Below, in pieces: positions 1 through 64,000 of a DNA stretch of 64,000 nucleotides. Below the pieces are notes generated by a model. The model did not search any database and was not told the DNA's origin. It saw only the letters and a list, made by a program, of their open reading frames with translations. The stretch comes from Haloprofundus salilacus. GTDB taxonomy: Archaea > Halobacteriota > Halobacteria > Halobacteriales > Haloferacaceae. Within the stretch, counting starts at the first letter, position 1; each line of letters opens with the position of its first letter. Both the position numbers and the translations under genes were made by a program. The DNA is taken from the NCBI RefSeq assembly GCF_020150815.1, contig NZ_CP083723.1:2852001-2916000 (forward strand), given 5' to 3'.

Positions 1-62
1 CGGGCGAGCAGTCCGCCAACGAGGCTGCCGAGACTCCCCGCGCCGAAGACGACGACCTGCAT
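1..62 (-). CDS. N-terminus of a PanE/ApbA-like ketopantoate reductase (partial, cut by window edge)
   Basis: Only the first 20 codons are present. They start at an ATG (62-60) and read MQVVVFGAGSLGSLVGGLLA, a beta strand followed by a GxGxxG dinucleotide-binding turn at residues 7-12. This opening is typical of 2-dehydropantoate 2-reductase, which reduces ketopantoate to pantoate with NADPH for coenzyme A synthesis. Other Rossmann-fold reductases start similarly, so the family call rests on a short stretch. The rest lies left of the window. Confidence 0.55.
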   Translation of the reverse strand, partial: MQVVVFGAGSLGSLVGGLLA

Positions 63-134
63 ACCACCCCTCTCGGAGCGGGCGACAAAAAGGCGTACAC
101 TCCGCGGGCGACGCGAGCGGGGGTTAACTCCGGC

Positions 135-464
135 TCAGTCCTCAGTCCAGTACATGAGATCCTCTTTGGGCGAGTCGCAGTTCGGACACCGGTCGGGGAG
201 CCCCTTGTCGATTTCGCCCATCTCGCCACACTCCATGCAGCGCCACATGAGGTAGCCCTCGCCAAACTCCTGGCCCGACCGAGCGTGTTCGACGCTCAGC
301 GCCTCCATCCCCTCGCGCATCGTCACGTAGAAGCCCCCGTCGTCGAACCCGCGAATCGTTCCGAGTTCGTTGCCCTCGTCGTCGTACACCACCTTACCGA
401 GGTCGAGTTGTTCGATCTCGTCGTCCGAAACGTCGTCCGGTGTCTCACCACTATCTCCAACCAT
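135..464 (-). CDS. Rubredoxin-like zinc-ribbon protein (DUF7130-type)
   Basis: A 109-residue acidic protein. The C-terminal third has two CxxC knuckles (C76/C79 and C93/C96), the metal-binding arrangement of a rubredoxin-like or zinc-ribbon fold. The first 70 residues look like a small beta domain. The open frame extends upstream to 794, but the ATG at 464 is chosen because a TATA-like element sits about 27 nt before it and the upstream residues are Arg-rich and unlike halophile protein. The family is common in haloarchaea and of unknown role; electron transfer or metal binding is only an inference. It is monocistronic as far as visible. Confidence 0.8.
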   Translation of the reverse strand: MVGDSGETPDDVSDDEIEQLDLGKVVYDDEGNELGTIRGFDDGGFYVTMREGMEALSVEHARSGQEFGEGYLMWRCMECGEMGEIDKGLPDRCPNCDSPKEDLMYWTED

Positions 465-487
465 GTTCGGAAATTCGACGGCGACAG

Positions 488-499
488 GGATAAAATTCT
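488..499 (-). promoter_or_regulatory. TATA-like promoter of the rubredoxin-like gene
   Basis: On the minus strand an AT-rich AATTTTAT element stands alone in GC-rich DNA, centred about 27-29 nt upstream of the ATG at 464. That is the usual haloarchaeal distance from TATA box to transcript start, so the message is probably leaderless. Confidence 0.5.
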
Positions 500-550
500 G
501 TGACGGTCGCGGGGGCCGAATCCGGGTGGTAGCCGCGCGGTCGTCGACGT

Positions 551-1393
551 TCAGTTCGGCGGCGCGTCCCACTCCTCGCCGTCGTCCTGCGGTTCGTAAC
601 CGACCGTCTCGCGGGCGTGCCGGAGGTCGTCGAGCCACCGCCGCTCGTTGCCGCTCACGCCGTAGAACTGATCCCACTCGACGGAGTCGTCGCGGAGACA
701 GCAGTCGACCAGCTGCGCGAGGTCGCGCCGGGACTGCCAGAGTCCCTTGAGTCGGGCGACCTGCTCCTCGTAGGCGTCGCTTCCGGGCTCCCACACACCC
801 TCGTCGACGCCGCGTTCTGCGTCGCCGTAGGGGTGGTCGTACTCCGGCGGACGGACGGAGCCGATTCGAAGCGCGTAAAACCGGATGCCGTGCGCTTCCG
901 CGGCGAGTCGACCGAGGTCCTCGCCGTAGCTCTTGGTCAGCCCGTAGCGCGAGTCCGGCCGGTGCGGTTCGGTGTGGTCGGCTCTCACTCCGGTGTCGTA
1001 GTACACATCGGGCGCGTTCCGCACCTCGACCATCCCGACGGTGTGGTTCGAGGAGGCGAAGACGACGCTGTCGAGACCCGCGTCGACCGCCGCCTCGTAG
1101 ACGTTGTGGAGCGCTTCGAGATTGTCGGCGAGCGGTTTCGACCAGCCGAGTTCGCGCGAGTCGGGGCCACCCGTCCCCGGCACGATCGCCAGATGGACGA
1201 CGGCGTCTTTCCCCTCGAAGTGGGGGCGAATCGCGTCGTAGTCGCGTACGTCGGCGACGACGGTTTCGTGAGGGCTCTCTCCGTCTCGGCTCTCGATATC
1301 GAGCAGCGTGAACTCGTACTCGTCGTCGTCGCCGAGGTGGTCGGTTATCGCCGTCCCGACGACGCCGTGGCCGCCGGTGATGAGCACGTCCAT
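551..1393 (-). CDS. NAD(P)-dependent SDR oxidoreductase, uronate dehydrogenase / Azf-like
   Basis: A 280-residue extended short-chain dehydrogenase. The N-terminus holds the nucleotide-binding TGGHGVVG loop (residues 6-13). The active site shows the ASSNH stretch near residue 113-117 and the YxxxK pair Y150/K154. The SSNHxVG signature is shared with uronate dehydrogenases and with the haloarchaeal NAD-dependent glucose-6-phosphate dehydrogenase Azf, so a sugar or sugar-acid substrate is likely, but the exact one cannot be read from sequence. The ATG start gives the full Rossmann strand. It stands alone, between the rubredoxin-like gene and the amidase. Confidence 0.8.
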   Translation of the reverse strand: MDVLITGGHGVVGTAITDHLGDDDEYEFTLLDIESRDGESPHETVVADVRDYDAIRPHFEGKDAVVHLAIVPGTGGPDSRELGWSKPLADNLEALHNVYEAAVDAGLDSVVFASSNHTVGMVEVRNAPDVYYDTGVRADHTEPHRPDSRYGLTKSYGEDLGRLAAEAHGIRFYALRIGSVRPPEYDHPYGDAERGVDEGVWEPGSDAYEEQVARLKGLWQSRRDLAQLVDCCLRDDSVEWDQFYGVSGNERRWLDDLRHARETVGYEPQDDGEEWDAPPN

Positions 1394-1471
1394 ACCTAAT
1401 CAGCAGGTCACGCCCCCATAGTCTCTCGGGCGGCGCATTCGAAGGCGGAGACCGGGGTCGACGCCGGGGGA

Positions 1472-2929
1472 CTAGTCGCTCGTGACGCCGAGTTCGTCGG
1501 CGACGCGTGCTATCGACTCCGTCTCGAACTCGCCGATCAACTCGGTGTAGTCGACGTGGTCCGTCCGCGACTGGTACTCCTCGGCGAGCGCCAACACCGT
1601 CGGGTCGTCGTACGCCCGCCCGACAATTTCGATGGCGGTCGGGAGGTCCCGCTCGCCGAAGCCGTTCGGCAGGGCGACGCCGGGCAGTCCCGCCACGTTG
1701 GCCGCCGCACCCATCGACGTGCTACTGTACTCGGCGAAGTAGTCGACGAACGGCGACCCGAGCGGGCTGGCGACCGTCGCCCGCGTCGGGACGACGACGG
1801 CGTCGTAGGGGGCGAACGCCTCGTCCAACTCGCGCTGTATCACCGTCCGGACGCGGTTCGCCGTGACGTAGTCCTCCGCGAGGACGGCCTGCTGAGCGTA
1901 ACCCCCGATACGGGAGGCCTCGTTGGTCAGTTCGAGCGCGTCGCCGCGGGCGACGAACTCCGCGAACGCCGACGCCGATTCGGCGTCGATAATCGTTCCC
2001 GCGACGGCCGCGTACGGAATATCCGGCAGCGTGATCTCCTCAACGTCGGCGAACTCGGAGAACGTCTCGACCGACCGCCGGTAGTTCTCGCGGACGGCCT
2101 CCTGTTCGTTCTCGCCGGCGCTCGACAGCACGGCGATTCTGGTCTTGCCCTTCAGTCGGGCGGGCGGCTTCGTGGGCGGACGCTCGGTCGTACTCGGGTC
2201 GCGTTCATCGGCTCCAGCGATAGCCCGGTAGACGAGGTCACAACCCCGCGCGGATCGACAGAGCGGCCCGAGTTTGTCCATCGTGTACGACAGCGCCATC
2301 GCACCGTACCGACTCACGCGACCGTACGTCGGCCGAAAGCCGGCGACGCCGCTGAACGCCGCCGGGGTGGTGATGGAGCCGAACGTCTCGCTGCCGACGG
2401 CGAAGCCGACGAGACCGGCTGCGACGGCCGCAGCGGGACCGCTGGAGGATCCACCGGCCCACGCGTCCGTGTTCCACGGGCTGCTCGTCGGTCCGGTGAA
2501 GGTGGCGTCCGCCGAATCGTAGACGAAGCCGCCGGCGAGTTCTATCATCGCCAGCTTCGCGACCAGAACCGCACCGGCCTCTTCGAGGCGTTCGACGACC
2601 GTCGCGTCGTAGTCGAGCTGCTGGTCTCGGAGCGGTTCGGCACCCCACGTCGTCGGATACCCCTCCGCCGCAAGCAGGTCCTTCACGCCGTAGGGAATGC
2701 CGAGCAGCGGTCGGTCCTCGCCCGCGCCGTCCGCTAGTTCCTCGTCCGCTCTGTCGGCCGCTTCGAGCGCTCGCTCCTCGGTCACGGTGACGACAGCGTT
2801 CAGGTCGTCGCCGACGGTCCACAGTCGTTCGATGTACGCCTCGGTCAACTCTCGGGAGGTGAACTCGCCGTCGCGAAGCCTCTCGCCCAGTTCCTCGACG
2901 GTCGAGAAGAGAATCTCGTCGTCGACCAT
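1472..2929 (-). CDS. Amidase signature family hydrolase
   Basis: A 485-residue member of the amidase signature family. The Ser-cisSer-Lys triad can be located: Lys83 in YGVKDLL, the GGSSSG loop at 159-164 with the cis-Ser, and the nucleophile Ser185 in ETFGSI. Length is normal. The substrate is unknown; it is not clearly GatA because no gatB or gatC is nearby. The ATG at 2929 overlaps the stop of the upstream Tat protein (TGATG); a GTG one codon earlier is an alternative. The overlap implies co-translation with that small secreted protein. Confidence 0.88.
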   Translation of the reverse strand: MVDDEILFSTVEELGERLRDGEFTSRELTEAYIERLWTVGDDLNAVVTVTEERALEAADRADEELADGAGEDRPLLGIPYGVKDLLAAEGYPTTWGAEPLRDQQLDYDATVVERLEEAGAVLVAKLAMIELAGGFVYDSADATFTGPTSSPWNTDAWAGGSSSGPAAAVAAGLVGFAVGSETFGSITTPAAFSGVAGFRPTYGRVSRYGAMALSYTMDKLGPLCRSARGCDLVYRAIAGADERDPSTTERPPTKPPARLKGKTRIAVLSSAGENEQEAVRENYRRSVETFSEFADVEEITLPDIPYAAVAGTIIDAESASAFAEFVARGDALELTNEASRIGGYAQQAVLAEDYVTANRVRTVIQRELDEAFAPYDAVVVPTRATVASPLGSPFVDYFAEYSSTSMGAAANVAGLPGVALPNGFGERDLPTAIEIVGRAYDDPTVLALAEEYQSRTDHVDYTELIGEFETESIARVADELGVTSD

Positions 2930-3336
2930 CACTCCTCACCCCGGTACGGTTCGAAGGTGTACGCCGGATCGGTGGTGTACGCCAACTCGAACTTGCCGAC
3001 GGCCTCGCCCGAGGCGAGGATACCCGCGAGACGCGTTCGGACGGCGTCGAGTTGGTCGTCGCTCAACTGGTCGCCGTAGTTCGCCTCGACGTAGGCGAGG
3101 AGGGCGTCGGTTCCGACCGGAACGTCCTCCTGTTGAGCTACGGCGTCGGCGTCGACGGCGTCGTCGCCGTCGGATGCGCTGTCGTTTTCGGCGGCGACCG
3201 ATTCGGCGGAACCGACGAAACCCGCGGCCGCGAGCGCTCCCAGGACGGTTCGGCGGCGAAATCCGGTTGAATCGGTCGATTCTCGAGGAAAATCGGTCTC
3301 TCGCTGCGTGTACGTCGGATCGTGAAACCTCGTCAT
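2929..3336 (-). CDS. Small Tat-signal protein paired with amidase
   Basis: A 135-residue protein with a twin-arginine signal: RRR at 27-29 followed by a hydrophobic stretch (VLGALAAAGFVG), then an acidic linker and a compact C-terminal domain of about 70 residues ending in a Tyr- and Glu-rich tail. The Tat route exports folded proteins in haloarchaea, so this is probably outside the membrane. I do not recognise the C-terminal domain. The overlap with the amidase gene suggests partnership, although the amidase itself has no visible signal peptide. Confidence 0.75.
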   Translation of the reverse strand: MTRFHDPTYTQRETDFPRESTDSTGFRRRTVLGALAAAGFVGSAESVAAENDSASDGDDAVDADAVAQQEDVPVGTDALLAYVEANYGDQLSDDQLDAVRTRLAGILASGEAVGKFELAYTTDPAYTFEPYRGEE

Positions 3337-3516
3337 GCGTGCGAGTCTCTAGCGCAGAAAGGAGCGTATTAGATTTTCCTGATAGAAAACCCCGTAAATT
3401 GAATCGCGTAGTCGAGTAGGATCTCTAAATACAGGGCCTTCGCGAGGAAATCGCCCGCAGACGGTCGCGACGAGTCTCGGCCGCTCTTGCGAAGTCCGCG
3501 ATGTCGCCGATAGCTG

Positions 3517-5064
3517 TCACTGCCGCCAAAACGCCGGTGTAAGAATGACCAGTACCGAGAGTACCTCCAAGCGACCGATCCACATCAGAAAGACCATGTA
3601 GAGTTTTGCGGCGTCTGAGAACGGCAGGAAGCTGTTCATCGGGCCAACAACGCCGAAGCCCGGGCCGATGTTCCCCAGCGTGGCGATAGCGACACTCATC
3701 GCCTCAAGCCCTGACAGCGACACGCCGGGTGTTCGCAAACTATCGAGATACAGGAACACCGTCGAGAGGGCAAATAGCGTCAAAAAGAGCACGATGAACA
3801 CGAGCACATCTCGGATTGTTTCCTCGTCGACGACTTCCTGCTTGAGTCGTACCGGTTTGATGGCCTCAGGATGGACAGACGTGAACAGTGTCCGGAGGAC
3901 GGCTTTCTTGACGAGAACCCACCGGACAATCTTGATCGAACCGGCAGCCGATCCCGCGGATCCGCCTAAGAAATACGCAAACAACAGTATCGTCTGCGCG
4001 GAGGGATCCCAGGTATTGAAATCCATACTCGCGTATCCGGTCGTCGTCACGATGGCGATCACCTGAAAGAGTCCCTGTCGGAGCGAATTTTCGAGATTTC
4101 CTGGGATGACGTCGAGGTTCGCTGGAGATTCGGCGAGTCCGACGCCGAGGAAGAGCACTGCCGCGATAGTTGCCCCGAAGCCGAAGATTGCGAGCAGGTA
4201 CGCACGGAACTCTGTGTTGTCGGTTAATCGACGAGGCTCTCCTCGAAGGACGTACCAGAACAGAGCAAAGTTCGTCCCCGCGACGACCATGAACGGCATC
4301 ACTGCCCACTGGACAGCCGGCGTAAACGCCTCCACGCTACGTGCCTCGGGAGAGAATCCGCCGGTGGGCATTGTCGTGAGCGCATGCGCAACCGCGTTGT
4401 AGAGATTCATGTTCGGCGCCAAACCGCTCAGGTGCAGTCCGTAATAGACCATGGCCGCGAGAGCGGTGAATCCAACGTAGATGCCCCACAGCCCACGCGC
4501 GGTCTGCTGGATTCGCGGCGTCAACTTTTTTAGCGAGATTCCTGGCGCTTCCTGGTTCATGATCTGAGCGCCCCCGACCGATAGCTCCGGCAGGATGGCG
4601 ACCATCAACACGAGAATGCCCATTCCGCCGAGCCACTGGGTGAGCTGGCGCCACATCAGCATCGCGTAGCCATGGCGCTCGACCGAGATCTCACCGAGAA
4701 CAGTAGCACCGGTCGTCGTGAATCCGCTCATGCTTTCGAACAGGGCGTTGACGGGGTTCGCAATAGTGCCCGTTCCAGCGACGAGATACGGCACTATCCC
4801 CGCCAGGGGCACGACCAACCACACGAGACTTACCAAGAGGAACGCCTCCCGGTTTTGAAGCTCGCCATCGTCGCGGACTCGCTCCAGCAAGAAACCGCCG
4901 CCAACCATGAGAATGCTAGTCGCGAGGAACGGAATCGGATCTTCACCGTAGAAGAGCGCCAGAACGAGCGGAAACAGCGGCGTAATGCCGATGTATTTGA
5001 GAACGGTCCCGACGAGGGCCACGCTTACCCTGTAATCAACATACACGCTCGGTGTGCGGGCCAT
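3517..5064 (-). CDS. trkH: TrkH-family potassium uptake membrane protein
   Basis: A 515-residue integral membrane protein with about ten hydrophobic segments arranged as repeated membrane-pore-membrane units. Pore-loop motifs SGFTTTGAT, TMPTGGFS, TTTGYAS and GNIGPGFG are the four K+-selectivity filter regions of the Trk/Ktr/HKT family. It imports K+, the main compatible solute of salt-in haloarchaea. No trkA regulator lies next to it. The ATG at 5064 is used; the codon before it is TTG. Codon choice looks less GC-biased than in neighbouring genes, which may mean separate acquisition. Confidence 0.9.
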   Translation of the reverse strand: MARTPSVYVDYRVSVALVGTVLKYIGITPLFPLVLALFYGEDPIPFLATSILMVGGGFLLERVRDDGELQNREAFLLVSLVWLVVPLAGIVPYLVAGTGTIANPVNALFESMSGFTTTGATVLGEISVERHGYAMLMWRQLTQWLGGMGILVLMVAILPELSVGGAQIMNQEAPGISLKKLTPRIQQTARGLWGIYVGFTALAAMVYYGLHLSGLAPNMNLYNAVAHALTTMPTGGFSPEARSVEAFTPAVQWAVMPFMVVAGTNFALFWYVLRGEPRRLTDNTEFRAYLLAIFGFGATIAAVLFLGVGLAESPANLDVIPGNLENSLRQGLFQVIAIVTTTGYASMDFNTWDPSAQTILLFAYFLGGSAGSAAGSIKIVRWVLVKKAVLRTLFTSVHPEAIKPVRLKQEVVDEETIRDVLVFIVLFLTLFALSTVFLYLDSLRTPGVSLSGLEAMSVAIATLGNIGPGFGVVGPMNSFLPFSDAAKLYMVFLMWIGRLEVLSVLVILTPAFWRQ

Positions 5065-5226
5065 CAAACAGCTAGAGTGATTGAGCGATGAACGGATGGA
5101 CGTTTCGGTTCGGCGAGTTCTCCGGAGGGACTATTCATTGGCTCACTCGAAAAGAGGATACTGGATACACCTGCAGAAAAGACGCATATCAGGAATCAGC
5201 TCCAAAAGTAGCTAACGCAACAGAGG

Positions 5227-5289
5227 TCACAAGAAGTCCGCGATGCCACTCTGTGTGTTCATGTCGTCCTGCGACCACCTTTTTACTCC
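5227..5289 (-). pseudogene. Duplicated fragment of the polC 3' end (PIP-box remnant)
   Basis: On the minus strand, positions 5265-5230 match the end of polC (5387-5352) at 32 of 36 bases. In frame this reads QDDMNTQSGIADFL and then a TGA stop, against ENDKNKQSGIADFM in the real gene, so the PCNA-interacting QxxIxxF tail is preserved. An in-frame TGA lies about nine codons upstream of the matching ATG (5262). It is either a decayed partial duplication or an 11-residue open frame, MNTQSGIADFL. No clear ribosome-binding site or TATA box precedes the ATG. Confidence 0.6.
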
Positions 5290-5293
5290 TCAG

Positions 5294-5312
5294 GCCGCGC
5301 TTCGCGCGACCC
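5294..5312. repeat. GC-rich hairpin with GAA-type loop
   Basis: The sequence GGCCGCGCTTCGCGCGACC can fold into a stem of about eight pairs (one G-U) around a short TTC/GAA loop. It lies between the polC terminator T-runs and the duplicated polC tail. Similar small palindromes with CGAA-type loops occur in the gaps near 22.9 and 26.3 kb. Confidence 0.5.
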
Positions 5313-5319
5313 TCGTCGC

Positions 5320-5340
5320 AAAAATCTGGACCAAAAATAG
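5320..5340 (-). terminator. T-rich terminator after polC
   Basis: Just after the polC stop (5351) the minus strand has two runs of five T (5337-5333 and 5324-5320), the usual archaeal termination signal. A GC-rich inverted repeat (5294-5312) follows and may strengthen it. Confidence 0.45.
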
Positions 5341-5348
5341 TCTGTCAG

Positions 5349-8300
5349 TTACATGAAGTCCGCGATGCCGCTCTGTTTGTTCTTGTCGTTCTCGAAGACG
5401 CTCTCCAGACTCTTCTTGAGCACTTCGAGGCGCTGTTTCGTGTAATCGCGACAGCCGAACTCCTCGGCCACCTCGATGGCGGTTTCCATGTACTTGTTCA
5501 CCGACCCCTGGTGCACCGTCAGGTTGACGCGCCCGCCGCACTCACGACAGTCGCCGGTCAGCGGCATTCTCCGATACTTTTCGCCGCAGTCGAGACACCG
5601 CGTCGTCTGCCGCGAGAACGCGCGGAGATTGCCGATGAGGTCCGGCAGGAAGTGGTACTCGATGACTCGCTCGGCGACGTCCGTCTCGTCGACGGCGCGA
5701 AGTTTCCGCGCGAGATGGAGTTGGGCGTCCATCTTCTCGGTCATCGACCCGAGCGTCTTGTACGCCGACAACGACGGGCCGAGGTGGATGTTCGAGGTGT
5801 CGTGGGTGTGGTGGAACTCCGAGTACTCGAGATCGGTGCCCAGATTGTCCTCGGCGATCTGGATGAGCTCCTCTACCTCGCCGGGGTCGGCCATCTCGCG
5901 GGTCGCCTCGTAGAACTCCCGCGGGTACTGCCGCACGATGTCCATATTGTGCGCCTCGTCGTCGATCTCGGAGGGGTCGATGCGCGAGGACATGACCAAC
6001 GGTGCGTCCATACGCCCGCCCCGCTTGTTGGGGAGGAACTCCTTCGAGAAGTTCAAGAGACCATCCATGAGCAGCATGACGCAGTCTTCGTCGCCGTCGC
6101 ATTGGCCGACGTAGAGGTCGTTAGCGACGAGTGTGTGCGTCTCCTCGACGGTGAGGCAGTAGGTGTGTTCCACGTTGCTCTTCACATACTCAACTGAAAC
6201 GACTTCGTCAAGAAGTACGTCGCCGCCGTCGCCAAAGAGTCGTTGTGAACGGAGTTCAGTCGCCGCCAGCGCGGTTTCTATCGTGGCCTGCTTTCGTTCG
6301 AGATGGAATCCAATTTCTTCGGCGAAGCGAGCAGCGTTTTCCGAGGTTATCTTGAGAACTGTTGCTTCGGACATCGGTGACTCGTCGTAGAAGTCAGCAA
6401 CGACACCCGAGGTGATGGTACGTACCTCAGAGTATGTTTTCGTCGCGATTCCGAACCGCTTGAGGAGACCGATGATGTCCTGCGAAAGCTCGTCACTGAC
6501 TGTGTGGGCGCGAATCTCGATGCGGTCACTCGACGCGCTTCCATCCCCGCTGAAGTATGCGGAGAGGAACGCGGCAACTACCGAGTGAGTCGACGAAGTG
6601 ACGCAGTTGGGAACGCGCTTCGATTCAGCTCGGGTTCCTACGTCGAGGATGTCGGAAAACAGCGTTGCGACGAGGCGGCTCGATGCCGTCACTTTCCACT
6701 TGTTCTCCTCGTAAGCCTCGACACCGAGCGCGTTCGCGAAAGCGTCTATGACTGCCGTGCGTGCCTCCGCGTCTGGGATGCAGATAGTCGTCTGATAGAA
6801 CTGGTTAGCTTCGCGACGGGTGAACCCCTCAGCCGCGTAATATCCGAGGAGAGTACCGACGTTTTCATCGACTGCCAACTGGCGGGAGACGGTTGTTGTG
6901 TCGCGGCGGATACCGAGCTTGACGTCGGTGGGAACGCGGTCAACGACGCTTTCTTCGCCGACCAGTTCAATAAGGACGCTGACGGGAATACTGTCTCTAT
7001 TAACCCAGTTGTAGACTGTCAATTGGCTAACCCCGAGCGTCTCGGCGGTAGCCTTACAGTAGCCTTTGCCCGACGTTGCGTCGTCTAACAATGCTTTGAG
7101 CCGCTCAGCGCCGAGACCTCGAATCACGAGGTCTTCGTTCGGTATCGACTCAACGGTGAGGAACTCCTCTAAGAGGTCGAAGCCGATCCGTTCTCCGTCA
7201 AAGGAGACAACCTCTGGCGCGGGAAGTTCGTCGCCAACTTGGAGAGATTGAGCCTCTACTGGTTCGAGTCCTCCGTTCCATCGGCGGAGTTTGTGGTCTA
7301 CCGTTACAGTGAGCGTGCGCCCGCTCCGAGTTTCCACCTGAACCAAGTGGTCTGGTGCCTGATGTTTCGAAACCGATTCGACACGACTCAGGCACGGACT
7401 GTCGCCGGGGCCGACAGCGGGCACAAGAACGTCTCCATCCAGTTCCTGGACTAGCGTCCCGAAATCGTCCGTCTCGGGGTCGTCGAGTCGCGCTTCGACA
7501 AGCGATTCGATATCATCGTAGTGCCATTCACCCGCTTCGTCTTCGAACCAGACCTTCGTATCCGGGTGGAAGCAATTCCTTCGCTTCGCCGCGTGGAAGT
7601 ACGGATGCGCGTACCCCACCGCGGCGCTCGTGAATCCGACGACCCGCCCGACGACCGCAGCGCTCGTGTGCGGGGCCATCCCGAACACCAGTTCGCCGAC
7701 GAGGTCGTCGCGCTCGTTCACTTCGTAGAAGGCGGGGAGACCGTAGTAGCTCTCCAGGAGGTCGTCGACGAAGTTCGCCGTCTTCAGCATGTGCTCGGCC
7801 GCGCCGTCCGAGAGGACGATGTCCTGGACTCTGAGTTCGAGCAGTTGGTCGTCGTGGCGGAGCGGTTCGCCGTCGATGTCGCGTTCGTAGCCGAGTTCGC
7901 GGAAGTGTTCGGCCGTCACGTCGAGTTCCTCGGGGCGAACCGCGGTGACGGGAAGATCCGTCATGTCGTAGCGGACCGTGCCGTCTTTAAACGCGGTGAC
8001 GCCGTGTTTCGCGCGGAGAACGCCTTTCTCCATCGCCTCGGGCGTCTTGTGCGCCGACGTGAGTCCCTTCACGCCCTTCAGAATCTTGTACGAGGCTTTC
8101 CGCTCGCCGACGGCGTCGAGCGCATCGGAGAGTTCGCGGCCGATATCGACGTCGTGCCAGTCGGGGCTCTCGACCTCGCGTTCGCAGCGCGGACACTCGA
8201 CCCGGCCCGCCTCGTCGGGTTCGACCTCGATTTCGCAGTCGGTGCACTCGTAGTACGGTTCGGTGTGGCCGCCGCACGACGGGCAACTGGGTTTGTACGT

Positions 8301-10370
8301 GTGCTCGCCGCAGGCGGCGCACTCGCGGCGACCGACGCGGACGCCGACGATACCGCGGCGACCCCGGTCGTCCATCTTCCGGGCCGCTTCGCCCACGTTG
8401 CGCTGACTTCCCCCGGCCTCGCCGATGGGAAACAGCGTGTGGACCGCAGGCGAGAGGTCGCGGCTCTCGGACTTCTCGGGCCGGCCCATCCGGTTGCCGA
8501 TTCGGGTCGGCGCGCGCTCCTGAACCGCGAAAGGGGCAACTTCGTTGGCGGCTTTCACGGCGTTGTCGCCGCCGGCCCAGTTTCGGGCGTCAGCCGAGAG
8601 GTCCTCGGCGTTCCACGTCTTCCGGAGACCGTCGTCGAGGCCGAGCGTCCGCGCGAGCGGTCGCCACTCCGGAATCCGGAGGGCGTCCTCGGTCTGGGAG
8701 TGTTCGACGAGCAGGTGTTCGAGCGCCCGCCTCGTCGTCTCGGTGCGTTCGATAGCGAGAACGCCGTCGGTGAGTTCGCCGTCGGAAACGGCGTCGGCGA
8801 GCGCTTCGAACTCCGAAACGGAGATGTCGTGCCACAGGTAGGTGAACTTCGGATGCAGCGGCGCGTCGTACTCGGTGGCCCACTCCAACGCCTGCTCGAC
8901 GGTCGGCGATTCGAGGTCGACGCGCGGCGAATCACGGAGCGCCTGTACGTCCGCGCCTGCCGCTTCGAGGTCCTGTACCCACCACTCGGGTGTGTAGGAG
9001 GCGGGCGCGAGCGGGTGGTTGTTCTCGATGAACTCGCCGTAGTTGACGAGGTACTCGCCGAGGTCGAGAATCTTCTCGACGCCGTTTCTGAGTTCGAGCG
9101 CCTCCTCCGGGTCGTCGATGCGCCGCACGTCGCCGTTTGCGAGGCGGACCGTCGGTCCCTCGATGGAGTCGACGGGGACCACGCCGCCCGCCTTCCCGGG
9201 GCGTTCGGTCTTAATCTGGGTGCCGGTCGCGATGAAGTCGTCGACGACGTGCATTGTCGCCGGGTGGACGCCCGCCGTCGCGAAGCCGTGGTTTCGCGCG
9301 CGGCCGTATCTCAGCCGAAAGCCGCCCTCTTCGGACGGGTGGCCGAACACCGGACGGCCCGCGATGAGGTCGCGCAAGAACTTGGTCGCGGGTTCGACGC
9401 GTGGGGGACCGTCGGGGTCGGTCGAGTCGGCGTCTTCGATCGCTTCGGCGTCGGCCGATTCGGCGTCTGCCTCCGCCGCGTTCGCGCCGTCGTCGTCGAC
9501 CCCGCTCTCGTCAGTTTTCCCGTCGTCTTCGCCGATAGTGCCGTCGATGAGGTCCTGCAGCCACGGCCAGTCGACCTCGTCGAGTTGGCGGGTGTAGCGC
9601 TGAATCTTCGGCGCTTTGAGCGCGATACCCTCGGCCATGACGAGACACATCCCGCCGCGGGCGGAGTTGGTGTCGACGCGGTCGAGGTCCCGGTAGCCCG
9701 ACACCTCCTCGTCGCCCGTCGCCTCGCCGTCGAGCATGATCGGCATGTTCCGCGAGATGAAACGCGTCTCCTTGTCCTTCGGCGAGTACTGCAGTCCCGT
9801 CTCCTTGTCGTACAGCGCGACCTCCTCGACGTAGCGTTCGACCTCGTCGTCGCGGGCTTTGTACTCGTCGACGCCGATGAGCGTCCGGGTGTAGTCTGCG
9901 ACCAGCACGGAGAGCGCCTGCGCCGTCCCGCCCGCGGAGCGAATCGGTCCGGCGTAGTAGACGTTGACGAACTCGGTGCCGTCGTCGTTCGGGAGGATTT
10001 CGACGCGGTCGATACCCTCGATGGGGGCGGCGACGACACCCTCGGTTAGGAGGGCGACCGCGGTGCGGACCGCGCCCTCGACTTTGCCCGCGCGGGTGTC
10101 GTAGTCGCCGACGCGACCCTCCGCGAAGTCCTCGGCCAGCGCGAGCGCCGCTTCCTCGCGGGACATCTGCTCTTCCAGTTCGCGGACGCGCTCGGCGACG
10201 CCGTCGATTTCGAGGATGTTCTCGACGCGGTCGGCCATGTCCTTGGCGACCGGAATCTCGACCTCCGTCCCGGGGTCCATACCCTGCTCGCGGGCGGCGT
10301 CGGCGAGTTCGAACGCCTCGTCGAGTCGGTTCTCGATGCGCGCGAAGTAGCGCTCGTCGTCCGGTCTCAC
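5349..10370 (-). CDS. polC: DNA polymerase II (PolD) large subunit DP2, with in-frame intein
   Basis: The catalytic subunit of the archaeal replicative family D polymerase; 1673 residues encoded, about 1182 after intein removal, normal for the family. A zinc-binding domain with several CxxC pairs lies near residues 675-735 and another near 1590-1612. The catalytic NCDGDED motif is split: Asn932 precedes the intein and CDGDED follows it (residues 1424-1429). The C-terminus QSGIADFM fits a PCNA-interacting PIP box. A Glu/Asp/Ala-rich variable insert lies near residues 280-320. The start is GTG at 10370, one base after the stop of the PPC-domain gene, so the two are probably co-transcribed. The small subunit DP1 is not in the window. 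Confidence 0.95.
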   Translation of the reverse strand: MRPDDERYFARIENRLDEAFELADAAREQGMDPGTEVEIPVAKDMADRVENILEIDGVAERVRELEEQMSREEAALALAEDFAEGRVGDYDTRAGKVEGAVRTAVALLTEGVVAAPIEGIDRVEILPNDDGTEFVNVYYAGPIRSAGGTAQALSVLVADYTRTLIGVDEYKARDDEVERYVEEVALYDKETGLQYSPKDKETRFISRNMPIMLDGEATGDEEVSGYRDLDRVDTNSARGGMCLVMAEGIALKAPKIQRYTRQLDEVDWPWLQDLIDGTIGEDDGKTDESGVDDDGANAAEADAESADAEAIEDADSTDPDGPPRVEPATKFLRDLIAGRPVFGHPSEEGGFRLRYGRARNHGFATAGVHPATMHVVDDFIATGTQIKTERPGKAGGVVPVDSIEGPTVRLANGDVRRIDDPEEALELRNGVEKILDLGEYLVNYGEFIENNHPLAPASYTPEWWVQDLEAAGADVQALRDSPRVDLESPTVEQALEWATEYDAPLHPKFTYLWHDISVSEFEALADAVSDGELTDGVLAIERTETTRRALEHLLVEHSQTEDALRIPEWRPLARTLGLDDGLRKTWNAEDLSADARNWAGGDNAVKAANEVAPFAVQERAPTRIGNRMGRPEKSESRDLSPAVHTLFPIGEAGGSQRNVGEAARKMDDRGRRGIVGVRVGRRECAACGEHTYKPSCPSCGGHTEPYYECTDCEIEVEPDEAGRVECPRCEREVESPDWHDVDIGRELSDALDAVGERKASYKILKGVKGLTSAHKTPEAMEKGVLRAKHGVTAFKDGTVRYDMTDLPVTAVRPEELDVTAEHFRELGYERDIDGEPLRHDDQLLELRVQDIVLSDGAAEHMLKTANFVDDLLESYYGLPAFYEVNERDDLVGELVFGMAPHTSAAVVGRVVGFTSAAVGYAHPYFHAAKRRNCFHPDTKVWFEDEAGEWHYDDIESLVEARLDDPETDDFGTLVQELDGDVLVPAVGPGDSPCLSRVESVSKHQAPDHLVQVETRSGRTLTVTVDHKLRRWNGGLEPVEAQSLQVGDELPAPEVVSFDGERIGFDLLEEFLTVESIPNEDLVIRGLGAERLKALLDDATSGKGYCKATAETLGVSQLTVYNWVNRDSIPVSVLIELVGEESVVDRVPTDVKLGIRRDTTTVSRQLAVDENVGTLLGYYAAEGFTRREANQFYQTTICIPDAEARTAVIDAFANALGVEAYEENKWKVTASSRLVATLFSDILDVGTRAESKRVPNCVTSSTHSVVAAFLSAYFSGDGSASSDRIEIRAHTVSDELSQDIIGLLKRFGIATKTYSEVRTITSGVVADFYDESPMSEATVLKITSENAARFAEEIGFHLERKQATIETALAATELRSQRLFGDGGDVLLDEVVSVEYVKSNVEHTYCLTVEETHTLVANDLYVGQCDGDEDCVMLLMDGLLNFSKEFLPNKRGGRMDAPLVMSSRIDPSEIDDEAHNMDIVRQYPREFYEATREMADPGEVEELIQIAEDNLGTDLEYSEFHHTHDTSNIHLGPSLSAYKTLGSMTEKMDAQLHLARKLRAVDETDVAERVIEYHFLPDLIGNLRAFSRQTTRCLDCGEKYRRMPLTGDCRECGGRVNLTVHQGSVNKYMETAIEVAEEFGCRDYTKQRLEVLKKSLESVFENDKNKQSGIADFM
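6102..7574 (-). mobile_element. PolD DP2 intein with LAGLIDADG homing endonuclease (491 aa)
   Basis: Residues 933-1423 of the polC product form an intein. It starts with Cys1 (CFHPDTKVWF), has a block-B TVTVDHK region, a block-F stretch ending VEETHTLVANDLYVG, and ends in Gln followed by Cys+1 of the host. The usual last residue is Asn; a C-terminal Gln is known from Pyrococcus PolII inteins that splice. Two dodecapeptide-type motifs, LLGYYAAEGF and FLSAYFSGDG, mark an apparently complete DOD homing endonuclease, with a possible HTH segment (TVYNWVNRDSIP) between. The reading frame is intact and base use is visibly more AT-rich than in the flanking exteins. Confidence 0.93.
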
Positions 10371-10371
10371 G

Positions 10372-10791
10372 TTAGAGCCAGAGGTCCAGGTCGGTCACGT
10401 CGTCGTGGTCCCGTTCGAGCGACTCGTCGAACGCGCGGAGGTACACCTCGCCGGCGAACACTGTCGCGGCGTTGAGATGCCCCGCCAGCGCCTGCCCGCT
10501 CGGGCGCGAGAGGACGGCGTGGGTGTGCGCGAACGGTTCGCCGTCGAGCAGTGAGACGTTGCCGACGCAGGCGGCGACCTCCAGCGGTTCGTCGAACCGG
10601 ACGGAACGGTACTCCATCTCCTCTTGGTCGTAGAACCAGACGTCGGCGTCCTGTACCGCGCCCATCGCGTTGAACCACGCCGAGTCGATTCCCTCGCGCT
10701 CGGCGAACTCCTCTATCTCTTCTCGCCAGTCCGCACCAGTTTCGAGTCGCGCCAGAAACTCCCGACTCGAAGTGACCTCCCGGTAGTTCAT
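10372..10791 (-). CDS. PPC-domain (DUF296) protein
   Basis: A 139-residue protein with the PPC/DUF296 fold, found alone in archaea and bacteria and next to AT-hooks in plants. The characteristic HTHAVLS...AGHL region with metal-ligand-type histidines is at about residues 92-110. Function in archaea is unsettled; DNA binding has been suggested for the family. The ATG at 10791 is chosen over an upstream TTG eight codons away. The stop lies one base before the polC start, so it heads the polC transcript. Confidence 0.85.
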   Translation of the reverse strand: MNYREVTSSREFLARLETGADWREEIEEFAEREGIDSAWFNAMGAVQDADVWFYDQEEMEYRSVRFDEPLEVAACVGNVSLLDGEPFAHTHAVLSRPSGQALAGHLNAATVFAGEVYLRAFDESLERDHDDVTDLDLWL

Positions 10792-10904
10792 GGACCACTC
10801 GTTGCAGGGAACCAAGAAAAAAGTTCACTGTTCGCGGGGCGGGCGGCTGCGCTCGTGGCGGGTCGGTCAGCGAGAAAAGTCGTTTCGGCCGTTTTTCGCG
10901 ACGT

Positions 10905-11075
10905 TCAGCACCACTCGGCGAGTACCGGCGCCTCCGCCGTTCGCATCGAAAGCCACGCGTCGTCTCGCGTAATATCTGCGATGATAAGCTCCGAACTGCG
11001 GGGGGAGGATGAATCCACCGAGGCCATCACCTCAGTGTCCGGGGCATCGACGGCTGTCGTCGCTTCCGGCGTCAT
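10905..11075 (-). CDS. Small conserved haloarchaeal protein (DUF7556-like)
   Basis: A 56-residue acidic protein starting MTPEATTAVDAPDTEVMASVD and ending in APVLAEWC. I recall a haloarchaeal family of this size and shape (a core LIIADITRDDAWLS with an AP-x-L-x-x-W end), but no function is known. The ATG at 11075 is preferred to the ATG at 11108 because the extra residues are hydrophobic and atypical. It is isolated, divergent from the CBS gene. Confidence 0.6.
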   Translation of the reverse strand: MTPEATTAVDAPDTEVMASVDSSSPRSSELIIADITRDDAWLSMRTAEAPVLAEWC

Positions 11076-11335
11076 GTATGGGATGTTATCGCATGGGATA
11101 ATAAGCACACCGAAACGACAGGCCGGTTGTCCCGTTCCACTGAGGGTAAGTTTCTGCGTCGGATGGCCCCGAGAGTCCCTCGAAACGCCGGTTGGCCGGG
11201 AGTAGTCGGTCTCGTCTAGAATAGCAAACGAGTTTACACGAATCGAAACGGTATTATCGGAGAACTGACCGACCGGACGCGAACGACCACCACACCTTCG
11301 CAGAGTACAAGAGGTGCGAGGGAGTACCCGACGCT

Positions 11336-12193
11336 ATGCAAGTCGCCGACGCCATGACGCCCCGCGAGGAGGTCGTGACAGTCGAACTCCCAGGCACGCG
11401 GGACGACGTACTCGAGTATCTCCAAGAGCGCGGCTTCTCCTCCGTTCCGGTCGTCAAAGAGACGGACGAGGGCGAGGAGTACCGCGGTCTCGTCTCCCGC
11501 GACGACCTCATCGAACACCCCGACGAGGACCAACTCGCCATCCTGATGCGGGAGGTCCCGACGACGACGCCCGACACCGACCTGACCGACGCCGCGCGCT
11601 TGATGCTCCGCAAAGGTGCGCGCCGCGTCCCCGTCGTCGAAGTCGACGGCGCGACGGCGCTCGTCGGTATCGTCACCGTCACCGACGTAGTCCACGCAAT
11701 CGCCCGCGGCGACGCCGACGGCGAGACCGAAGTCGGCGAACTGGCCGCCACCGACATCAACACGACGTACGAAGGGACGCCGCTGACGGTCGCCGAACGC
11801 GAAATCTACTACGCGAACGTCCCGTACGCGATCGTCCTCGACGACGAGGGGACGATGAACGGCATCCTCACCGAGGTCGACATCATCGACGTCGCCCGCG
11901 TCGTCGAGGGCGAGGACGAGACCGGCGACTCGATGGCCAACCAGGACGACGAGTGGATGTGGGAGGGCATCAAAGCCGTCGGCAACCGATACATCCCGAC
12001 CCGGAACGTCGAAATCCCGGCCGAACCCGTCGCCGAGTTCATGACGACCGACCTCGTGACGCTCTCGCGCCGCCGGACGGCGATGGAGGCAGCCCAACAG
12101 ATGATCACGAACGACATCGAACAGATTCCGATGGTCAGCGGCGACGAACTCGTCGGCGTCGTGCGCGACGTGAACCTGCTGGAGGCGCTCTGA
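11336..12193 (+). CDS. CBS-domain protein with four CBS motifs
   Basis: A 285-residue protein built from two tandem CBS pairs: about residues 1-60, 62-130, 135-185 and 215-285, each starting with a VADAMTPREEVV-like or EFMTTDLVTL motif. CBS pairs (Bateman modules) bind adenine nucleotides and act as energy or ionic sensors. No catalytic domain is attached. The stop is one base before the glyS start, so it probably shares its message with glycyl-tRNA synthetase; a TATA-like GGTATTAT lies near 11250. Confidence 0.87.
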   Translation: MQVADAMTPREEVVTVELPGTRDDVLEYLQERGFSSVPVVKETDEGEEYRGLVSRDDLIEHPDEDQLAILMREVPTTTPDTDLTDAARLMLRKGARRVPVVEVDGATALVGIVTVTDVVHAIARGDADGETEVGELAATDINTTYEGTPLTVAEREIYYANVPYAIVLDDEGTMNGILTEVDIIDVARVVEGEDETGDSMANQDDEWMWEGIKAVGNRYIPTRNVEIPAEPVAEFMTTDLVTLSRRRTAMEAAQQMITNDIEQIPMVSGDELVGVVRDVNLLEAL

Positions 12194-12194
12194 G

Positions 12195-13985
12195 ATGACC
12201 GACGCGCAAGCCATCACCGAACTGGCGAAGCGTCGCGGCTTCTTCTTTCTCTCCAGCGAAGCATACGGCGGCGTCGCCGGCTTCTACACGTTCGGCCCAC
12301 AGGGCGCGGCGCTGAAGGCGAATGTCGAGTCTGCATGGCGCGACCGCTACACCGTGATGGAGGGCAACCGCGAGATCGAGGCGCCGACCATCATGCCAGA
12401 ACCCGTCTTCGAGGCGTCGGGCCACCTCGACGGCTTCAACGACATGCTCGTCGAGTGCGCCGCCTGTGGCGAGAGCCACCGCGCCGACCACCTCGTCGAG
12501 GACGTCACCGACATCGAGGACGCCGAGGCGCTGCCGAACTCGGAGGTCGCCGACCTCATCGCCGAACACGAGATACACTGCCCGAACTGCGGCGAACCGC
12601 TCGCGGGCCGGTCCGTCGAGAACTTCAACCTCATGTTCAGCACCGACATCGGTCCCGGTGGCGACCAACCCGGCTACCTCCGCCCGGAGACCGCGCAGGG
12701 CATCTTCGTCGAGTTCCCGCGTCTGAAGGAGTACGCCCGCGGCCAGTTGCCGTTCGGCGTCACCCAGATCGGCCGCGCCTACCGCAACGAGATCAGCCCC
12801 CGCAAGGGTCTCGTCCGCGTCCGCGAGTTCACGCAAGCGGAGTTAGAGCAGTTCATCGACCCCGAGGAGGACGAACCGAACCTCGACGCCGTCGCCGACG
12901 TAGAAGTCCGTCTCTACCCCGCGACCGAACAGCAGAAAGACGACGGCGGCTACCTCGAGACGACCATCGGCGAGGCCGTCGACGCGGGCGTCGTCGCCAA
13001 CGAGTGGGTTGGCTACTACCTCGGCATCTCCCAGGAGTGGTACGAACGCATCGGCGTCGACATGGACCGCTTCCGCTTCCGCCAGCACCTCTCGGGCGAG
13101 CGCGCCCACTACGCCAGCGACTGCTGGGACGCCGAGTCCGAATTGGGCGGCGACTGGGTCGAAATCGCCGGCTTCGCCTACCGCGGCGACTACGATCTCT
13201 CGAAGCACGGCGAGTACTCCGACGACGACTTCACCGTCTTCAAGCAGTACGACGAACCGAAGACGGTCGAACGCGCCGTCGTCGACCCGGACATGAGCAC
13301 GCTCGGTCCGGAGTTCGGCGGCGCAGCCGCCGACATCGCAGACGCGCTGCGGGACCTCGCGGCGCGCGACCCAGACGCCTTCGACGGCGACGAGGTGACC
13401 GTCGAAGCCGACGGCAAGACGTACACCGTCGACACGGAGGTCGCCGAATTCCGCGTCGAAGAGCAGACCGAGTCCGGCGAGCACATCACGCCGCACGTCG
13501 TCGAACCGTCGTTCGGCGTCGGCCGCACGGTGTACACCGTGCTCGAACACGCCTACCGCGAAGACGAGGTGTCGGGCGAGGAGCGAACGTACCTCGCGCT
13601 CGAACCCGAAGTCGCCCCGACGTACGTCGGTGTCTTCCCGCTCGTCGGCAACGACGAGCGACTAACGGAGCTGGCGCAGGAACTCGTCCGCGACGTTCGC
13701 GAGGCGGGCCTGTCGGCGGAGTACGACGACTCCGGGAACATCGGTCGTCGCTACCGCCGCAAGGACGAGATCGGTACGCCGTTCTGCGTGACGGTCGACC
13801 GCGACGGCGTCGAGGGCGGCGGCGAGACGACCGTCACGGTTCGCGAGCGCGACACGACAGCCCAGATTCGCCTGCCGGTCGACGCGCTCGTCGACGAACT
13901 GACGGCGATGCGGGAGGGTCGCAAAACGTTCGACGACCTGCTGGACGCGTACGAGCGCGTCGACACCGGCGCCGCGGAGGCGTGA
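12195..13985 (+). CDS. glyS: Glycyl-tRNA synthetase, alpha2 dimeric type
   Basis: A 596-residue class II aminoacyl-tRNA synthetase that charges tRNA-Gly. The N-terminus has a GFYTFGPQGAALKANVESAW class motif, followed by an inserted zinc ribbon with CAACGE and CPNCGE (about residues 91-135). Motif 2 is recognisable in RPETAQGIFVEF. The C-terminal anticodon-binding domain covers roughly the last 110 residues. Size and layout match the archaeal/eukaryotic homodimeric enzyme. It lies between the CBS gene (1 nt gap) and the dolichol-kinase-like gene (4 nt overlap). Confidence 0.96.
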   Translation: MTDAQAITELAKRRGFFFLSSEAYGGVAGFYTFGPQGAALKANVESAWRDRYTVMEGNREIEAPTIMPEPVFEASGHLDGFNDMLVECAACGESHRADHLVEDVTDIEDAEALPNSEVADLIAEHEIHCPNCGEPLAGRSVENFNLMFSTDIGPGGDQPGYLRPETAQGIFVEFPRLKEYARGQLPFGVTQIGRAYRNEISPRKGLVRVREFTQAELEQFIDPEEDEPNLDAVADVEVRLYPATEQQKDDGGYLETTIGEAVDAGVVANEWVGYYLGISQEWYERIGVDMDRFRFRQHLSGERAHYASDCWDAESELGGDWVEIAGFAYRGDYDLSKHGEYSDDDFTVFKQYDEPKTVERAVVDPDMSTLGPEFGGAAADIADALRDLAARDPDAFDGDEVTVEADGKTYTVDTEVAEFRVEEQTESGEHITPHVVEPSFGVGRTVYTVLEHAYREDEVSGEERTYLALEPEVAPTYVGVFPLVGNDERLTELAQELVRDVREAGLSAEYDDSGNIGRRYRRKDEIGTPFCVTVDRDGVEGGGETTVTVRERDTTAQIRLPVDALVDELTAMREGRKTFDDLLDAYERVDTGAAEA

Positions 13986-14575
13986 GCGAGCTTACGCGCC
14001 GCTTCGTCCACGCGAGCGGGACGAGCATCCCGGCGCTCTACCTGCTCGGCGCCGTCACGTGGCAGCAGTTGGGCTACGTGCTGCTCGGACTCTCGGCGGT
14101 CGTCTCGGTGCTCGAACTCGTCCGGTTAGTCGTCGGTCTCGACTGGTGGGTGTACCGCGAACTCACCCGCGAGTACGAACAGGAGAACGTGGCGGGCTAC
14201 GCGCTGTACATGTACAGCATGACCGTCGTCGCCTGGCTCTTTCCGTGGTTCGTCGCGGTTCCGGGGATGTTGATGCTCACCGTCGGCGACCCGATAAGCG
14301 GGATTCTGGGGAGCAATGAGGCGGGGCGCGCGAAGGAACTCGGCGTGCTCGCCGCCATGTTCCTCGTCTGCTTCGCGCTGGCGGTGCCGTTCACGACCGG
14401 TCCGGCGGGGACGACGCGCGTCGTCGGTCTCGGCGCGGCGGCGGCGGGCGCGGCGGGCGCGACGTTCGCCGACGGCGTCAAACCCGTCGTCGCCGGCTAC
14501 GTGGTCGACGACAATCTCTCGATTCCGCCCGCTGCCTGCGTGGGCATCGCGGCAGTGCTGTGGCTGGTGGCGTGA
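13982..14575 (+). CDS. Dolichol kinase / cytidylyltransferase-like membrane protein
   Basis: A 197-residue membrane protein with about six hydrophobic helices. The PxGD-like segment TVGDPISGILGS and the later GATFADGVKP match the dolichol kinase / phosphatidate cytidylyltransferase superfamily, whose members act on polyprenol or lipid head groups. In haloarchaea this would fit dolichyl phosphate supply for protein N-glycosylation, but that is inference. The GTG start at 13982 overlaps the glyS stop (GTGA), indicating translational coupling. Confidence 0.72.
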   Translation: MSELTRRFVHASGTSIPALYLLGAVTWQQLGYVLLGLSAVVSVLELVRLVVGLDWWVYRELTREYEQENVAGYALYMYSMTVVAWLFPWFVAVPGMLMLTVGDPISGILGSNEAGRAKELGVLAAMFLVCFALAVPFTTGPAGTTRVVGLGAAAAGAAGATFADGVKPVVAGYVVDDNLSIPPAACVGIAAVLWLVA

Positions 14576-14691
14576 GCGTCGTCTCGAGGCGACGTTCGAC
14601 CCCACTCGCGAGATCCGGCCGCTCACGGTACTCGCGCCGCTCCGCCAAGACGACGGTAGAGCCTTAGGTTCCGCGTCCGATTGTTCCGGAT

Positions 14692-15192
14692 ATGACCGTC
14701 TACGAGAGCGACCTTCCCGGCGTCGGCAAGAAGTTCGAGGTGGAGTTGAACGACGGGAGTCAGCTCGTCATCGTCATCCACAACACGGGGAAGCGTGAGC
14801 TGTTTCTCCGCGAATCGCCCGATTCGGACTCCGAGAAATTGTTCGAGCTCTCGGACCGCCTCTCCCGGCAGGTCGGCACCATCATGGAGGGGGCGTACTT
14901 CCAGCCGATTCGAACCGAGACCATCGACACGGTGCTGTCGGACGAGACGCTCATCGAGTGGGTGAAACTCACCGCCGACTCGCCGCTGGTGGGCAAGACG
15001 CTCGCGGAGTCGGAGGTCCGCCAGCGAATCGGCGTCTCCGTCGTCGCCGTCCAGCGCGACGACGAGACCATCTCGAACCCCGGCGCGGACTTCGCGGCCG
15101 AAGAGGGAGACATCCTCGTGGTCATCGGCGGACAGGACGCCTGCCGGGAGTTCCAACGATACGTGACTGCTGAGCCAACCACCGACGAATGA
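14692..15192 (+). CDS. Cation:proton antiporter regulatory subunit (TrkA-C / KhtT-like)
   Basis: A 166-residue soluble protein. The N-terminal half is a small beta domain (MTVYESDLPGVGKKFEVEL), and residues about 75-160 form a TrkA-C (RCK-C) ligand-binding domain with ADSPLVGKTLAESEVRQR and GDILVVIGG. Such subunits gate a partner K+ or Na+/H+ antiporter, as KhtT does for KhtU. The antiporter gene follows 65 nt downstream, which supports the pairing. Confidence 0.88.
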   Translation: MTVYESDLPGVGKKFEVELNDGSQLVIVIHNTGKRELFLRESPDSDSEKLFELSDRLSRQVGTIMEGAYFQPIRTETIDTVLSDETLIEWVKLTADSPLVGKTLAESEVRQRIGVSVVAVQRDDETISNPGADFAAEEGDILVVIGGQDACREFQRYVTAEPTTDE

Positions 15193-15257
15193 GCGGTGAG
15201 ACGCGAGGTGAAGGGAACGAACCGGGAGCGCGGGCTGTCGAAGAGGTGGTCGAATAG

Positions 15258-16457
15258 ATGGCGGCGATGGAACTGTGGCAGGTCGGCGCGCTGTTCATCG
15301 GCATCGCGATGGCGGGAGTGATTGCGACGCGCGTCGACCTCTCGGTGATTCCGCTGTACGTCGTCGTCGGGATGCTCGTCGGCCCGAACGTGCTGGGGCG
15401 GTACGCCCCCGAGTTCGCGATCCCGAACACCGACGTGGTGACGATACTCGCCGAAATCGGTATCGTTCTCTTGCTCTTCTTCCTCGGACTCGAGTTCAGT
15501 CTCGACCGCCTCATGGAGGCGAAGCGGCGTATCACCGGGGCGGGGCTGTTGGACCTCGGCATCAACTTCCCCGTCGGCGTCGGTCTCGGGTTGCTGTTCG
15601 GATGGAGTCTGCTCGAATCGGTGCTGTTGGGTGGTATCGTTTATATCTCCTCCAGCGCCGTCATCACGAAGTCGCTCATCGACCTCGGCTGGATCGCAAA
15701 CCGCGAGAGCGAACCGATGTTGGGGACGCTCGTCTTCGAGGACCTCTTTATCGCCGTCTACCTCGCCGTCGTCGCTGCGCTCGTAGGCGGGAGCGGAGGT
15801 CTCGAGTCCGCCGCCGTTGACGTGGGCATCGCTGTCACGTTTTTGGGGCTTCTGCTCGCGGGCGTCCGTTTCGGCGGCCCGCTGTTCGAGCGACTGTTCG
15901 ACGCCGATACGAGCGAACTGTTCGTGCTCCGCGTGCTGGCGGTGGCGGTGTTCGTCGCCGGCGTCGCGCTCGCCATCGGCGTGAGCGAGGCCGTCGCGGC
16001 GTTCTTCGTCGGGATGGGATTTTCGAGCACCGACCACGTCGAGCGCATCGAGCGGCTCATGACGCCGGTTCGGGACGTGTTCGCCGCCGTCTTCTTTTTC
16101 TACATCGGTCTCGGCACCGACCCGCTGCTCGTGGCGACGACGGTCGGGATTCTGGCGATCGCCGTCGTCGCGACGACGCCGACGAAGATACTCTCGGGCT
16201 TCTACAGCGGCCGCATCTACGACCTCGACGACCGGCGCTCGCTCCGCGTCGGCTTCGGCATGGTGACGCGCGGGGAGTTCTCGCTCATCATCGCCACGGT
16301 AGCGGCGACCGGAAACGGACCCGTGATGACGCAGGTGATTCCGGCGTTCGCCGTCGGCTACGTGCTGGTGATGAGCATCCTCGGAACGGTGTTGATGCAG
16401 TATTCGGGGGTGTTCGAGGGGATGCTGGAGCGTCGCCGATCGGAGACAATGAGCTAA
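15258..16457 (+). CDS. Monovalent cation:proton antiporter (CPA2 family, KefB/KhtU-like)
   Basis: A 399-residue integral membrane protein with about twelve transmembrane segments and the CPA2 architecture: LLFFLGLEFSLDRL in the fourth or fifth helix, GGIVYISSSAVITKSLIDLG and LVFEDLFIAVYLAV nearby (the core ion-binding unfolded helices with acidic residue), and GMVTRGEFSLIIA near the end. It exchanges H+ for K+ or Na+. It ends without the TrkA-N domain seen in long Kef proteins; the separate upstream subunit supplies regulation. Confidence 0.9.
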   Translation: MAAMELWQVGALFIGIAMAGVIATRVDLSVIPLYVVVGMLVGPNVLGRYAPEFAIPNTDVVTILAEIGIVLLLFFLGLEFSLDRLMEAKRRITGAGLLDLGINFPVGVGLGLLFGWSLLESVLLGGIVYISSSAVITKSLIDLGWIANRESEPMLGTLVFEDLFIAVYLAVVAALVGGSGGLESAAVDVGIAVTFLGLLLAGVRFGGPLFERLFDADTSELFVLRVLAVAVFVAGVALAIGVSEAVAAFFVGMGFSSTDHVERIERLMTPVRDVFAAVFFFYIGLGTDPLLVATTVGILAIAVVATTPTKILSGFYSGRIYDLDDRRSLRVGFGMVTRGEFSLIIATVAATGNGPVMTQVIPAFAVGYVLVMSILGTVLMQYSGVFEGMLERRRSETMS

Positions 16458-16472
16458 AAGAGCGCAGAACGG

Positions 16473-17381
16473 TTACGACAGCAGTTCCGCCAGCAATCCG
16501 TTCTGGGCGTGCAGACGATTTTCGGCCTGCTGCCAGACGAGCGAGCGCTCGGATTCGAGCACGTCGTCGGTTATCTCCTCGCCGCGGTGGGCGGGCAGAC
16601 AGTGCATCACTTTCGCGTCGGTGTCGGCGAGCAGGGCGGCGTCGAGTTGGAAACCGTCGAACGCCGCCAGTTTCTCCTCGCGTTCGTCCTCCTGTCCCAT
16701 GCTCACCCAGACGTCGGTGTACACCGCGTCCGCGTCGGCGACCGCCGCTTCCGGACTCGTCGTCGTCTCGGGCGCTCCGCCGAGTTCGGCCGCGCGCGAG
16801 AGTACCTCGTCGTCGATGCCGTAGCCCTCCGGCGTCGCGACGGTGAGATCGATACCCGCGAGCGCACAGCCGAGAACGAACGACTGGGCGACGTTGTTGC
16901 CGTCGCCGACCCACGCGACGTCGACGTCGAAGCCGCCGAACGTCTCGCGGATGGTGAGGAGATCTGCGAGCGTCTGACACGGGTGGGCGTCGTCGGTGAG
17001 ACCGTTGACGACGGGGACGGTGGCGTAGTCGGCGAGCTCTTCGAGGTCCGCGTGGTCGAACAGGCGAGCCATGATGACGTCGACGTAGCCCGACAGTGCG
17101 CGGGCGGTGTCCTTTATTGGTTCGCCGTGGCCGAGGTGGACGTCGTCGGGACCGAGAAAGATGGCGTGGCCGCCGAGTTTCGTCATCCCCGTCTCGAACG
17201 ACACTCTCGTCCGGGTGCTCGGCTTCTCGAACAGCATCGCCAGCGTCGCCTGCGGGAACTGCACGTCGTCGTCGCCGGCTTTCAGCGCCGCCGCCCGGTC
17301 GAGAACCACCTCTACGTCCGCGGCCGAGAGGTCGTCGATGTCGACGACGTTCGCCGTCTCCAGTTCGGTCGCCGCCGCCAT
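16473..17381 (-). CDS. argF: Ornithine carbamoyltransferase
   Basis: A 302-residue enzyme joining carbamoyl phosphate and ornithine to give citrulline. The carbamoyl-phosphate site STRTR is at residues 55-59, HPCQ in the middle, and the C-terminal HCLPAHRG carries the catalytic cysteine typical of OTCases. The open frame runs far upstream, but the ATG at 17381 overlaps the lysK stop (TGATG) and begins the natural fold. It is the last gene of the arginine block and converges on the antiporter with only 15 nt between stops. Confidence 0.95.
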   Translation of the reverse strand: MAAATELETANVVDIDDLSAADVEVVLDRAAALKAGDDDVQFPQATLAMLFEKPSTRTRVSFETGMTKLGGHAIFLGPDDVHLGHGEPIKDTARALSGYVDVIMARLFDHADLEELADYATVPVVNGLTDDAHPCQTLADLLTIRETFGGFDVDVAWVGDGNNVAQSFVLGCALAGIDLTVATPEGYGIDDEVLSRAAELGGAPETTTSPEAAVADADAVYTDVWVSMGQEDEREEKLAAFDGFQLDAALLADTDAKVMHCLPAHRGEEITDDVLESERSLVWQQAENRLHAQNGLLAELLS

Positions 17382-18490
17382 CACGCCTCGCCACCCAGTT
17401 TCTCGGCGACGGTCGTGAGGACCGACACGGAGTTGTCGAACTCTGAAAGCGAGAGGTGCTCGTTCGGCGCGTGGTCGAGGTCCGAGTCGCCGGGACCGTA
17501 GGTGACCATCGGGCAGTCCCAGACGCCCGCGTAGAGGTTCATGTCGCTCGTGCCGGTCTTGCGTAGGAGTCGTGGGTCGCCGCCGGTCTGCCGGATGGCG
17601 ACGCGGAACGCCCGCGCCACGTCGGTGCGGGGACTCTCCATGACGGGCGGAATCGGCTCCTGCCAGTGGACGCTCCCGCTCGTGAGTTCGCCCTCCGCAA
17701 CTTCGCGCACGTCGTCGATTGTCAGTTTCGGCGGAACGCGGAACTGCACGTCGACGGTCGCCTCGACGGCGAAGCCGTCCTCGGTTGGTCCGCCGTCGAA
17801 AGCGATGGGTTTGGTCGTCACGGTGTCGAAGACGCCGCTCTCCTCGTCGGCCTCGGGGTCGAAGAACTCGGCCACACGCGACCACCAGTTCACCGCCGAC
17901 TGGATGGCGTTCTCCTCGGGGCGCGAGGAGTGGCCGAGTTCGCTCGTACCGACGTACGTCCCCGCGAGGAAGCCGCGGTAGCCGAGCGTGATGCCGTCCC
18001 AGCCGCTGGGTTCGCCGTTGACGACGGCGTCGGGTTCCGCGCGCGTCTCGGCGAGGTGGCGCGCGCCGCGGGAGTCTGTCTCCTCGCCGACGACGCCGAC
18101 GAAGCTCACGCCGGTCTCGACGGCGGTCGCGGCCATCGCCGCCAGCGGGCCGGTCGCGTCGACGCTGCCCCGGCCCCAGAGCTGGGGACCGTCGTCGCCC
18201 TCCTTCACTTCGACCGGCACCTCGCCGGGGACGGTGTCGATGTGCGAGGTCAGAAGTACGGAGTCAGCGGCGGGCGCGCGGACGTTGCCCACCTCGTCGG
18301 TCCACGCCTCGCGGTCGTGCGCCTCGAAGAAGTCGACGAGCACCGCGGCCGCGTCGGCCTCGTCGCCCGAGACCGACGGCGTCGAGACGAGGTCGAAGAG
18401 GAGACGTTTGGCCTCGGTGTCGAGCGCGTCGTGATACTCGGTCGTCTCGCCAGACGCCTCGCTCGCGTCGTCGGCGTCGAGTGCGTTCAT
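17381..18490 (-). CDS. lysK: [LysW]-ornithine/lysine hydrolase (M20 metallopeptidase family)
   Basis: A 369-residue M20-family metallohydrolase. Metal-ligand regions are visible: TSHIDTVPG, the GRGSVDATGP segment, and VVGEETDSRGA with the catalytic Glu pair. In the LysW pathway this enzyme frees ornithine (or lysine) from the C-terminal Glu of the carrier protein, the step done by ArgE in bacteria. It overlaps its neighbours on both sides (ATGA with argD, TGATG with argF). Whether it works on both ornithine and lysine cannot be read from sequence. Confidence 0.88.
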   Translation of the reverse strand: MNALDADDASEASGETTEYHDALDTEAKRLLFDLVSTPSVSGDEADAAAVLVDFFEAHDREAWTDEVGNVRAPAADSVLLTSHIDTVPGEVPVEVKEGDDGPQLWGRGSVDATGPLAAMAATAVETGVSFVGVVGEETDSRGARHLAETRAEPDAVVNGEPSGWDGITLGYRGFLAGTYVGTSELGHSSRPEENAIQSAVNWWSRVAEFFDPEADEESGVFDTVTTKPIAFDGGPTEDGFAVEATVDVQFRVPPKLTIDDVREVAEGELTSGSVHWQEPIPPVMESPRTDVARAFRVAIRQTGGDPRLLRKTGTSDMNLYAGVWDCPMVTYGPGDSDLDHAPNEHLSLSEFDNSVSVLTTVAEKLGGEA

Positions 18491-19623
18491 CCGAGCACCT
18501 CCGCGAACGCCTCGACGAAGCGGTCGGCGTGCTCCTGCTCGGCGACGAGCGGCGGCAGCAGTCTGACGACCGACCGACCCGCCGGAAGCGCGAGTATCTG
18601 CTCGGAGAGCGCCAGATCCCGGAGGATACGGTTCGACCCGCGTTTGACTTCGACGCCGAGCATCAACCCCTGCCCGCGCACCTCGCGGACGGGGAGGTCG
18701 TGCTCCTCGGTCGCTGCTTCGAGGGACTCGGCGAGGTACGCGCCCACGTCACCGGCGTGCGTCGGGAGGTCCTCCTCGACCACCACGTCGAGCGTCGCGT
18801 TGGCGGCGGCGCAGACGACGGGACCGCCCGAGAACGTCGACCCGTGATCGCCGCACTCCTCGGCGATCCAGTCCGCACAGAGCGTCGCGCCGAGCGGGAG
18901 GCCCGAAGCGATGCCTTTCGCCGTTGTGAGGATGTCCGGCGTGACACCCGCCGCTTCGCAGGCCCACAGCGACCCGGTGCGACCGACGCCGGTCTGAATC
19001 TCGTCGAAGACGAGCGCCGACCCGGCATCTTCGGTCACCTCGCCGGCAGCCTGCAGGTAGTCGGCGTCGGCGGCGTGAACGCCGCCCTCGCCCTGCACGG
19101 GTTCGAGGAACACCGCTGCCGTCTCGTCGTCGACGGCGTCGGCCAGTTCCTCGCTGTCGCCGTAGGAGACGAACTCGACGCCACCCGCCAGCGGCTCGAA
19201 CGGTTTTTTGTACTTCTGTTTCCACGTCATCGCCAGCGCGCCGAGGGTTCGGCCGTGGAACCCGCGTTTAGTGGCGACGATTTTCGAACGCCCCGTCGCG
19301 CTGCGGGCGAACTTCATCGCCGCCTCGTTGGCTTCGGTGCCGGAGTTACAGAGCCAGACGTTCGATACGTCGCCGGGTGCGAGCGTCGCCAACTTCTCGT
19401 ACAGTTCGGTGCGCGCGGCGACGGGGTACGACCCTTGCACGTAGAGCAGTTCGCCCGCCTGCTTCTGGACCGCTTCGACGACTTTGGGGTGGCAGTGACC
19501 CGTCGCGGCAACGGCGTAACTCGCGCCGAAGTCGAGGTACTCGGTCCCGTCGGCAGCGTACAGCGACATGCCGTCGCCCGATTCGATTTGGATGGGTTTT
19601 TCGGAGAAGACAAAGCCACTCAT
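18487..19623 (-). CDS. argD: [LysW]-aminoadipate/glutamate semialdehyde aminotransferase
   Basis: A 378-residue class III PLP-dependent aminotransferase. FDEIQTGVGRTG is the cofactor-binding stretch with the Asp that contacts the pyridine nitrogen, and TTAKGIASGLPLG holds the Schiff-base lysine. GSYPVAARTELYEKL and NSGTEANEAAMKFAR are standard acetylornithine-aminotransferase-type motifs. It converts the carrier-bound semialdehyde to carrier-bound ornithine. Its ATG overlaps the argB stop and its stop overlaps the lysK start, both by 4 nt. Confidence 0.92.
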   Translation of the reverse strand: MSGFVFSEKPIQIESGDGMSLYAADGTEYLDFGASYAVAATGHCHPKVVEAVQKQAGELLYVQGSYPVAARTELYEKLATLAPGDVSNVWLCNSGTEANEAAMKFARSATGRSKIVATKRGFHGRTLGALAMTWKQKYKKPFEPLAGGVEFVSYGDSEELADAVDDETAAVFLEPVQGEGGVHAADADYLQAAGEVTEDAGSALVFDEIQTGVGRTGSLWACEAAGVTPDILTTAKGIASGLPLGATLCADWIAEECGDHGSTFSGGPVVCAAANATLDVVVEEDLPTHAGDVGAYLAESLEAATEEHDLPVREVRGQGLMLGVEVKRGSNRILRDLALSEQILALPAGRSVVRLLPPLVAEQEHADRFVEAFAEVLG

Positions 19624-20669
19624 ACAGAATCACCTCCGAGCGCCGAGGCGTCGACGGAAGCAGCGGAATCGGCGGCGGTATCGGGCGCGTCGTCGCCGAG
19701 TGCGCCGGGCGTGATGCGCGTCCCTGCGCCGTTGAGCGCCGCGACGATGGGGTCGTTGAGGTTGGCGTCGGAGACGATTACGGCCGACGCGCCGCCGATC
19801 AGCGCCTCTTTCGCCGCCATCACCTTCTTCGTCATGAACCCCTTGGCAGCCGTTTCGACCTCTGCGAGTTTCTCGGGCGTCGCCGCCGAGTCGATGCGCG
19901 TCGCCTCGTCGTCGGGGTCCTCGTAGACGCCCGATACGTCGGTCAGGACGACGAGTTCCGCGCCGAGCGCGCCAGCGACGGCGGCAGCGGCGCGGTCGGC
20001 GTCAGCGTTGACGGGCGTGACCGAGCCGTCAGTCTCCTCGCCGAGCATCGGGACCGTGACGACCGGCGTGTAGCCGTCCGAGAGCAGCGTCTCAAGCAAC
20101 TGAGCGTTGACCGACTGTATCTTCCCGGAGTGGTCGCCGCGCTTGATCTTCTTCTTGCCTCCCTCAACGACGCGGACGGCCGATTTTCGTTTTCCAGCGA
20201 GGAGGCCGCCGTCGACGCCCGAGAGGCCGACGGCGTCGACGCCCGCGTTGCGCAGCGTCGCCGTCAGGTCGGTGTTGAGCTTTCCGGGCATCACCATCGA
20301 GAACACCTCCATCGCGCGCTCGTCGGTGAACCGGCCGACGACACCCGACGGCGTCTCGACGTACGTCGGTTCCTCGCCGAGCGCTTCGAGCGTCTCGTCG
20401 ACGGCGGTCGACCCGCCGTGGACGACGACGACGTCTCTGCCGTTTGCGACGAGATGTGCAACGTCACCCACTGCGCCCGCGGGGTCGACGGCTTTCGCGC
20501 CGCCGACTTTGACGACGACCGGCGGCTGTCGGGCGTCGCCACCATCGGTCCGAATTGTAGTGACGCCGCCGTCGGTGTACAGTTGGTCATCGGCTGTGCC
20601 GCAGTCGTTGTCGATTAGCTGCTCGTGGGCCGCGAGCAGTTCATCACGCGTGTAGGTGCTCTGTGTCAT
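19620..20669 (-). CDS. argB: [LysW]-aminoadipate/glutamate kinase with N-terminal extension
   Basis: A 349-residue member of the amino-acid kinase family that phosphorylates the carrier-bound glutamate (or aminoadipate). The kinase core starts at VVVKVGGAKA near residue 49 and includes VVVHGGSTAVDETL, TPVVTVPMLGEE and VVLTDVSGVYED. Related enzymes usually start within a few residues of the VVKVGG strand; here some 48 residues (MTQSTYTRDELLAAHEQLID...) precede it, and no ATG or GTG in frame lies closer. A further upstream ATG at 20783 is rejected because it would run into argC. Confidence 0.9.
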   Translation of the reverse strand: MTQSTYTRDELLAAHEQLIDNDCGTADDQLYTDGGVTTIRTDGGDARQPPVVVKVGGAKAVDPAGAVGDVAHLVANGRDVVVVHGGSTAVDETLEALGEEPTYVETPSGVVGRFTDERAMEVFSMVMPGKLNTDLTATLRNAGVDAVGLSGVDGGLLAGKRKSAVRVVEGGKKKIKRGDHSGKIQSVNAQLLETLLSDGYTPVVTVPMLGEETDGSVTPVNADADRAAAAVAGALGAELVVLTDVSGVYEDPDDEATRIDSAATPEKLAEVETAAKGFMTKKVMAAKEALIGGASAVIVSDANLNDPIVAALNGAGTRITPGALGDDAPDTAADSAASVDASALGGDSV

Positions 20670-20712
20670 CGGTGTGTCTCTCTCGTGGTTCGATTCCAGT
20701 CCAATCCAGTTC

Positions 20713-21750
20713 TCAGGGCGAGCCGACGGGGTGCAGGCCGGTGAATTCGAGTCCGTCGGTCTCGTCGAATCCGAGTGCGACATTCGCCGCGTGGACCGCC
20801 TGCCCGGCGGAGCCTTTCATCATGTTGTCGATGGCCGAGAAGACGACGAGGCGCCTGTTCGCGGGGTCGACCTCGAAACCGACCTCGCCGAAGTTCGTCC
20901 CGGCGACCGCCTTCGGTTCGGGGTAGCGGTAGACGCCCCCACCGCCGGCGACGAGCCGCATGAACGGCTCGTCCTCGTAGCTCTCGCGGTACGCCCCCCA
21001 GAGGTCGCCTTTCGTGACGGGCGAGTCGGGGAAGACGTGACACGTCGCCGACGCCCCACGCACCATGTCCACCGCGTGGACGGTGAACGACACCGAGAGG
21101 CCGAGGAACTGCTCGATCTCGGCCTCGTGGCGGTGTCCGGTCGGCGCGTACGGGCGGACGACGCCCGAGCGCTCAGCGTGCGAGGAGGCTTTTCCGGCCG
21201 ACGCGCCACCCTCCGACGACCCGACTTTCACGTCGACGACGACCTGCTCGTCGCCGTCCAAGATGTTAGCGTCGAACAGCGGCTTCAGGCCGAGAATCGT
21301 CGCCGTCGCGTTACAGCCGCCGGCGGCGATGAGCTCCGCGCCGGGTAGTTCGTCGCGCATCAGTTCCGGGAGCGCGTAGACGGATTTGTCGAGGTACTCG
21401 GGCGCGACGTGGCCGTCGTACCACTCGTCGTACTGTTCCTCACTCTGGAGCCGGAAGTCCGCCGAGAGGTCGACGACGGTGTCCGCCGCGTCCTGAAACG
21501 CGTCGATGTGCTCCATCGAGACGCCGTGGGGCGTCGCCGCGAACAGCACGTCGACGGATTCGAGATCCTCGGGCGAACTGAAGCGCAGATCCAGTTCTCT
21601 GAGATTGGGGTGGACCGAGCCGACGGTTTTGCGGTCGTACTGACGACTCGTCGCCTGCGCCACCTCGAACTCGGGGTGACCTGCGAGCAGGCGGAGCAGT
21701 TCGCCGCCCGTGAAGCCGGAGCCGCCGACGACAGCTGCGCTCGGGCTCAC
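20713..21750 (-). CDS. argC: [LysW]-glutamyl/aminoadipyl phosphate reductase
   Basis: A 345-residue NADPH-dependent reductase. The Rossmann loop GGSGFTGGELLRLL is at the N-terminus and the catalytic cysteine is in AAGGCNATA near residue 138-142. RPYAPTGHRHEAEIEQFLG is the typical substrate-side region. It reduces the carrier-bound acyl phosphate to the semialdehyde. The GTG start at 21750 overlaps the lysX stop (GTGA). Only 43 nt separate its stop from the argB start. Confidence 0.93.
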   Translation of the reverse strand: MSPSAAVVGGSGFTGGELLRLLAGHPEFEVAQATSRQYDRKTVGSVHPNLRELDLRFSSPEDLESVDVLFAATPHGVSMEHIDAFQDAADTVVDLSADFRLQSEEQYDEWYDGHVAPEYLDKSVYALPELMRDELPGAELIAAGGCNATATILGLKPLFDANILDGDEQVVVDVKVGSSEGGASAGKASSHAERSGVVRPYAPTGHRHEAEIEQFLGLSVSFTVHAVDMVRGASATCHVFPDSPVTKGDLWGAYRESYEDEPFMRLVAGGGGVYRYPEPKAVAGTNFGEVGFEVDPANRRLVVFSAIDNMMKGSAGQAVHAANVALGFDETDGLEFTGLHPVGSP

Positions 21751-22625
21751 ACGACCGCCTCCGCAGCCGTCTTCTCGGTCGCCTTCGATTCCAGCCAGTC
21801 GACGACGACAGCAGGTACGTCGACCTCGGTCGCCTCGTTCAGCGCCTTGAATTCGACGGTGTGGTTCACTTCGTGGACCGTGTACGAGTCGCCGGTCTCC
21901 ATGAGGTCCACGCCGAGCAGTCCGCCGCCGACTGCGTCGCTGGCTTTCTTGACAAGTTCGAGCGCCTCGTCGTCCAACTCGAACTCTTCGGTTTCGCCGC
22001 CTTTCGCGGCGTTCGTCAACCAGTGCTCGGAAGAGCGCGTCATCGCGGCGACGGGCTCGCCGTCGGTCGCAAGCACGCGGATGTCGCGGCCGGGCTTCTC
22101 GACGAACTCCTGCACGTAGAACACCTTGTGCTCGTAGTGACCCAGGGTGGCTTTGTGCTCCAGAATCGCTTCGGCGGCACTTCTGGAGTCTATCTTCGCC
22201 ATCAGGCGACCCCACGACCCGACGACGGGTTTCAAGACGCAAGGATAGCCGAACGCCTCGATGGCCTCCATCGCGCTCTCCTTCGTGAACGCAACCTTCG
22301 TCTCGGGCGTGCGGACGCCCGCCTCCGCGAGCGCGAGGCTGTTCTTCGCCTTGTCGGCGCAGATTTCGGCCGTCTCCGACGAGTTGACGACGGGCACGCC
22401 GTAGCTCTCGATGAAGCGCGTCGCGTACAGCGAGCGCGAGGTGGCGAGACAGCGGTCGACGACGACGTCGAGGTCGTCGACGGGCGCCGTCGTGCCGTCG
22501 AGGCCGAACTGGTGCTTGCGAACGTCGATTTTGGTCACGTCGTGGCCGCGCTCTCGAAGCTCCGAGAGGAGGAGCTTCTCGTCCTTGCGGATGCGCGAGT
22601 AGAGGATTCCAATCTGCAATTTCAC
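21747..22625 (-). CDS. lysX: LysX/ArgX ATP-grasp ligase, glutamate (aminoadipate)-[LysW] ligase
   Basis: A 292-residue ATP-grasp enzyme that attaches the alpha-amino group of glutamate or alpha-aminoadipate to the C-terminal Glu of LysW. Motifs include SRSLYATRFIESYGVPVVNS, CVLKPVVGSWGRLMAK (phosphate loop) and GVDLMETGDSYTVHEVNHTVEFK near the C-terminus, which carries the metal ligands; the NHTVEFK-type stretch is where ArgX and LysX forms differ in substrate choice. The GTG at 22625 overlaps the lysW stop. Confidence 0.93.
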   Translation of the reverse strand: MKLQIGILYSRIRKDEKLLLSELRERGHDVTKIDVRKHQFGLDGTTAPVDDLDVVVDRCLATSRSLYATRFIESYGVPVVNSSETAEICADKAKNSLALAEAGVRTPETKVAFTKESAMEAIEAFGYPCVLKPVVGSWGRLMAKIDSRSAAEAILEHKATLGHYEHKVFYVQEFVEKPGRDIRVLATDGEPVAAMTRSSEHWLTNAAKGGETEEFELDDEALELVKKASDAVGGGLLGVDLMETGDSYTVHEVNHTVEFKALNEATEVDVPAVVVDWLESKATEKTAAEAVV

Positions 22626-22792
22626 TCCCCCCAGTCCTCTTCGAGCTCGGGGGCTCGCTCGAGGACCGGCGGGTTGACGTCGATGACTTCGAGTTCGGCA
22701 CCGCAGGTGCCGCAGTCGATGATTTCGCCCGTCTCCAGGTCGTCGGCGAGGTCCAGCGTGGCCCCGCACTCGGCGCATTCTGCTTCGGTCAT
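22622..22792 (-). CDS. lysW: Amino-group carrier protein LysW
   Basis: A 56-residue acidic carrier protein. Two CxxC pairs (C6/C9 and C28/C31) form the zinc knuckle, and the C-terminus is EDWGE, the conserved tail whose last Glu side chain carries the growing amino acid. All LysX, ArgC, ArgB, ArgD and LysK steps of this operon act on it. The gene starts at ATG 22792 and its stop overlaps the lysX GTG. It heads the minus-strand block after a 341-nt gap from argH; a TATA-like CATTTAAG lies about 33 nt upstream. Confidence 0.95.
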   Translation of the reverse strand: MTEAECAECGATLDLADDLETGEIIDCGTCGAELEVIDVNPPVLERAPELEEDWGE

Positions 22793-23133
22793 GGTGTATC
22801 CACTCGTTGTGGGTTACCTGCCTTAAATGCAGCGAAATTATTTGTGAAAATTAATGTCGGAGTCGTCGCTAAGCGAGTGTAGAGCGTTCGTCGTCGCCGT
22901 TTTGGAATGCAGTGTCGAGATTCCGAGTGATGTTGTCCCCCGAAGGGGACGGCGGCGGGAGCGGAGTGCCCGCGAGCCCTCGGGTTCGGACCGGCGCGCC
23001 CGCGACGAGTCGAATCGGCGGTCGTCGCGGCGGTCGCGGTTGGTCCGCGCGTCGTCGTGGTCGCGGCAGTCGACGCGGTCGACCCGGTGCGGTAGCTCGC
23101 GGTCGTCGGAGTCCTCGGAGTCCTCGGAGGCGC
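22793..23133 (-). other. Gap between argH and lysW, with Arg-rich overlapping ORF and hairpin
   Basis: This 341-nt stretch has no recognised gene. One minus-strand frame (ATG 23141 to stop 22869, 90 codons) begins inside the argH stop region and is extremely Arg-rich (roughly 20 Arg in its first 54 residues). A second frame of the same stretch is Asp/Arg/Ser-rich with strongly G/C-ending codons but lacks a start. GTCCCC-CGAA-GGGGAC (22934-22949) is a perfect 6-bp hairpin. The lysW promoter is probably at 22822-22850. It may be a decayed gene, a leader or a small unusual protein; I cannot decide. Confidence 0.35.
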
Positions 23134-24606
23134 TCAGACATAGCTGTCGACCTCCGCACGGAGTTTCTCGTTCGCCTGAGCCAGCGCGTCGCGGCGCGCG
23201 GCGACGGAGTCGGCGTCGTCGCCGAAGCGCGCCCGTGCGTCGTCGAGTTGCGTCTCGACCGCCGACGCTGCGGGACCGCCGAGGGAGTCGCGACTCGAGA
23301 CGCTCTCGGCGGGGTCGAGCGCGGCTTCGACGGTCTCGCGGTTCACGCGCGTCCAGAGGGGCTCCCCTAACACCCCTTCTGCGGCCGCGTCAAGTTTTGC
23401 AGCAATAGTTGCCGCGTCGTCGGCGTCGTCGATGCCTTCGGCCGCCGCGGCGACGATTTCGTGCGCTGTGCGGAACGGCATTCCCGTCGTCGCCAACGCG
23501 TCGGCGACGCCCGTCGCCGTCGAGAAGCCGTCGCCCGCGTCCGCCGCCAGTTCGTCGGCGTTCCACGTCGCGGTGGCGACCGCGCCCGCTGCGACGTCCG
23601 TCGCGTTGACGACGGCGTCGACGGCGCGGAACGCGTGCGGGTGCGCCAGTTGCAGGTCGCGGTTGTACGCGCGGGGGAGGCCCTTGAGGTTCGTCAAGAG
23701 TCCGGAGAGACCGCCGACAGCGTCGCCGGCGGTGCCGCGGACGAGTTCGAGCGTGTCGGGGTTCTTCTTCTGGGGCATGATGGAGGAGGTAGAGGAGTAG
23801 TCGTCCGAGAGGTCGACATACCCTTTGTTGGCGAAGATGACAAGGTCCTCCGCGAGCCCCGAGATGGTGGTCGCGTGCGTCGCGAGCGCGCCGAGCGTCT
23901 CCGCGAGGAAATCCCGAGCGGACGAGGCGTCCATCGAATTGCCTAAAACGGAGTCGAAGCCGAGCAGGTCGGCGGTGCGCTCGCGGTCGACGTCGAACGT
24001 CGTGCCCGCGAACGCCGCGGCTCCCAGCGGCGACTGGTTGATCCGGCCGTAGGCGTCGAGGAGGCGGGCAGTGTCGCGGGCGACCGCCGCCTCGTACGAC
24101 AGCAGGTAGTGCGCGACGGTGATGGGCTGGGCGGGTTGCAGGTGCGTGTAACCCGGCATCACCGTCTCGGTGTGCTCGGCGGCGGTTTCTGTGAGCGCTT
24201 CGCGGAGCGCGAGCGTTCCTTCTATCGCGTCGAGGATGTCCTCGCGCAGGCGGTAGCGGATGCAGGTCGCAACCTCGTCGTTGCGACTGCGAGCGGTGTG
24301 CATCTTTCCGCCGTCTTCGCCGACGCGCTGGATGACCGCGGCCTCGATGGCCTCGTGGACGTCCTCGCCGCCGGGGAGTTCCGCGTGTCCGTCTTTCTCG
24401 ACCGAGTCGAGCGCCGAGAGGATGTCCGCGGCATTGCAGTCGTCAATTATTCCTTGCTCAGTGAGCATCACGACGTGCGCGCGGTCGACGGCGAGGTCCG
24501 CCTCGAAGATACGTTCGTCGGCCGCGAGGCTGGAGAGGAAGTCGCGGGCGGGGCCGCCGCTGAAGCGGTCGCGGCGGATGACGTCGCCGGCAGACTCCTC
24601 GGTCAT
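23134..24606 (-). CDS. argH: Argininosuccinate lyase
   Basis: A 490-residue member of the fumarase/aspartase superfamily that splits argininosuccinate to arginine and fumarate. The family signature SSIMPQKKNPDTLE is present near residue 278, with the flexible catalytic-Ser loop; HTARSRNDEVAT and TVMPGYTHLQPAQP mark the other active-site regions. Length is usual. It starts 3 nt after the argG stop, so argG and argH form one unit. Confidence 0.96.
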   Translation of the reverse strand: MTEESAGDVIRRDRFSGGPARDFLSSLAADERIFEADLAVDRAHVVMLTEQGIIDDCNAADILSALDSVEKDGHAELPGGEDVHEAIEAAVIQRVGEDGGKMHTARSRNDEVATCIRYRLREDILDAIEGTLALREALTETAAEHTETVMPGYTHLQPAQPITVAHYLLSYEAAVARDTARLLDAYGRINQSPLGAAAFAGTTFDVDRERTADLLGFDSVLGNSMDASSARDFLAETLGALATHATTISGLAEDLVIFANKGYVDLSDDYSSTSSIMPQKKNPDTLELVRGTAGDAVGGLSGLLTNLKGLPRAYNRDLQLAHPHAFRAVDAVVNATDVAAGAVATATWNADELAADAGDGFSTATGVADALATTGMPFRTAHEIVAAAAEGIDDADDAATIAAKLDAAAEGVLGEPLWTRVNRETVEAALDPAESVSSRDSLGGPAASAVETQLDDARARFGDDADSVAARRDALAQANEKLRAEVDSYV

Positions 24607-24609
24607 GAG

Positions 24610-25851
24610 TCAGTTGTCCTCGTTGCTCCCGCTTCCCGTCGCGCCGCCGTCGGCGGCGAGTTCGGGTTTCTCGACGTTGTTCGTCACTTCGTTGGCGAGA
24701 CGCGACTGGAAGCCGTGGTACTTCGCGACACCCGTCGCGTCGGCCTGTTCGATGCCGTCGACCGTCTCGGTGTTGAACGAGGCGGCCGACTCGGAGTAAA
24801 CAGCAAATTCGCTCTCGCGGGCGACCGGGCGGGCCTGCCCGCCCTGCAGTTTGACCGTCACCGTGCCGGTTACGGTTCCCTGACTCTGGTCGATGAACGC
24901 GTTCAGCGAGTCCATTAGCGGCGAGTCGACGAGACCCTCGTAACCCTTCTGGGCCCACTCGTTGTCGACGGTCGTCTTGAAGTCGCGTTCTTCTTTGGTG
25001 AGAACGAGTCCTTCGAGCGCCTCGTGCGCAGTGAGCAGCACCGTCGCTGCGGGGTGCTCGTAGTTTTCACGGACTTTGAGCCCGAGCATACGGTCTTCCA
25101 TCATGTCGGTGCGGCCGACGCCGTACGCACCTGCGAGCTCGTTGAGGTGCTCGATGAGCGCTAGCGGCTCCATCTCCTCGCCGTTGACCGCGACGGGGTA
25201 GCCGTTCTCGAACTCGATTTCGACGAGTTCCGTCTCGCTGCCGGGCGCGTCGGTCCACTCGTAGATCTCTTCGGGGGGAACGTAGCCCGGATCTTCCAGT
25301 TGGCCGCCCTCGATGGAGCGGCTCCAGAGGTTGGTGTCGATGGACCAGACTCCCTCGTTGCCGCCCTCGACGGGGAGCTCCTTCTCGGCGGCGTACTCCA
25401 TCTCCCACTCGCGAGTGAGACCGAGTTCGCGCACGGGGGCGATGACTTCGAGGTCGGAGGCGCGCCAGACCGCCTCGAAGCGGAGTTGGTCGTTGCCTTT
25501 GCCGGTGCAGCCGTGGGCGATGCCCTCGCAGTCGTGTTCTTTCGCCACGTCGAGGATGGCCTCGGCGATGACCGGACGCGCGAGCGCCGTCCCGAGCGGG
25601 TAGCCCTGGTAGGTCGCGTTCGCGCGTACGGAGTAGAGGCACTGTTCGGCGAACTCGGCTCGCGCGTCCACGACGTAATGTTCGAGGTCCAACGCCTCAG
25701 CCGTCTCCTCGGCCTCGTCGAACTCCTCGGCCGGTTGGCCGACGTCGACCGTGACGCCGATTACTTCGTCGTACCCGTACTCCTCTTCGAGGAGCGGGAC
25801 GCATACTGTCGTGTCGAGTCCGCCGCTAAACGCGAGTGCCACGCGTGTCAT
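24610..25851 (-). CDS. argG: Argininosuccinate synthase
   Basis: A 413-residue enzyme that condenses citrulline and aspartate with ATP. The N-terminal PP-loop AFSGGLDTTVC binds ATP, and GCTGKGNDQLRFE and SIDTNLWSRSIEGG are typical substrate regions. The C-terminal end carries a short Gly/Ser/Asn tail. The ATG at 25851 fits a TATA-like TTTAATA at 25883-25877, about 29 nt upstream, suggesting a leaderless message. It is the first gene of the arginine block in the direction of transcription. Confidence 0.96.
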   Translation of the reverse strand: MTRVALAFSGGLDTTVCVPLLEEEYGYDEVIGVTVDVGQPAEEFDEAEETAEALDLEHYVVDARAEFAEQCLYSVRANATYQGYPLGTALARPVIAEAILDVAKEHDCEGIAHGCTGKGNDQLRFEAVWRASDLEVIAPVRELGLTREWEMEYAAEKELPVEGGNEGVWSIDTNLWSRSIEGGQLEDPGYVPPEEIYEWTDAPGSETELVEIEFENGYPVAVNGEEMEPLALIEHLNELAGAYGVGRTDMMEDRMLGLKVRENYEHPAATVLLTAHEALEGLVLTKEERDFKTTVDNEWAQKGYEGLVDSPLMDSLNAFIDQSQGTVTGTVTVKLQGGQARPVARESEFAVYSESAASFNTETVDGIEQADATGVAKYHGFQSRLANEVTNNVEKPELAADGGATGSGSNEDN

Positions 25852-25875
25852 TACACCATGGTCGGAGAGTAAGGG

Positions 25876-25884
25876 TATTAAATT
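25876..25884 (-). promoter_or_regulatory. TATA box of argG
   Basis: On the minus strand ATTTAATAC is centred about 29 nt before the argG ATG. It sits in a locally AT-rich patch inside GC-rich DNA, so this is likely the promoter of the argGH unit. Confidence 0.5.
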
Positions 25885-26510
25885 CTGCGCTTTGTGTTTT
25901 GCAATTAAAACGGATACTGGAAGCTATGCGGCCAAAAATGGAGAATCTGCACTTTCCAGTTGAAGGCAAAGTGCAACGACAATGGGGGGTGAAGTAGAGT
26001 AGGGCCTAGAGGCCCGGTCGCAGCGCTCGCACGGCTCGGACGGGGGCGACCTGTCCGGCGCGGCGAGTGCGCGTCATTACTGAGTCTCTTGTAGAGGGAC
26101 GTTATTAAACGCTTTCGGGGCGGCAAGCGTTGCGGTTCGGATTCGGCGTGTGAGACTCAGAAAGTGCGAGCGTGGGCGACGTATCGAAATCAGCGACGGC
26201 AGTGGAGAGTTGAACGTAGGGGCACTCGCGAGAACATCGACTTCGAGTTGAGGGCGGCTGCCGGGCGCACCGAGAGACTGTACCGGCTCGGTCCTCCCCA
26301 TCCTCGGTGGCAACACAGGTCGCCACCTCCACCCGAAGGGCGGAGCCCTTCCGTGCCTGCGCTCACTTCGTACGCGCAGACCTCGCGTATCTGTCGGGCG
26401 GACGAAGCCGCCCTCCGGCGCGCGCCGACCGATTGGAAACAGGGGCGTAGCTATTCGGTGAGTCGAGACCGAACCGACGAAAGAACAAGAGCGAAACGCA
26501 GCGGGCGACG
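25885..26510. other. Non-coding stretch upstream of argG with a dense run of perfect hairpins
   Basis: No credible long gene is seen. Between 26269 and 26473 lie seven successive perfect inverted repeats: 26269-26292, 26306-26327, 26335-26351, 26357-26379, 26396-26413, the palindrome 26416-26427, and 26454-26473, all with 6-7 bp arms except the palindrome. Another (GGGCCT-AG-AGGCCC) is at 26002-26015. On the minus strand a 23-codon Arg-rich frame (26077-26006) follows a TATA-like GTTTAATAAC (26110-26101) and ends inside that last hairpin. Frames through the region translate into Arg/Pro-rich sequence atypical of halophile proteins. Confidence 0.5.
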
Positions 26511-26981
26511 CTACAGGTTCCGCACGCTCGGGTACACTGCCCCGAGAACGAGACCGTAGACGACGTGGCCGACGAGGCTCATCGGATCGAAGTTCGGCAG
26601 CGGCGGTACTTCGGGGAAGCCGACGGCACCGAGCCAGATCGGCATCACGAACGCCGCGAGGACGACCCACAGGACAACCCCGTAGGCGACGCCGGCGGCG
26701 GCACTCCGGCCCGTCGACTCACCGAGGTTCGCCACGCCAGCGATTGCGGCGAAGACGACACCGAGAATCGCGCTGTTGGCCATGTGGATAACCCACCCTT
26801 CGAGGCCGCCGGAGAGCCCCCACAGTGCAGGGATGGCCATTTCGATGACGGGCGTCATCATCAGCGAGAGCATCATCCCCATCACCGCGCCGCCGACCAG
26901 TCCGGCGGCGACGCCGCCTTTCCACGAGCCGTGTTCAGTTATCGATGCAGTACCAGCGGCCGTTTCAGTTCGCGTCGACAT
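26511..26981 (-). CDS. Four-helix membrane protein of unknown function
   Basis: About 156 residues with four hydrophobic segments: GGVAAGLVGGAVMGMMLSLM, the WVIHMANSAILGVVFAAIAG stretch, GVAYGVVLWVVLAAFVMPIW and LVGHVVYGLVLGAVYPS. Small Gly/Ala residues recur in the helices and a conserved-looking His stands in the second and fourth (IHMANS, VGHVVYG). Similar haloarchaeal proteins are sometimes labelled histidine kinase without reason. The ATG at 26981 is chosen; an ATG at 27011 would add ten polar residues. It diverges from the XPD helicase gene. Confidence 0.65.
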   Translation of the reverse strand: MSTRTETAAGTASITEHGSWKGGVAAGLVGGAVMGMMLSLMMTPVIEMAIPALWGLSGGLEGWVIHMANSAILGVVFAAIAGVANLGESTGRSAAAGVAYGVVLWVVLAAFVMPIWLGAVGFPEVPPLPNFDPMSLVGHVVYGLVLGAVYPSVRNL

Positions 26982-27131
26982 CGCAACAGGATATTTGGTA
27001 TGATTTGTCATAGCGGTGTTTCGGCGATGCGTCGCGCTCGCACCGCGGGGATAGCTTCATATATCAGAGATGACAGCGAGCAGTCACAGACGTCCGAGCC
27101 TTTTAACCCGGTGACGCGCAAGCGGGGAGTA

Positions 27132-29321
27132 GTGGCAGAGACGAACGGACACATGCGGTTCTTCCCGTACGAGGAGCCGTATCCGAACCAGCGGGCAGCG
27201 ATGGACGGCATCGCCAACGCGTTCGCGCGCGAGCAGGACGTGCTCATCGAGGGCGCACCCGGCACGGGGAAGACGCTCTCGGCGCTCGTCCCCGCGCTGG
27301 AGTTCGCCCGTGAGAACGACAAGACGGTCGTCATCACGACGAACGTCCACCAGCAGATGCGCCAGTTCGTTGAGGACGCCCGCGCCATCACGCGCACCGA
27401 GCCGATTCGGGCGGTGGTGTTCCGCGGTAAGGCGTCGATGTGCCACATCGACGTGGGGTACGAGGAGTGTCAGAGCCTCCGCGACACGACCCGCTCCGTG
27501 GTCGAGAAGGAGGAGGACAGACAGCAGCTCAAACGCCGTCAGGAGCAGTTGCTCGAACAGAGCCGCGACGGCGACTCGGGGGCGGCGGAGGCCCGCAGCG
27601 CCGTCATGGACGAACTCGACCAGATCGGCGACGAACTGGACGACCTCCGCGAGACGAACGTCTGCGAGTACTACTACAACAACCTCGCCCGCGACACCGA
27701 CGAGTTCTTCTCGTGGCTGTTCGACGACGTGCGCACGCCCGACGACGTGTACGAGTACGCCGACGAACGCCAGCTCTGCGGCTACGAGCTGTTGAAGGAG
27801 GGAATGGAGGGCGTCGACCTCGTCGTCTGCAACTACCACCACCTGCTCGACCCGATGATCCGCGAGCAGTTCTTCAGATGGCTGGACCGCGACCCCGGTG
27901 ACGTGATAACTGTCTTCGACGAGGCGCACAACATCGAAGGTGCGGCGCGCGACCACGCGAGCAGGACGCTCACGGAGAACACTATCGAGAGCGCGCTCTC
28001 CGAACTGGAGGAGGCCGATGACTCCCGCGCCGAACCCGCCGCGAATGTCTTCGAAACGTTCCTCGACGCGCTCCGGCGAACCTACGACGAGAGCTTCGGC
28101 TTCGGCGAGCGCGAGCAAGTGGGAGAAAACTGGTCCGATGTCGGCATCGCCAACCCGGACCGCCGCGACGACCTGACGCTCGAATTCCTCCAGAGCTACG
28201 AGGGCCGCGGCATCGACGCGGAACTCGAACTCGCACTCCAGTTGGGCAAGTCTCTCGACGAGCAGTACGAGCAGGCGTACAAAGACGGCGAGACGACGAC
28301 CAGAAAAGAGTGCCAGACCCTGCAGACGGCGACGTTCCTCTCGTCGTGGATTGAGGACGGGACGAAACTCGGCCAGCATCCGATGGTCTCGGTGCGCCGC
28401 GATAGCGGCACCGACGAGATCTACGGCCGCGCTGAACTGTACACCTGCATCCCGCGGCAGGTGACCGAGTCGCTGTTCGACGAAGTCCACGCGAGCGTGC
28501 TGATGAGCGCGACGCTCCGCCCCTTTGACGTCACTGAGGACGTGCTCGGCATCGAGAACGCCGTCACGCTCGCCTACGGGATGGAGTATCCCGAGGAGAA
28601 CCGCCGGACGTTCGCGGTGCAGACGCCCGCGCTCTTCGCGAAGGAGCGAAACGAGGAGTCGACGCAGGAGGTCGTCGCGGGCGTGCTCTCGGACGCGATT
28701 CGGTTCACGCCGGGCAACACGCTCATCTTCTTCCCCTCGTACGCCGAGGCCCAGCGTTACTACGAGATTCTCGGCGGCAGTGGCCTCGACGGCGCGTCGC
28801 TCGGTTCGCTCATGCTCGACGAGGCGGGCACTCGGACCGAGGACCTCCGCCAGCGGTTCGTATCGAGCGACAACGCGGCGCTGTTCACCTCGCTGTGGGG
28901 GACGCTCGCCGAGGGCGTGAGCTTCGACGGCGACGACGCCCGGACCGTGCTCGTCGTCGGCGTCCCCTATCCGCACCTCTCCGAGCGAATGGAGGCGGTG
29001 CAGGACGCCTACGACCGGGCGTACGCCGACAGAGGCAGAGACCCCGGGTGGCGCTACGCCGTCGAGATTCCGACGATTCGCAAGACGCGGCAGGCGCTCG
29101 GACGGGTCATCCGCTCGCCCGAGGACTTCGGAGTTCGCGCGCTCGTGGACAAGCGCTACACCTCGGCGAGCGACACGATGGGCAAGTACGGCGTCCGCGA
29201 CACGTTCCCGCCGGAAGAGCGGCGGGAACTCATCGACGTCGGCCCGGAGAAGTTGAAGTTCGCGATGCTGAACTTCTACGCCGGACACGACGCTTACGAC
29301 GGAGAACCACCGAGTCCCTAA
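27132..29321 (+). CDS. XPD/Rad3-type ATP-dependent DNA helicase
   Basis: About 729 residues of superfamily 2 helicase with 5'-3' polarity expected for the family. Walker A EGAPGTGKTLSAL is near residue 40, and the DEAH box (FDEAHNIE) near 263. Four cysteines between them (SMCHID, EECQS, NVCEYYY, QLCGYE) can hold the 4Fe-4S cluster of the XPD group. LIFFPSYAEAQRYYE and the QALGRVIRSPEDFG motif VI close the C-terminal RecA domain. The GTG at 27132 follows a GGGGAG; ATG 27153 (MRFFPYEEPYPNQ) is the alternative. It probably serves repair. Confidence 0.9.
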   Translation: MAETNGHMRFFPYEEPYPNQRAAMDGIANAFAREQDVLIEGAPGTGKTLSALVPALEFARENDKTVVITTNVHQQMRQFVEDARAITRTEPIRAVVFRGKASMCHIDVGYEECQSLRDTTRSVVEKEEDRQQLKRRQEQLLEQSRDGDSGAAEARSAVMDELDQIGDELDDLRETNVCEYYYNNLARDTDEFFSWLFDDVRTPDDVYEYADERQLCGYELLKEGMEGVDLVVCNYHHLLDPMIREQFFRWLDRDPGDVITVFDEAHNIEGAARDHASRTLTENTIESALSELEEADDSRAEPAANVFETFLDALRRTYDESFGFGEREQVGENWSDVGIANPDRRDDLTLEFLQSYEGRGIDAELELALQLGKSLDEQYEQAYKDGETTTRKECQTLQTATFLSSWIEDGTKLGQHPMVSVRRDSGTDEIYGRAELYTCIPRQVTESLFDEVHASVLMSATLRPFDVTEDVLGIENAVTLAYGMEYPEENRRTFAVQTPALFAKERNEESTQEVVAGVLSDAIRFTPGNTLIFFPSYAEAQRYYEILGGSGLDGASLGSLMLDEAGTRTEDLRQRFVSSDNAALFTSLWGTLAEGVSFDGDDARTVLVVGVPYPHLSERMEAVQDAYDRAYADRGRDPGWRYAVEIPTIRKTRQALGRVIRSPEDFGVRALVDKRYTSASDTMGKYGVRDTFPPEERRELIDVGPEKLKFAMLNFYAGHDAYDGEPPSP

Positions 29322-29399
29322 CGCACCGATTCAGTCGACAGAGCGCGTCAGAAGTGTGTTCGTACGAACCCTTATCCGCGCTCCATTCCAAGCCGGGAT

Positions 29400-30758
29400 A
29401 TGCGACCGCGACCCCCGGGTCCCCGCGGCGTCCCGCTGTTCGGCAGCAGCCAGCAGTACGCGAGAGACCCCTTCAGTTTCCTCACCGCCTGCGCCGACGC
29501 CTACGGCGACGTGGTCCACTTCGACCTCGGTCCGCTCGAGACGTACATGCTCACCAACCCCGACGACATCGAGCGGGTGCTGGTGAGCGAGGCGAACAAG
29601 TACCGAAAACCCCGCTTTCAGGACGACGCTATCGGAGATCTGCTCGGCGAAGGGTTGCTGATGAGCGAGGGCGAGACCTGGCGCGAACAGCGCGAGTTGG
29701 CGCAACCGGCGTTCAACATGCAGCGCATCGCCTCCCTCGACGAGACGATGACGGCGTACACCGAGTCGATGCTCGCCGACTGGCGCGACGGCGAGACGTT
29801 CGACGTCCAGATAGAGATGGCCAGATTGACGGTCAAGATCATCGTCGAAGCGATGTTCGGGTCGACAGCGGGCGACGAACGCGTCCAGCGAGTGCAGGAA
29901 CACCTCGAACCGCTCGGCGCGCGCTTCGAACCTGACCCGCGGCGTTTTCTCGTCCCCGACTGGGCACCGACGCGGGAGAACCGCGAGTACCGCGACGCCA
30001 TCGAAGTGCTCGAAGCCATCATCGACGACATCGTCGCCGAGCGCCGCGGCACCGAGAACGAGCCGACGCGGATGGACCTCCTCTCGATTCTCCTCCGCGC
30101 GCAGGTGCGCGGAGAGCAGACCGACGACCAGTTACGCGACGAGATGATGACGATGCTGCTGGCGGGCCACGACACCACCGCGCTGACGCTCACGTACGCG
30201 TGGTATCTCCTCTCGCAGCATCCCGACGTAGAGGAGGCGGTTCACGCCGAACTCGACGAGGTGCTCGGCGGCGACCCGCCGAGCGCACGCGACGCTCGAA
30301 AACTTCGCTACACCGAGCAGGTGCTACAGGAGACGATGCGACTCTACCCGCCGGTGTACACGCTGTTCCGCGAACCGCTCGTGGACGTGAAACTCGGGGG
30401 TTACCGCGTGCCTGAAGGGTCGGCCGTGATGCTCCCGCAGTGGGCCGTCCACCGCTCCTCGCGCTACTACGAGAACCCATTGGAGTTCGACCCGGACCGC
30501 TGGACGCCTGCCGAGCGCTCGAAGCGCCCCCAACTGTCGTACTTCCCGTTCGGGGCCGGCCCGCGTCACTGCATCGGCAAACAGTTCTCGATGCTGGAGG
30601 CGAAACTCATCCTCGGGACGGTGGCGCAGCGGTACTCGCTGGAGTACGTCGGCGACGACGACCCGCTCAGTCTGAGCGGCTCGCTGACGATGCATCCCCG
30701 CAACCCGATGGTGATGCGGCTTCACGCGCGCGAAAACCGAAAGAGCGCGAGGCGATGA
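29400..30758 (+). CDS. Cytochrome P450
   Basis: A 452-residue heme monooxygenase. The I-helix oxygen-binding motif AGHDTTA is near residue 255, the ExxR motif (ETMR) near 311, and the heme loop [12 protein letters not shown] near 382-393 with the axial Cys at about 391. The N-terminus starts directly with the proline-rich RPRPPGPRG segment and has no membrane anchor, as in soluble prokaryotic P450s. Substrate and redox partner are unknown; no ferredoxin or reductase is adjacent. A TATA-like CTTATCC about 28 nt upstream suggests a leaderless message. Confidence 0.94.
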
Positions 30759-30765
30759 CGCCGCG

Positions 30766-31266
30766 TCAACCCCGAAGCGGAATCGTCCCCGCGACTTCCC
30801 GATACTCGGCGCTCCAGACACAGAGTTCCGAGACGGTCCACATCACCGGGTCGAGCTCCGCGTCTCGAAGCACCTCGACGGCGGACGGAGAGCCACCGCG
30901 AGCGAGCGTCACGTGCGGGACGTACTCGTCTCCTTCCAACCCCTCTATCGCGCCGAACCGGTCGACGAGTCGCTCGTGAAGCGCGAGAAGGCCGGGACTC
31001 TCGACGGTGAGGTAGACGACGGGTCCGTCTCCTCGGACCGGCGTCTCGAAGGCGTCGATTCCCGTGACGCGCACCTCGAACGGGGGTTCGTTCGCTAGCG
31101 GTGTCCGGAGCGTCTCACGGAGGCGGTCGTACGACCGGTTCTCGAAGCGTTTGACGACGAGCGTGTGTCTGTCGCGAATCCTGTCGAACGCCGTCAACCG
31201 GGGGTAGAGCTCGGTCGCCAGCCGTTCGACGGTCCCCGGCACGAGGACGTTGAGGCTGTAGCTCAC
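30766..31266 (-). CDS. 2'-5' RNA ligase family (2H phosphoesterase) protein
   Basis: A 166-residue protein with the two HxT-type motifs of the 2H superfamily: RHTLVVKRF (about residue 33-41) and PHVTLARGG (about 120-128). The family includes RNA 2',3'-cyclic phosphodiesterases (ThpR/LigT), so RNA-end processing is the likely chemistry. The GTG start at 31266 lies four bases after the stop of the Tat lipoprotein gene; the two may be co-transcribed by position only. It converges with the P450 gene (7 nt between stops). Confidence 0.82.
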   Translation of the reverse strand: MSYSLNVLVPGTVERLATELYPRLTAFDRIRDRHTLVVKRFENRSYDRLRETLRTPLANEPPFEVRVTGIDAFETPVRGDGPVVYLTVESPGLLALHERLVDRFGAIEGLEGDEYVPHVTLARGGSPSAVEVLRDAELDPVMWTVSELCVWSAEYREVAGTIPLRG

Positions 31267-31270
31267 GCTC

Positions 31271-32074
31271 TCACGCCCACCCCGCCGCCGAGAGCGACGC
31301 CCGCCAGTCGGCGCTGTAGTCGGTCGAGAACGTGGATTCGCCGACGACGCAGAGTCCGTTCACCGATTGGATACCGCCGAACCGACCCTGCCACCCGATC
31401 CGGTAGCCGTCGCGCTCGTCGCTCGCCCCGTCGGAGACGCGGGGGCGGAGGCGCCCGTCGCGGAGTGGGAAGTCGACGCCGAACGTCGCGTCGTGGTCCG
31501 ACCCGTCGGCCGTCGCCACTGAGACCGCCTGCGGGCCGGTCAGGCGGGTCGTCGGTGCGGAGTCGAGCAGTTCGTCGGTAGGCCGAAGGTCGACGCCCAC
31601 GTCGAGACTCGTGAGCGCGACGCCGACCGACCGTCCCAGCGCGTCGAGCCACACCGAGTCGGTCAGCGGTTGTGCCGCGCACCAGAGCCAGTACGCGACG
31701 TGACGGCGGCCGTCCGTGTCGAACCGCCGGAGTCCGTAGCGGGCGACGACGGCGTCGGCTACGGCGTACTCGGTGTCGTCGAGCGAGGCCCGGAGGGAGA
31801 GTCGCCACGCGCCCTCAAAGTCGACATCGGAGGGTGCGTCGCCGGAGCCCCAGACGCCGCCGTCGCCGTACCGTCGGATCATCCGAGAGACGTAGTCGGC
31901 GAACGCCCGTTCGCCGAGTCGCGTCGATTCGGCCGCGAGCGACCGCGAATCGCCGGTTCTGGCGACGACGACCGGCGGGGCGCGACCGAGACAGCCGACC
32001 GTGACGGCGCCGACCGATCCGATCGCGCCGACCCTGCGGAGGAACGTCCGGCGGGAACTGGTCGGTGTCGTCAT
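31271..32074 (-). CDS. Tat-exported lipoprotein of unknown function
   Basis: A 267-residue protein whose N-terminus has a twin-arginine motif (SRRTFLRR, residues 7-14), a hydrophobic stretch and a lipobox ending at Cys28 (AVTVGC), so it is likely exported folded and lipid-anchored on the cell surface. The mature part contains no domain I recognise; it is rich in Asp, Arg and Trp and looks like a compact mixed alpha/beta protein. It precedes the 2H phosphoesterase gene on the same strand. Confidence 0.75.
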   Translation of the reverse strand: MTTPTSSRRTFLRRVGAIGSVGAVTVGCLGRAPPVVVARTGDSRSLAAESTRLGERAFADYVSRMIRRYGDGGVWGSGDAPSDVDFEGAWRLSLRASLDDTEYAVADAVVARYGLRRFDTDGRRHVAYWLWCAAQPLTDSVWLDALGRSVGVALTSLDVGVDLRPTDELLDSAPTTRLTGPQAVSVATADGSDHDATFGVDFPLRDGRLRPRVSDGASDERDGYRIGWQGRFGGIQSVNGLCVVGESTFSTDYSADWRASLSAAGWA

Positions 32075-32187
32075 CGCCGCCGACTACGTGCGGGAGCACA
32101 AAAACCTGTCAGGTACGCGCGGGCGAACGGACACGCCGCCGAAAACGCATCGTGTGCCGATGCGAAGCCCACGAACACACGACGGTC

Positions 32188-32382
32188 TCAGAGCCGGTCG
32201 AAGAACCAGAGCAGGATGAGCGCGACGACAGCGAGACCCAGCAAGGGCTGGAGCGGGCCGAGCAGTCCGCCGACGATACCCAGCGCCGTTCCGACGATTT
32301 CGAGCACCAACCAGACGACGACGAGGACCAAGACGACTTTCAAGAGGTCTTCAACGTCGAGTTCTGCGCGGCTACGACTCAT
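32188..32382 (-). CDS. Small two-helix membrane protein (DUF7554-like)
   Basis: A 64-residue protein with a charged N-terminus (MSRSRAELDVEDLLK) and two long hydrophobic helices (VVLVLVVVWLVLEIVGTAL and LLGLAVVALILLWFF). The form is common in haloarchaea and of unknown function. ATG 32382 is used; the open frame reaches back to 32409 without a better start. It stands alone, divergent from the SPFH gene. Confidence 0.7.
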   Translation of the reverse strand: MSRSRAELDVEDLLKVVLVLVVVWLVLEIVGTALGIVGGLLGPLQPLLGLAVVALILLWFFDRL

Positions 32383-32546
32383 ACGTGAGCGTGATTGTTC
32401 GGTAGGCAAAAACGCTACGGCTACGTCTCCAGTCGCCGATAGGTGGACGAACTCCGGCGCGTGCTGCAGTGGAAGCGAAGGGGTCCGGGACGAAAAATGG
32501 TTGATTCACGAGTGACACTTATCTGCGGTCGGCCGCTAGTCACGGT

Positions 32547-33677
32547 ATGGCAAGCCCCTTTCGCGAACTCGGCCGCGCGACGGCGAGAGGCGTCCCCAAA
32601 CAGCTGTGGACCGTCCTCTTTCTCGTCGTCGCCGCCGCGGTGGCACTCACGCTCGTCCCCATCACGCCGGCGACCATCGTGGGTCTGCTGGTTCTCGCGC
32701 TCGCCGTCGCGACGCTCGTCAGCACCGTCGAAATTGTGCAGGCGTACGAGAAGCGCGCGCTGACGGTGTTCGGCGAGTACCGCAAACTGCTCGAACCCGG
32801 TCTCAACGTCGTCCCGCCGTTCGTCTCGCGGGCGTACCGCTTCGACATGCGGACGCGCATCATCGACGTCCCTCGGCAGGAAGCCATCACGGAGGACAAC
32901 TCGCCCGTAACCGCCGACGCCGTCGTCTACATCCGCGTGATGGACGCGAAGAAAGCCTTCTTGGAAGTCGAAGATTACAGGACCGCCACCTCGAACCTCG
33001 CGCAGACGACGCTTCGCGCCGTGCTCGGCGACATGGAACTCGACGAGACGCTGTCCCGACGCGCCGAAATCAACGCGCGAATCCGCGAGGAACTCGACGA
33101 ACCCACCGACGAGTGGGGCATCCGCGTCGAGAGCGTCGAGGTGCGTGAGGTGAAACCGAGCGCCGAAGTCCAGGGGGCGATGGAGCAGCAGACCGCCGCC
33201 GAGCGCCGTCGCCGGGCGATGATTCTCGAAGCCCAGGGTGAGCGGCGCAGCGCCGTCGAGAAGGCGGAGGGGGAAAAGCAGTCGAACATCATCCGCGCGC
33301 AGGGCAAGAAGCAGAGTCAGATTCTGGAGGCGCAGGGCGACGCGATCTCGACGGTGCTCCGGGCGAAGTCCGCCGAGTCGATGGGCGAGCGCGCAATCAT
33401 CGACAAGGGGATGGATACGCTCTCGGAGATCGGCACCAGTCCGTCGACGACGTTCGTCCTCCCGCAGGAGCTCACCTCGCTCGTCGGTCGGTACGGCAAG
33501 CAGCTGTCGGGCAGCGACGTGAGCGAACCGACGCCGAGACTCGACTCGCAGTCGTTCGACGAGGAGACCCGCGAAATGCTCGGTCTCGACGACGTCGAGG
33601 AGATTCTCGACGACATCGGCAACGGCGACCGCGAGCAGATAGTTGAAGTCGTGCCGGAGGAGACCGAACGGAACTGA
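32547..33677 (+). CDS. SPFH/band-7 (stomatin/prohibitin-like) membrane protein
   Basis: A 376-residue protein with two hydrophobic segments at residues about 15-60, then the SPFH domain (about 65-220) with the stomatin-like region QEAITEDNSPVTADAVVYIRVMDAKKA, and a long charged coiled coil rich in Ala, Glu and Gln (EAQGERRSAVEKAEGEKQSNII...). The acidic C-terminal tail is unique. Members assemble at membranes and often act with proteases or transporters; no NfeD or protease gene is adjacent. A TATA-like ACTTATCT lies about 30 nt upstream of the ATG. Confidence 0.88.
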   Translation: MASPFRELGRATARGVPKQLWTVLFLVVAAAVALTLVPITPATIVGLLVLALAVATLVSTVEIVQAYEKRALTVFGEYRKLLEPGLNVVPPFVSRAYRFDMRTRIIDVPRQEAITEDNSPVTADAVVYIRVMDAKKAFLEVEDYRTATSNLAQTTLRAVLGDMELDETLSRRAEINARIREELDEPTDEWGIRVESVEVREVKPSAEVQGAMEQQTAAERRRRAMILEAQGERRSAVEKAEGEKQSNIIRAQGKKQSQILEAQGDAISTVLRAKSAESMGERAIIDKGMDTLSEIGTSPSTTFVLPQELTSLVGRYGKQLSGSDVSEPTPRLDSQSFDEETREMLGLDDVEEILDDIGNGDREQIVEVVPEETERN

Positions 33678-33729
33678 GCAGTCGGGCGGTCACTCCCTCG
33701 ACTCTTCCCTCAACGCCTCCCTCGGTAGA

Positions 33730-34722
33730 CTACCAGTCGAGCGACCCGCCCGACTGATACTCGGTCACCTGCGTCTCGAAGAAGTTCTTCTCCTTGTTGA
33801 GGTCGACCTGCTCGGACATCCACGGAAACGGATTTTCGGTGCCGAACTCGGCGTCCATCCGGAGTTGACCGAGGCGTCGGTCGGCGACGTACTCGACGTA
33901 CTCGGCGAACTGCTCGGCATTCATCCCGAAGAGGTCGGACGGGCACGCCTCCTCGGCGTATATCTGCTCCAGTTCGACCGCCTCGACGACGAGTTCTCGA
34001 ATCTCGGCTTCGAACGCCTCGGTCCAGACACCGGGGTTCTCGTCGCGGATCGCGTTGACGAGGTCGACGCCGAAGTTGAGATGCAGCGACTCGTCGCGCA
34101 TGATGTACTCGAACTGCTCGCCGACGCCGACCATCTTCCCCTGTCGCTTGAGCGCGAGCATCATCGCGAAGCCCGCGTAGAAGAAGATGCCCTCCATGAT
34201 GACGTAGAAGCCGACGAGGTCGCGGAGGAACGCCCGGAGGTCGTCGTCCGTCTCGATGGTGAAGTCGGGGTCGTCAGCGGCGCGCGTCAGGTCGACGACG
34301 AACGCGTCTTTCTCCTCGATGCTTGGGACGCGGTCGTACATGCCGTACAGGTACTCGGGGTCGAAGCCGAGGCTGTCGCAGCAGTAGATGAACGTGTCCG
34401 TATGGATAGCCTCCTCGTAGGCTTGTCGCAGGAGGTACTGGCGGCACTCGGGGGCGGTGACGTAGTCGTAGACGGCGAGGACGATGTTGTTCGCCGTCAG
34501 CGACTCCGCCGTCGAGAAGAACCCGAGGTTCCACTCGACGAGTTGTCGTTCCGCTTCTGTGAGTTCGTCGCCGCGCCACTGGGAGACGTCGTCCTGCATC
34601 GGCACCTCCTCGGGCACCCAGTTGTTGGCGACGCCCGCCTTGTAGTACTCGCGGGCCCAGTCGTACTCGATGGGCAGTATCTTGTTCGGGTCGTGCTGGC
34701 TGTCGTCGTTGAGTATCGGCAT
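33730..34722 (-). CDS. nrdB: Class I ribonucleotide reductase small subunit R2, subclass Ic-like
   Basis: A 330-residue ferritin-like di-metal protein. Metal ligands line up as Glu73 (FSTAESLTANN), Glu104 and His107 (EEAIHTDTF), the Glu of VIMEGIFF, and Glu/His of RDESLHLNFG. The position four residues after His107, normally the radical Tyr, is Phe111, and the first ligand is Glu rather than Asp. Both are hallmarks of the Chlamydia-type subclass Ic, which uses a Mn/Fe centre. It supplies the oxidising centre for NrdA and lies 36 nt downstream of it. Confidence 0.93.
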   Translation of the reverse strand: MPILNDDSQHDPNKILPIEYDWAREYYKAGVANNWVPEEVPMQDDVSQWRGDELTEAERQLVEWNLGFFSTAESLTANNIVLAVYDYVTAPECRQYLLRQAYEEAIHTDTFIYCCDSLGFDPEYLYGMYDRVPSIEEKDAFVVDLTRAADDPDFTIETDDDLRAFLRDLVGFYVIMEGIFFYAGFAMMLALKRQGKMVGVGEQFEYIMRDESLHLNFGVDLVNAIRDENPGVWTEAFEAEIRELVVEAVELEQIYAEEACPSDLFGMNAEQFAEYVEYVADRRLGQLRMDAEFGTENPFPWMSEQVDLNKEKNFFETQVTEYQSGGSLDW

Positions 34723-34758
34723 CTGTGTGTCGTGGTAGGGGAGGATAGTTCGCTGGCG

Positions 34759-37227
34759 CTACTGGCAGGCGTCGCAGGTGGGGTCCTCGACGCTCGGGAG
34801 GTCGCAGGCGTCATCGGACGCCCACTCGTTGCCGTCGTCGGCGTCACCGTCGCCTCCGTCGGCGTCGTTTCCAGACTCGTCGCCGCGCAGTTGGGTGTCG
34901 TCGTACTCGGCCATGTCGAGCGTCGACTTCTCTATCTGGCTCGCGCCGAGCGTCCGCAGGTAGTAGGTCGTCTTCAGCCCGAGTTCCCATGCGGTCCGGT
35001 AAACGTCGTCGAGCAGCGTCCCGTCCGTCGAGGGGAAGAAGACGTTGTGCGACTGGCTCTGGTCGACCCAGACGGCGCGCTGCGCCGACAGTCGAAGCTG
35101 GTGACGCGGGTCTATCTCGAATGCGCTCCGGTGAAGTTCGCGCAGCGACTCCGGAATCGCGTCTATCTCCTGAATCGAGCCGTCGTGGTACTTGATGCGG
35201 TCGAGCAGTTCGGGACCCCAGAGGTCGCGGTCCTTCAGTTGTTCGACGAGCGTCTCGTTGACGACGGTGAAGTCGCCGGACATGTTCGACTTCACGTAGA
35301 GGTTCGAGTAGCGCGGTTCGATGGACGGCGTCGTCCCGGCGATGGTCGAGATGGTCGCCGTCGGCGCGACGGCCATTGTGTTCGAGTTTCGCATCCCGTG
35401 TTCGGCGACGTGCTCGCGGACGCGCCCCCAGTCAAGCGTCTCCGTCACGTTGACGGGTATCTCGCGGTCGCGCTCTACTTCGAGGAGTTCGACCGTGTCC
35501 TGCGGGAACAGCCCGCGGTCCCACTTCGATCCCTCGTAGCTGTCGTACGGTTCGCGCTCGCGGGCGAGCCGTGAGGAGCCGAGGACGGCGTGGTAGGCGA
35601 CGAACTCCATCGCCTCGTCGGCGAACGAGACGGCGTCTTCGAAGGCCATCGACACGCCGCAGTCTACGAGCGCCTCGTGGAAGCCCATCACGCCGAGGCC
35701 GACCGGGCGGTGCCGCAAGTTCGAACGTTCGGCCGCTTCGGTCGGGTAGAAGTTCAGGTCGACGACGTTGTCGAGCATCCGCATCGCCGTTCCAACGGTG
35801 TCAGCGAGGCGCTCGCGGTCGAGCGCTCCCGCGCCGTCGGCGTCGTCCGCGACGTGCCGCGCGAGGTTCACCGAACCGAGGTTGCAGACGGCGGTCTCGT
35901 CCTCGGAGGTGTTGAGCGTGATCTCGGTGCAGAGGTTCGATGAGTTAACGGCGCCCGCGTGATCCTGCGGCGACCGGACGTTGCACGGGTCTTTGAACGT
36001 CAGCCACGGGTGGCCCGTCTCGAACAGCCGGGTGAGCATCGTCCGCCAGAGATCGGCGGCGTCGACGCGCTCGTACTGCCGCAGCTCGCCCGCGTCGGCT
36101 TTCGCCTCGTACTCGCGGTAGAGCTCCTCGAATTCCCGACCGTATGTGCCGTGCAGTTCGGGCACCTCGTCGGGCGAGAACAGCGTCCACTGCTCGTCGG
36201 CTTCGACGCGTTTCATGAACAGGTCGGGAATCCACGCCGCTGTGTTCATGTCGTGGGTGCGGCGTCGCTCGTCGCCGGTGTTGCGCCGGAGGTCGACGAA
36301 CGCCGGGAAGTCCATGTGCCAGCACTCGAGGTAAGCGCAGGCCGCACCGCGGCGCTTTCCGGAGCGGTTGATGGCCACGGTCACGTCGTTCGAGATCTTC
36401 AGAAAGGGGACGACTCCGGTCGACTCGACGCCGGTCGACTCGATGAGCGCGCCGGTCGCGCGGACGTTCGTCCAGTCGTTGCCGAGGCCGCCGGACCACT
36501 TCGAGAGCTTCGCGTGTTCGCCGTAGGCGTCGAAGATGTCGTCGAGATCGTCGTCGACCGTCGTCAGATAGCACGAGGAGAGCTGGGGGTGGGTCGTCCC
36601 GGCGTGAAACAGCGTCGGCGTCGAGTGGACGAACCGCAGCGTCGACAGCAGTTCGTAGAACTCCTTCGCGCGCTCGGTGCGCTCCTCGGGGAGTTCGCGC
36701 AGCGCGACGCCCATCGCGACGCGCATCCAGAACGACTGCGGCAGTTCGAGGCACTCGCCGTCGTTCGTCCGGAGAAAGTAGCGCTTTTCGAGCGTCTCCA
36801 TCGCCATGTAACCGAACTCCTCGTCGCGGTCGAGAACGAGCGTCTCCGCGAGTTCGTCGAGGTCGTAGGCGAGCATGCGGTCGTCGAGCAACTCTTCGGC
36901 GACGCCGCGCTCGATGCCCTCGCGGAACGACTCGCGGTAGGCGGCGTCGAGCGCGTCGCCACGAAGGTCGGCGTCGAGCAGTCGACGGTAGTAGCGTCGT
37001 CGGAACGCGTCGGCCGCCGCGGCGTCGAACGCCGGGTCGCGCTCGGTTCGGGCGGTCAACACGTCGACGACGGCTTTGTAGCGTTCATCGACTGACGCGC
37101 CGTCGTACAGTTTTCGCTCGGCGGCGTCGACGAGGCGGTCGACATCGTCGACGGCGTCGCGGTCGCGACAGGCGTCTTCGAGCACCGAACGGACGGTCTC
37201 TGCGTGTGCGTCGGTAGTCTGGCTCAT
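34759..37227 (-). CDS. nrdA: Class I ribonucleoside-diphosphate reductase large subunit
   Basis: An 822-residue catalytic subunit reducing ribonucleoside diphosphates. The first 100 residues are helical and resemble a degenerate ATP-cone. The active-site cysteines fit SSCYLTTV (first redox Cys), NSSNLCTEI (radical Cys loop) and CNLGSVNLA (second redox Cys), and the C-terminal tail ends CDACQ, the redox-relay pair. Loop KWSGGLGNDWTN is the specificity site. It is transcribed with nrdB; upstream lies a GC-rich leader of about 120 nt and a TATA-like CATTTATG near 37367-37374. Confidence 0.95.
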   Translation of the reverse strand: MSQTTDAHAETVRSVLEDACRDRDAVDDVDRLVDAAERKLYDGASVDERYKAVVDVLTARTERDPAFDAAAADAFRRRYYRRLLDADLRGDALDAAYRESFREGIERGVAEELLDDRMLAYDLDELAETLVLDRDEEFGYMAMETLEKRYFLRTNDGECLELPQSFWMRVAMGVALRELPEERTERAKEFYELLSTLRFVHSTPTLFHAGTTHPQLSSCYLTTVDDDLDDIFDAYGEHAKLSKWSGGLGNDWTNVRATGALIESTGVESTGVVPFLKISNDVTVAINRSGKRRGAACAYLECWHMDFPAFVDLRRNTGDERRRTHDMNTAAWIPDLFMKRVEADEQWTLFSPDEVPELHGTYGREFEELYREYEAKADAGELRQYERVDAADLWRTMLTRLFETGHPWLTFKDPCNVRSPQDHAGAVNSSNLCTEITLNTSEDETAVCNLGSVNLARHVADDADGAGALDRERLADTVGTAMRMLDNVVDLNFYPTEAAERSNLRHRPVGLGVMGFHEALVDCGVSMAFEDAVSFADEAMEFVAYHAVLGSSRLAREREPYDSYEGSKWDRGLFPQDTVELLEVERDREIPVNVTETLDWGRVREHVAEHGMRNSNTMAVAPTATISTIAGTTPSIEPRYSNLYVKSNMSGDFTVVNETLVEQLKDRDLWGPELLDRIKYHDGSIQEIDAIPESLRELHRSAFEIDPRHQLRLSAQRAVWVDQSQSHNVFFPSTDGTLLDDVYRTAWELGLKTTYYLRTLGASQIEKSTLDMAEYDDTQLRGDESGNDADGGDGDADDGNEWASDDACDLPSVEDPTCDACQ

Positions 37228-37365
37228 GTGTGGGAGTAGTGAGTTCGACTCCCGGCGGTCGCGCCGCTGAACGGCGTCGCAACTCGCCGGAGAACGGCCG
37301 AATGCACCCGCGTCGGCGCTGTCGGCCCGGTCGAACCGTACCGCGTGATGACCGACGGGAGCGGC

Positions 37366-37376
37366 ATAAATGTTTC
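37366..37376 (-). promoter_or_regulatory. Candidate nrdA promoter (BRE/TATA)
   Basis: The minus strand reads GGAAAC then ATTTATGCC, a purine-rich BRE-like element followed by a TATA-like box. A start about 25 nt downstream would give a 5' leader near 115 nt for nrdAB, longer than most haloarchaeal leaders. The AT-rich patch continues to 37420 and may also serve the divergent acetyltransferase gene. Confidence 0.4.
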
Positions 37377-37485
37377 CAACAGTGCTTTCAGTAATACAAT
37401 TTTAGTTGGTTTTCCTAGTCCGTCCTGCCCGTCGTGTCAGCCGATCCGAGCAACGGCTTTCCCCGTCGGCGTGCTACGGAGACAC

Positions 37486-37980
37486 ATGGAGATACGACCG
37501 GCCAACGCCGATGACATCGAGGCGATACAGCGCGTCGCCCGGCGGTCGTGGGAGGCGACGTACCGCGACATCCTCGGCGCGGAGACGGTGGCGGAGACCG
37601 TCTCGGAGTGGTACTCCGAGGAGGCGCTTTCGGATGTGCTCGGCAAACCGGGGACGGCGTTTCTGGCCGCCGAGAAAGAGAGCGAGGTAGTCGGCTTCTG
37701 TCACGGCGTCGTCGAGGCCGAGCAGGGCGACATCGTCCGTCTCTACGTCGACCCGGACCACTGGCGCGACGGCGTCGGCTCCGCGCTGTACGAACGCCTC
37801 CGCTCGGACCTCGAAGATTTCAACATGCACCGACTGGAGGCTATCGTCCTCGCGGACAACGAGATGGGCAACGAGTTCTACCGCAATCTCGGCTTCGAGA
37901 AGACGGGGGAGGGTGAGGTGACGATGCGTGGAGAGACGTACGGCGAGAACGTCTACCGGAAGCGACTCTCGGCGACGTAG
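37486..37980 (+). CDS. GNAT family N-acetyltransferase
   Basis: A 164-residue acetyl-CoA-dependent transferase. The N-terminal beta strand IRPANADDIEAIQRV, the central strand pair, the acetyl-CoA loop region LYVDPDHWRDGVGSALYERL (Q/RxxGxG/A) and the C-terminal NEFYRNLGFEKTGEG are typical. Acceptor unknown. ATG 37486 begins the fold; 47 extra codons of open frame upstream are rejected as promoter DNA. It converges on uvrB with 10 nt between stops. Confidence 0.87.
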   Translation: MEIRPANADDIEAIQRVARRSWEATYRDILGAETVAETVSEWYSEEALSDVLGKPGTAFLAAEKESEVVGFCHGVVEAEQGDIVRLYVDPDHWRDGVGSALYERLRSDLEDFNMHRLEAIVLADNEMGNEFYRNLGFEKTGEGEVTMRGETYGENVYRKRLSAT

Positions 37981-37990
37981 CGCCCGGTGG

Positions 37991-40051
37991 TCAGAACTCG
38001 GGATCGATTTCGGGGGCGACGCCGTCGTCCGGGTTATCGAGGTCGAACTCCCGGCGGAGTTTCCGAATCCGGTCGCGGATGTCCGCGGCGAGTTCGAACT
38101 CGAGGTTGCTCGCGGCCTCGTCCATCCGGTCTTCGAGCAGATCGACCTTCCGGGCGGCAGCGTCGGCGTCCTCGATGTCGTCGACGGAGGTGTCGGAGGT
38201 GTCGGTCTTGCTCCCTGGGAGACTCGTCTCGCCGACTTCCTTCTGAATCGTCTCGGGCGTGTAGCCGTGCTCCTCGTTGAACTCGGTCTGAATCTCGCGG
38301 CGGCGCTGGGTCTCTTCGATGGCGGCTTCCATCGAGTTCGTCATCTCGTCGGCGTAGAGGATGACTTCGCCGTTGACGTTGCGGGCGGCGCGGCCCATCG
38401 TCTGGACGAGTGTTGTTTCGGAGCGGAGAAAGCCCTCTTGGTCGGCATCGAGGATGGCGACGAGCGATACTTCGGGGATGTCCAGACCCTCCCGGAGGAG
38501 GTTGATGCCGACGAGCACGTCGATGTTCCCCAACCTGAGGTCGCGGATGAGTTCGTGGCGTTCGAGCGTATCGGTCTCGTCGTGCATGTACGCCACGTCG
38601 ACGCCCGCCTCTTCAAGATACTCGGTGAGGTCCTCGGCCATGCGCTTCGTGAGCGTCGTCACGAGCACGCGCTCGTCGCGTTCGATTCGCTCGTCGATGC
38701 GGCCCATCAGGTCGTCGACCTGCCCCGTCGCCTCCGCGAGTTCGACCTTCGGGTCGACGAGGTGGGTCGGGCGAACGATCTGTTCGACGATCTGCTCGGA
38801 GTGCTCGCGCTCGTAGTCGCTGGGCGTCGCGGAGACGAACAGCAGGTCCGAGGTCTTCTCCTCGAACTCCTCGAACGTCAGCGGGCGGTTGTCGTAGGCG
38901 GTCGGGAGTCGGAAGCCGTTGCCGACGAGCGAGTCCTTCCGCGATTTGTCGCCCGCGAACTGCCCCTTTATCTGGGGCAGCGTGACGTGCGACTCGTCGA
39001 CGACGCAGAGGAAGTCGTCGGGGAAGTAGTCCAAAAGGGTGTACGGTGCCTCGCCCGACTCGCGGTCGGACATGTGAACCGAGTAGTTCTCGATGCCCGA
39101 GCAGTAGCCGGTCTCCCGAAGCATCTCGAGGTCGAACGTCGTGCGCTCCTCGATGCGCTGGGCGGCGATCAGGTCGCCGTTTCGCTCGAAGTAGCGCACG
39201 CGCTGTTCCATCAACTCCTCGATCTCCTCGGTGGCGCGTTCGAGACGCCCCTCCGGAATGGAGTAGTGCTCCGCCGGGTGGAACAGCACCGCGGGTTCCT
39301 GAGAGACGACTTCGCCTTGCAGCGTGTCTATCTTCATCATCCGGTCGATTTCGTCGCCCCAGAACTCCACGCGGACGGCGTAGCGGCCGTACATCGGGAA
39401 CACTTCGACGGTGTCGCCGCGAACTCTGAACGTACCCTGCGAGAAGTCCACGTCGTTTCGCTCGTAGTTGAGGTCGACGAGTCGCTTCAGCAGTTCGTCG
39501 CGGTCGATTTCCTCGCCGACCTCCAACTCCAGGGCCATCTCCTTGTAGTTGCGCGGGTCGCCGAGACCGTAGATGGCCGAGACCGAGGCGACGACGATGA
39601 CGTCGTCGCGGGTGAGAAGCGACCGCGTCGCCGAGTGGCGCAAGCGGTCTATCTCCTCGTTTATCGACATGTCCTTGTCGATGTACGTGTCGGTCTGTTC
39701 GAGGTACGCCTCGGGTTGGTAGTAGTCGTAGTAGGAGACGAAGTACTCGACGGCGTTGTCGGGAAAGAGGCTGCGGAACTCCTCGTACAACTGCGCGGCG
39801 AGCGTCTTGTTGTGCGCGAGAACGAGCGTCGGTTTCTGGACCTCCTCGATGGTCCACGAGACGGTGTTGGTCTTCCCGCTGCCCGTCACGCCGAGCAGCG
39901 TCTGCGTCTCCATCCCGCTCGCGTAGCCGTCGGCCAACTGCTCGATGGCCTCCGGTTGGTCGCCTGCGGGGTCGAACGGCGCGTCGACGCGGAACCGGCG
40001 GTCGGCCTCCGGCCGGTCGGGCGACAACGGTCCGGAGTCGATGTCACTCAT
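37991..40051 (-). CDS. uvrB: UvrABC excision nuclease subunit B
   Basis: A 686-residue nucleotide-excision repair helicase-like subunit. Walker [11 protein letters not shown] is near residue 55, the beta-hairpin [20 protein letters not shown] near 100, DESHVTLPQ is the DEAD-like box, and [28 protein letters not shown] and QTMGRAARN mark the C-terminal helicase motifs. A UVR motif ([21 protein letters not shown]) near the end contacts UvrC. It verifies damage handed over by UvrA. Haloarchaea gained uvrABC from bacteria; uvrA and uvrC are not in the window. Confidence 0.97.
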
Positions 40052-40212
40052 CGGCCGTGGTACGTGACGGAGCTACTTTACGGGTGCGTCCGAGCGCCGA
40101 CGACGGGGCGGTCCGCGACGGCGATGGGGCGGGTCGTGCCGACGACCGGGTTTCGTGCTGACGACCGGGTTCCGCACCGACGAAAGGAGCGGAGCGATCG
40201 GGGGCGAGGCGG

Positions 40213-41514
40213 CTAGAGCGACCGCTCTGCGAACGTCGGAGTCCAGACGGTGCCGTCGGTGAGCATCTCGCCGCCACAGCGCCAGGAGTCGGCATTGCTC
40301 ACGTCGTCGTCGACGTACGGGTACGCGACGAGCGTCGGCGGCGCGGTCAGAAGCGACAGGGGGTAGTCGTCGTCACGGACGAATCCGGCCGCCCGCATCG
40401 TCTCGTCGGGGAACGCCGACCCGAACGCCATCAGGAACTCTGCGTCGGCGTGTTGCTCGGCGATAGCGACGAGCAGTGTCCGAATCGCGGCGGTTTCTCC
40501 GGTTTTCTCAACCGCGGGTCCGGCAGGAAGCACGTCGACGAGTTCGACGCGGTTGTTCTCGTCCGGATCGGCGACGACGACTGCGGCGACCGTTTCGTCG
40601 TCGCGGGCGGCGAAGTACGTCCGGTACGACTCGGCGGAGTCGTCGAACCGCCAGTCGTAGAACTCGGCATCGCGGACAGCACGGACGGCGCGGACGTCGT
40701 CGGCGTCGACGCGCTCCGCGAGGGCCGCGAGTCGCTCGGCGGGAACGCCGTCGACGCGGGAGACTGCGAGGTCGCGGTCGACGGCGATTCGGCGACGCTT
40801 CGCGGCGAGGTAACCGCGTGCGGCGACGCTCCCGAGTCGGCCGAGCGCGCGGCCAACAGCGCCGCGGTCGGCGGTGAACGCGAACGGGTTCCGGATTCGG
40901 TAGTACGTCGGCACGTTGTCGACGACACGATAGCCGAACGCCAGCGCGTTGGCGAGCGCCTCGTCGTCGCCGTCGAGAAAGTCGAACGCGAAGGCGGTCG
41001 ACGAGTTGACGTATCGTTCGGCGGCGGCCGACGAGAGTTGGTCGGCGAGATCCGTCTCTCCGTACTCGGGATGAGCGATGATACCGGCGGTGCGGCGGGC
41101 GGTCACCACGTCGGTTCCGACGCACATCCGGACGGCGACCGACAGGTGCGCGCCGACGAGCTCGCCGTCGCGTTCGGCGACGAGTATCGGCGTCTCGTCG
41201 GGGTTGAACGGGTTGTCGACGAATCGCCGAGCGAACCGCTCGGGGGTCTCGCCCGTCGCCGTCTCGTACAGCGAGAGCAGTTCGTCTCTGTCGTCGGTCT
41301 CGAACGGTCGCATGACGAGGTCGTCGAGTTCGGCTCCGTCTTCGGAGGCGTCCTCGCGGTCCGGTTCGGAATCGATTCCATCGTCGACGGTGGTATCTCC
41401 GGAGGACTCGGCGGCGTCGAGTGACTCGCTCCCGCCATCGACGGGGGGTTCCGCTTGCGAACGAGACGTGTCACGGTCGTCTCGGTCGTGACTCTCTTCG
41501 GTCGACGCGGTCAT
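40213..41514 (-). CDS. GNAT-fold protein with disordered acidic N-terminus
   Basis: A 433-residue protein. Residues 1-65 are a Ser/Asp/Glu-rich tail of low complexity; the folded part starts at VMRPFETDDRDELLSLYE and has a GNAT core with VAERDGELVGAHLSVAVRM and TAGIIAHPEYGETDLADQL. A second alpha/beta half (YFAARDDETVAAVVV, FLMAFGSAFPDETMRAAGF) suggests a double-GNAT arrangement like that of Eis or sterol-carrier-linked acetyltransferases. Acceptor unknown. It diverges from the small coiled-coil gene at 41633. Confidence 0.7.
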   Translation of the reverse strand: MTASTEESHDRDDRDTSRSQAEPPVDGGSESLDAAESSGDTTVDDGIDSEPDREDASEDGAELDDLVMRPFETDDRDELLSLYETATGETPERFARRFVDNPFNPDETPILVAERDGELVGAHLSVAVRMCVGTDVVTARRTAGIIAHPEYGETDLADQLSSAAAERYVNSSTAFAFDFLDGDDEALANALAFGYRVVDNVPTYYRIRNPFAFTADRGAVGRALGRLGSVAARGYLAAKRRRIAVDRDLAVSRVDGVPAERLAALAERVDADDVRAVRAVRDAEFYDWRFDDSAESYRTYFAARDDETVAAVVVADPDENNRVELVDVLPAGPAVEKTGETAAIRTLLVAIAEQHADAEFLMAFGSAFPDETMRAAGFVRDDDYPLSLLTAPPTLVAYPYVDDDVSNADSWRCGGEMLTDGTVWTPTFAERSL

Positions 41515-41632
41515 TGCGTGTGGTTTCCGAGAGACACGCCATTGTTACTCACCCCATACTGGTCGGTAAGTGGGCCCAAACGGCGAGCACGGTTTCCGAA
41601 ACACTTTGCCTGATTCCGAGCTACTCACTCAC

Positions 41633-41902
41633 ATGGAACGCGAACAACTCCAGCGGGCGAGCGACGAACTTCGGGAGGCGAGCGAACTGACGGACGGCGC
41701 GCTCCGAGAGCGACTCGTAGAGCAGTCCGAGCAGTTGACCGACCTCGCGAATCGAGAGCGCGGACCCGACCACGGCCGACTCGACAGACACCTGAACGTA
41801 CTGCGAGACATCGCAGCACAACTCGACGGCGAGGCGAAGGCGCACGTCGAAAGTGCGAGCGAGGCCATCACCGACTATCGGTCCGGCGTCGCGGGCGTCT
41901 GA
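41633..41902 (+). CDS. Small coiled-coil protein (DUF7553-like)
   Basis: An 89-residue, almost wholly helical acidic protein (MEREQLQRASDELREASELT...) with heptad-like Leu/Ala spacing and an RGPDHGRLDRHLNVLRDI segment. Proteins of this size and pattern are widespread in haloarchaea with no known role. ATG 41633 is preferred to the upstream GTG-type start at 41570 because the added residues are atypical. Confidence 0.65.
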   Translation: MEREQLQRASDELREASELTDGALRERLVEQSEQLTDLANRERGPDHGRLDRHLNVLRDIAAQLDGEAKAHVESASEAITDYRSGVAGV

Positions 41903-41993
41903 ACGGGGCGATTCCCGAGCGCGGCGGCCGAACCCCTTCAGTTCGCGTGGAGATTTGAGAGCATCAGCCGAAGAAAACGGTTCGCTTCGGCGG

Positions 41994-42614
41994 TCAGCAG
42001 ACGTTTTTCGGCTTGACGCCCATCGATTCGAGCGTCTCGACGTACTGGTCGTACGCGGCGTCGACGACGGTGTCGGCGGCGGCGTGGGCGCGTTCCCAGT
42101 CCGCGTCGTCGTCGCAGACCGAATCGAGCAGCTCTGCGGCGCGGTCCAGTTGGTCGTCGTAGTCGTCGCGGATGCTCCGAAACGCGTCCGCCGAGGAGGT
42201 GTCGGCGCTGCCGACGAAGAAGCCGACCATCTGTCCGGCGAGGCGGCTAGCGACTATCGAACGCGCGAGGAGGCCGCCGGCCCGTTCTTCCGTATTTTCG
42301 AAGCCGTCGAGCACCTCGTACATCCGACGGTCGGTGTCGGGGTTGGTGTCCTCACTCTCGACGGCGTCGCGATGGTCGGTCTCCGCGTCGGCGACGGCCG
42401 AGAACAGGTCGGCTGCGTCACTGTCGTCTTCGATCTCGGCCCACTCCTCGAAGAGGCGGGCGGCCGTCTCCGCTTCGTCGCGGGCGGCGGCGCGGATCGC
42501 CGGGGCGTCCATCTCCCCGCCGGTGAGCGCGTACAGCGCCTTCGAAGAGCCGAGTCGGGAGAGGGCGGTCTCGTGGTCGTCGCGCAGCGCCTCGATGAGT
42601 TCGTACCCGTTCAT
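41994..42614 (-). CDS. Ferritin-like / rubrerythrin-related helical protein
   Basis: A 206-residue helical protein (MNGYELIEALRDDHETALSRLG...). Repeated Glu and ExxH-type patterns (RDEAETAARLFEEWAEIE, ADAETDHRDAVE) suggest a ferritin-like four-helix bundle that may bind two metals, though I cannot assign every ligand, and a second half carries a hydrophobic segment (LARSIVASRLAGQMVGFFVG) and acidic helices. A role in oxidative or metal homeostasis is inference. The ATG at 42614 is chosen; the open frame upstream is Arg-rich and not credible. Confidence 0.6.
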   Translation of the reverse strand: MNGYELIEALRDDHETALSRLGSSKALYALTGGEMDAPAIRAAARDEAETAARLFEEWAEIEDDSDAADLFSAVADAETDHRDAVESEDTNPDTDRRMYEVLDGFENTEERAGGLLARSIVASRLAGQMVGFFVGSADTSSADAFRSIRDDYDDQLDRAAELLDSVCDDDADWERAHAAADTVVDAAYDQYVETLESMGVKPKNVC

Positions 42615-42787
42615 GCGAAGACGTACGAGGGACGGGCGTTTGTAACCTGCGCCGTCGTCAATCCGCCGTCGAGCGCTCGGTCGCCGATTCGGTCGCATCC
42701 TCGGGAGTCGCCGCTGTACGACAGCGAGCGCGCGTCGAACAATCATCCGAGAGATACAGTTACGGGGATGGCTGTTAACTGGCGAAC

Positions 42788-44299
42788 GTGCGCATCTCCA
42801 CAGCCCTCCGCACCGGATTCCGACTCCCAGATCGCCATCCGGTCGCCGTCCTCCCATTTTACCTCCTCGCGACGAGCGTCGGCGTCATCGCTCGCGTCCC
42901 GATGTTCGTCGGTATCGCCGTCGCAGTCGCCGCCCTCTCCTCGAACGGACGACTCGACGCGTTTGTCGACAGCGTCCAGCAGGTCGACTTCGCCGCTGTC
43001 GACCCCGCTGAACCGACGACTGCGACCGGACTGGCGGACGCGCTCGCGGTGCTCGTGACGCCGGTGACGGCCGCGGTGCTCGCAGTGTCGGTGTTGGTGG
43101 CGGTCGTTCTCGGTCTGTTGGCGACCGGCGTCGTCCGGGCCGGAACGCTCTCGGCGGTGCTGGCCGCAATAGACGGGGGCGACCCGACCGTCGGCGGGAT
43201 CGGCGGCGCGAGGCGGTTCTGGCGCTCGTTCGTCGGCTTTCTGCTCCTGCGAACCGCGCTGTTCGGCGGCTTGTTTCTCGTGACGGCGCTGGTCGCACTC
43301 GCGCTGTCGTTGCTCGGCGTCGCGGGAATCGTGCTGGGGGTTCTCGTCGCGCTGGTCGGGGTGGTGCTCGCGCTCGTCGTGGGGTTGCTGTTGGCGTTCA
43401 CCGAGCAGTCGCTCGTCGTCGACGGCGAGGGACTGGTCGACGCGCTCCGTGCGAGCGTTCGGTTTCCGTTCCGGCGGCCCGTCGACTTCCTGTTCTACGT
43501 GCTCGTCGCGGGCGCAGCGTTCGTCGGCAACGGCATCGTCATCGGGACGGCCGGGGCACTCGGAGTCACGCAGGCCGGGACGCTGCTCTCGATTCTTCTC
43601 ATTTCGCCGGTTCTCGACGGTTTCAAGACCTCGCTGTACGCCGAGCGCGGACTCTCCGAGCGCGAGAGCGGGTACGGAATCGAGGGCGAGCCGACCCCGC
43701 GACGACGCCGCCTTGTCTCGGGGACGCGCGACGGCGTGGGCGCGCTCGGCCGATTCGTCGTCGAACATCCGGGCTGGAATCTCGTCTCGACGTTCGTGCT
43801 GGCCGGGAGCGTCCTCGCGGGTTACGTCGCGACGTCCGGGTACGGGATTCGAATCGGCGCCCCGGGCGACGTGGCGGGCGTCTTCGGCGTCTTCCCCGTC
43901 GACACGTTCGTCAACATTGCGGCGAACAACTGGCTCGTCGCCGCCGGCAGTGCCTACGGCGGCCTCGCGCTCGGGGTTCCGGCGGCAGTCAGTCTCGCGT
44001 TCAACGGGCTTCTCGTCGGTGCGCTCGCCGGAATATTCGAATTGACGCCGTTTCTGGCGCTCGTCGCACCGCACGGCGTCATCGAACTGCCGGGGTTGAT
44101 CGTCGCGGGCGCGCTCGGACTGCATCTCGGTCGCGTCGGGTGGAGTGCGTACCGCGGGCGACGCGACGCGGCGTCGCTCGCCGGAGAGCTGCGGCGCGCG
44201 TTCCGGATACTCGTCGGACTGGCCGTCGTCTTCGTCGTGGCGTCGTTCATCGAGGCGTTTCTCACGCCCCGAATCGCCGCCGCCGTCCTCGGCGGGTGA
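42788..44299 (+). CDS. Multi-pass membrane protein with C-terminal SpoIIM/DUF95-type domain
   Basis: A 503-residue membrane protein with two parts. The first 290 residues have six to seven hydrophobic helices resembling the DUF7544/glycerophosphodiester-type membrane domains of archaea. The last 200 carry the stage II sporulation protein M (DUF95) pattern: NIAANNWLVAAGSAYGGLALGVP, FNGLLVGALAG and the hallmark APHGVIELPGLIVAGALGLHLG. Such domains are thought to organise membrane transport or remodelling; no function is proven in archaea. The start is GTG at 42788. It stands alone. Confidence 0.75.
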   Translation: MRISTALRTGFRLPDRHPVAVLPFYLLATSVGVIARVPMFVGIAVAVAALSSNGRLDAFVDSVQQVDFAAVDPAEPTTATGLADALAVLVTPVTAAVLAVSVLVAVVLGLLATGVVRAGTLSAVLAAIDGGDPTVGGIGGARRFWRSFVGFLLLRTALFGGLFLVTALVALALSLLGVAGIVLGVLVALVGVVLALVVGLLLAFTEQSLVVDGEGLVDALRASVRFPFRRPVDFLFYVLVAGAAFVGNGIVIGTAGALGVTQAGTLLSILLISPVLDGFKTSLYAERGLSERESGYGIEGEPTPRRRRLVSGTRDGVGALGRFVVEHPGWNLVSTFVLAGSVLAGYVATSGYGIRIGAPGDVAGVFGVFPVDTFVNIAANNWLVAAGSAYGGLALGVPAAVSLAFNGLLVGALAGIFELTPFLALVAPHGVIELPGLIVAGALGLHLGRVGWSAYRGRRDAASLAGELRRAFRILVGLAVVFVVASFIEAFLTPRIAAAVLGG

Positions 44300-44415
44300 G
44301 CGCGCCGTCTCGGGACGGAAGCGGGCCGAGTACCGATTCGTTTATCGCCAGTTAGTACGGCGATGAACGAGTTGGTACTACTCTTGAGACTCCTTTCGCC
44401 GTTCGGATTTCGAAA

Positions 44416-44558
44416 CCTACTGTGTTAAGCGGACGAGTTTAGTGGATAGCGCTACGTTCTTGAGACGCGAACCGCGGACGCGCCGGACACAAACACAGTT
44501 CGCGTGCCAACGAACTTAGCCAAACCATGCAGTCCCGGTGTGCTGCGTTCGACGAGGC
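44416..44558 (+). repeat. Tandem element copy 1 (putative small-RNA gene)
   Basis: Box A CCTA at 44416, preceded by CGAAA; TTTAGTGG at 44438-44445; 40-nt core 44492-44531 with the stem AGTTCG (44497-44502), 8-nt loop, CGAACT (44511-44516); then GCGTTCGACGAGGC at 44545-44558. Core identity with copies 2 and 3 is 39 of 40 positions. The box order fits promoter, transcript start, structured RNA on the plus strand. Confidence 0.6.
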
Positions 44559-44670
44559 TTCGGTCTCAAACCATCTTCGGAATCCGATGCGACCAGCGAT
44601 GCGTCTCGACGGTGCCCGGCGTAGAGTCTCGCACGTAGCTGTCACTCTTGTTCGGCAGGCAGTACGGCGA

Positions 44671-44813
44671 CCTAATATATCTGGTACCGATACTTAGTGG
44701 ACGAAGCGCCAACTACAGTACGCGAACACGGACGCACCGGACCCGAACACAGTTCGCGTGCCAACGAACTTAGCCAAGCCATGCACTCCGGACGCGCCGT
44801 GTTTAGCGAGGAG
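44671..44813 (+). repeat. Tandem element copy 2 (putative small-RNA gene)
   Basis: Box A CCTAATATAT at 44671-44680 is the best TATA box of the three; CTTAGTGG at 44693-44700; core 44746-44785 with stem 44751-44756 / 44765-44770. Spacing from box A to the TTAGTGG box is 22 nt, as in the other copies. A minus-strand 68-codon frame with TTG start (44900-44694) covers this copy and reads HGLAKFVGTRTVFGSG through the core; it is the main alternative explanation. Confidence 0.6.
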
Positions 44814-44902
44814 TACCCCTCGTTCTTCCCAATCTCCGAAACCTGACGCGAGGAGCGACGCGTCTCGGTCGCGACGATCGGGCCATCGTTCGAAACCCAA
44901 TG

Positions 44903-45044
44903 CCTAACATATTAGGTGATGTCGTTTAGTGGGTGGGGTTGTAAGTAGTAACTGCGAACCGCGGAACACCGGACCCAAACACAGTTCGCGTGCCAACGAA
45001 CTTAGCCAAGCCATGCAGTCCCGGTGCGCCGCGTTCGACGAGGC
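44903..45044 (+). repeat. Tandem element copy 3 (putative small-RNA gene)
   Basis: Box A CCTAACATATTAGG (44903-44916, itself an inverted repeat) follows CGAAACC; TTTAGTGG at 44925-44932; core 44978-45017 with stem 44983-44988 / 44997-45002; GCGTTCGACGAGGC at 45031-45044 as in copy 1. The distances between boxes are the same as in copies 1 and 2 to within one base. Confidence 0.6.
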
Positions 45045-45073
45045 CAAGTCCTCGTATCCCCCCCATCCTTCAC

Positions 45074-45125
45074 TGACTACCCGGCGAGCGCATCCGCTCG
45101 TCGGCGGTAGTCACATTCGAAAAAA
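45074..45125 (-). terminator. Terminator of the rhodanese gene (T6 run and long hairpin)
   Basis: In the direction of the minus-strand rhodanese gene a run of six T (45125-45120) is followed by an inverted repeat whose outer arms GACTACC/GGTAGTC and inner arms CGAGCG/CGCTCG enclose CATC (45074-45111). It probably ends that transcript and may also stop plus-strand transcripts from copy 3. Confidence 0.5.
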
Positions 45126-45164
45126 CTCGAAATGGGGAGCGAGAGCCGTCGAAGTGACGGGCGC

Positions 45165-46028
45165 TCAGTCGTCGTTGCTGCCGGTTTCGACGGGTGCGCC
45201 GACGAGGTTGCCCCACTCGGTCCACGAGCCGTCGTAGTTGGTGACGTTGTCGTAGCCGAGCAGTTCGTGGAGCGCGAACCACGCGATCGAGGAGCGCTCG
45301 CCGATGCGGCAGTACGCGATGACGTCCTGGTTGTCGTCGACGCCCTCGGACTCGTAGAGTTCGCGGAGTTCGTCGGCGGACTTGAACGTGCCGTCGTCGT
45401 TCACCGTGGCCGCCCACGAGATGTTACGTGCGCCCGGGACGTGACCGCCGCGCTGGGCGGTCTCCTGCAGTCCCGGCGGGGCGAGAATCTCGCCGCTGAA
45501 CTCCTCGGGCGAGCGAACGTCGACGAGCGGCAGACCGCGGTCGATGGCCTTCTCGACGTCGTCGCGGTACGCGCGGATGGACTCGAAGGGGCCGCGAGCG
45601 TCGTACTCCTGCTCGGGGAACTCCGGCGCCTCGTCGGTCGTCGGGTAGTCGTTGTCGACCCAGTAGTCGCGGCCGCCGTTCATCAGGCGCACGTCCTCGT
45701 GGCCGTAGTACTTGAACTGCCAGTAGGTGTACGCCGCGAACCAGTTGGAGTTGTCACCGTAGAGGACGATTGTGGAGTCCTCGCTGATGCCGTGAGAGCC
45801 GAGCAGGTCCTCGAAGTCCTCCTTGGTCAGGATATCGCGGGTCGTCTGGTCCTGTAGTTGCGTCTCCCAGTTGAACCCGATCGCACCGGGGGCGTGACTG
45901 TCGTCGTACGCCTCGGTGTCCACGTCGACTTCCACGAGTCGGTAGTCGGGGTCGTCGCTCTGGAAGTCGTCGAGATGGTCTTCCACCCAGTCCGCCGAAA
46001 CGAGCACGTCTTTTGCGTAATCTGCCAT
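45165..46028 (-). CDS. Sulfurtransferase, two rhodanese domains
   Basis: A 287-residue thiosulfate sulfurtransferase-type protein with tandem rhodanese domains. The N-terminal inactive domain runs from VLVSADWVEDHLDDF to about residue 140. The C-terminal domain has the active-site loop VIAYCRIGERSSIAW, the CRxGxRS form expected for thiosulfate as donor. DVRSPEEFSGE and HVPGARNISW are conserved surroundings. It transfers sulfane sulfur to cyanide or thiols. It starts at ATG 46028 and is divergent from a second rhodanese gene. Confidence 0.9.
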   Translation of the reverse strand: MADYAKDVLVSADWVEDHLDDFQSDDPDYRLVEVDVDTEAYDDSHAPGAIGFNWETQLQDQTTRDILTKEDFEDLLGSHGISEDSTIVLYGDNSNWFAAYTYWQFKYYGHEDVRLMNGGRDYWVDNDYPTTDEAPEFPEQEYDARGPFESIRAYRDDVEKAIDRGLPLVDVRSPEEFSGEILAPPGLQETAQRGGHVPGARNISWAATVNDDGTFKSADELRELYESEGVDDNQDVIAYCRIGERSSIAWFALHELLGYDNVTNYDGSWTEWGNLVGAPVETGSNDD

Positions 46029-46257
46029 CGCAGATGTCTACGTTCTCCGGGAGCATAATCCCTCCACCCCCGGCATGTACGGCCGTTCGAGCGAAGTACC
46101 GGATAATGTTGCATCATCCTGCCCGACGAGCGATTTATTCCAGTGTTGCACGGCTGACGAGTCGGCAAGTGCCGGCAAAATACCCCGGTAGGAAAGACGA
46201 GAGTCAGTCGTGACCGCGACGCCGACAGCTAAATCCCACCCGGCCGTAGCCCGCCCC

Positions 46258-47052
46258 ATGTACGAAAACGCCGTCGTCGCCGCGTCGTGGGTCGCCGACC
46301 GACTGGACGAACTCCGCGTCGTCGACGTGCGCGACGCGTGGGAGTTCGACGGCATCGGTCACGTTCCCGGTGCGGTGAACGTGCCGTTCGACGAGTTTCG
46401 TAGCTCTGCGGGCGACGAAGGGATGTTACCCGGAGAGGAGGTGTGGGCGGAGTTGCTCGAAGCGGCCGGCGTCGACAACGGCGACCACCTCGTTGCCTAC
46501 GACGACACCCACGGCGTCTTCGCCGCTCGGTTCCTCGTGACCGCCGAACTGTACGGACACGACACCGACCGTCTCCACCTGCTCGACGGCGACTACAGCG
46601 CCTGGAGTCGCGAGTACGAGACGACGACGACGGAGACTACGGACCCCGAACCGACGACCTACGAGGTCCGACGACCCGAGCGGACGCCGCTGGTCGATTA
46701 CGAGACCGTCCTCGACAGCCTCGACGACTCGGACGTGGTCGTCGTCGACACGCGGGAGGCGTGGGAGTACGAGGAGGGTCACATTCCCGGTGCAGTGCAA
46801 CTCGACTGGCGGGAGTTCGTCGACGACGAGGCGCGCGGACTGAAACCGGCCGAAGAACTCGAATCGATTCTGACCGACCACGGCGTCGGCGACGACCAGC
46901 AGGTGCTGCTGTACTGCAACACCGCCCGCCGTATCAGTCACACGTACCTCGTGCTCCGGCATCTCAGGTACGAGGACATCGCGTTCTACGAGGGAAGCCT
47001 CACCGAGTGGGAGGAACGCGGCGGACCCATCGAAAGCGAGGATGCGGAGTAA
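46258..47052 (+). CDS. Second two-domain sulfurtransferase with atypical active loop
   Basis: A 264-residue tandem-rhodanese protein (MYENAVVAASWVADRL...). The catalytic loop in the C-terminal domain reads LLYCNTARRISH: the Cys is kept, but the loop CNTARR differs from CRxGxR, so the donor or acceptor may differ from the neighbour's. DVRDAWEFDGIGHVPGAVNVP and DTREAWEYEEGHIPGAVQLDW mark the two halves. ATG 46258 is used; a GTG at 46210 is possible. A TATA-like GATTTATTCC lies near 46130. Confidence 0.87.
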   Translation: MYENAVVAASWVADRLDELRVVDVRDAWEFDGIGHVPGAVNVPFDEFRSSAGDEGMLPGEEVWAELLEAAGVDNGDHLVAYDDTHGVFAARFLVTAELYGHDTDRLHLLDGDYSAWSREYETTTTETTDPEPTTYEVRRPERTPLVDYETVLDSLDDSDVVVVDTREAWEYEEGHIPGAVQLDWREFVDDEARGLKPAEELESILTDHGVGDDQQVLLYCNTARRISHTYLVLRHLRYEDIAFYEGSLTEWEERGGPIESEDAE

Positions 47053-47165
47053 GACGGGAGGTGGAGACAGAGATGGGAACGAGACGGAGATGAAACGGAG
47101 AAAAAGATGAGGACGGAGAAAGAGAGGAGAGGGGAACGGAGGCGGGAACGGAACCGGAGACGACA
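47053..47165. repeat. Polypurine (G/A) tract
   Basis: After the stop of the second rhodanese gene the plus strand is almost pure G and A for about 110 nt, an irregular series of GGAGA, GAAA and GGAAC words with only scattered pyrimidines. It has no coding value and sits between two convergent genes. Confidence 0.75.
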
Positions 47166-47210
47166 GTCGGCGGAGCAGACGACCCGGCATCGAGCGAGCT
47201 CGACGGACGC

Positions 47211-47507
47211 TCAGTACGACTGGACGACGACTCGCCCGTCGTCGCACGCGGCGACGGACGACCCGGCGTAGTGAAACTCGACGACACGACCGCCGGGTCG
47301 GTCGAACAGATCGAGCGAGTCGTTCAGAATGTCGTCGAGTGCGTCGGGGTCGAGCGAGTCGAACAGCGGCGGCAAAGAGAGTTGGTCGACGTCGACGGCG
47401 TCGGCGACGGCCCGGACGACGGTGTCGCTCGGTCGTTCGCCGCTGTGTCTTCGGTAGGTTTCCGCGTTCGGCCCTGGGGTAATCAAGGGTGGAGGAGTAG
47501 TAGTCAC
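47211..47507 (-). CDS. HalOD1 output-domain protein
   Basis: A 98-residue protein matching the halobacterial output domain HalOD1: SDTVVRAVADAVDVDQLSLPPLFDSLDPDALDDIL and the end GGRVVEFHYAGSSVAACDDGRVVV. HalOD1 modules occur alone or fused to sensor domains and are thought to relay signals. The start appears to be GTG at 47507. It lies 74 nt after the Bat-like regulator gene on the same strand. Confidence 0.83.
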   Translation of the reverse strand: MTTTPPPLITPGPNAETYRRHSGERPSDTVVRAVADAVDVDQLSLPPLFDSLDPDALDDILNDSLDLFDRPGGRVVEFHYAGSSVAACDDGRVVVQSY

Positions 47508-47580
47508 GACTACTCGTGGATACGGATTTTCGAGAATGTATCCAGTGATTATGTAACTGGGTTTATCACAACGTCGTCAC

Positions 47581-48222
47581 TCAGTGCTCGATAAGCGTCC
47601 GCCGAATCAGATTTCGGTAGCCGCGGCGGAGACGGTCGGCGACGGCCTGTCTGCTGATATCGAACTCCTCGGCGAGCGAGTCGAGCGACGTCTGTCGGGG
47701 AACGTCGAAGTACCCCCGGTGGAAAGCGAGCAAGAGCGTCTCTCGCTGCGCGTCGGTGAGACCTTCGGTCCGCGTACGTCGTTCGCGGAGGCGTCGCAAC
47801 TGCCGGAGTTCGAGCGGCACGTCGTGGCTCTGGCAGTGGGCTTGAAACGCCGAGAGGCAGTCCCGCGTGGGCGCTCGACATTTGAACGTCCAGCCGTCGG
47901 TCGTCCCGACCGCGCTGAGAAGTGCGACGTCGAGACAGGCGAAGCCCGCGAGAACGTCGTCGCCGGCGGGGGTCCAACGGCTCTGAAACAGCGTTCCGTC
48001 GCCGTCGTCGCCGAGGACGGTGACGCTCTCGAAGGCGTCGTGGGTGGCGAGCACGTCGACGATCACCGCCTCGTCGGCGCCGGTGACCCGGAAGTACGGA
48101 AACACGTCCGGTCTCGTCGGGATGACGCGAACGAGTTCGATTCTTACGTCGGACGCCGCCGCGAGAACCGGCCCGAAAGGAAGTGCTTCGGCCGGGAGGG
48201 AAAACTCGGCGTAGAGAGTCAT
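47581..48222 (-). CDS. Bat-type (bacterio-opsin activator) HTH regulator
   Basis: A 213-residue transcription regulator. Residues 1-150 form the bacterio-opsin-activator-type N-terminal domain (MTLYAEFSLPAEALPFG..., TLFQSRWTP). The C-terminal 55 residues are the HTH_10 domain: LTDAQRETLLLAFHRGYFDVPRQ, SLDSLAEEFDISRQAVADRLRRGYRNL, the hallmark of the Bat family. Targets are unknown. ATG 48222 starts the domain. A pair of inverted arms CCAGT/ACTGG (47534-47552) in the spacer after it could be an operator for the HalOD1 gene. Confidence 0.86.
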   Translation of the reverse strand: MTLYAEFSLPAEALPFGPVLAAASDVRIELVRVIPTRPDVFPYFRVTGADEAVIVDVLATHDAFESVTVLGDDGDGTLFQSRWTPAGDDVLAGFACLDVALLSAVGTTDGWTFKCRAPTRDCLSAFQAHCQSHDVPLELRQLRRLRERRTRTEGLTDAQRETLLLAFHRGYFDVPRQTSLDSLAEEFDISRQAVADRLRRGYRNLIRRTLIEH

Positions 48223-48270
48223 ATGGTGTGTGGTTCGTTCGCGTTCATCACACAAAATACCGCTGCCGCA

Positions 48271-49275
48271 TCAATGTAACTCGTCTGAAAACTGTAGTTC
48301 GAGTTCGGACGAAAGTAACTTCGCGCTCTCCAGGACGAGCGCGACGACGAGCGGTCCGACGATGACCCCGAGGGCACCGAGACTCAGCAATCCGCCGACG
48401 AAGCCGACGAAGTAGACGCTCCCTGGGAGGTCAGCCGTTCGCCGGGCGAGTCGCGGTCGGATGAGCACGTCCGGCAGAAACGCCACGAAGAACCCGCCGA
48501 CGACGAAGACGAGGAGTGCGGCGACGGTCTGTCCGAGCGTGAGATGGTAGAGCGCCAGAAGCAGCAGCAGGAGACTCGGACCGAGAACCGGAACGAACTG
48601 CAGCACGGCCGCGACGGTCGCGAGCGCGATCGGAAAGTCGTAGCCGAGAAGCGCGAAGACGACCACGCTGACGAGGAACGTCCCGACGGCCGTCGCGGCC
48701 TGCAACACGTAGATGGCGAACAGCGTGTTGCGCGCGCGCTGGTCGAGCGCTCTCGCCACGTCCCGATAGGCGTGTGGGACGAGCGCCAGCACAGCATCCC
48801 GCGTCGTCCCCGCCCGATAGAGCAGCGAGAAGACGACGAGCGCGAACACCGAGAGTTTGATGAGCAGCACCGGTGCCGCGACGACGACCTCCTCCGCGAG
48901 CGACCGCAGGAGCGAGAGCGTGACAGCCGTCGCCTGGTCGAGCGTCACCGTGTAGGCGAAGTCGAACAGGGCGAGCGTCACTTCGTCGGGAACGATGCCG
49001 AGCAAGCCGCGGAGCGCGTCGAATCGAAGGACGAGAACGCCGACGAGCGGTGCTGCGACGGCGACGACGCCGAGGAACGCCGCCGCGGTGGCGACGGCGC
49101 TCGACGTCCACGCCGACAGCCCGCGTCGCGTCAGTTCCCGACGCAGCGGCGAGAGCAGATACGCGACCGTCACGGCGAAAAACACCGTCGCCAACACGTC
49201 GGCCAGTATCACCGCCGCCAAAAGCGCCGAGACGACGAACAGCGCCCCGAGAACGTACCGACGCTCGAAAGTCAC
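48271..49275 (-). CDS. AI-2E-family transporter (PerM-like)
   Basis: A 334-residue membrane protein with about seven to eight hydrophobic helices. The pattern VTFERRYVLGALFVVSALLAAV, LQFVPVLGPSLLLLLLALYHL and the later GVIVGPLVVALVLESA match the AI-2E/PerM family, which includes autoinducer exporters and Na+/H+ antiporters; a signalling molecule is not implied here. Start is GTG at 49275. It lies upstream of the Bat-like regulator on the same strand and diverges from the thiamine transporter. Confidence 0.88.
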   Translation of the reverse strand: MTFERRYVLGALFVVSALLAAVILADVLATVFFAVTVAYLLSPLRRELTRRGLSAWTSSAVATAAAFLGVVAVAAPLVGVLVLRFDALRGLLGIVPDEVTLALFDFAYTVTLDQATAVTLSLLRSLAEEVVVAAPVLLIKLSVFALVVFSLLYRAGTTRDAVLALVPHAYRDVARALDQRARNTLFAIYVLQAATAVGTFLVSVVVFALLGYDFPIALATVAAVLQFVPVLGPSLLLLLLALYHLTLGQTVAALLVFVVGGFFVAFLPDVLIRPRLARRTADLPGSVYFVGFVGGLLSLGALGVIVGPLVVALVLESAKLLSSELELQFSDELH

Positions 49276-49374
49276 GGATGGGATTTTCGTGAAATCGTTA
49301 TAGCCGTTTGGGTGTCCCGTCGACTCCGTCCGACCGGGCCGACGGCGCCCCGTTCCGGCGAGAACAGACCACGA

Positions 49375-49400
49375 ACGTTAAATAACACTCGGTGTAATTA
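49375..49400 (+). promoter_or_regulatory. thiB promoter with short palindrome
   Basis: TTAAATAA (49378-49385) is centred about 27 nt before the thiB ATG, implying a leaderless transcript. Overlapping the start region is an inverted repeat ACAC-TCG-GTGT (49386-49396) that could bind a regulator just downstream of RNA polymerase. Confidence 0.5.
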
Positions 49401-49407
49401 CCACGTA

Positions 49408-50553
49408 ATGAACCGACGGAGTTTCCTCAAAGCGGCGGGCGCGTCGGGCGTCGCGGCGTTCGTCGCGGGGTGTAGCGCCGAACCGGTCGACGACGGGGCC
49501 GACGGGCCGACGGCGAACGAAACGGGCGGACAGAACGGAACCGAAGGCGAGACGGGAACCGCGACGGGGACGCCGTCGGGTCCCGAAACGCTCCGCGTCG
49601 CGACGTACAGTTCCTTCGTCGACGCGCCGAGTTCGAGTCCCGGTCAGTGGATCAAAGAGCGGTTCGAGTCGGAGTTCGACGCCACGCTGGAGTGGCAGAT
49701 TCCCGACAACGAAATCAACTACTTCATCGAACGCGCGGCCCAGGGCGTCGACAGCGACGCCGACGCCTACGTGGGACTCGACACGAACATGCTCATCCGC
49801 GTCGACGAGAACGTCGACGGACAGCTGTTCGCACCCGTCGAATCGGACGCCGTTGAGGGTCGAAACGCGGTGCAGTCCGGGTTGGAGTTCGACCCACAGG
49901 GCCGCGCGATTCCGTACGACACGGGCTACATCAGTCTCGTTTACAACGAGAACGATGCGACCGCACCGCAGACGTTCGACGGGCTGCTGCGACCGGAGTT
50001 CGAAGGGGACCTCCTCGCGCAGGACCCGCAGTCGAGCGCAACGGGGCAGGCGTTCCTGCTCCACACCATCAAGGCGAAAGGCGAGGACGGCTACCTCGAC
50101 TACTGGGAGCAGTTGCAGCAGAACGGGGTTCGGGTGCTCGGCACGTGGGAGGACTCCTACGCCGCCTACTCGAACGGCGAGTCGCCGATGGTCGTCTCCT
50201 ACTCGACGGACCAGGTGTACGCCAACGAGGAGGGCGAGGACCTCAGCGAACACCAGATCCGCTTCTTGAACGGCGAGGCGTACGCCAACCCCGAGGGGAT
50301 GGCGCGCTTCGCCGACTCGCAGAACACGGAGCTCGCGAATCGTTTCCTCTCGTTCATGCTCCGGCCCAAAGTACAGGCCGAAATCGCCGTCAGAAACGTC
50401 CAGTTCCCGGCCATCGCCGACGCGCCGCTGCCGGAGGAGTTCGCGCAGTACGCCAAGGAGCCGGAGACGCCGGTCACTTTCACCTACGAGGAGCTCAAAG
50501 GGAACCTCAGTGAGTGGACCGACGCGTGGGCACGGCAGTTCGCCAGCAACTGA
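49408..50553 (+). CDS. thiB: Thiamine ABC transporter substrate-binding lipoprotein
   Basis: A 381-residue periplasmic-type binding protein. The N-terminus is a Tat signal with lipobox: RRSFLK at 3-8 and Cys22 (FVAGC). A Gly/Thr/Glu-rich linker of about 45 residues follows. The mature part is close to bacterial ThiB/TbpA: TLRVATYSSFVD, DAYVGLDTNML, AIPYDTGYISLVYN, LLAQDPQSSATGQAFLL, GTWEDSYAAYSNGESPMVVSYSTD. It captures thiamine (or phosphate esters) outside the cell for the permease and ATPase encoded next. The ATG at 49408 follows a TATA box at leaderless distance. Confidence 0.9.
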   Translation: MNRRSFLKAAGASGVAAFVAGCSAEPVDDGADGPTANETGGQNGTEGETGTATGTPSGPETLRVATYSSFVDAPSSSPGQWIKERFESEFDATLEWQIPDNEINYFIERAAQGVDSDADAYVGLDTNMLIRVDENVDGQLFAPVESDAVEGRNAVQSGLEFDPQGRAIPYDTGYISLVYNENDATAPQTFDGLLRPEFEGDLLAQDPQSSATGQAFLLHTIKAKGEDGYLDYWEQLQQNGVRVLGTWEDSYAAYSNGESPMVVSYSTDQVYANEEGEDLSEHQIRFLNGEAYANPEGMARFADSQNTELANRFLSFMLRPKVQAEIAVRNVQFPAIADAPLPEEFAQYAKEPETPVTFTYEELKGNLSEWTDAWARQFASN

Positions 50554-50554
50554 C

Positions 50555-52345
50555 GTGAGCGATTCGGCGGCGGGCGCGGAGATGGAGGCGGGCGACGACG
50601 GCGGGCCACGGACGGCGTCCGGACAGCGACGCGTCACGGTCTCCGACTGGCTCGAATCCCGCGCGCTGACGCTCGTCGCCGTCGCGACTGGCGTCGTCCT
50701 CGTCGTGCTGTTCTACTACCCGGTGGCGACGGTGTTCGTCGAGGCCGTCGTCGTCGACGGCGCACTGTCGTTCGAACCGCTTCGCGAGGTTCTCACGTCG
50801 CGGTTCTACCTCGTCGAGATAATCGGTTTTACCGCGTATCAGGCCGCGCTGTCGACCGTCGCCAGCGTCGCGCTCGGCCTCCCGGGGGCGTGGGTGCTGT
50901 CGCGCTTCGAGTTCCGCGGCCGCAAGACGCTTCGCTCCCTGACGATCCTCCCGTTCGTCCTCCCCTCTATCATGGTCGCTATCGGCTTCGTCGCCACCTT
51001 CGGTGCGAACGGGACGCTTAACCGCCTTCTCTCAACGGTCGGTCTCGGTCAGGTGAGCCTGTTGTACACACTTCCGGCGATCATCGTCGCGCACGCATTC
51101 TATAACGCGCCGCTCGTGACGCGGATGACGACGGCGGCGTGGGAGAGTATCGACGCGCGGACCGTGGAGACGGCGCGGAGTCTGGGTGCGTCGCCGACGC
51201 GGGCGTTTCTCGATGTGGTCGTTCCGCAACTGCTCCCCGCGATTCTCGTCTCGGCGACGCTGACGTTCGTCTTCACCTTCGCCTCGTTTCCCATCGTGTT
51301 GGCGCTCGGCGGCCTCCAGTACGCGACCATCGAGGTGTTCGTCTACTACCGCGTCCAACAACTGGCGTACGCCGACGCGGCGGCGCTGGCCGTCGTCGAG
51401 ACGGCCGTCTCGCTCGGTCTCACCTACGCCTACCTCCGCTACGAGGCCCGCCAGCAGACCGCCGCGTTCGCCGCAGGTGCGCGTCCGGCGCCCCGAAAAC
51501 GGTTGATTCCGCGGTCGTTCCGTAGATTGTCCGCGAAAGACGCGCTCTCGCGCGTCGCCGCCTTCGGCTACGGCGTCGTCGTGCTACTCGTCTTCGTCGC
51601 TCCCGTCGCCAGCATGCTGCTTTCGAGCGTCACCGCGCCCGACGGATCGCTCACGGCGCGCTACTACGAATTCCTGCTCCAGCGGCAGGCGACGGCGACC
51701 GAGTTTCAGGTGAGTCCGCTTCCCGCAGTTCTCAACTCGCTGTTGTTCGGCGTCGGCACGTTGCTGTTGGCGCTTCCCATGGGTGTCGTGATGGCGGTGT
51801 TGACGACGCGGCGCTACCGCGGTCGGAAACTGGTCGATGCGCTCTCTATGGCCCCGCTCGCGGTGAGCGGCATCGTCGTCGGTCTCGGACTCCTTCGGGG
51901 ACTCGTGTTCGGCGTCGAGGCGTTCGGCTACCGGTTCACCGTCGCGGGTGCCGTCGCCATCGTCGCGGCGCACTCGGTGAGCGCGTATCCGTTCGTCACC
52001 CGCAACGTCGCGCCGCTTCTCGGGAACTTGGACCCGCGGCTGGTCGAGTCCGCGCGGAGCCTCGGCGCGTCGCGGACGCGGGCGCTGTGGGACGTCGAAC
52101 TGCCGCTGGTGGCCGCGGGCGTCGTCGCCGGGGCGGCGTTCGCCTTCGCCATCAGCGTCGGCGAGTTCGACGCGACGGTGATTTTGGCCACCGGGTCGAA
52201 CAGCTATACGATGCCGGTCGCCGTCGAACGCTACCTCGGCCGTCGCCTCGGTCCAGCGACGGCGATGGGCTGTATTCTCTTGTTCGTCACGAGCCTCAGT
52301 TTTGTCGTCATCGAACGCTTCGGCGGGAGGTCCCGCGGTGTCTGA
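50555..52345 (+). CDS. thiP: Thiamine ABC transporter permease, double-length
   Basis: A 596-residue protein with two fused permease halves, as in bacterial ThiP. Each half has about six helices and an EAA loop: ESIDARTVETARSLGASPTRAFLDVVVPQL and DPRLVESARSLGASRTRALWDVELPLV, which contact the ATPase. It forms the channel for the ThiB ligand. The GTG at 50555 follows the thiB stop by one base; the next in-frame ATG is at 50582. Its stop overlaps the thiQ start by 8 nt. Confidence 0.9.
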   Translation: MSDSAAGAEMEAGDDGGPRTASGQRRVTVSDWLESRALTLVAVATGVVLVVLFYYPVATVFVEAVVVDGALSFEPLREVLTSRFYLVEIIGFTAYQAALSTVASVALGLPGAWVLSRFEFRGRKTLRSLTILPFVLPSIMVAIGFVATFGANGTLNRLLSTVGLGQVSLLYTLPAIIVAHAFYNAPLVTRMTTAAWESIDARTVETARSLGASPTRAFLDVVVPQLLPAILVSATLTFVFTFASFPIVLALGGLQYATIEVFVYYRVQQLAYADAAALAVVETAVSLGLTYAYLRYEARQQTAAFAAGARPAPRKRLIPRSFRRLSAKDALSRVAAFGYGVVVLLVFVAPVASMLLSSVTAPDGSLTARYYEFLLQRQATATEFQVSPLPAVLNSLLFGVGTLLLALPMGVVMAVLTTRRYRGRKLVDALSMAPLAVSGIVVGLGLLRGLVFGVEAFGYRFTVAGAVAIVAAHSVSAYPFVTRNVAPLLGNLDPRLVESARSLGASRTRALWDVELPLVAAGVVAGAAFAFAISVGEFDATVILATGSNSYTMPVAVERYLGRRLGPATAMGCILLFVTSLSFVVIERFGGRSRGV

Positions 52346-53477
52346 AATCACCCTAGAGAACGTTCGGAAGACGTACGCCGAAACGGCGGCGCTCGACGAC
52401 GTGAGCCTCCGCGTCCGCGACGGCGAGTTCTTCACGCTCGTCGGTCCCTCCGGATGCGGGAAGACGACGACGTTGCGACTCATCGCGGGGTTCGAGTCAC
52501 CGACCGAGGGCGCGATTCGATTCGACGGCGAGAGTGTGTCGGGCGTGCCGCCGGAGAGCCGAAACGTCGGTGTCGTCTTTCAGAACTACGCGCTGTTCCC
52601 GCACATGAGCGTCGCCGAGAACGTCGGCTACGGACTCCGATTCGCCGACCGAGAGCGACGCCGCGGGAGCGAAGCGCGGGTTTCTGAGCTCCTGGAGCTC
52701 GTCGACCTCGCGGGGATGGAAAACCGCGACCCGACCGAACTCTCGGGCGGACAGCAACAGCGCGTGGCGCTCGCTCGCGCGCTCGCGCCGGGACCGCGTC
52801 TGCTGCTTCTGGACGAACCGATGAGCGCGCTCGACGCGCGCCTCCGCGAACGCCTCCGCCTGCAGGTGAAACAGATTCAGTCGGAGTTGGGGATCACGAC
52901 GGTGTACGTCACGCACGACCAGGAGGAGGCGTTGGCCGTCTCCGACCGCGTCGCCGTGATGAACGCCGGACGTGTCGAACAGGTCGGACCGCCGCGGGAG
53001 GTGTACCGCCGTCCGGCGACGCGGTTCGTCGCCTCCTTCGTCGGCGACAACAACCTGTTCGAGGGCGAACTGATCGATGAGACCGACAGTACGGCGAGTG
53101 CACGGGAAACGAAGGGGTTGCGACGGCTCCGCGTGCGTGTCGGCGAGACGGTGTTCGAGGTCGACGCGACGGGGGACGAGTCGTCATCCGTCGGCGAAGC
53201 GGTTCACGTCGACCCCGAGTCGTCGACCTCTCGGTCGCCGCGGTTCGACGGCGGGAACGTCGCGTTCTGCGTCCGACCCGAACGGCTGGAGATCGACGGG
53301 CGTGAGAATCAGTTCACGGCGACGGTCCGAGAGACGGAGTTCCTCGGCGAGACGACGCGCGTCCACCTCGACTGGAACGGGCGCGAGGTGACCGTCCGCG
53401 CGACGAACCCCTCGGACGCGGGCGAGACGGTCGAGTTAGGTTTCGCCCCCGGAGACGCACACGTGTTCGAGAGCTGA
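52338..53477 (+). CDS. thiQ: Thiamine ABC transporter ATP-binding protein
   Basis: A 379-residue ABC ATPase. Walker A GPSGCGKTTT is near residue 37, the signature LSGGQQQRVALARAL near 135, and Walker B LLLLDEPMSALD follows; the switch His is in VTHDQEEAL. The C-terminal 140 residues form a TOBE-like regulatory domain (FVGDNNLFEGELID, VAFCVRPERLEI), longer than in bacterial ThiQ and more like PotA/FbpC, so the substrate rests on ThiB. A GGAGG at 52326-52330 precedes the GTG start at 52338 with good spacing. Confidence 0.9.
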   Translation: MSEITLENVRKTYAETAALDDVSLRVRDGEFFTLVGPSGCGKTTTLRLIAGFESPTEGAIRFDGESVSGVPPESRNVGVVFQNYALFPHMSVAENVGYGLRFADRERRRGSEARVSELLELVDLAGMENRDPTELSGGQQQRVALARALAPGPRLLLLDEPMSALDARLRERLRLQVKQIQSELGITTVYVTHDQEEALAVSDRVAVMNAGRVEQVGPPREVYRRPATRFVASFVGDNNLFEGELIDETDSTASARETKGLRRLRVRVGETVFEVDATGDESSSVGEAVHVDPESSTSRSPRFDGGNVAFCVRPERLEIDGRENQFTATVRETEFLGETTRVHLDWNGREVTVRATNPSDAGETVELGFAPGDAHVFES

Positions 53478-53597
53478 ACACTCGGGCGTCGCTGACGGCG
53501 GGTCCGGGCTTTATTCGGCGTGACGTGGTTCGTTCGCAGGACGGTTTCGCGGCCGTGCGGGGCGCGCGGCCGGTACCTCGGACAACGGAGTTCCCCG

Positions 53598-55169
53598 ATG
53601 AACGACAACGACACCGACGACACCGACGCCACAGCATCGAGAACCGACCAGTTTCCGGCGGGCGAACGGACCTCCGTGTGGCTCGGTACGTCGCCGACGA
53701 CGGAGTACGCGCCGCTGAGCGGCGGCATCGACGTCGACACCGCCGTCGTCGGCGGCGGCATCGTCGGGGTGACGACCGCGCTCCAGTTAGCGGAGTCGGG
53801 ACAGGACGTCGCACTCGTCGAGCGCGACCGAATCCTCACCGGCGTCACGGGCAAGACGACGGCGAAACTCACCTCCCAGCACGGAATCCTCTACGACACC
53901 CTCGCGTCGACGGTCGGCGAGCGAAAGACACAGCAGTACGCCGAGGCGAACGAGGCCGCCATCGACCACGTGGAGTCGCGCGTCGAGTCGCTCGATATCG
54001 ACTGCGGGTTCCGACGCCTACCGTCGTACGCCTACGTCCGGTCGCCGGAGCGTCGCTCGGAGGTACGACAGGAGGTGAACGCGGCCCGGCGATTCGGCCT
54101 CCCGGCGGAGTACGAGCAGTCGGTCGCCGTCGACGACGAAGCGGTCGCCGCTGTTCGCTACGACGACCAGGCGATGTTCCACCCGCGGCGGTATCTGTTG
54201 GCGCTGGCCGAGGCGTTTCTCGACGTCGGCGGTCGCATCTACGAGGAGACGCGGGCGCTAGACGTCGACGGCGGCGGTCGCCCGGTCGTCGAAACCGATC
54301 GCGGCGAGATTCTGGCCGACGAAGTCGTTCTCGCGACACACTTTCCGATTCACGACACGGGTGCGTACTTCGCACGGATGCATCCGAAACGGTCGTACGT
54401 CGTCGCCGTCCGGGTCGCCGACCCGCCGACCGAGGCGATGTACTACTACACCGGCGACCAGTACTTCTCGGTCCGGACCCACGACACCGGCGACGAGGTG
54501 CTGACGCTCGTCGGCGGCCAGAACCACAAGACCGGACAGGGCGGCGACACGAACGAGCGCTACCGGAAGGTCGAGGAATCGGCCCGTCGTCACTTCGACG
54601 TGGAGTCCGTCGAGTACCGCTGGTCGACGCAGGACTACGCCTCGGTGGACAAGGTGCCGTACGTGGGCGAACTCCCGTTTTCGGACAACGTCTATATGGC
54701 GAGCGGCTTCGGCGGATGGGGGATGACGAACGGCACAGCGTCGGGGCTGCTCCTCTCGGATCTCGTGCGCGGCGAAGAGAACTCCTGGGCCGGCACCTAC
54801 AACCCGAATCGGGTGACCCTCGACCGGACCTCGGCAACGGAGTTCGCGACGCAGAACGCGAACGTCGCCAAGGAGTTCGTTGGGGACTGGCTCTCGAAGC
54901 CCCATCGCGAGGATCTTCGACGATTGAAGTCGGGCGAGGCGACGGTGCTGCGCGAGCGAACGAAACCGATAGCGGCCTACCGCGACGACGACGGCGAACT
55001 GCACACCCACTCCGCCGTCTGTCCGCACATGGACTGCATCGTCCACTGGAACGACGCCGAGCGGTCGTGGGACTGCCCGTGCCACGGGTCGCGCTTCGAG
55101 TACGACGGTCACGTCGTCGACGGACCGGCCGTCTCCGATTTGCCGACGCGGAATCTGGACGTGGAGTGA
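53598..55169 (+). CDS. FAD-dependent oxidoreductase fused to a Rieske [2Fe-2S] domain
   Basis: A 523-residue protein. Residues about 45-410 are a DadA/GlpD-like FAD oxidoreductase with the dinucleotide loop DTAVVGGGIVGVTTALQLAE and C-terminal YMASGFGGWGMTNGTASGLLL. Residues about 470-505 are a Rieske centre: CPHMDCIVHWNDAERSW then CPCHGSRFEYDG, giving the two Cys-x-His pairs. Such fusions are known in bacteria and haloarchaea and likely pass electrons from an amine or hydroxy substrate to the Fe-S centre; the substrate is unknown. ATG 53598 is used. Confidence 0.9.
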   Translation: MNDNDTDDTDATASRTDQFPAGERTSVWLGTSPTTEYAPLSGGIDVDTAVVGGGIVGVTTALQLAESGQDVALVERDRILTGVTGKTTAKLTSQHGILYDTLASTVGERKTQQYAEANEAAIDHVESRVESLDIDCGFRRLPSYAYVRSPERRSEVRQEVNAARRFGLPAEYEQSVAVDDEAVAAVRYDDQAMFHPRRYLLALAEAFLDVGGRIYEETRALDVDGGGRPVVETDRGEILADEVVLATHFPIHDTGAYFARMHPKRSYVVAVRVADPPTEAMYYYTGDQYFSVRTHDTGDEVLTLVGGQNHKTGQGGDTNERYRKVEESARRHFDVESVEYRWSTQDYASVDKVPYVGELPFSDNVYMASGFGGWGMTNGTASGLLLSDLVRGEENSWAGTYNPNRVTLDRTSATEFATQNANVAKEFVGDWLSKPHREDLRRLKSGEATVLRERTKPIAAYRDDDGELHTHSAVCPHMDCIVHWNDAERSWDCPCHGSRFEYDGHVVDGPAVSDLPTRNLDVE

Positions 55170-55266
55170 GAGCGCACCAACGGGGAGTTTCGCGACTCGT
55201 TCGAGCTGCCGAGAATCAAAAAGAGGCCACGAGCGACGGCTGAAAAGTGGCCGCAGCCGACGACTA

Positions 55267-55947
55267 TCAGGCGATACGAACGCCCGACAGCGTCGCCTGA
55301 TACGGCGTCGTGCCGGGTTCGATGTACCCGTTTCCGACGAAGTCGACGACGCCGGAGACAACGTTACCGCCGTCGCCGAACTGGAGTTGCATCGCTCCTT
55401 GAATCAGCTGGTAGATCGGCGCAAGGAGGCCGTCCGTCGGCGTCACGCAGTTGAGCAGACTCGACCGGGCCGCAGGGAGGCCGAAGAAGTTTCCGTCGAT
55501 GGTGACGACGAGAACGCCCGCCGCCTCGTCGGCGTCGACGAACGCGACGTCCAGCGCTGCGATCTCCGGGGCCGGCGTCGTGTCGATACCGACCGCCTGG
55601 TGGACCGCCGTGTTCGTTCCGAACCAGATAGCGCCCGCCTCCGGGGCGCCCGGCGGGTTCCCCGAGAACAGACCGACGTCTCGGGCGTTGACGCCGTTGT
55701 TGAACGTCACTCCACTGGGGTCGAACGGCGGAAACAGGGACAGCTGCGCCGTCCGCGCGAACGGGCCGTATTTCGTCGCCCCCTGCATCGTGACCTCGTA
55801 GAGCGCTGTCGGCGGGATGTTGCCTGTCTGTGCAGCGCTCCGCCCGGCGAGGCCGGCGCCGAGAACGGCACCGACGGCGGTTTTCAGATACGTCCGTCGA
55901 TTTAGCGACGGAGACGCGGACACCTTAGTCGAACTCTGCTGTGACAT
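55267..55947 (-). CDS. Tat-exported protein of unknown function
   Basis: A 226-residue secreted protein. The signal has RR at 17-18, then YLKTAVGAVLGAGLAG and an AxA-type site near SAAQ (residue 37-40). There is no lipobox. The mature domain (TALYEVTMQGATKYGPFARTAQ...) is a beta-rich, weakly acidic region with no motif I recognise; similar proteins are scattered in haloarchaea. ATG 55947 is preferred to the ATG at 55989. It converges with the FAD/Rieske gene. Confidence 0.72.
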   Translation of the reverse strand: MSQQSSTKVSASPSLNRRTYLKTAVGAVLGAGLAGRSAAQTGNIPPTALYEVTMQGATKYGPFARTAQLSLFPPFDPSGVTFNNGVNARDVGLFSGNPPGAPEAGAIWFGTNTAVHQAVGIDTTPAPEIAALDVAFVDADEAAGVLVVTIDGNFFGLPAARSSLLNCVTPTDGLLAPIYQLIQGAMQLQFGDGGNVVSGVVDFVGNGYIEPGTTPYQATLSGVRIA

Positions 55948-56072
55948 CTTCGCACCTCGACGTGAACCGACAACGTGTCGAGTTATCAATATTTCTCATA
56001 TATGACATAAATTCGAGCGGCGCGGTCAGTATTTCGGTCGTGGACGACGGGAGGTTGTGGATATCGTCGTGC

Positions 56073-56753
56073 TCACGGCACGACGCCGACGGTCAGCAGC
56101 GTTCCGTACGTTCGGTAGCGTTTGACCATCGCCTCGCGGGTCTCCCAGCTATCGGTCGGGAACTCCGCTGCGGGCGGGATGTCGATGTCGAGATCCGGGA
56201 CGTTGTCCTGTTCGGCGACGTGGAAGCCGGCATTTCGGAACGCCTCGCGGTACTCGCTTCGGTTCCAGCGGGTCATCTCGACGCTAATCGAATCCTGCCA
56301 CTCGTGGCTGTGGACGTTCTCCTCGTAGTAGTTGACCGCGCAGTAGAACGTCCCGCCCGGGCGGAGGACGCGCGCGAGTTCCGAGAGCGTGTGTTCGGGG
56401 TCGACAGCGTAGTAGAACGCCTCCATCGAGAAGGCGTGGTCGACGGTGTCGTCGGCGAACGGCAGTTCGTCGAAGTCGGCGACGACGAACCCGATATTGG
56501 GGTCGTCGGTGTACTCGCGGGCGTTTCCGGCCATCTCTGGCGACCCGTCGAGACCGTAGGCGTGACCCGCGTTCTTGGTTTCGCGGAGGGCGCGGAGCGC
56601 GTATCCGCTTCCCGTTCCGAGGTCGAGGACCGTTTCACCCTCCTCGACGGGCATTCGCGCGAGCACGTGTTTCGCGGTGTGCCAGTGTCGCTCCTCCATT
56701 CCCTTGTCGCGGCCGTCGGCCGCCCACGCGTCGAACTCCTCGCGGACACTCAT
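56073..56753 (-). CDS. Class I SAM-dependent methyltransferase
   Basis: A 226-residue methyltransferase. Motif I VLDLGTGSGYALRAL (about residue 41-55), an acidic post-I Asp (YGLDGSPEM), motif II ADFDELPFADDTVDHAFSMEAFYYAVD and LARVLRPGGTFYCAVNYYEEN are the standard SAM-binding elements of the UbiE/COQ5-like group. The N-terminus MSVREEFDAWAADGRDKGMEERHW is usual. Substrate unknown. ATG 56753 is chosen over the Arg-rich upstream frame. It diverges from the DUF2391 gene (110 nt). Confidence 0.9.
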   Translation of the reverse strand: MSVREEFDAWAADGRDKGMEERHWHTAKHVLARMPVEEGETVLDLGTGSGYALRALRETKNAGHAYGLDGSPEMAGNAREYTDDPNIGFVVADFDELPFADDTVDHAFSMEAFYYAVDPEHTLSELARVLRPGGTFYCAVNYYEENVHSHEWQDSISVEMTRWNRSEYREAFRNAGFHVAEQDNVPDLDIDIPPAAEFPTDSWETREAMVKRYRTYGTLLTVGVVP

Positions 56754-56862
56754 GGCCGTACGTCTGCGGGAGCGAGTAAAGTCGGTTCGAAGTCGTATCC
56801 TGACCGGACGAAGTCGCAAACCAAACGGTGACGTTTACATTCAGCCGCCGCGACGTGTCGAC

Positions 56863-57312
56863 ATGGTTCGCGTCGGACGGCACCGTCGATTCAAGATAAC
56901 GGACATCGCACAGCAAGTCGTCGGCGGATTTCTCCTCGCCGGGCCGTTCGTCGTCACCGACGAAGTGTGGGGTCTCGCCGTCGGGATGGCGTGGTACCAG
57001 GCGGTGTTGACCGTTGGAATCGTCTTCGCCATCGGCTACGGGACGCTGTACAAAGCCGACGACGACCGCGATCCCGACCGCGAGGCGGACGTAGCCGGAA
57101 TTCCACTGCGCTTCGTCTCACTCATCCTCGTCGCGTACCTCTCGGTGTTCCTGCTCGCGCTGTCGTTCGACGCGCCGGCGACGCTCATCCCCAATCACAT
57201 AGACCCTGCCGAGATTACGTTCCGCGTCCAGGTGCTGACCACTCTGAAGGCGACGAGCATCGGCGCGGTGTTCAGCGTCATCGGCGCGGCGACGGCCGAC
57301 AGCGTGTTCTGA
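56863..57312 (+). CDS. DUF2391-family integral membrane protein
   Basis: A 149-residue protein with four hydrophobic helices: VVGGFLLAGPFVVTDEVWGLA, AVLTVGIVFAIGYGTLY, VSLILVAYLSVFLLALSF and ATSIGAVFSVIGAATADS. The start MVRVGRHRRFKITDIAQQVVGG and the IPLRFVS loop fit the DUF2391/TIGR02587 family of small membrane proteins; function unknown. ATG 56863 starts 110 nt from the divergent methyltransferase. Confidence 0.78.
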   Translation: MVRVGRHRRFKITDIAQQVVGGFLLAGPFVVTDEVWGLAVGMAWYQAVLTVGIVFAIGYGTLYKADDDRDPDREADVAGIPLRFVSLILVAYLSVFLLALSFDAPATLIPNHIDPAEITFRVQVLTTLKATSIGAVFSVIGAATADSVF

Positions 57313-57433
57313 GTCCCGTTCGTCGCGGGGATCGGGAGTCTCGTCCGTCGCAGGGGTCGGACATTCCGTCCAGACGGTCGAGTGACGAGGGTCCAGCCCG
57401 CATTGTTAAGTCAGTTCGGTTGGTTTCTCCGAT

Positions 57434-58015
57434 ATGGATTACAGCCTCGCCATCGAAAACGCTCCGGACACCATCCCTGCGGGGACTGGCCTGCTTCTTC
57501 TGCATCCGAGCATCGGCGAGACCGACCGCATCGACACGGACTTTCTGAAGACCGACACCGACTACTTTCTGGTCATCTCGACGCGGACGACCGCCCGCGA
57601 AGTCGAGCAGAAACTCGAACACTACGACGTCGACGAAGCTCGCGCAGTCATCCTCGACACGCTGTCGGTCGAACGTGGCTACTCGCGGCGGAAGTCCGAC
57701 CACGTCCACTACGTTTCCTCGCCGGACGACCTCGACGGCATCGTCGCGCAGACCCGCGTGTTCCTGGAGAACCACCCCGGAAAGCTCCGCGTCAGCGTCG
57801 ACTCGCTCACCGAGATGGCGTACTACGCCGACGAGGAGGGCGTCTACGACGCGACGAAACAGTTACTCGAACTGCTGGACGAAAACGACGCCGTCGGTAT
57901 CTTCCACCTCTCGAAGGAAGTCCACGACGAGGACGTACTCGAACGGTTCCGAGGGCTGTTCACCGGGGTCGTCGACCTCGCCGAAGACGGCAGCGTCACC
58001 TACGAGCAACGGTAA
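57434..58015 (+). CDS. RecA-superfamily-like protein lacking a P-loop (DUF7504-type)
   Basis: A 193-residue protein with the alpha/beta order of a RecA/KaiC-like ATPase (YFLVISTRTTAREVEQKL, RVSVDSLTEMAYYADEEG, AVGIFHLSKEVHDEDVLERF), but where Walker A would stand it reads GTGLLLLHPSIGETDRI, without the GxxxxGKT lysine. Haloarchaea have many such HTR-like proteins; they may be inactive sensors or partners of other regulators. It starts at ATG 57434 and is monocistronic. Confidence 0.7.
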   Translation: MDYSLAIENAPDTIPAGTGLLLLHPSIGETDRIDTDFLKTDTDYFLVISTRTTAREVEQKLEHYDVDEARAVILDTLSVERGYSRRKSDHVHYVSSPDDLDGIVAQTRVFLENHPGKLRVSVDSLTEMAYYADEEGVYDATKQLLELLDENDAVGIFHLSKEVHDEDVLERFRGLFTGVVDLAEDGSVTYEQR

Positions 58016-58058
58016 CGGGAGGCGAGAGACGCTCGCTCACTTTCGTCTCTTCGAGTTG

Positions 58059-58841
58059 TCACTCGCGGAGTTTCTCGAACGTCTTCTCGGCCCAGCGAAC
58101 CGCATAGGCTACGCCGTGGTCGCGGTACGCCGTCGTGTCCAGGGCTGCGAACGGTGCCGGAAGCTCCACGGCGTGTTTCAGCCCCGAACACGCCAGTTCG
58201 GTGGCGTCGACGAACGACGTCTCGCCTCGAGCGACTTCGCCGGGGAGCCCCTCGATGCGACCTTCGAGTCGGGTGCCAGCGTCGAGCCACGCCTCGTACA
58301 AGCCGGGGTAGTCGTCGGCCCACGTCGCGAACTCCTCGCGGGTCTGGAGACCAACCCAGCCATCGAACAGCGCGGCCGCAATCTGGTAGAGTTCTGCGGG
58401 CGAGAGCGACACCGCCGCGTCGAGGTCGCGGTACCGCTCGCCGAAGAAGGGGAGAAAGTGCTCGGGAACGCCGAGGTGAATCTGGACGAACGCCTCCGCG
58501 AAGAGGAAGTCGAGAAAGGACTCCGGGGTTCCTTCGGCGCGTTTCTTCGCGATGACGGTCGGTGGGTTTGTCTGTCGCGTCCAGACGATAGTCCCGTCGC
58601 CGGGCATCCCGATGGTGAACGTGCCGCCCGCGTACCGTCGGAGCAGTACCGGACAGTCTTCGGGGAGCCACTCGTCGGGGTACTTCGCCGGGTCGAGCGA
58701 GTCGGCGAGCAACCCAAGGTCTTCCGCTGCCGCGGGCGGAATCGTCTCGAAGTCCGCGTCGGCATCGACGACGAGTGTCTCGGGGGCGTACTCGTCTCTG
58801 ATCGTTCGAAGCTCACCGCTCAGATGCCGTCGCTGGAACAT
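58059..58841 (-). CDS. Conserved haloarchaeal protein of unknown function (DUF7089-like)
   Basis: A 260-residue soluble acidic protein starting MFQRRHLSGELRTIRDEYAPETLVVDADADF. It has no catalytic motif I can name; conserved-looking Trp, Pro and His residues occur in PDEWLPEDCPVLLRRYAGG and QIHLGVPEHFLPFFGERY. I recall a haloarchaeal domain family of this type without function. It is 15 nt downstream of the tiny membrane-protein gene, so they are probably one transcript. Confidence 0.72.
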   Translation of the reverse strand: MFQRRHLSGELRTIRDEYAPETLVVDADADFETIPPAAAEDLGLLADSLDPAKYPDEWLPEDCPVLLRRYAGGTFTIGMPGDGTIVWTRQTNPPTVIAKKRAEGTPESFLDFLFAEAFVQIHLGVPEHFLPFFGERYRDLDAAVSLSPAELYQIAAALFDGWVGLQTREEFATWADDYPGLYEAWLDAGTRLEGRIEGLPGEVARGETSFVDATELACSGLKHAVELPAPFAALDTTAYRDHGVAYAVRWAEKTFEKLRE

Positions 58842-58856
58842 GGTCTAGTCTCTCTG

Positions 58857-58946
58857 TCAGCCGAAGACGGTGACCGCGAGGATACTCACGCCGAGTACGA
58901 CCGAGATTCCAACGGTGCCGAGGACGATTTTCGTCGCCGTGCTCAT
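58857..58946 (-). CDS. 29-residue single-helix membrane microprotein
   Basis: ATG 58946 to TGA 58857 encodes MSTATKIVLGTVGISVVLGV and then SILAVTVFG: a short polar start with one Lys, a single hydrophobic helix of about 22 residues, and an abrupt end. Codons are G/C-ending as in normal genes of this genome. It lies 15 nt before the 260-residue protein gene. It is too short for most gene finders; a role as a membrane-anchored partner of the next protein is inference. Confidence 0.62.
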   Translation of the reverse strand: MSTATKIVLGTVGISVVLGVSILAVTVFG

Positions 58947-59360
58947 GGCGATAGCGTGTCGCCGCGGGCGCTTAAAACGTGCTGAAAGGACGCGGGTTGT
59001 CGGGACCGACTGCTACGATGGCTACAGTTCGACGATACGTAGCCGCTTGGGCGAACTCAGCACAGGGAACAGCACAAGAGAGACGAGGCGTAAGAGGCGA
59101 ATCACTCGAAACGAGAGGTGGATGCCGAAACGGGGAGGACGTGACGTGGAGGATACGACGCGCAGGACGCGACGTCGCTAATCGGACCGGAATTTCCACC
59201 TTCGAGGGCCGTCGTTTCCGGTGGAACGATCGACCGAAACGGTGGCCGTAGTCGGTGACGAGAGCGGTTGCAAACGAAACGGAGGGGTAGCTCTCGGCGA
59301 CGCGGAAACGGTGACGTAGATACAGCGACGGCGAGACAGATTCGAGACGCCGACGCGAAT
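58947..59360. other. Gene-free 414-nt stretch with an isolated ORB-like core
   Basis: Frames in both directions give Arg-rich sequence without halophile character, so no gene is called. At 59275-59288 the sequence CGAAACGGAGGGGT equals the core of ORB3 of the origin 2.7 kb to the right. It is enclosed by the inverted arms GAGAGC (59260-59265) and GCTCTC (59290-59295). The rest is purine-rich on the plus strand. Confidence 0.5.
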
Positions 59361-60206
59361 TCAGTCGTCGTCGCGGTTCCACGTCTCGGGGACTTCGATG
59401 ACGTAGTGGCCGTCTTCCTGCAGCGAGATGATGTACGAGTCGCGGTCGTACAGTTCCATCAGATTGAGTTCGTACTGTCCAGGGCTAACGATTTTGATGC
59501 TCTCGAACTGCTCGTTGAGTTCTTCGCGAAGTGCCGAGAGGTCCGGCTTGTCGTCGATTTCGCCGGCATCGTCGGCCGACTGCGGCGCGTCGGCGGGAGC
59601 AGCGCGGGAGATTTCGTCCGGGCTGACGGTGCCGCTCCGGGCGTCCGCCTGCGCGCGGTCCTCTCGCGTCTCCGACGGGGGACCGTCGTGGGGTTCCGGT
59701 GGAGCGTCGTTCGGCGACGGGGACCGACTGCGTCGAGTCGACGCGTCCGCAGAGCGCTGTGGTTCGACCGTCACGTCCGACTCAGCGGTCGTGTTCGACT
59801 GCCCGCGACTCGACGGTTCGCGGGCCGTCGACGGCCACGGCTTCGGCGATCCCGATTCGCGGTCGGTCGAGGTGTCCTCACCCGGCCACGGTCGTCTCGA
59901 CTCCGACTTGGGCTGCGACGAGTCGGTCGGCTTCGACTGCGATCTACCCTGCGGCGATGTCGACGGCGCGTTCCCGGCGGTCACGTCCGACTGTCCGCGG
60001 TCGGTGGTGCCGTCGCTGCGTGTGCTATCGCCGCTAGCGCTGTCGCTGGTACCATCGCTCGGCGTACCGTCCGAAGCCGCTGTCGTCGACGAAGCCGACG
60101 AGGGGCGGAACTGGAACTTGTTGCCGCCGCAGCTGGGACAACCCGAGAGCATCTCCTTGGAACCGTCTGCGAACGTCTCGCCGCAGTTCGTACACTCGTG
60201 CGGCAT
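59361..60206 (-). CDS. arvC: OapC/ArvC family zinc-ribbon protein
   Basis: A 281-residue protein. The N-terminal zinc ribbon has C5/C8 and C23/C26 (MPHECTNCGETF, SGCPSCGGNKF). A linker of about 150 residues is low-complexity, rich in Ser, Asp, Thr, Pro and Arg. The C-terminal 70 residues (DLSALREELNEQFESIKIVSPGQYELNLMELYDRD) form a conserved globular domain. It is the third gene of the origin-associated operon linked in Haloferax to extracellular vesicle formation together with the GTPase ArvA. Only 5 nt separate its start from the arvB stop. Confidence 0.88.
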   Translation of the reverse strand: MPHECTNCGETFADGSKEMLSGCPSCGGNKFQFRPSSASSTTAASDGTPSDGTSDSASGDSTRSDGTTDRGQSDVTAGNAPSTSPQGRSQSKPTDSSQPKSESRRPWPGEDTSTDRESGSPKPWPSTAREPSSRGQSNTTAESDVTVEPQRSADASTRRSRSPSPNDAPPEPHDGPPSETREDRAQADARSGTVSPDEISRAAPADAPQSADDAGEIDDKPDLSALREELNEQFESIKIVSPGQYELNLMELYDRDSYIISLQEDGHYVIEVPETWNRDDD

Positions 60207-60211
60207 ACGAA

Positions 60212-60595
60212 CTACTTCCGTGAGATGAGCGCGCTGATGAGCGTCTCGTCCTTGTGGAGCGTCTCTATCTGGTTCGCCGGGCCGATGACGGTGAGCTTCT
60301 TCGTTGAGTCGCGCCCCATCAGTTTGCCGAGGAACCCGCTGTCGCTGCTCTTGTGGGGGTACGTCTCGATTTCGATGCCGCTGAAGTTATCGGGGCTGAT
60401 CTCGGTCATCGTCACCTCGATGAGTTTCGACTCCTCGTCGGGCGAGAGACCGTCCTCGAGGATGACGATTTTCCCGTCGCGGACGCTGTCAAGGATGAGG
60501 CGGATTTTCTCCATGCTCCGCATGTTCTCCATCCGAGCGCCGCTGATGAGGTCGATCTGGATTCCGTCGTGGTCGCCGCGTCTTACTTCGGGCAT
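60212..60595 (-). CDS. arvB: OapB/ArvB family protein (DUF2073)
   Basis: A 127-residue protein of the DUF2073 family: GIQIDLISGARMENMRSMEKIRLILDSVRDGKIVILEDGLSPDEESKLIE, then SGIEIETYPHKSS and KKLTVIGPANQIETLHKDETLISALI. It has no catalytic motif and no membrane helix. It acts with the adjacent GTPase in the vesicle-related cluster, as judged from the conserved gene order. ATG 60595 lies 4 nt after the arvA stop. Confidence 0.9.
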   Translation of the reverse strand: MPEVRRGDHDGIQIDLISGARMENMRSMEKIRLILDSVRDGKIVILEDGLSPDEESKLIEVTMTEISPDNFSGIEIETYPHKSSDSGFLGKLMGRDSTKKLTVIGPANQIETLHKDETLISALISRK

Positions 60596-60599
60596 GGTA

Positions 60600-61241
60600 T
60601 CACCCGAAGTACTCCGCGATCTTGTCGTACACTTCGTCCATATTCTCGCCTTCGAGCGCCGACAGCGGTACCGTCTCGTGCTGCGGGAAGGCGTTGGCGA
60701 TCTGCTTGACGTTCGAGTCTTCGAGGTCGGTCTTGTTCGCAAAGATGAGCACCGGTAGTTCGCGGCTCTCGATGATGCCGATGAGCATCGTGTTGACCTG
60801 CGTGAACGGGTCCTCGGCGCTGTCGAGGACGTAGATGACGCCGTCGACGTCCTCGCGGAGCCAGTGCATGGCCTCGGCGACACCCTCGGTCGCCTCGCGG
60901 GAGCGACGGACCGCGTCGTCCTTGTCGATGTCGTGGTCGAGGAACTCCTTGTAGTCGACTTTCGTCGTCACGCCGGGCGTGTCGACGATGTCTATAGTGA
61001 CCGCGCGGCCGTTGCGCTCGATCTCGACGTTCTCCTTCCGGCGAGCGCGACGCGTCTCGTGGGGAATGTGGCTCTCGGGACCGATGGCGTCACCGGTCCA
61101 GTCGCGGGCGATTCGGTTTGCGAGGGTCGTCTTTCCGGCGTTCGGCGGTCCGTAGATGCCGATTCGTTTCGGCTCCGAAGCCGAGAACAACCGGTCGGTG
61201 ACCCGTGATATGCTGTCTCTGAGTTCTGTGAGCAGTCCCAT
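60600..61241 (-). CDS. arvA: OapA/ArvA Era-like small GTPase
   Basis: A 213-residue GTPase. G1 is YGPPNAGKTTLANR near residue 33, G3 is DIVDTPGV, and G4 is ANKTDLED; the effector loop contains HETRRARRKENVEI. In Haloferax volcanii the orthologue (a small GTPase encoded beside the origin) is needed for RNA-rich extracellular vesicles. ATG 61241 (MGLLTELRDSISRV) is chosen because GGAGGTG (61258-61252) lies 10 nt upstream; an in-frame ATG at 61298 falls ahead of the expected transcript start from the TATA-like ACTTAAGT near 61314. Confidence 0.93.
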   Translation of the reverse strand: MGLLTELRDSISRVTDRLFSASEPKRIGIYGPPNAGKTTLANRIARDWTGDAIGPESHIPHETRRARRKENVEIERNGRAVTIDIVDTPGVTTKVDYKEFLDHDIDKDDAVRRSREATEGVAEAMHWLREDVDGVIYVLDSAEDPFTQVNTMLIGIIESRELPVLIFANKTDLEDSNVKQIANAFPQHETVPLSALEGENMDEVYDKIAEYFG

Positions 61242-61570
61242 CCTTAGCTCCTGCACCTCCGAATACCGCTCGTGGAGGGGCGTATGCGGGTAGAACATCC
61301 CCGGGGTAACTTAAGTACTGCGTCAGACGTTAGTCACATTAATTGACCGATAGATGTGAACAAGGACGGATTGTCCTCCGAGCAAGTCGGCTGCTCGTAC
61401 GATCACCCCCTGTAAGATGAGATTCGATATCTGATATCGGATTCACTTGACGAATCTCCGTAACGTTCTGTTTTGTTCTTGATATTTTATCTCAATTGTA
61501 TTTTCAGGCGGCTTTGGATCGCGAAGATGGCTATCAGCCGACACGATTGTTTCTCCCTCGGACCGAACAC

Positions 61571-61594
61571 CCCCACCCCTTCGTTTCGGGTGGA
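61571..61594 (-). promoter_or_regulatory. ORB1 (origin recognition box)
   Basis: Reads TTCCACCCGAAACGAAGGGG followed by TGGG on the minus strand, the haloarchaeal ORB with its G-string. It partly overlaps a plus-strand GGAAACGAAG at 61592-61601, making a compound site left of the AT-rich core. Confidence 0.85.
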
Positions 61595-61650
61595 AACGAA
61601 GAATAGAGGGGTAGGTCGGGTAGACTCGAGGAGAAACGCCTAAGAGACGT

Positions 61651-61729
61651 GTTACGATATCTATAAAATAGATATAATATAATACATAGAACAGTAGTAT
61701 ATTTATTTAGCTTACTACTACGGACCTTG
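61651..61729. other. Duplex unwinding element of oriC
   Basis: About 80 nt with very few G or C (runs such as ATATCTATAAAATAGATATA and TAGTATATTTATTTAG), between ORB1 and ORB2. TATCTATAAAATAGATA (61658-61674) is nearly palindromic. Confidence 0.75.
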
Positions 61730-61798
61730 TTGGGGTGGAATTGATATAAAACCTGCTGATTTAGAGAGCCTCCTTTCCACCCACCACCCTTTTCTGTG

Positions 61799-61823
61799 GT
61801 TCCACTCGAAACGAAGGGGTGGG
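61799..61823 (+). promoter_or_regulatory. ORB2
   Basis: GTTCCACTCGAAACGAAGGG and a following GTGGG on the plus strand, differing from ORB1 at only one of 23 positions in the shared part. It faces ORB1 across the unwinding element. Confidence 0.88.
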
Positions 61824-61933
61824 AGGGTTCGGCCTTTCGCGACGGGCCGTTCTCTCGTCCTCACATCGTCGCGTGAACTCCCCAAACGGAATCTTTCGTC
61901 ATATCCTCGATTCCCCAATCGTCCTCCAGTACG

Positions 61934-61957
61934 TCTCCAGTCGAAACGGAGGGGTGG
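61934..61957 (+). promoter_or_regulatory. ORB3
   Basis: TCTCCAGTCGAAACGGAGGG and GTGG on the plus strand, the third origin recognition box. Its core CGAAACGGAGGGGT recurs at 59275. Confidence 0.85.
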
Positions 61958-62332
61958 TCGATGGAGAAATTATATCCAAGTATTTGGGAGAGAATCAATA
62001 TCCGAGACGTTGTTTTACACTCTATATCTGTCTCACGGTGCCGAAAGTCGAAGTAGCAACAGTCTCCGCATGGTCTGTTTTGTCGATTACTTGAGTCGGA
62101 CCGGTGCTCTGAGACGACTTCCGATCCCTCGCGTTCGAAGCTCCGTTCGCGAAACGGCAACTGTCGACGCCTTCGCGACGAGTAACATCAAAACTCGTCA
62201 CGAAGCGGTAACTTTTTTGTCCCTCCTCTTCATTCGTTTCTTCTGCATCACCTGGACGCGCTGCGACGTCCGATGGGTTCTGAATCGGGTTCTCATCGGT
62301 TATACACCTGAATTTACGCCGTCGCCGCCGCG

Positions 62333-62353
62333 ACTCCAGTCGAAACGAAGGGG
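62333..62353 (+). promoter_or_regulatory. ORB4 within the orc1 5' region
   Basis: ACTCCAGTCGAAACGAAGGG(G) ends 9 nt before the orc1 ATG. A TATA-like TTATAC at 62300-62305 would place the transcript start near 62327, so Orc1 bound here would sit on its own transcription start, a likely autoregulatory site. Confidence 0.8.
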
Positions 62354-62361
62354 ATACCACG

Positions 62362-64000
62362 ATGACCGAAGACGACTCACACTCCGACGACGGCGAAGAT
62401 GCGGACCCGCCGTCGGAGCAACGACGACACGCCGGCGAGGAAGAGACGACTCGAACGAAGTCGAGTGGTGGGACGACGAGTCAGCCGACGACGCGCGAGG
62501 GGCAGAGCGGTGAGGAAGATGTCCCGGACTTCACTGAGACCGACTCCGCCGCAACCGATGCTGACGGCGTTCACTCGACCGGAAGCGACCCGACCGGAGA
62601 TGACTCCACCGGAAGCGGAGGGGGAGAGACCGAGACGTCCGCTCGGTCGCCCTCGCGGTCGGCCGACGCCGCAGACCCGCCTCGCGCACTCTCCGACGTC
62701 GCACTCGGCGGCGACGACGAGAACAGTCGCGGCCTGTTCGACGACCTGCTCTCCGGAGAGCCTATCTTCGAGAACAAGGAGGTACTTCGCCCGTCGTACA
62801 CGCCGCACGAACTCCCCCACAGGACCGACCAGATCAACCAGATGGCGACGATTCTCGTCTCCGCGCTTCGCGGCGAGACCCCCTCGAACATCCTCATCTA
62901 CGGGAAGACGGGAACGGGGAAGACGGCCAGTGCGAAGTTCGTCAGTCAGGAACTGGAACGCACCTCCCAGAAGTACGACGTTCCCTGCGAAGTCGAGTAC
63001 ATCAACTGCGAGGTGACCGACACCCAGTACCGCGTCCTCGCACAGCTCGCCAACAAGTTCATCGACAAGAACCACGCGGTCATCGACGACCGCCTCCGCT
63101 CGCTCGAGACGCTGGCAGAAAACGCACGCGAAGACGGGAGCGTTCTCGACGAAACCGAGTTCGACGCGGTCGGCGACGTCGACGCCCGCATCTCGGAACT
63201 CGAACGCGATCGCGAGGAGATGGAAACTGTTCCGATGACGGGGTGGCCGACCGACCGCGTCTACTCGACGTTCTTCGACGCCGTCGACTACAACGAACGC
63301 GTCGTCGTCATCATGCTCGACGAGATAGACAAACTCGTCGAGAAATCCGGCGACGACACGCTGTACAATCTCTCGCGGATGAACTCCGAGTTGGACAACT
63401 CGCGCATCTCCATCATGGGTATCTCGAACGACCTGAAGTTCACCGACTTTCTCGACCCCCGCGTCAAATCCTCGCTCGGCGAGGAGGAGATCGTCTTCCC
63501 GCCGTACGACGCCAACCAACTCCGCGACATCCTCCAGCACCGTGCCGACGTGGCGTTCAAGAGCCACGCGCTCTCCGAACACGTCATCCCGCTCTGTGCC
63601 GCGTTTGCCGCGCAGGAGCACGGCGACGCGCGCCGCGCGCTCGATCTCCTCCGAACGGCGGGCGAACTCGCCGAGCGGAGTCAGGCCGACGGCGTTGCCG
63701 AGACGCACGTTCGCCAGGCCCAGGACAAGATCGAACTCGACCGCGTGGTGGAGGTCGTTCGCACGCTCCCGACGCAGAGCAAGATCGTCCTCTTCTCAAT
63801 CATCCTCCTCGAGAAAAACGGCGTCCACAACATCAACACCGGCGAGGTGTTTAACATCTACAAACGCCTCTGCGAGGAGATAGACGCCGACATCCTCACC
63901 CAGCGCCGCGTCACCGACCTCATCAGCGAACTCGACATGCTCGGCATCGTCAACGCCGTCGTCGTCTCGAAAGGCCGCTATGGTCGGACGAAGGAGATCA
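62362..64000 (+). CDS. orc1: Orc1/Cdc6 replication initiator (3' end beyond window)
   Basis: The first 546 codons are visible and run off the window. Residues 1-124 are a low-complexity Ser/Thr/Asp/Glu/Gly region without structure. The conserved part begins at LFDDLLSGEPIFENKEVLRP (125-144). Walker A GKTGTGKT is at 181-188, Walker B in VVIMLDEIDKL near 315, sensor 1 in ISIMGISNDLKF, and the initiator-specific winged-helix domain begins near residue 460 (LPTQSKIVLFSIILLEKNGV). It binds the ORBs next to it and starts replication. Spacing to ORB4 is 9 nt. Confidence 0.96.
   Translation, partial: MTEDDSHSDDGEDADPPSEQRRHAGEEETTRTKSSGGTTSQPTTREGQSGEEDVPDFTETDSAATDADGVHSTGSDPTGDDSTGSGGGETETSARSPSRSADAADPPRALSDVALGGDDENSRGLFDDLLSGEPIFENKEVLRPSYTPHELPHRTDQINQMATILVSALRGETPSNILIYGKTGTGKTASAKFVSQELERTSQKYDVPCEVEYINCEVTDTQYRVLAQLANKFIDKNHAVIDDRLRSLETLAENAREDGSVLDETEFDAVGDVDARISELERDREEMETVPMTGWPTDRVYSTFFDAVDYNERVVVIMLDEIDKLVEKSGDDTLYNLSRMNSELDNSRISIMGISNDLKFTDFLDPRVKSSLGEEEIVFPPYDANQLRDILQHRADVAFKSHALSEHVIPLCAAFAAQEHGDARRALDLLRTAGELAERSQADGVAETHVRQAQDKIELDRVVEVVRTLPTQSKIVLFSIILLEKNGVHNINTGEVFNIYKRLCEEIDADILTQRRVTDLISELDMLGIVNAVVVSKGRYGRTKEI

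Follow-up and report, generated by a model that had tools for sequence, protein, structure and literature searches.

Integration of mobile elements at the 3' ends of archaeal protein-coding genes, with replacement of the stop codon, is already described (PMC6563490, PMC8371274). From another side, the C-terminal PIP peptide (cPIP) of the P. abyssi polymerase PolD lacks the consensus Gln, yet it has been crystallised bound to PCNA (PMC7101311). The locus considered here, in Haloprofundus salilacus, lies at the 3' end of polC, the gene for the large subunit of PolD. The window is the whole stretch of 64,000 nucleotides analysed (contig NZ_CP083723.1, positions 2,852,001 to 2,916,000).

A second polC tail in the window

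The main features of the locus are as follows.

5349..10370, minus strand: polC (PolD large subunit DP2, 1673 aa), assigned by relatives' identity, with the C-terminal end FENDKNKQSGIADFM before the stop
5348..5392, minus strand: tail copy 1, the current 3' end of polC, which includes CGACAAGAACAA
5275..5337, minus strand: terminator-like element between the two copies, TTTTTGGTCCAGATTTTT-hairpin-AAAAAGGTGG, assigned by folding and by recurrence in the genome
5226..5270, minus strand: tail copy 2, identical to copy 1 at 39 of 45 nt
3517..5067, minus strand: trkH (PF02386), an inserted gene; homology to the trkH loci of relatives spans at most ~3510-5145

The stray second polC tail is confirmed. 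The C-terminal 243 aa encoded by polC are 95-97% identical to those of four relatives and end in NKQSGIADFM, with the stop at 5349 on the minus strand. Judged from the ORF translation, an intein is apparently present in the gene (5349-10370). Copies 1 and 2 form a direct repeat of 45 nt with a spacing of 122 nt; the initial annotation, which gave 36 nt with four mismatches and a distance of about 120 nt, was right in kind, and the match extends slightly beyond both of its ends. Copy 2 is the sole good second match to the last 38 nt of polC in the 64-kb window (33/38), the next-best matches reaching 22/38 on the minus and 23/38 on the plus strand. Across the whole genome, the pattern Q-x-G-I-A-D-F occurs exactly at copies 1 and 2, and the reversed control gives none. 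Within copy 1, CGACAAGAACAA is the core at which the displaced tails of other genomes start; upstream of this core, copy 2 carries the polC-like sequence AGGACGAC.

The DNA between the copies had been called terminator-like, and its good folding agrees with this (z -4.0; 1 of 200 shuffles equally good). The left half of the hairpin occurs at 10 sites in the genome, that of the window included, with at most 3 mismatches (control 0), and a similar right half is found at several of the nine other sites, while the full exact motif occurs once. At none of these nine sites is a 12-mer repeated across the hairpin. A mobile hairpin was for this reason rejected as the repeat source, and the hairpin looks like a common terminator-like element that does not by itself give rise to the repeat. 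Rfam has no match in the window at the gathering threshold; this includes a set of noncoding repeats of another kind at about 44720-45040, which are ~60-70 nt long, share the core AACACAGTTCGCGTGCCAACGAACTTAGCCAAGCCATGCA and are spaced ~232-254 nt apart.

Homology to the relatives G001 and G002 is lost from the polC stop onwards and picks up again near 3381-3403, with the hairpin, copy 2 and trkH between these points. No trkH is present beside polC in G001-G003. G001 has two orthologues with 90-92% protein identity at other loci; such orthologues are also present elsewhere in G002 and G004, and the best match in G003 is 59%. At this site trkH is an insertion. The condition by which the initial annotation would have been refuted, namely relatives without the second copy and an ancestral trkH, has a mixed outcome: G001-G003 lack both the copy and trkH, G004 has the copy with other DNA beyond it, and trkH does not look ancestral at polC.

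The polC 3' end as an attachment site

An insertion at polC together with a displaced second tail was found in ten genomes.

G036: polC ends in NRPSSLAEFM; native-type tail 6.6 kb downstream, adjoining a Phage_integrase gene (PF00589)
G020: polC ends in NRPSTIADFM; native tail 8.2 kb downstream, beside an integrase
G385: interval of 16.2 kb; polC tail NKPTTIGDFM
G279: interval of 13.2 kb; polC tail NKPTSLGDFM
G193: interval of 4.2 kb; polC tail NRPTTLGDYM; integrase match partial
G137: Pro-type polC tail and displaced Gln-type tail; the ends are on two contigs
G102: Pro-type polC tail and displaced Gln-type tail
G103: Pro-type polC tail; displaced tail decayed
G106: polC keeps KQSGIADFM; displaced tail truncated; integrase fragment
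G254: polC keeps KQSGIADFM; interval of 0.8 kb; integrase not found

The inserted stretch of G036 also encodes a D5/Prim-Pol-type protein. In three sampled congeners of G020, polC ends in NKQGSIADFM, which is the native tail displaced in G020. In eight of the ten carriers (L065, L067, L068, L131, L136, L171-L173), the Gln of the PIP-box has become Pro in the tail now in use. Identity of the displaced tails starts at CGAC. The two bases before it are TT in 9/10 and CT in G102; a further arm, judged by eye, is common to G020, G385 and G279 and, less clearly, to G193. Of 391 genomes, seven contain a match to a TTCGAC-type tail pattern, against 0 for the reversed pattern; six of the matches are displaced tails, and the seventh, in G010, falls in an unrelated ORF. 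G036, G020, G385, G279, G193 and G137 each combine an integrase with a displaced tail and a changed polC tail.

The integrase of G020 is 70% identical to that of G036, and those of G385, G279 and G193 (partial in the last) show 61-64% identity. Six polC-adjacent integrases form one clade with a support of 100/100 in a tree of 28 rows. This tree covers 23 of the 34 integrase places found and five others; it leaves out fragments, a sequence interrupted by stops, some of the second copies, those places for which there was no locus, and the truncated integrase that adjoins polC in G106. Attachment sites were checked for some of the 22 other rows. By comparison, the last ~40 nt of haloarchaeal polC are shown to be an attachment site for this clade of tyrosine-recombinase elements.

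The genome of the window has no relative of the polC-clade integrase at 1e-40. Viral contigs gave 0 matches to an attP with the Pro-tail pattern. Integrase relatives were found in one plasmid record (31%) and in two phage records, both of Halorubrum tailed virus 27 (44%); a 9-kb stretch of this virus holds no polC-like tail. A relative in Halorussus marinus (45%) likewise has no polC-like tail in its 21-kb integrase locus.

Some further tails were observed. Four sampled genomes of genus g18 have the Pro tail NKPSRLDDFM, and G096 has NRPTSLGDFM, with no displaced tail found in either case; these are perhaps fixed relics. In G137, an additional decayed tail (GGCATCGCGGACTTCACGTGA, at about 6247 of L069) lies ~1.5 kb beyond the displaced one, suggesting repeated integration. 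In the Haloferax genome G028 (L066), there is ~5.7 kb more DNA between polC and the common downstream genes than in G027, and no displaced tail was found in it.

Short tail repeats and the origin of copy 2

Short repeats like that of the window are found in other genomes. The exact pattern QxxGIADF has a match in 119 of 170 genomes of the family, and in 13 of the 170 two or three matches lie close together; those examined up close all adjoin polC. The 13 genomes belong to the genus of the window (G000, G004), to genus g11 and to genus g9, which is Haloferax (the G036 integrase is a 100% match to Haloferax massiliensis). A looser search added G039. Among 15 Haloferax genomes, ten have an array, four have none (G028, G033, G034, G037) and G036 has the large element instead. 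A stricter pattern matched 210 of 391 genomes across the class and gave new doubles in G254, G309 and G349, which are of other families, so that the short polC tail repeats (G309, G349) occur in two families beyond that of the window.

A scan for repeats with a spacing of 70-400 nt and an exact 13-mer seed covered 51 regions, or 830 kb centred on polC. In 16 genomes it picked out the polC end; all further matches lie in long ORFs, apart from one noncoding set of another kind; no tail repeat was recognised at any gene other than polC. General slippage at terminators was not seen elsewhere in this sample, which is weighted towards polC and was scanned with the exact 13-mer seed.

The layout of polC tail, hairpin and tail seen in the window is also that of the short repeats in Haloferax, g11, G309 and G349. 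In several lineages the left ends of the second tails fall within ~12 nt around the integrase core, and in several the hairpin directly abuts the copy. The other short repeats also lack TTCGAC. Haloferax copies match the tail of their own genome at 28.6/30 and the tails of other genomes at 26.9/30 (0/20000 permutations on 13 copies from 10 genomes, ignoring species relatedness); as in a homogenised array, they are more alike within than between genomes. No integrase relative was present in the downstream DNA examined of the array genomes, which carries no weight for or against a decoy role because element carriers are so few.

On the far side of trkH, two more features bear on the history of the locus.

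3491..3503, minus strand: candidate third tail trace CATCGCGGACTTC, decayed; its 13 nt correspond to part of the polC end
3363..3380, minus strand: AGGAAAATCTAATACGCT, start of the DNA common to G001 and G002 downstream of polC

The third trace, missed by the earlier reading, starts 13 nt after the trkH stop, and the trkH block ends at most 10 nt from it. It consists of a 13-mer only, and equal-size control comparisons (6-kb stretches) reach 7-12. In ~870 kb of strand sequence, every occurrence of its 12-mer core is in a polC tail or in a tail that is displaced or decayed. If the trace is read as a polC end, the implied stop lies 104 nt before AGGAAAATCTAATACGCT; G001 has the same distance for its true polC stop (104 nt), and G002 has 99 nt. 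Taken as a polC end, the 13-mer is an original gene end displaced at the ancestral spacing. Beyond the trace, the spacer has a weak alignment to G001 (5 of 300 shuffles equally good) and none to G002, nor do G001 and G002 align with each other there. As att repeats flanking the insert, copies 1 and 2 are clear, while the outer repeat is the decayed 13-mer. The TTCGAC arm next to the core of displaced tails is absent at copy 2 and at the third trace, which has GGCGAC instead. No other genome tested (24 with the window, G004 included) has such a trace beyond its array. The third trace is probably the displaced original 3' end of polC. What supports a displacement of the window's polC end in the same sense as in the carriers is this decayed tail, 1.86 kb further downstream and exactly at the ancestral spacing. 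The present tail, together with the hairpin, copy 2 and trkH, would then have arrived in the insertion or later.

The explanation that we prefer, with moderate confidence, takes copy 2 for a duplicated segment of the attachment site, at a hotspot of integration; the locus as a whole is probably the remnant of an insertion at polC. An element would insert at the polC 3' end near CGACAAGAACAA, so that polC gains a new tail and the native-type tail moves downstream. Copy 2 and trkH might be what is left of one such insertion or of several, after loss of the integrase and most genes. The copies would have no coding role and could persist as relics or spare attachment sites, and recombination would keep them alike where they are arrayed, as in Haloferax. 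A by-product or decay of integrase action is favoured over duplication at the hairpin because the repeat is confined to polC in the sample and because of the displaced end in the window. The nine other such terminators of the genome, which have no repeat, also speak for the hotspot.

Several findings stand against a hotspot origin: no polC-clade integrase relative in the genome of the window, no TTCGAC arm at copy 2 where 9/10 displaced tails have it, the narrow excess of the 13-mer over the control maximum of 12 with no such trace in other array genomes tested, the poor alignment of the spacer after the trace to G001 and G002, and the flush hairpin-copy junction of several lineages, which simple element decay does not predict. 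Because of the missing arm, the reading of copy 2 as a simple attR left by the known clade was rejected. The initial annotation had offered three explanations, and a scar of 3'-end-targeted integration is the best supported of them for the locus, by the attachment site and the trkH insertion, although the integrase and the TTCGAC arm are missing. A decayed partial duplication is less well supported for the locus and is still a serious rival for the origin of the 122-nt unit.

Such a duplication, which we consider possible but doubtful, would be a local tandem event on the polC tail and terminator (replication slippage or template switching at the hairpin) followed by gene conversion, with integrases uninvolved and trkH a separate matter. 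It accords with the Haloferax arrays, which are head-to-tail units of ~96-114 nt that include the terminator (two arrays contain N, which blurs the spacing), with the full terminator retained after the last copy in G031, with copies that run ~14-20 nt past the stop in G309 and G349, with the clean 118-nt unit that distinguishes G048 from G047, and with the closer likeness of Haloferax copies to their own tail. However, polC alone shows the repeat in 830 kb, though similar hairpins occur elsewhere in the genome; the left ends of the repeats cluster at the integrase core in several lineages, and duplication alone leaves the third trace and trkH unexplained.

TIP, a PCNA inhibitor of Thermococcales, is a small PCNA-binding protein, and a minimal peptide of this kind had been suggested for copy 2, where one frame could encode it.

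5227..5262, minus strand: 11-codon frame MNTQSGIADFL with its stop, inside copy 2; the ATG is not conserved

The likeness to TIP lies in the idea of a small PCNA-binding protein, whereas copy 2 has no conserved ORF. Although the frame has an ATG, the motif and a stop in the genome of the window, this is the only leading ATG among 19 copies from 16 genomes; most Haloferax copies have an in-frame GTG, those of G004, G049 and G349 have no upstream start codon, a stop replaces the Gln in G039, and G001-G003 lack the copy. The likeness among Haloferax copies is put down to homogenisation. The micropeptide was rejected for want of a conserved start: that these 11 residues modulate the PolD-PCNA contact is highly improbable, a conserved PCNA-binding peptide is unlikely, and copy 2 is probably no tiny gene. 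Chance similarity or an assembly artefact is hardly credible for copy 2, since the match stands far above background, the same structure recurs in separate genomes and the two copies of the window differ in sequence; nothing in the window supports it, and copy number is uncertain in the G029 and G030 assemblies, with N inside the array.

Comparison with known systems

The attachment-site reading is a simple account of stray polC tails. It places an attachment site inside an essential replicative polymerase gene, where its use rewrites the PCNA-binding peptide; if true, a central contact of the haloarchaeal replisome has been altered time and again by mobile DNA. Whether the exchange of tails alters replication, or immunity to further elements, becomes testable. 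In the literature searched, largely open-access and in main texts only, polC is nowhere described as a site of integration.

The tails exchanged here are, like the archaeal PolD cPIP (PMC7101311), the terminal PIP peptide of DP2. The P. abyssi cPIP has no consensus Gln, while among the ten carriers Gln is present in most displaced tails and Pro in eight of the tails in use. Pro-type tails may bind PCNA too, since the P. abyssi peptide was crystallised in the bound state. It is tempting to go further and to suppose that polC elements systematically swap the PCNA-binding Gln for Pro, and that tandem spare tails, like those of the window, Haloferax and others, are selected decoy attachment sites, kept identical, which take up the elements and so protect the polymerase tail; we regard this as rather improbable.

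The closest likeness is to archaeal tyrosine-recombinase elements such as NitEve-E2, in a Zn-finger gene, where the crossover is near the 3' end, the element supplies an ORF end with its own stop and one site can be reused in tandem (PMC6563490, PMC8371274). Unlike in those cases, the target is polC and the exchanged segment is a clamp-binding tail (neither polC nor PolD is named in the passages that describe them), and the window keeps no integrase. Casposons in ef-2, also tandem, are similar in using one essential gene repeatedly; they have terminal inverted repeats and target-site duplications (PMC6563490), whereas the polC elements have a Pfam Phage_integrase and a common att core.

Follow-up and report, generated by a model that had tools for sequence, protein, structure and literature searches.

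Three tandem units in a 64,000-nucleotide stretch of DNA (the window, G000:C1:2852001-2916000, within a 3.73-Mb genome of the genus Haloprofundus, Haloferacaceae) are most likely three paralogous non-coding RNA genes with products of about 120 nt, and sequence comparison and predicted folds indicate that the array is most likely one branch of a previously uncatalogued haloarchaeal RNA family.

Position and conservation of the Haloprofundus array

Units a (44416-44568), b (44671-44824) and c (44903-45055) have boxes and a 40-nt core in common. As a preliminary description of the window had reported, CCTA lies at 44416, 44671 and 44903 and is followed 22 nt downstream each time by (T/C)TTAGTGG. 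Re-reading the window also recovered the core at 44492, 44746 and 44978, which differs from that of copy b at 1, 0 and 0 positions, and the 6-bp stem AGTTCG/CGAACT with its 8-nt loop CGTGCCAA in all three copies. The repeat unit then proposed holds for the boxes and the core and falls short in size, the unit being ~150 nt and comprising the promoter box, a long closing stem and a second hairpin.

Each of the five Haloprofundus genomes searched has exactly three copies, all at this location, and 15/15 genus copies share the 20-mer CAGTTCGCGTGCCAACGAAC without a difference. Because the four other species each carry three copies at this place and the 20-mer is identical throughout, the array is not a chance occurrence. 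DNA between the units cannot be aligned across the five species, and conservation is confined to the units. Copy classes a, b and c are common to all five species, and the triplication is therefore older than the diversification of Haloprofundus. In the nearest outgroup genus the same flanking genes are only ~50 nt apart, and when the corresponding place in other genera was searched for diverged copies, the gaps proved empty or held unrelated genes; insertion in the Haloprofundus ancestor is thus the probable origin of the array. The upstream SpoIIM gene is the same neighbour across the genus and is also present in other genera without the array. Directly past the array are two divergent rhodanese-domain genes (45165-47052), and a rhodanese gene adjoins SpoIIM in several other Haloferacaceae as well.

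Predicted structure, promoters and coding potential

The units were folded by eye and with RNAfold/RNAalifold into a long closing stem (P1), a hairpin (P2), a single strand (J) and a further hairpin (P3). In classes a and c, P1 pairs AACGCGG.CGCRCCGGAC with GTCCCGGTGCGCCGCGTT, and in class b AACACGG.CGCCCCGGA with TCCGGACGTRCCGTGTT. P2 is AGTTCG[CGTGCCAA]CGAACT, with the loop CGUGCCAA; J is (T)AGCCAAGCCATGCA; and P3 is CGAGGCNNNNGCCTCG, then a pyrimidine-rich tract, in most copies a possible terminator. The array and its neighbours are as follows.

42788..44299, +: upstream neighbour, SpoIIM-domain membrane protein (PF01944)
44416..44445, +: copy a putative promoter, CCTACTGTG (BRE/TATA region) and TTTAGTGG (-10); predicted start ~44449
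44468..44488, +: copy a predicted P1 5' arm, CGAACCGCGGACGCGCCGGAC
44497..44516, +: copy a predicted P2 hairpin, AGTTCG[CGTGCCAA]CGAACT
44517..44531, +: copy a J segment, TAGCCAAACCATGCA, predicted single-stranded
44532..44551, +: copy a predicted P1 3' arm
44552..44568, +: copy a predicted P3 hairpin (P3 is weakest in this copy)
44671..44700, +: copy b putative promoter, CCTAATATAT...CTTAGTGG; predicted start ~44704
44723..44741, +: copy b predicted P1 5' arm, CGAACACGGACGCACCGGA
44751..44770, +: copy b predicted P2 hairpin
44771..44785, +: copy b J segment, TAGCCAAGCCATGCA
44787..44804, +: copy b predicted P1 3' arm, TCCGGACGCGCCGTGTTT
44805..44824, +: copy b predicted P3 hairpin
44903..44932, +: copy c putative promoter, CCTAACATATTAGG...TTTAGTGG; predicted start ~44936
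44955..44974, +: copy c predicted P1 5' arm, CGAACCGCGGAACACCGGAC
44983..45002, +: copy c predicted P2 hairpin
45003..45017, +: copy c J segment
45018..45037, +: copy c predicted P1 3' arm, GTCCCGGTGCGCCGCGTTCG
45038..45055, +: copy c predicted P3 hairpin, then TATCCCCCCCATCC
45165..46028, -: downstream convergent neighbour, rhodanese-domain protein (PF00581)

The RNAalifold energy is lower than in 200/200 column shuffles for alignments A4, A5 and A7 (199/200 for A6), and the mean single-sequence energy is -40.5 versus -31.8 (sd 1.9) in shuffles. Folded one by one, nearly all 15 sequences give P1, P2 and P3; the z-scores of the window copies in such single-sequence folding are weak, from -0.5 to -1.3. 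One P1 pair that is G-C in classes a and c is A-U in 5/5 b copies, with both sides changed, probably in a single event. Standard pairs occupy 92% of the cells of A7 versus 31-40% with slid partners, a difference that is partly built in since A7 is structure-fitted; the covariation score of this structure-fitted alignment is reached by 3/500 shuffles, and the a+c alignment A4 alone gives no covariation signal. The 6-bp stem was the structure pointed to in the preliminary description; P1 is the more important one. The 6-bp stem (P2) never varies within the genus, where it shows no covariation, so that its support there consists of conservation. AGTTCGCGTGCCAACGAAC of P2 is identical in 15/15 genus copies (last base T in 13/15), and CCATGC of J is invariant in 15/15. 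In addition, the pyrimidine tract of each unit is followed by a semi-conserved motif (44594-44612, 44852-44872 and 45080-45105): copies a and b show GCGAYGCGTCTC there, and copy c shows a CGAGCG..CGCTCG hairpin. An origin from a plasmid, phage or virus was considered and rejected: the array has no BLAST match, and core matches in IMG/VR are protein-coding or lack P1.

CCTA and TTTAGTGG are islands of conservation in the five species, with fixed spacing. CCTAA-YNTRT is consistent with BRE/TATA and TTTAGTGG with the -10 element; on the evidence of sequence, both boxes are kept in 15/15 genus copies. The TTAGTGG box had been taken for the 5' end of the RNA; given the BRE, TATA and -10 WW elements reported for haloarchaeal promoters (PMC4983044), the -10 (WW) element is the better reading of it. 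From the same promoter layout (PMC4983044), the RNAs are predicted to start ~11 nt past the first T of TTAGTGG, near 44449, 44704 and 44936. Each unit thus looks to have a promoter of its own, as a haloarchaeal intergenic sRNA does.

Outside the array, each genome has the exact motif CCTAAYNTRTTNGG at a single further conserved site, which lies 54 nt ahead of a DUF7556 gene and which we regard as a lead. Although its exact motif recurs genome-wide at only this one other conserved gene, the CCTAA dyad was rejected as a transcription-factor operator, since its position coincides with BRE/TATA. That gene (L044, L041, L047, L043, L053; G000:C1:901133 and orthologues), which has the CCTAA-type promoter motif in common with the array, is nearly invariant for ~45 nt past its proposed ATG, third codon positions included, and forms a hairpin CGTCGGG..CCCGACG there; the stretch may be an RNA element or reflect a mis-called start. 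The perfect palindromes CCTAACCGRTTAGG at G000:C1:1765713 (L092) and G001:C1:615107 (L084), near-matches of the CCTAA dyad, have a convergent dehydrogenase gene on one side and an HTH-type regulator gene on the other, and each is probably a two-way terminator rather than an operator.

Open frames on both strands, in GC-rich DNA, could be taken to mean that small leaderless proteins start at the GTG within TTAGTGG, or that the minus strand encodes peptides (HGLAKFVGTRTVFGSG). Among the copies, however, the core lies 51 to 57 nt from the TTAGTGG start codon, with all three phases represented, the core reading frame differs between orthologues, and a 1-nt indel after the stem, inside the core, breaks the frame on both strands. 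Since neither strand keeps a frame, a protein on either strand was rejected, and small proteins are scarcely credible as an explanation. The preliminary description had named a minus-strand frame kept while boxes and stem are lost as the outcome that would favour a small protein; the opposite was found, with the minus frame breaking. Its proposal that the plus strand carries three small-RNA genes whose core is under selection gains from the fold that beats 200/200 shuffles, from P1 arms that differ between copy types and yet remain paired, and from the absence of a kept frame. As with haloarchaeal intergenic sRNAs, then, no conserved protein frame is present, and the units are very probably non-coding RNA.

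Known RNA classes do not account for them. Rfam 15 gives no family at gathering score in the window and none of relevance at relaxed E-values. There is no ACA 3' of P1 and no C/D box in the 15 sequences read, nor an Rfam match to an H/ACA or C/D guide RNA. The gene after copy c is convergent and neighbours differ between lineages, which does not suit a riboswitch or mRNA leader. A search of the literature for Haloprofundus RNA-seq found none.

The P2 loop in other haloarchaea

A covariance-model search, suggested in the preliminary description, recognised Haloprofundus and found nothing in other genera (0/165 other Haloferacaceae genomes). Among Halobacteriales, 5/392 genomes were matched, all Haloprofundus, and two weak matches (L154, L155) were unconvincing. 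Because these large scans scored few candidates per genome, the core was also searched as a pattern. With two mismatches allowed, it matched GTTCGCGTGCCAGCAAAC in non-coding DNA of other genera, and a follow-up pattern search of the 392 genomes found the same P2 loop in predicted intergenic RNAs of 14 further haloarchaeal genera. Counting Haloprofundus, the family thus spans at least 15 genera; as the search covered a single stem version of the loop, this number is a lower bound. What defines the proposed GUGCCA-loop family is a hairpin that bears the loop TTCGCGTGCCARCRA and is itself enclosed by a longer P1 stem, and these RNAs show this arrangement. As no single covariance model spans the lineages (R1 and R2 match Haloprofundus only), the link between them rests on loop and architecture. 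Rfam has no relevant match for the loop RNAs of the other lineages either.

P1 in the other lineages is unrelated in sequence to that of Haloprofundus, and the number of loops varies. The group f17 (27 genomes; genera g44, g53 and g77), located between tatC and a LarE-like gene, has P1 = GCGTTCGYGCC/GGTGCGAACGC with two hairpins inside, TAGCT[CGCGTGCCAGC]AGCTA and GCAGTT[CGCGTGCCAGCA]AACTGC. In f7, which comprises nine genera of Natrialbaceae (Haloterrigena, Natronorubrum, Halostagnicola, Halomontanus and Natrononativus are those named), P1 is GGCTCCCG/CGGGAGCC. The RNA of genome G010 (f1 g7) is closed by TAGGCTCC.CGCAAT/ATTGCG.GGAGCCTA, and that of G050 (f1 g27) by TGTTCCGGG/CCCGGAACA, which holds the Haloprofundus loop version GTTCGCGTGCCAACGAA. 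Upstream of the P1 arm, ATAACTAA lies at 31-32 nt in 27/27 f17 loci and TTTT at 29-30 nt in 16/16 f7 loci; such TATA-like boxes at a fixed distance are what a transcript beginning at P1 would predict. T runs follow several of the f7 units.

It might be argued that the Haloprofundus array alone forms a genuine sRNA family and that the likeness elsewhere is coincidence or convergence, since the loops of Haloprofundus and the other lineages are identical at 16/18 positions and the covariance models do not cross-match. Against this, the near match found an element that is itself invariant in the 27 f17 genomes and in several Natrialbaceae genera, and G050 carries the Haloprofundus version of the loop inside a different P1. 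Moreover, a reversed-pattern control gave ~9 matches in 392 genomes, and protein-coding matches of the same 20-mer lack P1 and have folding z near 0. Coincidence or convergence is therefore unlikely. A locus at G056:C98:9850-10650 (L233), where tandem 33-nt repeats (GTCGAGGTGACCGGTTCGCGTGGCGACGAACCC) match the pattern by chance, looks like repetitive coding sequence.

Hairpins with a conserved loop at non-homologous places, partly on plasmids in Natrialbaceae, could also mark a DNA-level element, such as REP/RAYT-like sequences, IS200/605-like ends, or partition or replication sites. Such an element is very improbable, given that each genome has one RNA-like unit (three only in Haloprofundus) at a place constant within each clade, and given the promoter-like boxes at fixed distance and the paired changes in P1. 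A family of RNAs remains the preferred reading.

Neighbourhoods in three lineages adjoin glycan genes (glmM/aglF, glmS and an exopolysaccharide cluster). The order is glmM, RNA and aglF in G050, with a DUF7344 relative ~2.4 kb on, and DUF7344, RNA and glmS in G010. In Natrialbaceae, TFB, DUF7344 regulator and RNA are followed by glycosyltransferase, flippase, beta-helix or polysaccharide deacetylase genes. Neighbours are not glycan genes in Haloprofundus (SpoIIM, rhodanese) or f17 (tatC, LarE-like). These arrangements weakly suggest that the loop RNAs are linked to amino-sugar and surface-glycan synthesis. The DUF7344 regulator gene is immediately upstream of the loop RNA at L220-L225 and L250 (Natrialbaceae) and at L226 (G010); in Natrialbaceae a divergent TFB gene precedes DUF7344 at the edge of a glycan gene cluster, several of these loci being on plasmids.

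Possible partner and comparison with known systems

The loop is constant across lineages while stem, place and loop number change, and a near-constant loop on a replaced stem points to a common regulatory partner. That the loop has the same partner across lineages is likely. In the mechanism we propose, each unit would be transcribed from its own promoter, the closing stem P1 would hold up P2 so that a loop containing GUGCCA is exposed, and P2 would be followed by the unpaired GCCA-rich strand J and the 3' hairpin P3. The RNAs would act in trans, with the loop as the active part and the stems as a replaceable scaffold. Loop and repeats would most likely bind and titrate a conserved RNA-binding protein, as CsrB/RsmZ or GlmY do, the loop being repeated through three genes in Haloprofundus, two hairpins per RNA in f17 and extra single-stranded GCCA motifs. 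GCCA occurs on average 3.0 times per RNA in Haloprofundus versus 0.9 in shuffles and 3.7 versus 1.2 in f17, counts in which one per RNA comes from the search pattern. Trans-acting GUGCCA-loop RNAs titrating a protein have, taken as a whole explanation, about an even chance of being right.

Bacterial antisense-type sRNAs typically come as multiple siblings, and the units might instead be siblings of this kind, whose GUGCCA(A/G)C loop and J are seeds that pair with mRNAs, as in LhrC or Qrr. Such seeds would explain why ultra-conserved unpaired sequences are exposed on a scaffold, and the J complement TGCATGGCTTGGC contains AUG. However, no common site complementary to J (13 nt, at most 1 mismatch) was found in the five genomes apart from the RNAs themselves, and J was rejected as a start-codon seed. 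For 11 genes, either neighbouring or co-motif, the 12-nt loop paired with the gene start no better than shuffles did; neither did the longer core with the DUF7556 leader, which was rejected as a target. These tests are of a kind that short seeds and distant targets would escape. Because J has no conserved complement and loop pairing is no better than chance, a protein partner is favoured over an mRNA. This preference is a weak one: a protein is a tentative choice, and antisense pairing, like the mRNA class and other classes of partner, is doubtful.

A more far-reaching version of protein titration is that a widespread haloarchaeal RNA family sequesters a conserved RNA-binding protein via the GUGCCA loop and governs surface-glycan synthesis, the loop being multiplied within one RNA or through gene triplication; as one joint claim this is improbable. 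The glmS, glmM and exopolysaccharide neighbourhoods nevertheless suggest a measurable phenotype. We know of few archaeal regulatory RNAs conserved beyond a genus and of none in Archaea shown to act via protein titration. The present family is compact and occurs in culturable organisms, with 15 genera, one invariant loop, swappable stems and one to three copies, and the three tandem Haloprofundus genes, with their lineage-stable differences, offer a ready case for archaeal sibling sRNAs.

In the bacterial CsrB/CsrC and RsmX/Y/Z RNAs, a short loop motif is repeated on hairpins, per RNA or across siblings, and the stems are more variable than the loops. The haloarchaeal RNAs resemble them in having one loop motif in several copies, within an RNA or across sibling genes. 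They differ in their archaeal host, in having one or two motif hairpins rather than many, and in a GUGCCA loop without the GGA that, in multiple hairpin loops and with a CsrA/RsmA partner, characterises CsrB/RsmZ. The LhrC-type multicopy sRNAs of Listeria are tandem sibling genes with an unpaired motif in common, as is the Haloprofundus array, for which, in contrast, mRNA pairing was not found in the tests run. The intergenic sRNAs of Haloferax volcanii (e.g. sRNA132) belong to the same size class as the predicted RNAs and likewise have haloarchaeal promoters of their own (PMC4983044, PMC6560208). In Enterobacteriaceae, GlmY/GlmZ with RapZ, for which GlmY serves as a decoy (PMC7073468), are structured sRNA siblings tied to amino-sugar synthesis, much as some loop RNAs adjoin glmS or glmM; the Rfam models do not match, however, and the glycan link is one of neighbourhood, absent in Haloprofundus and f17. 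If sequestration and glycan control were true, the family would be an archaeal counterpart of CsrB/GlmY control, with a different motif and a different protein.
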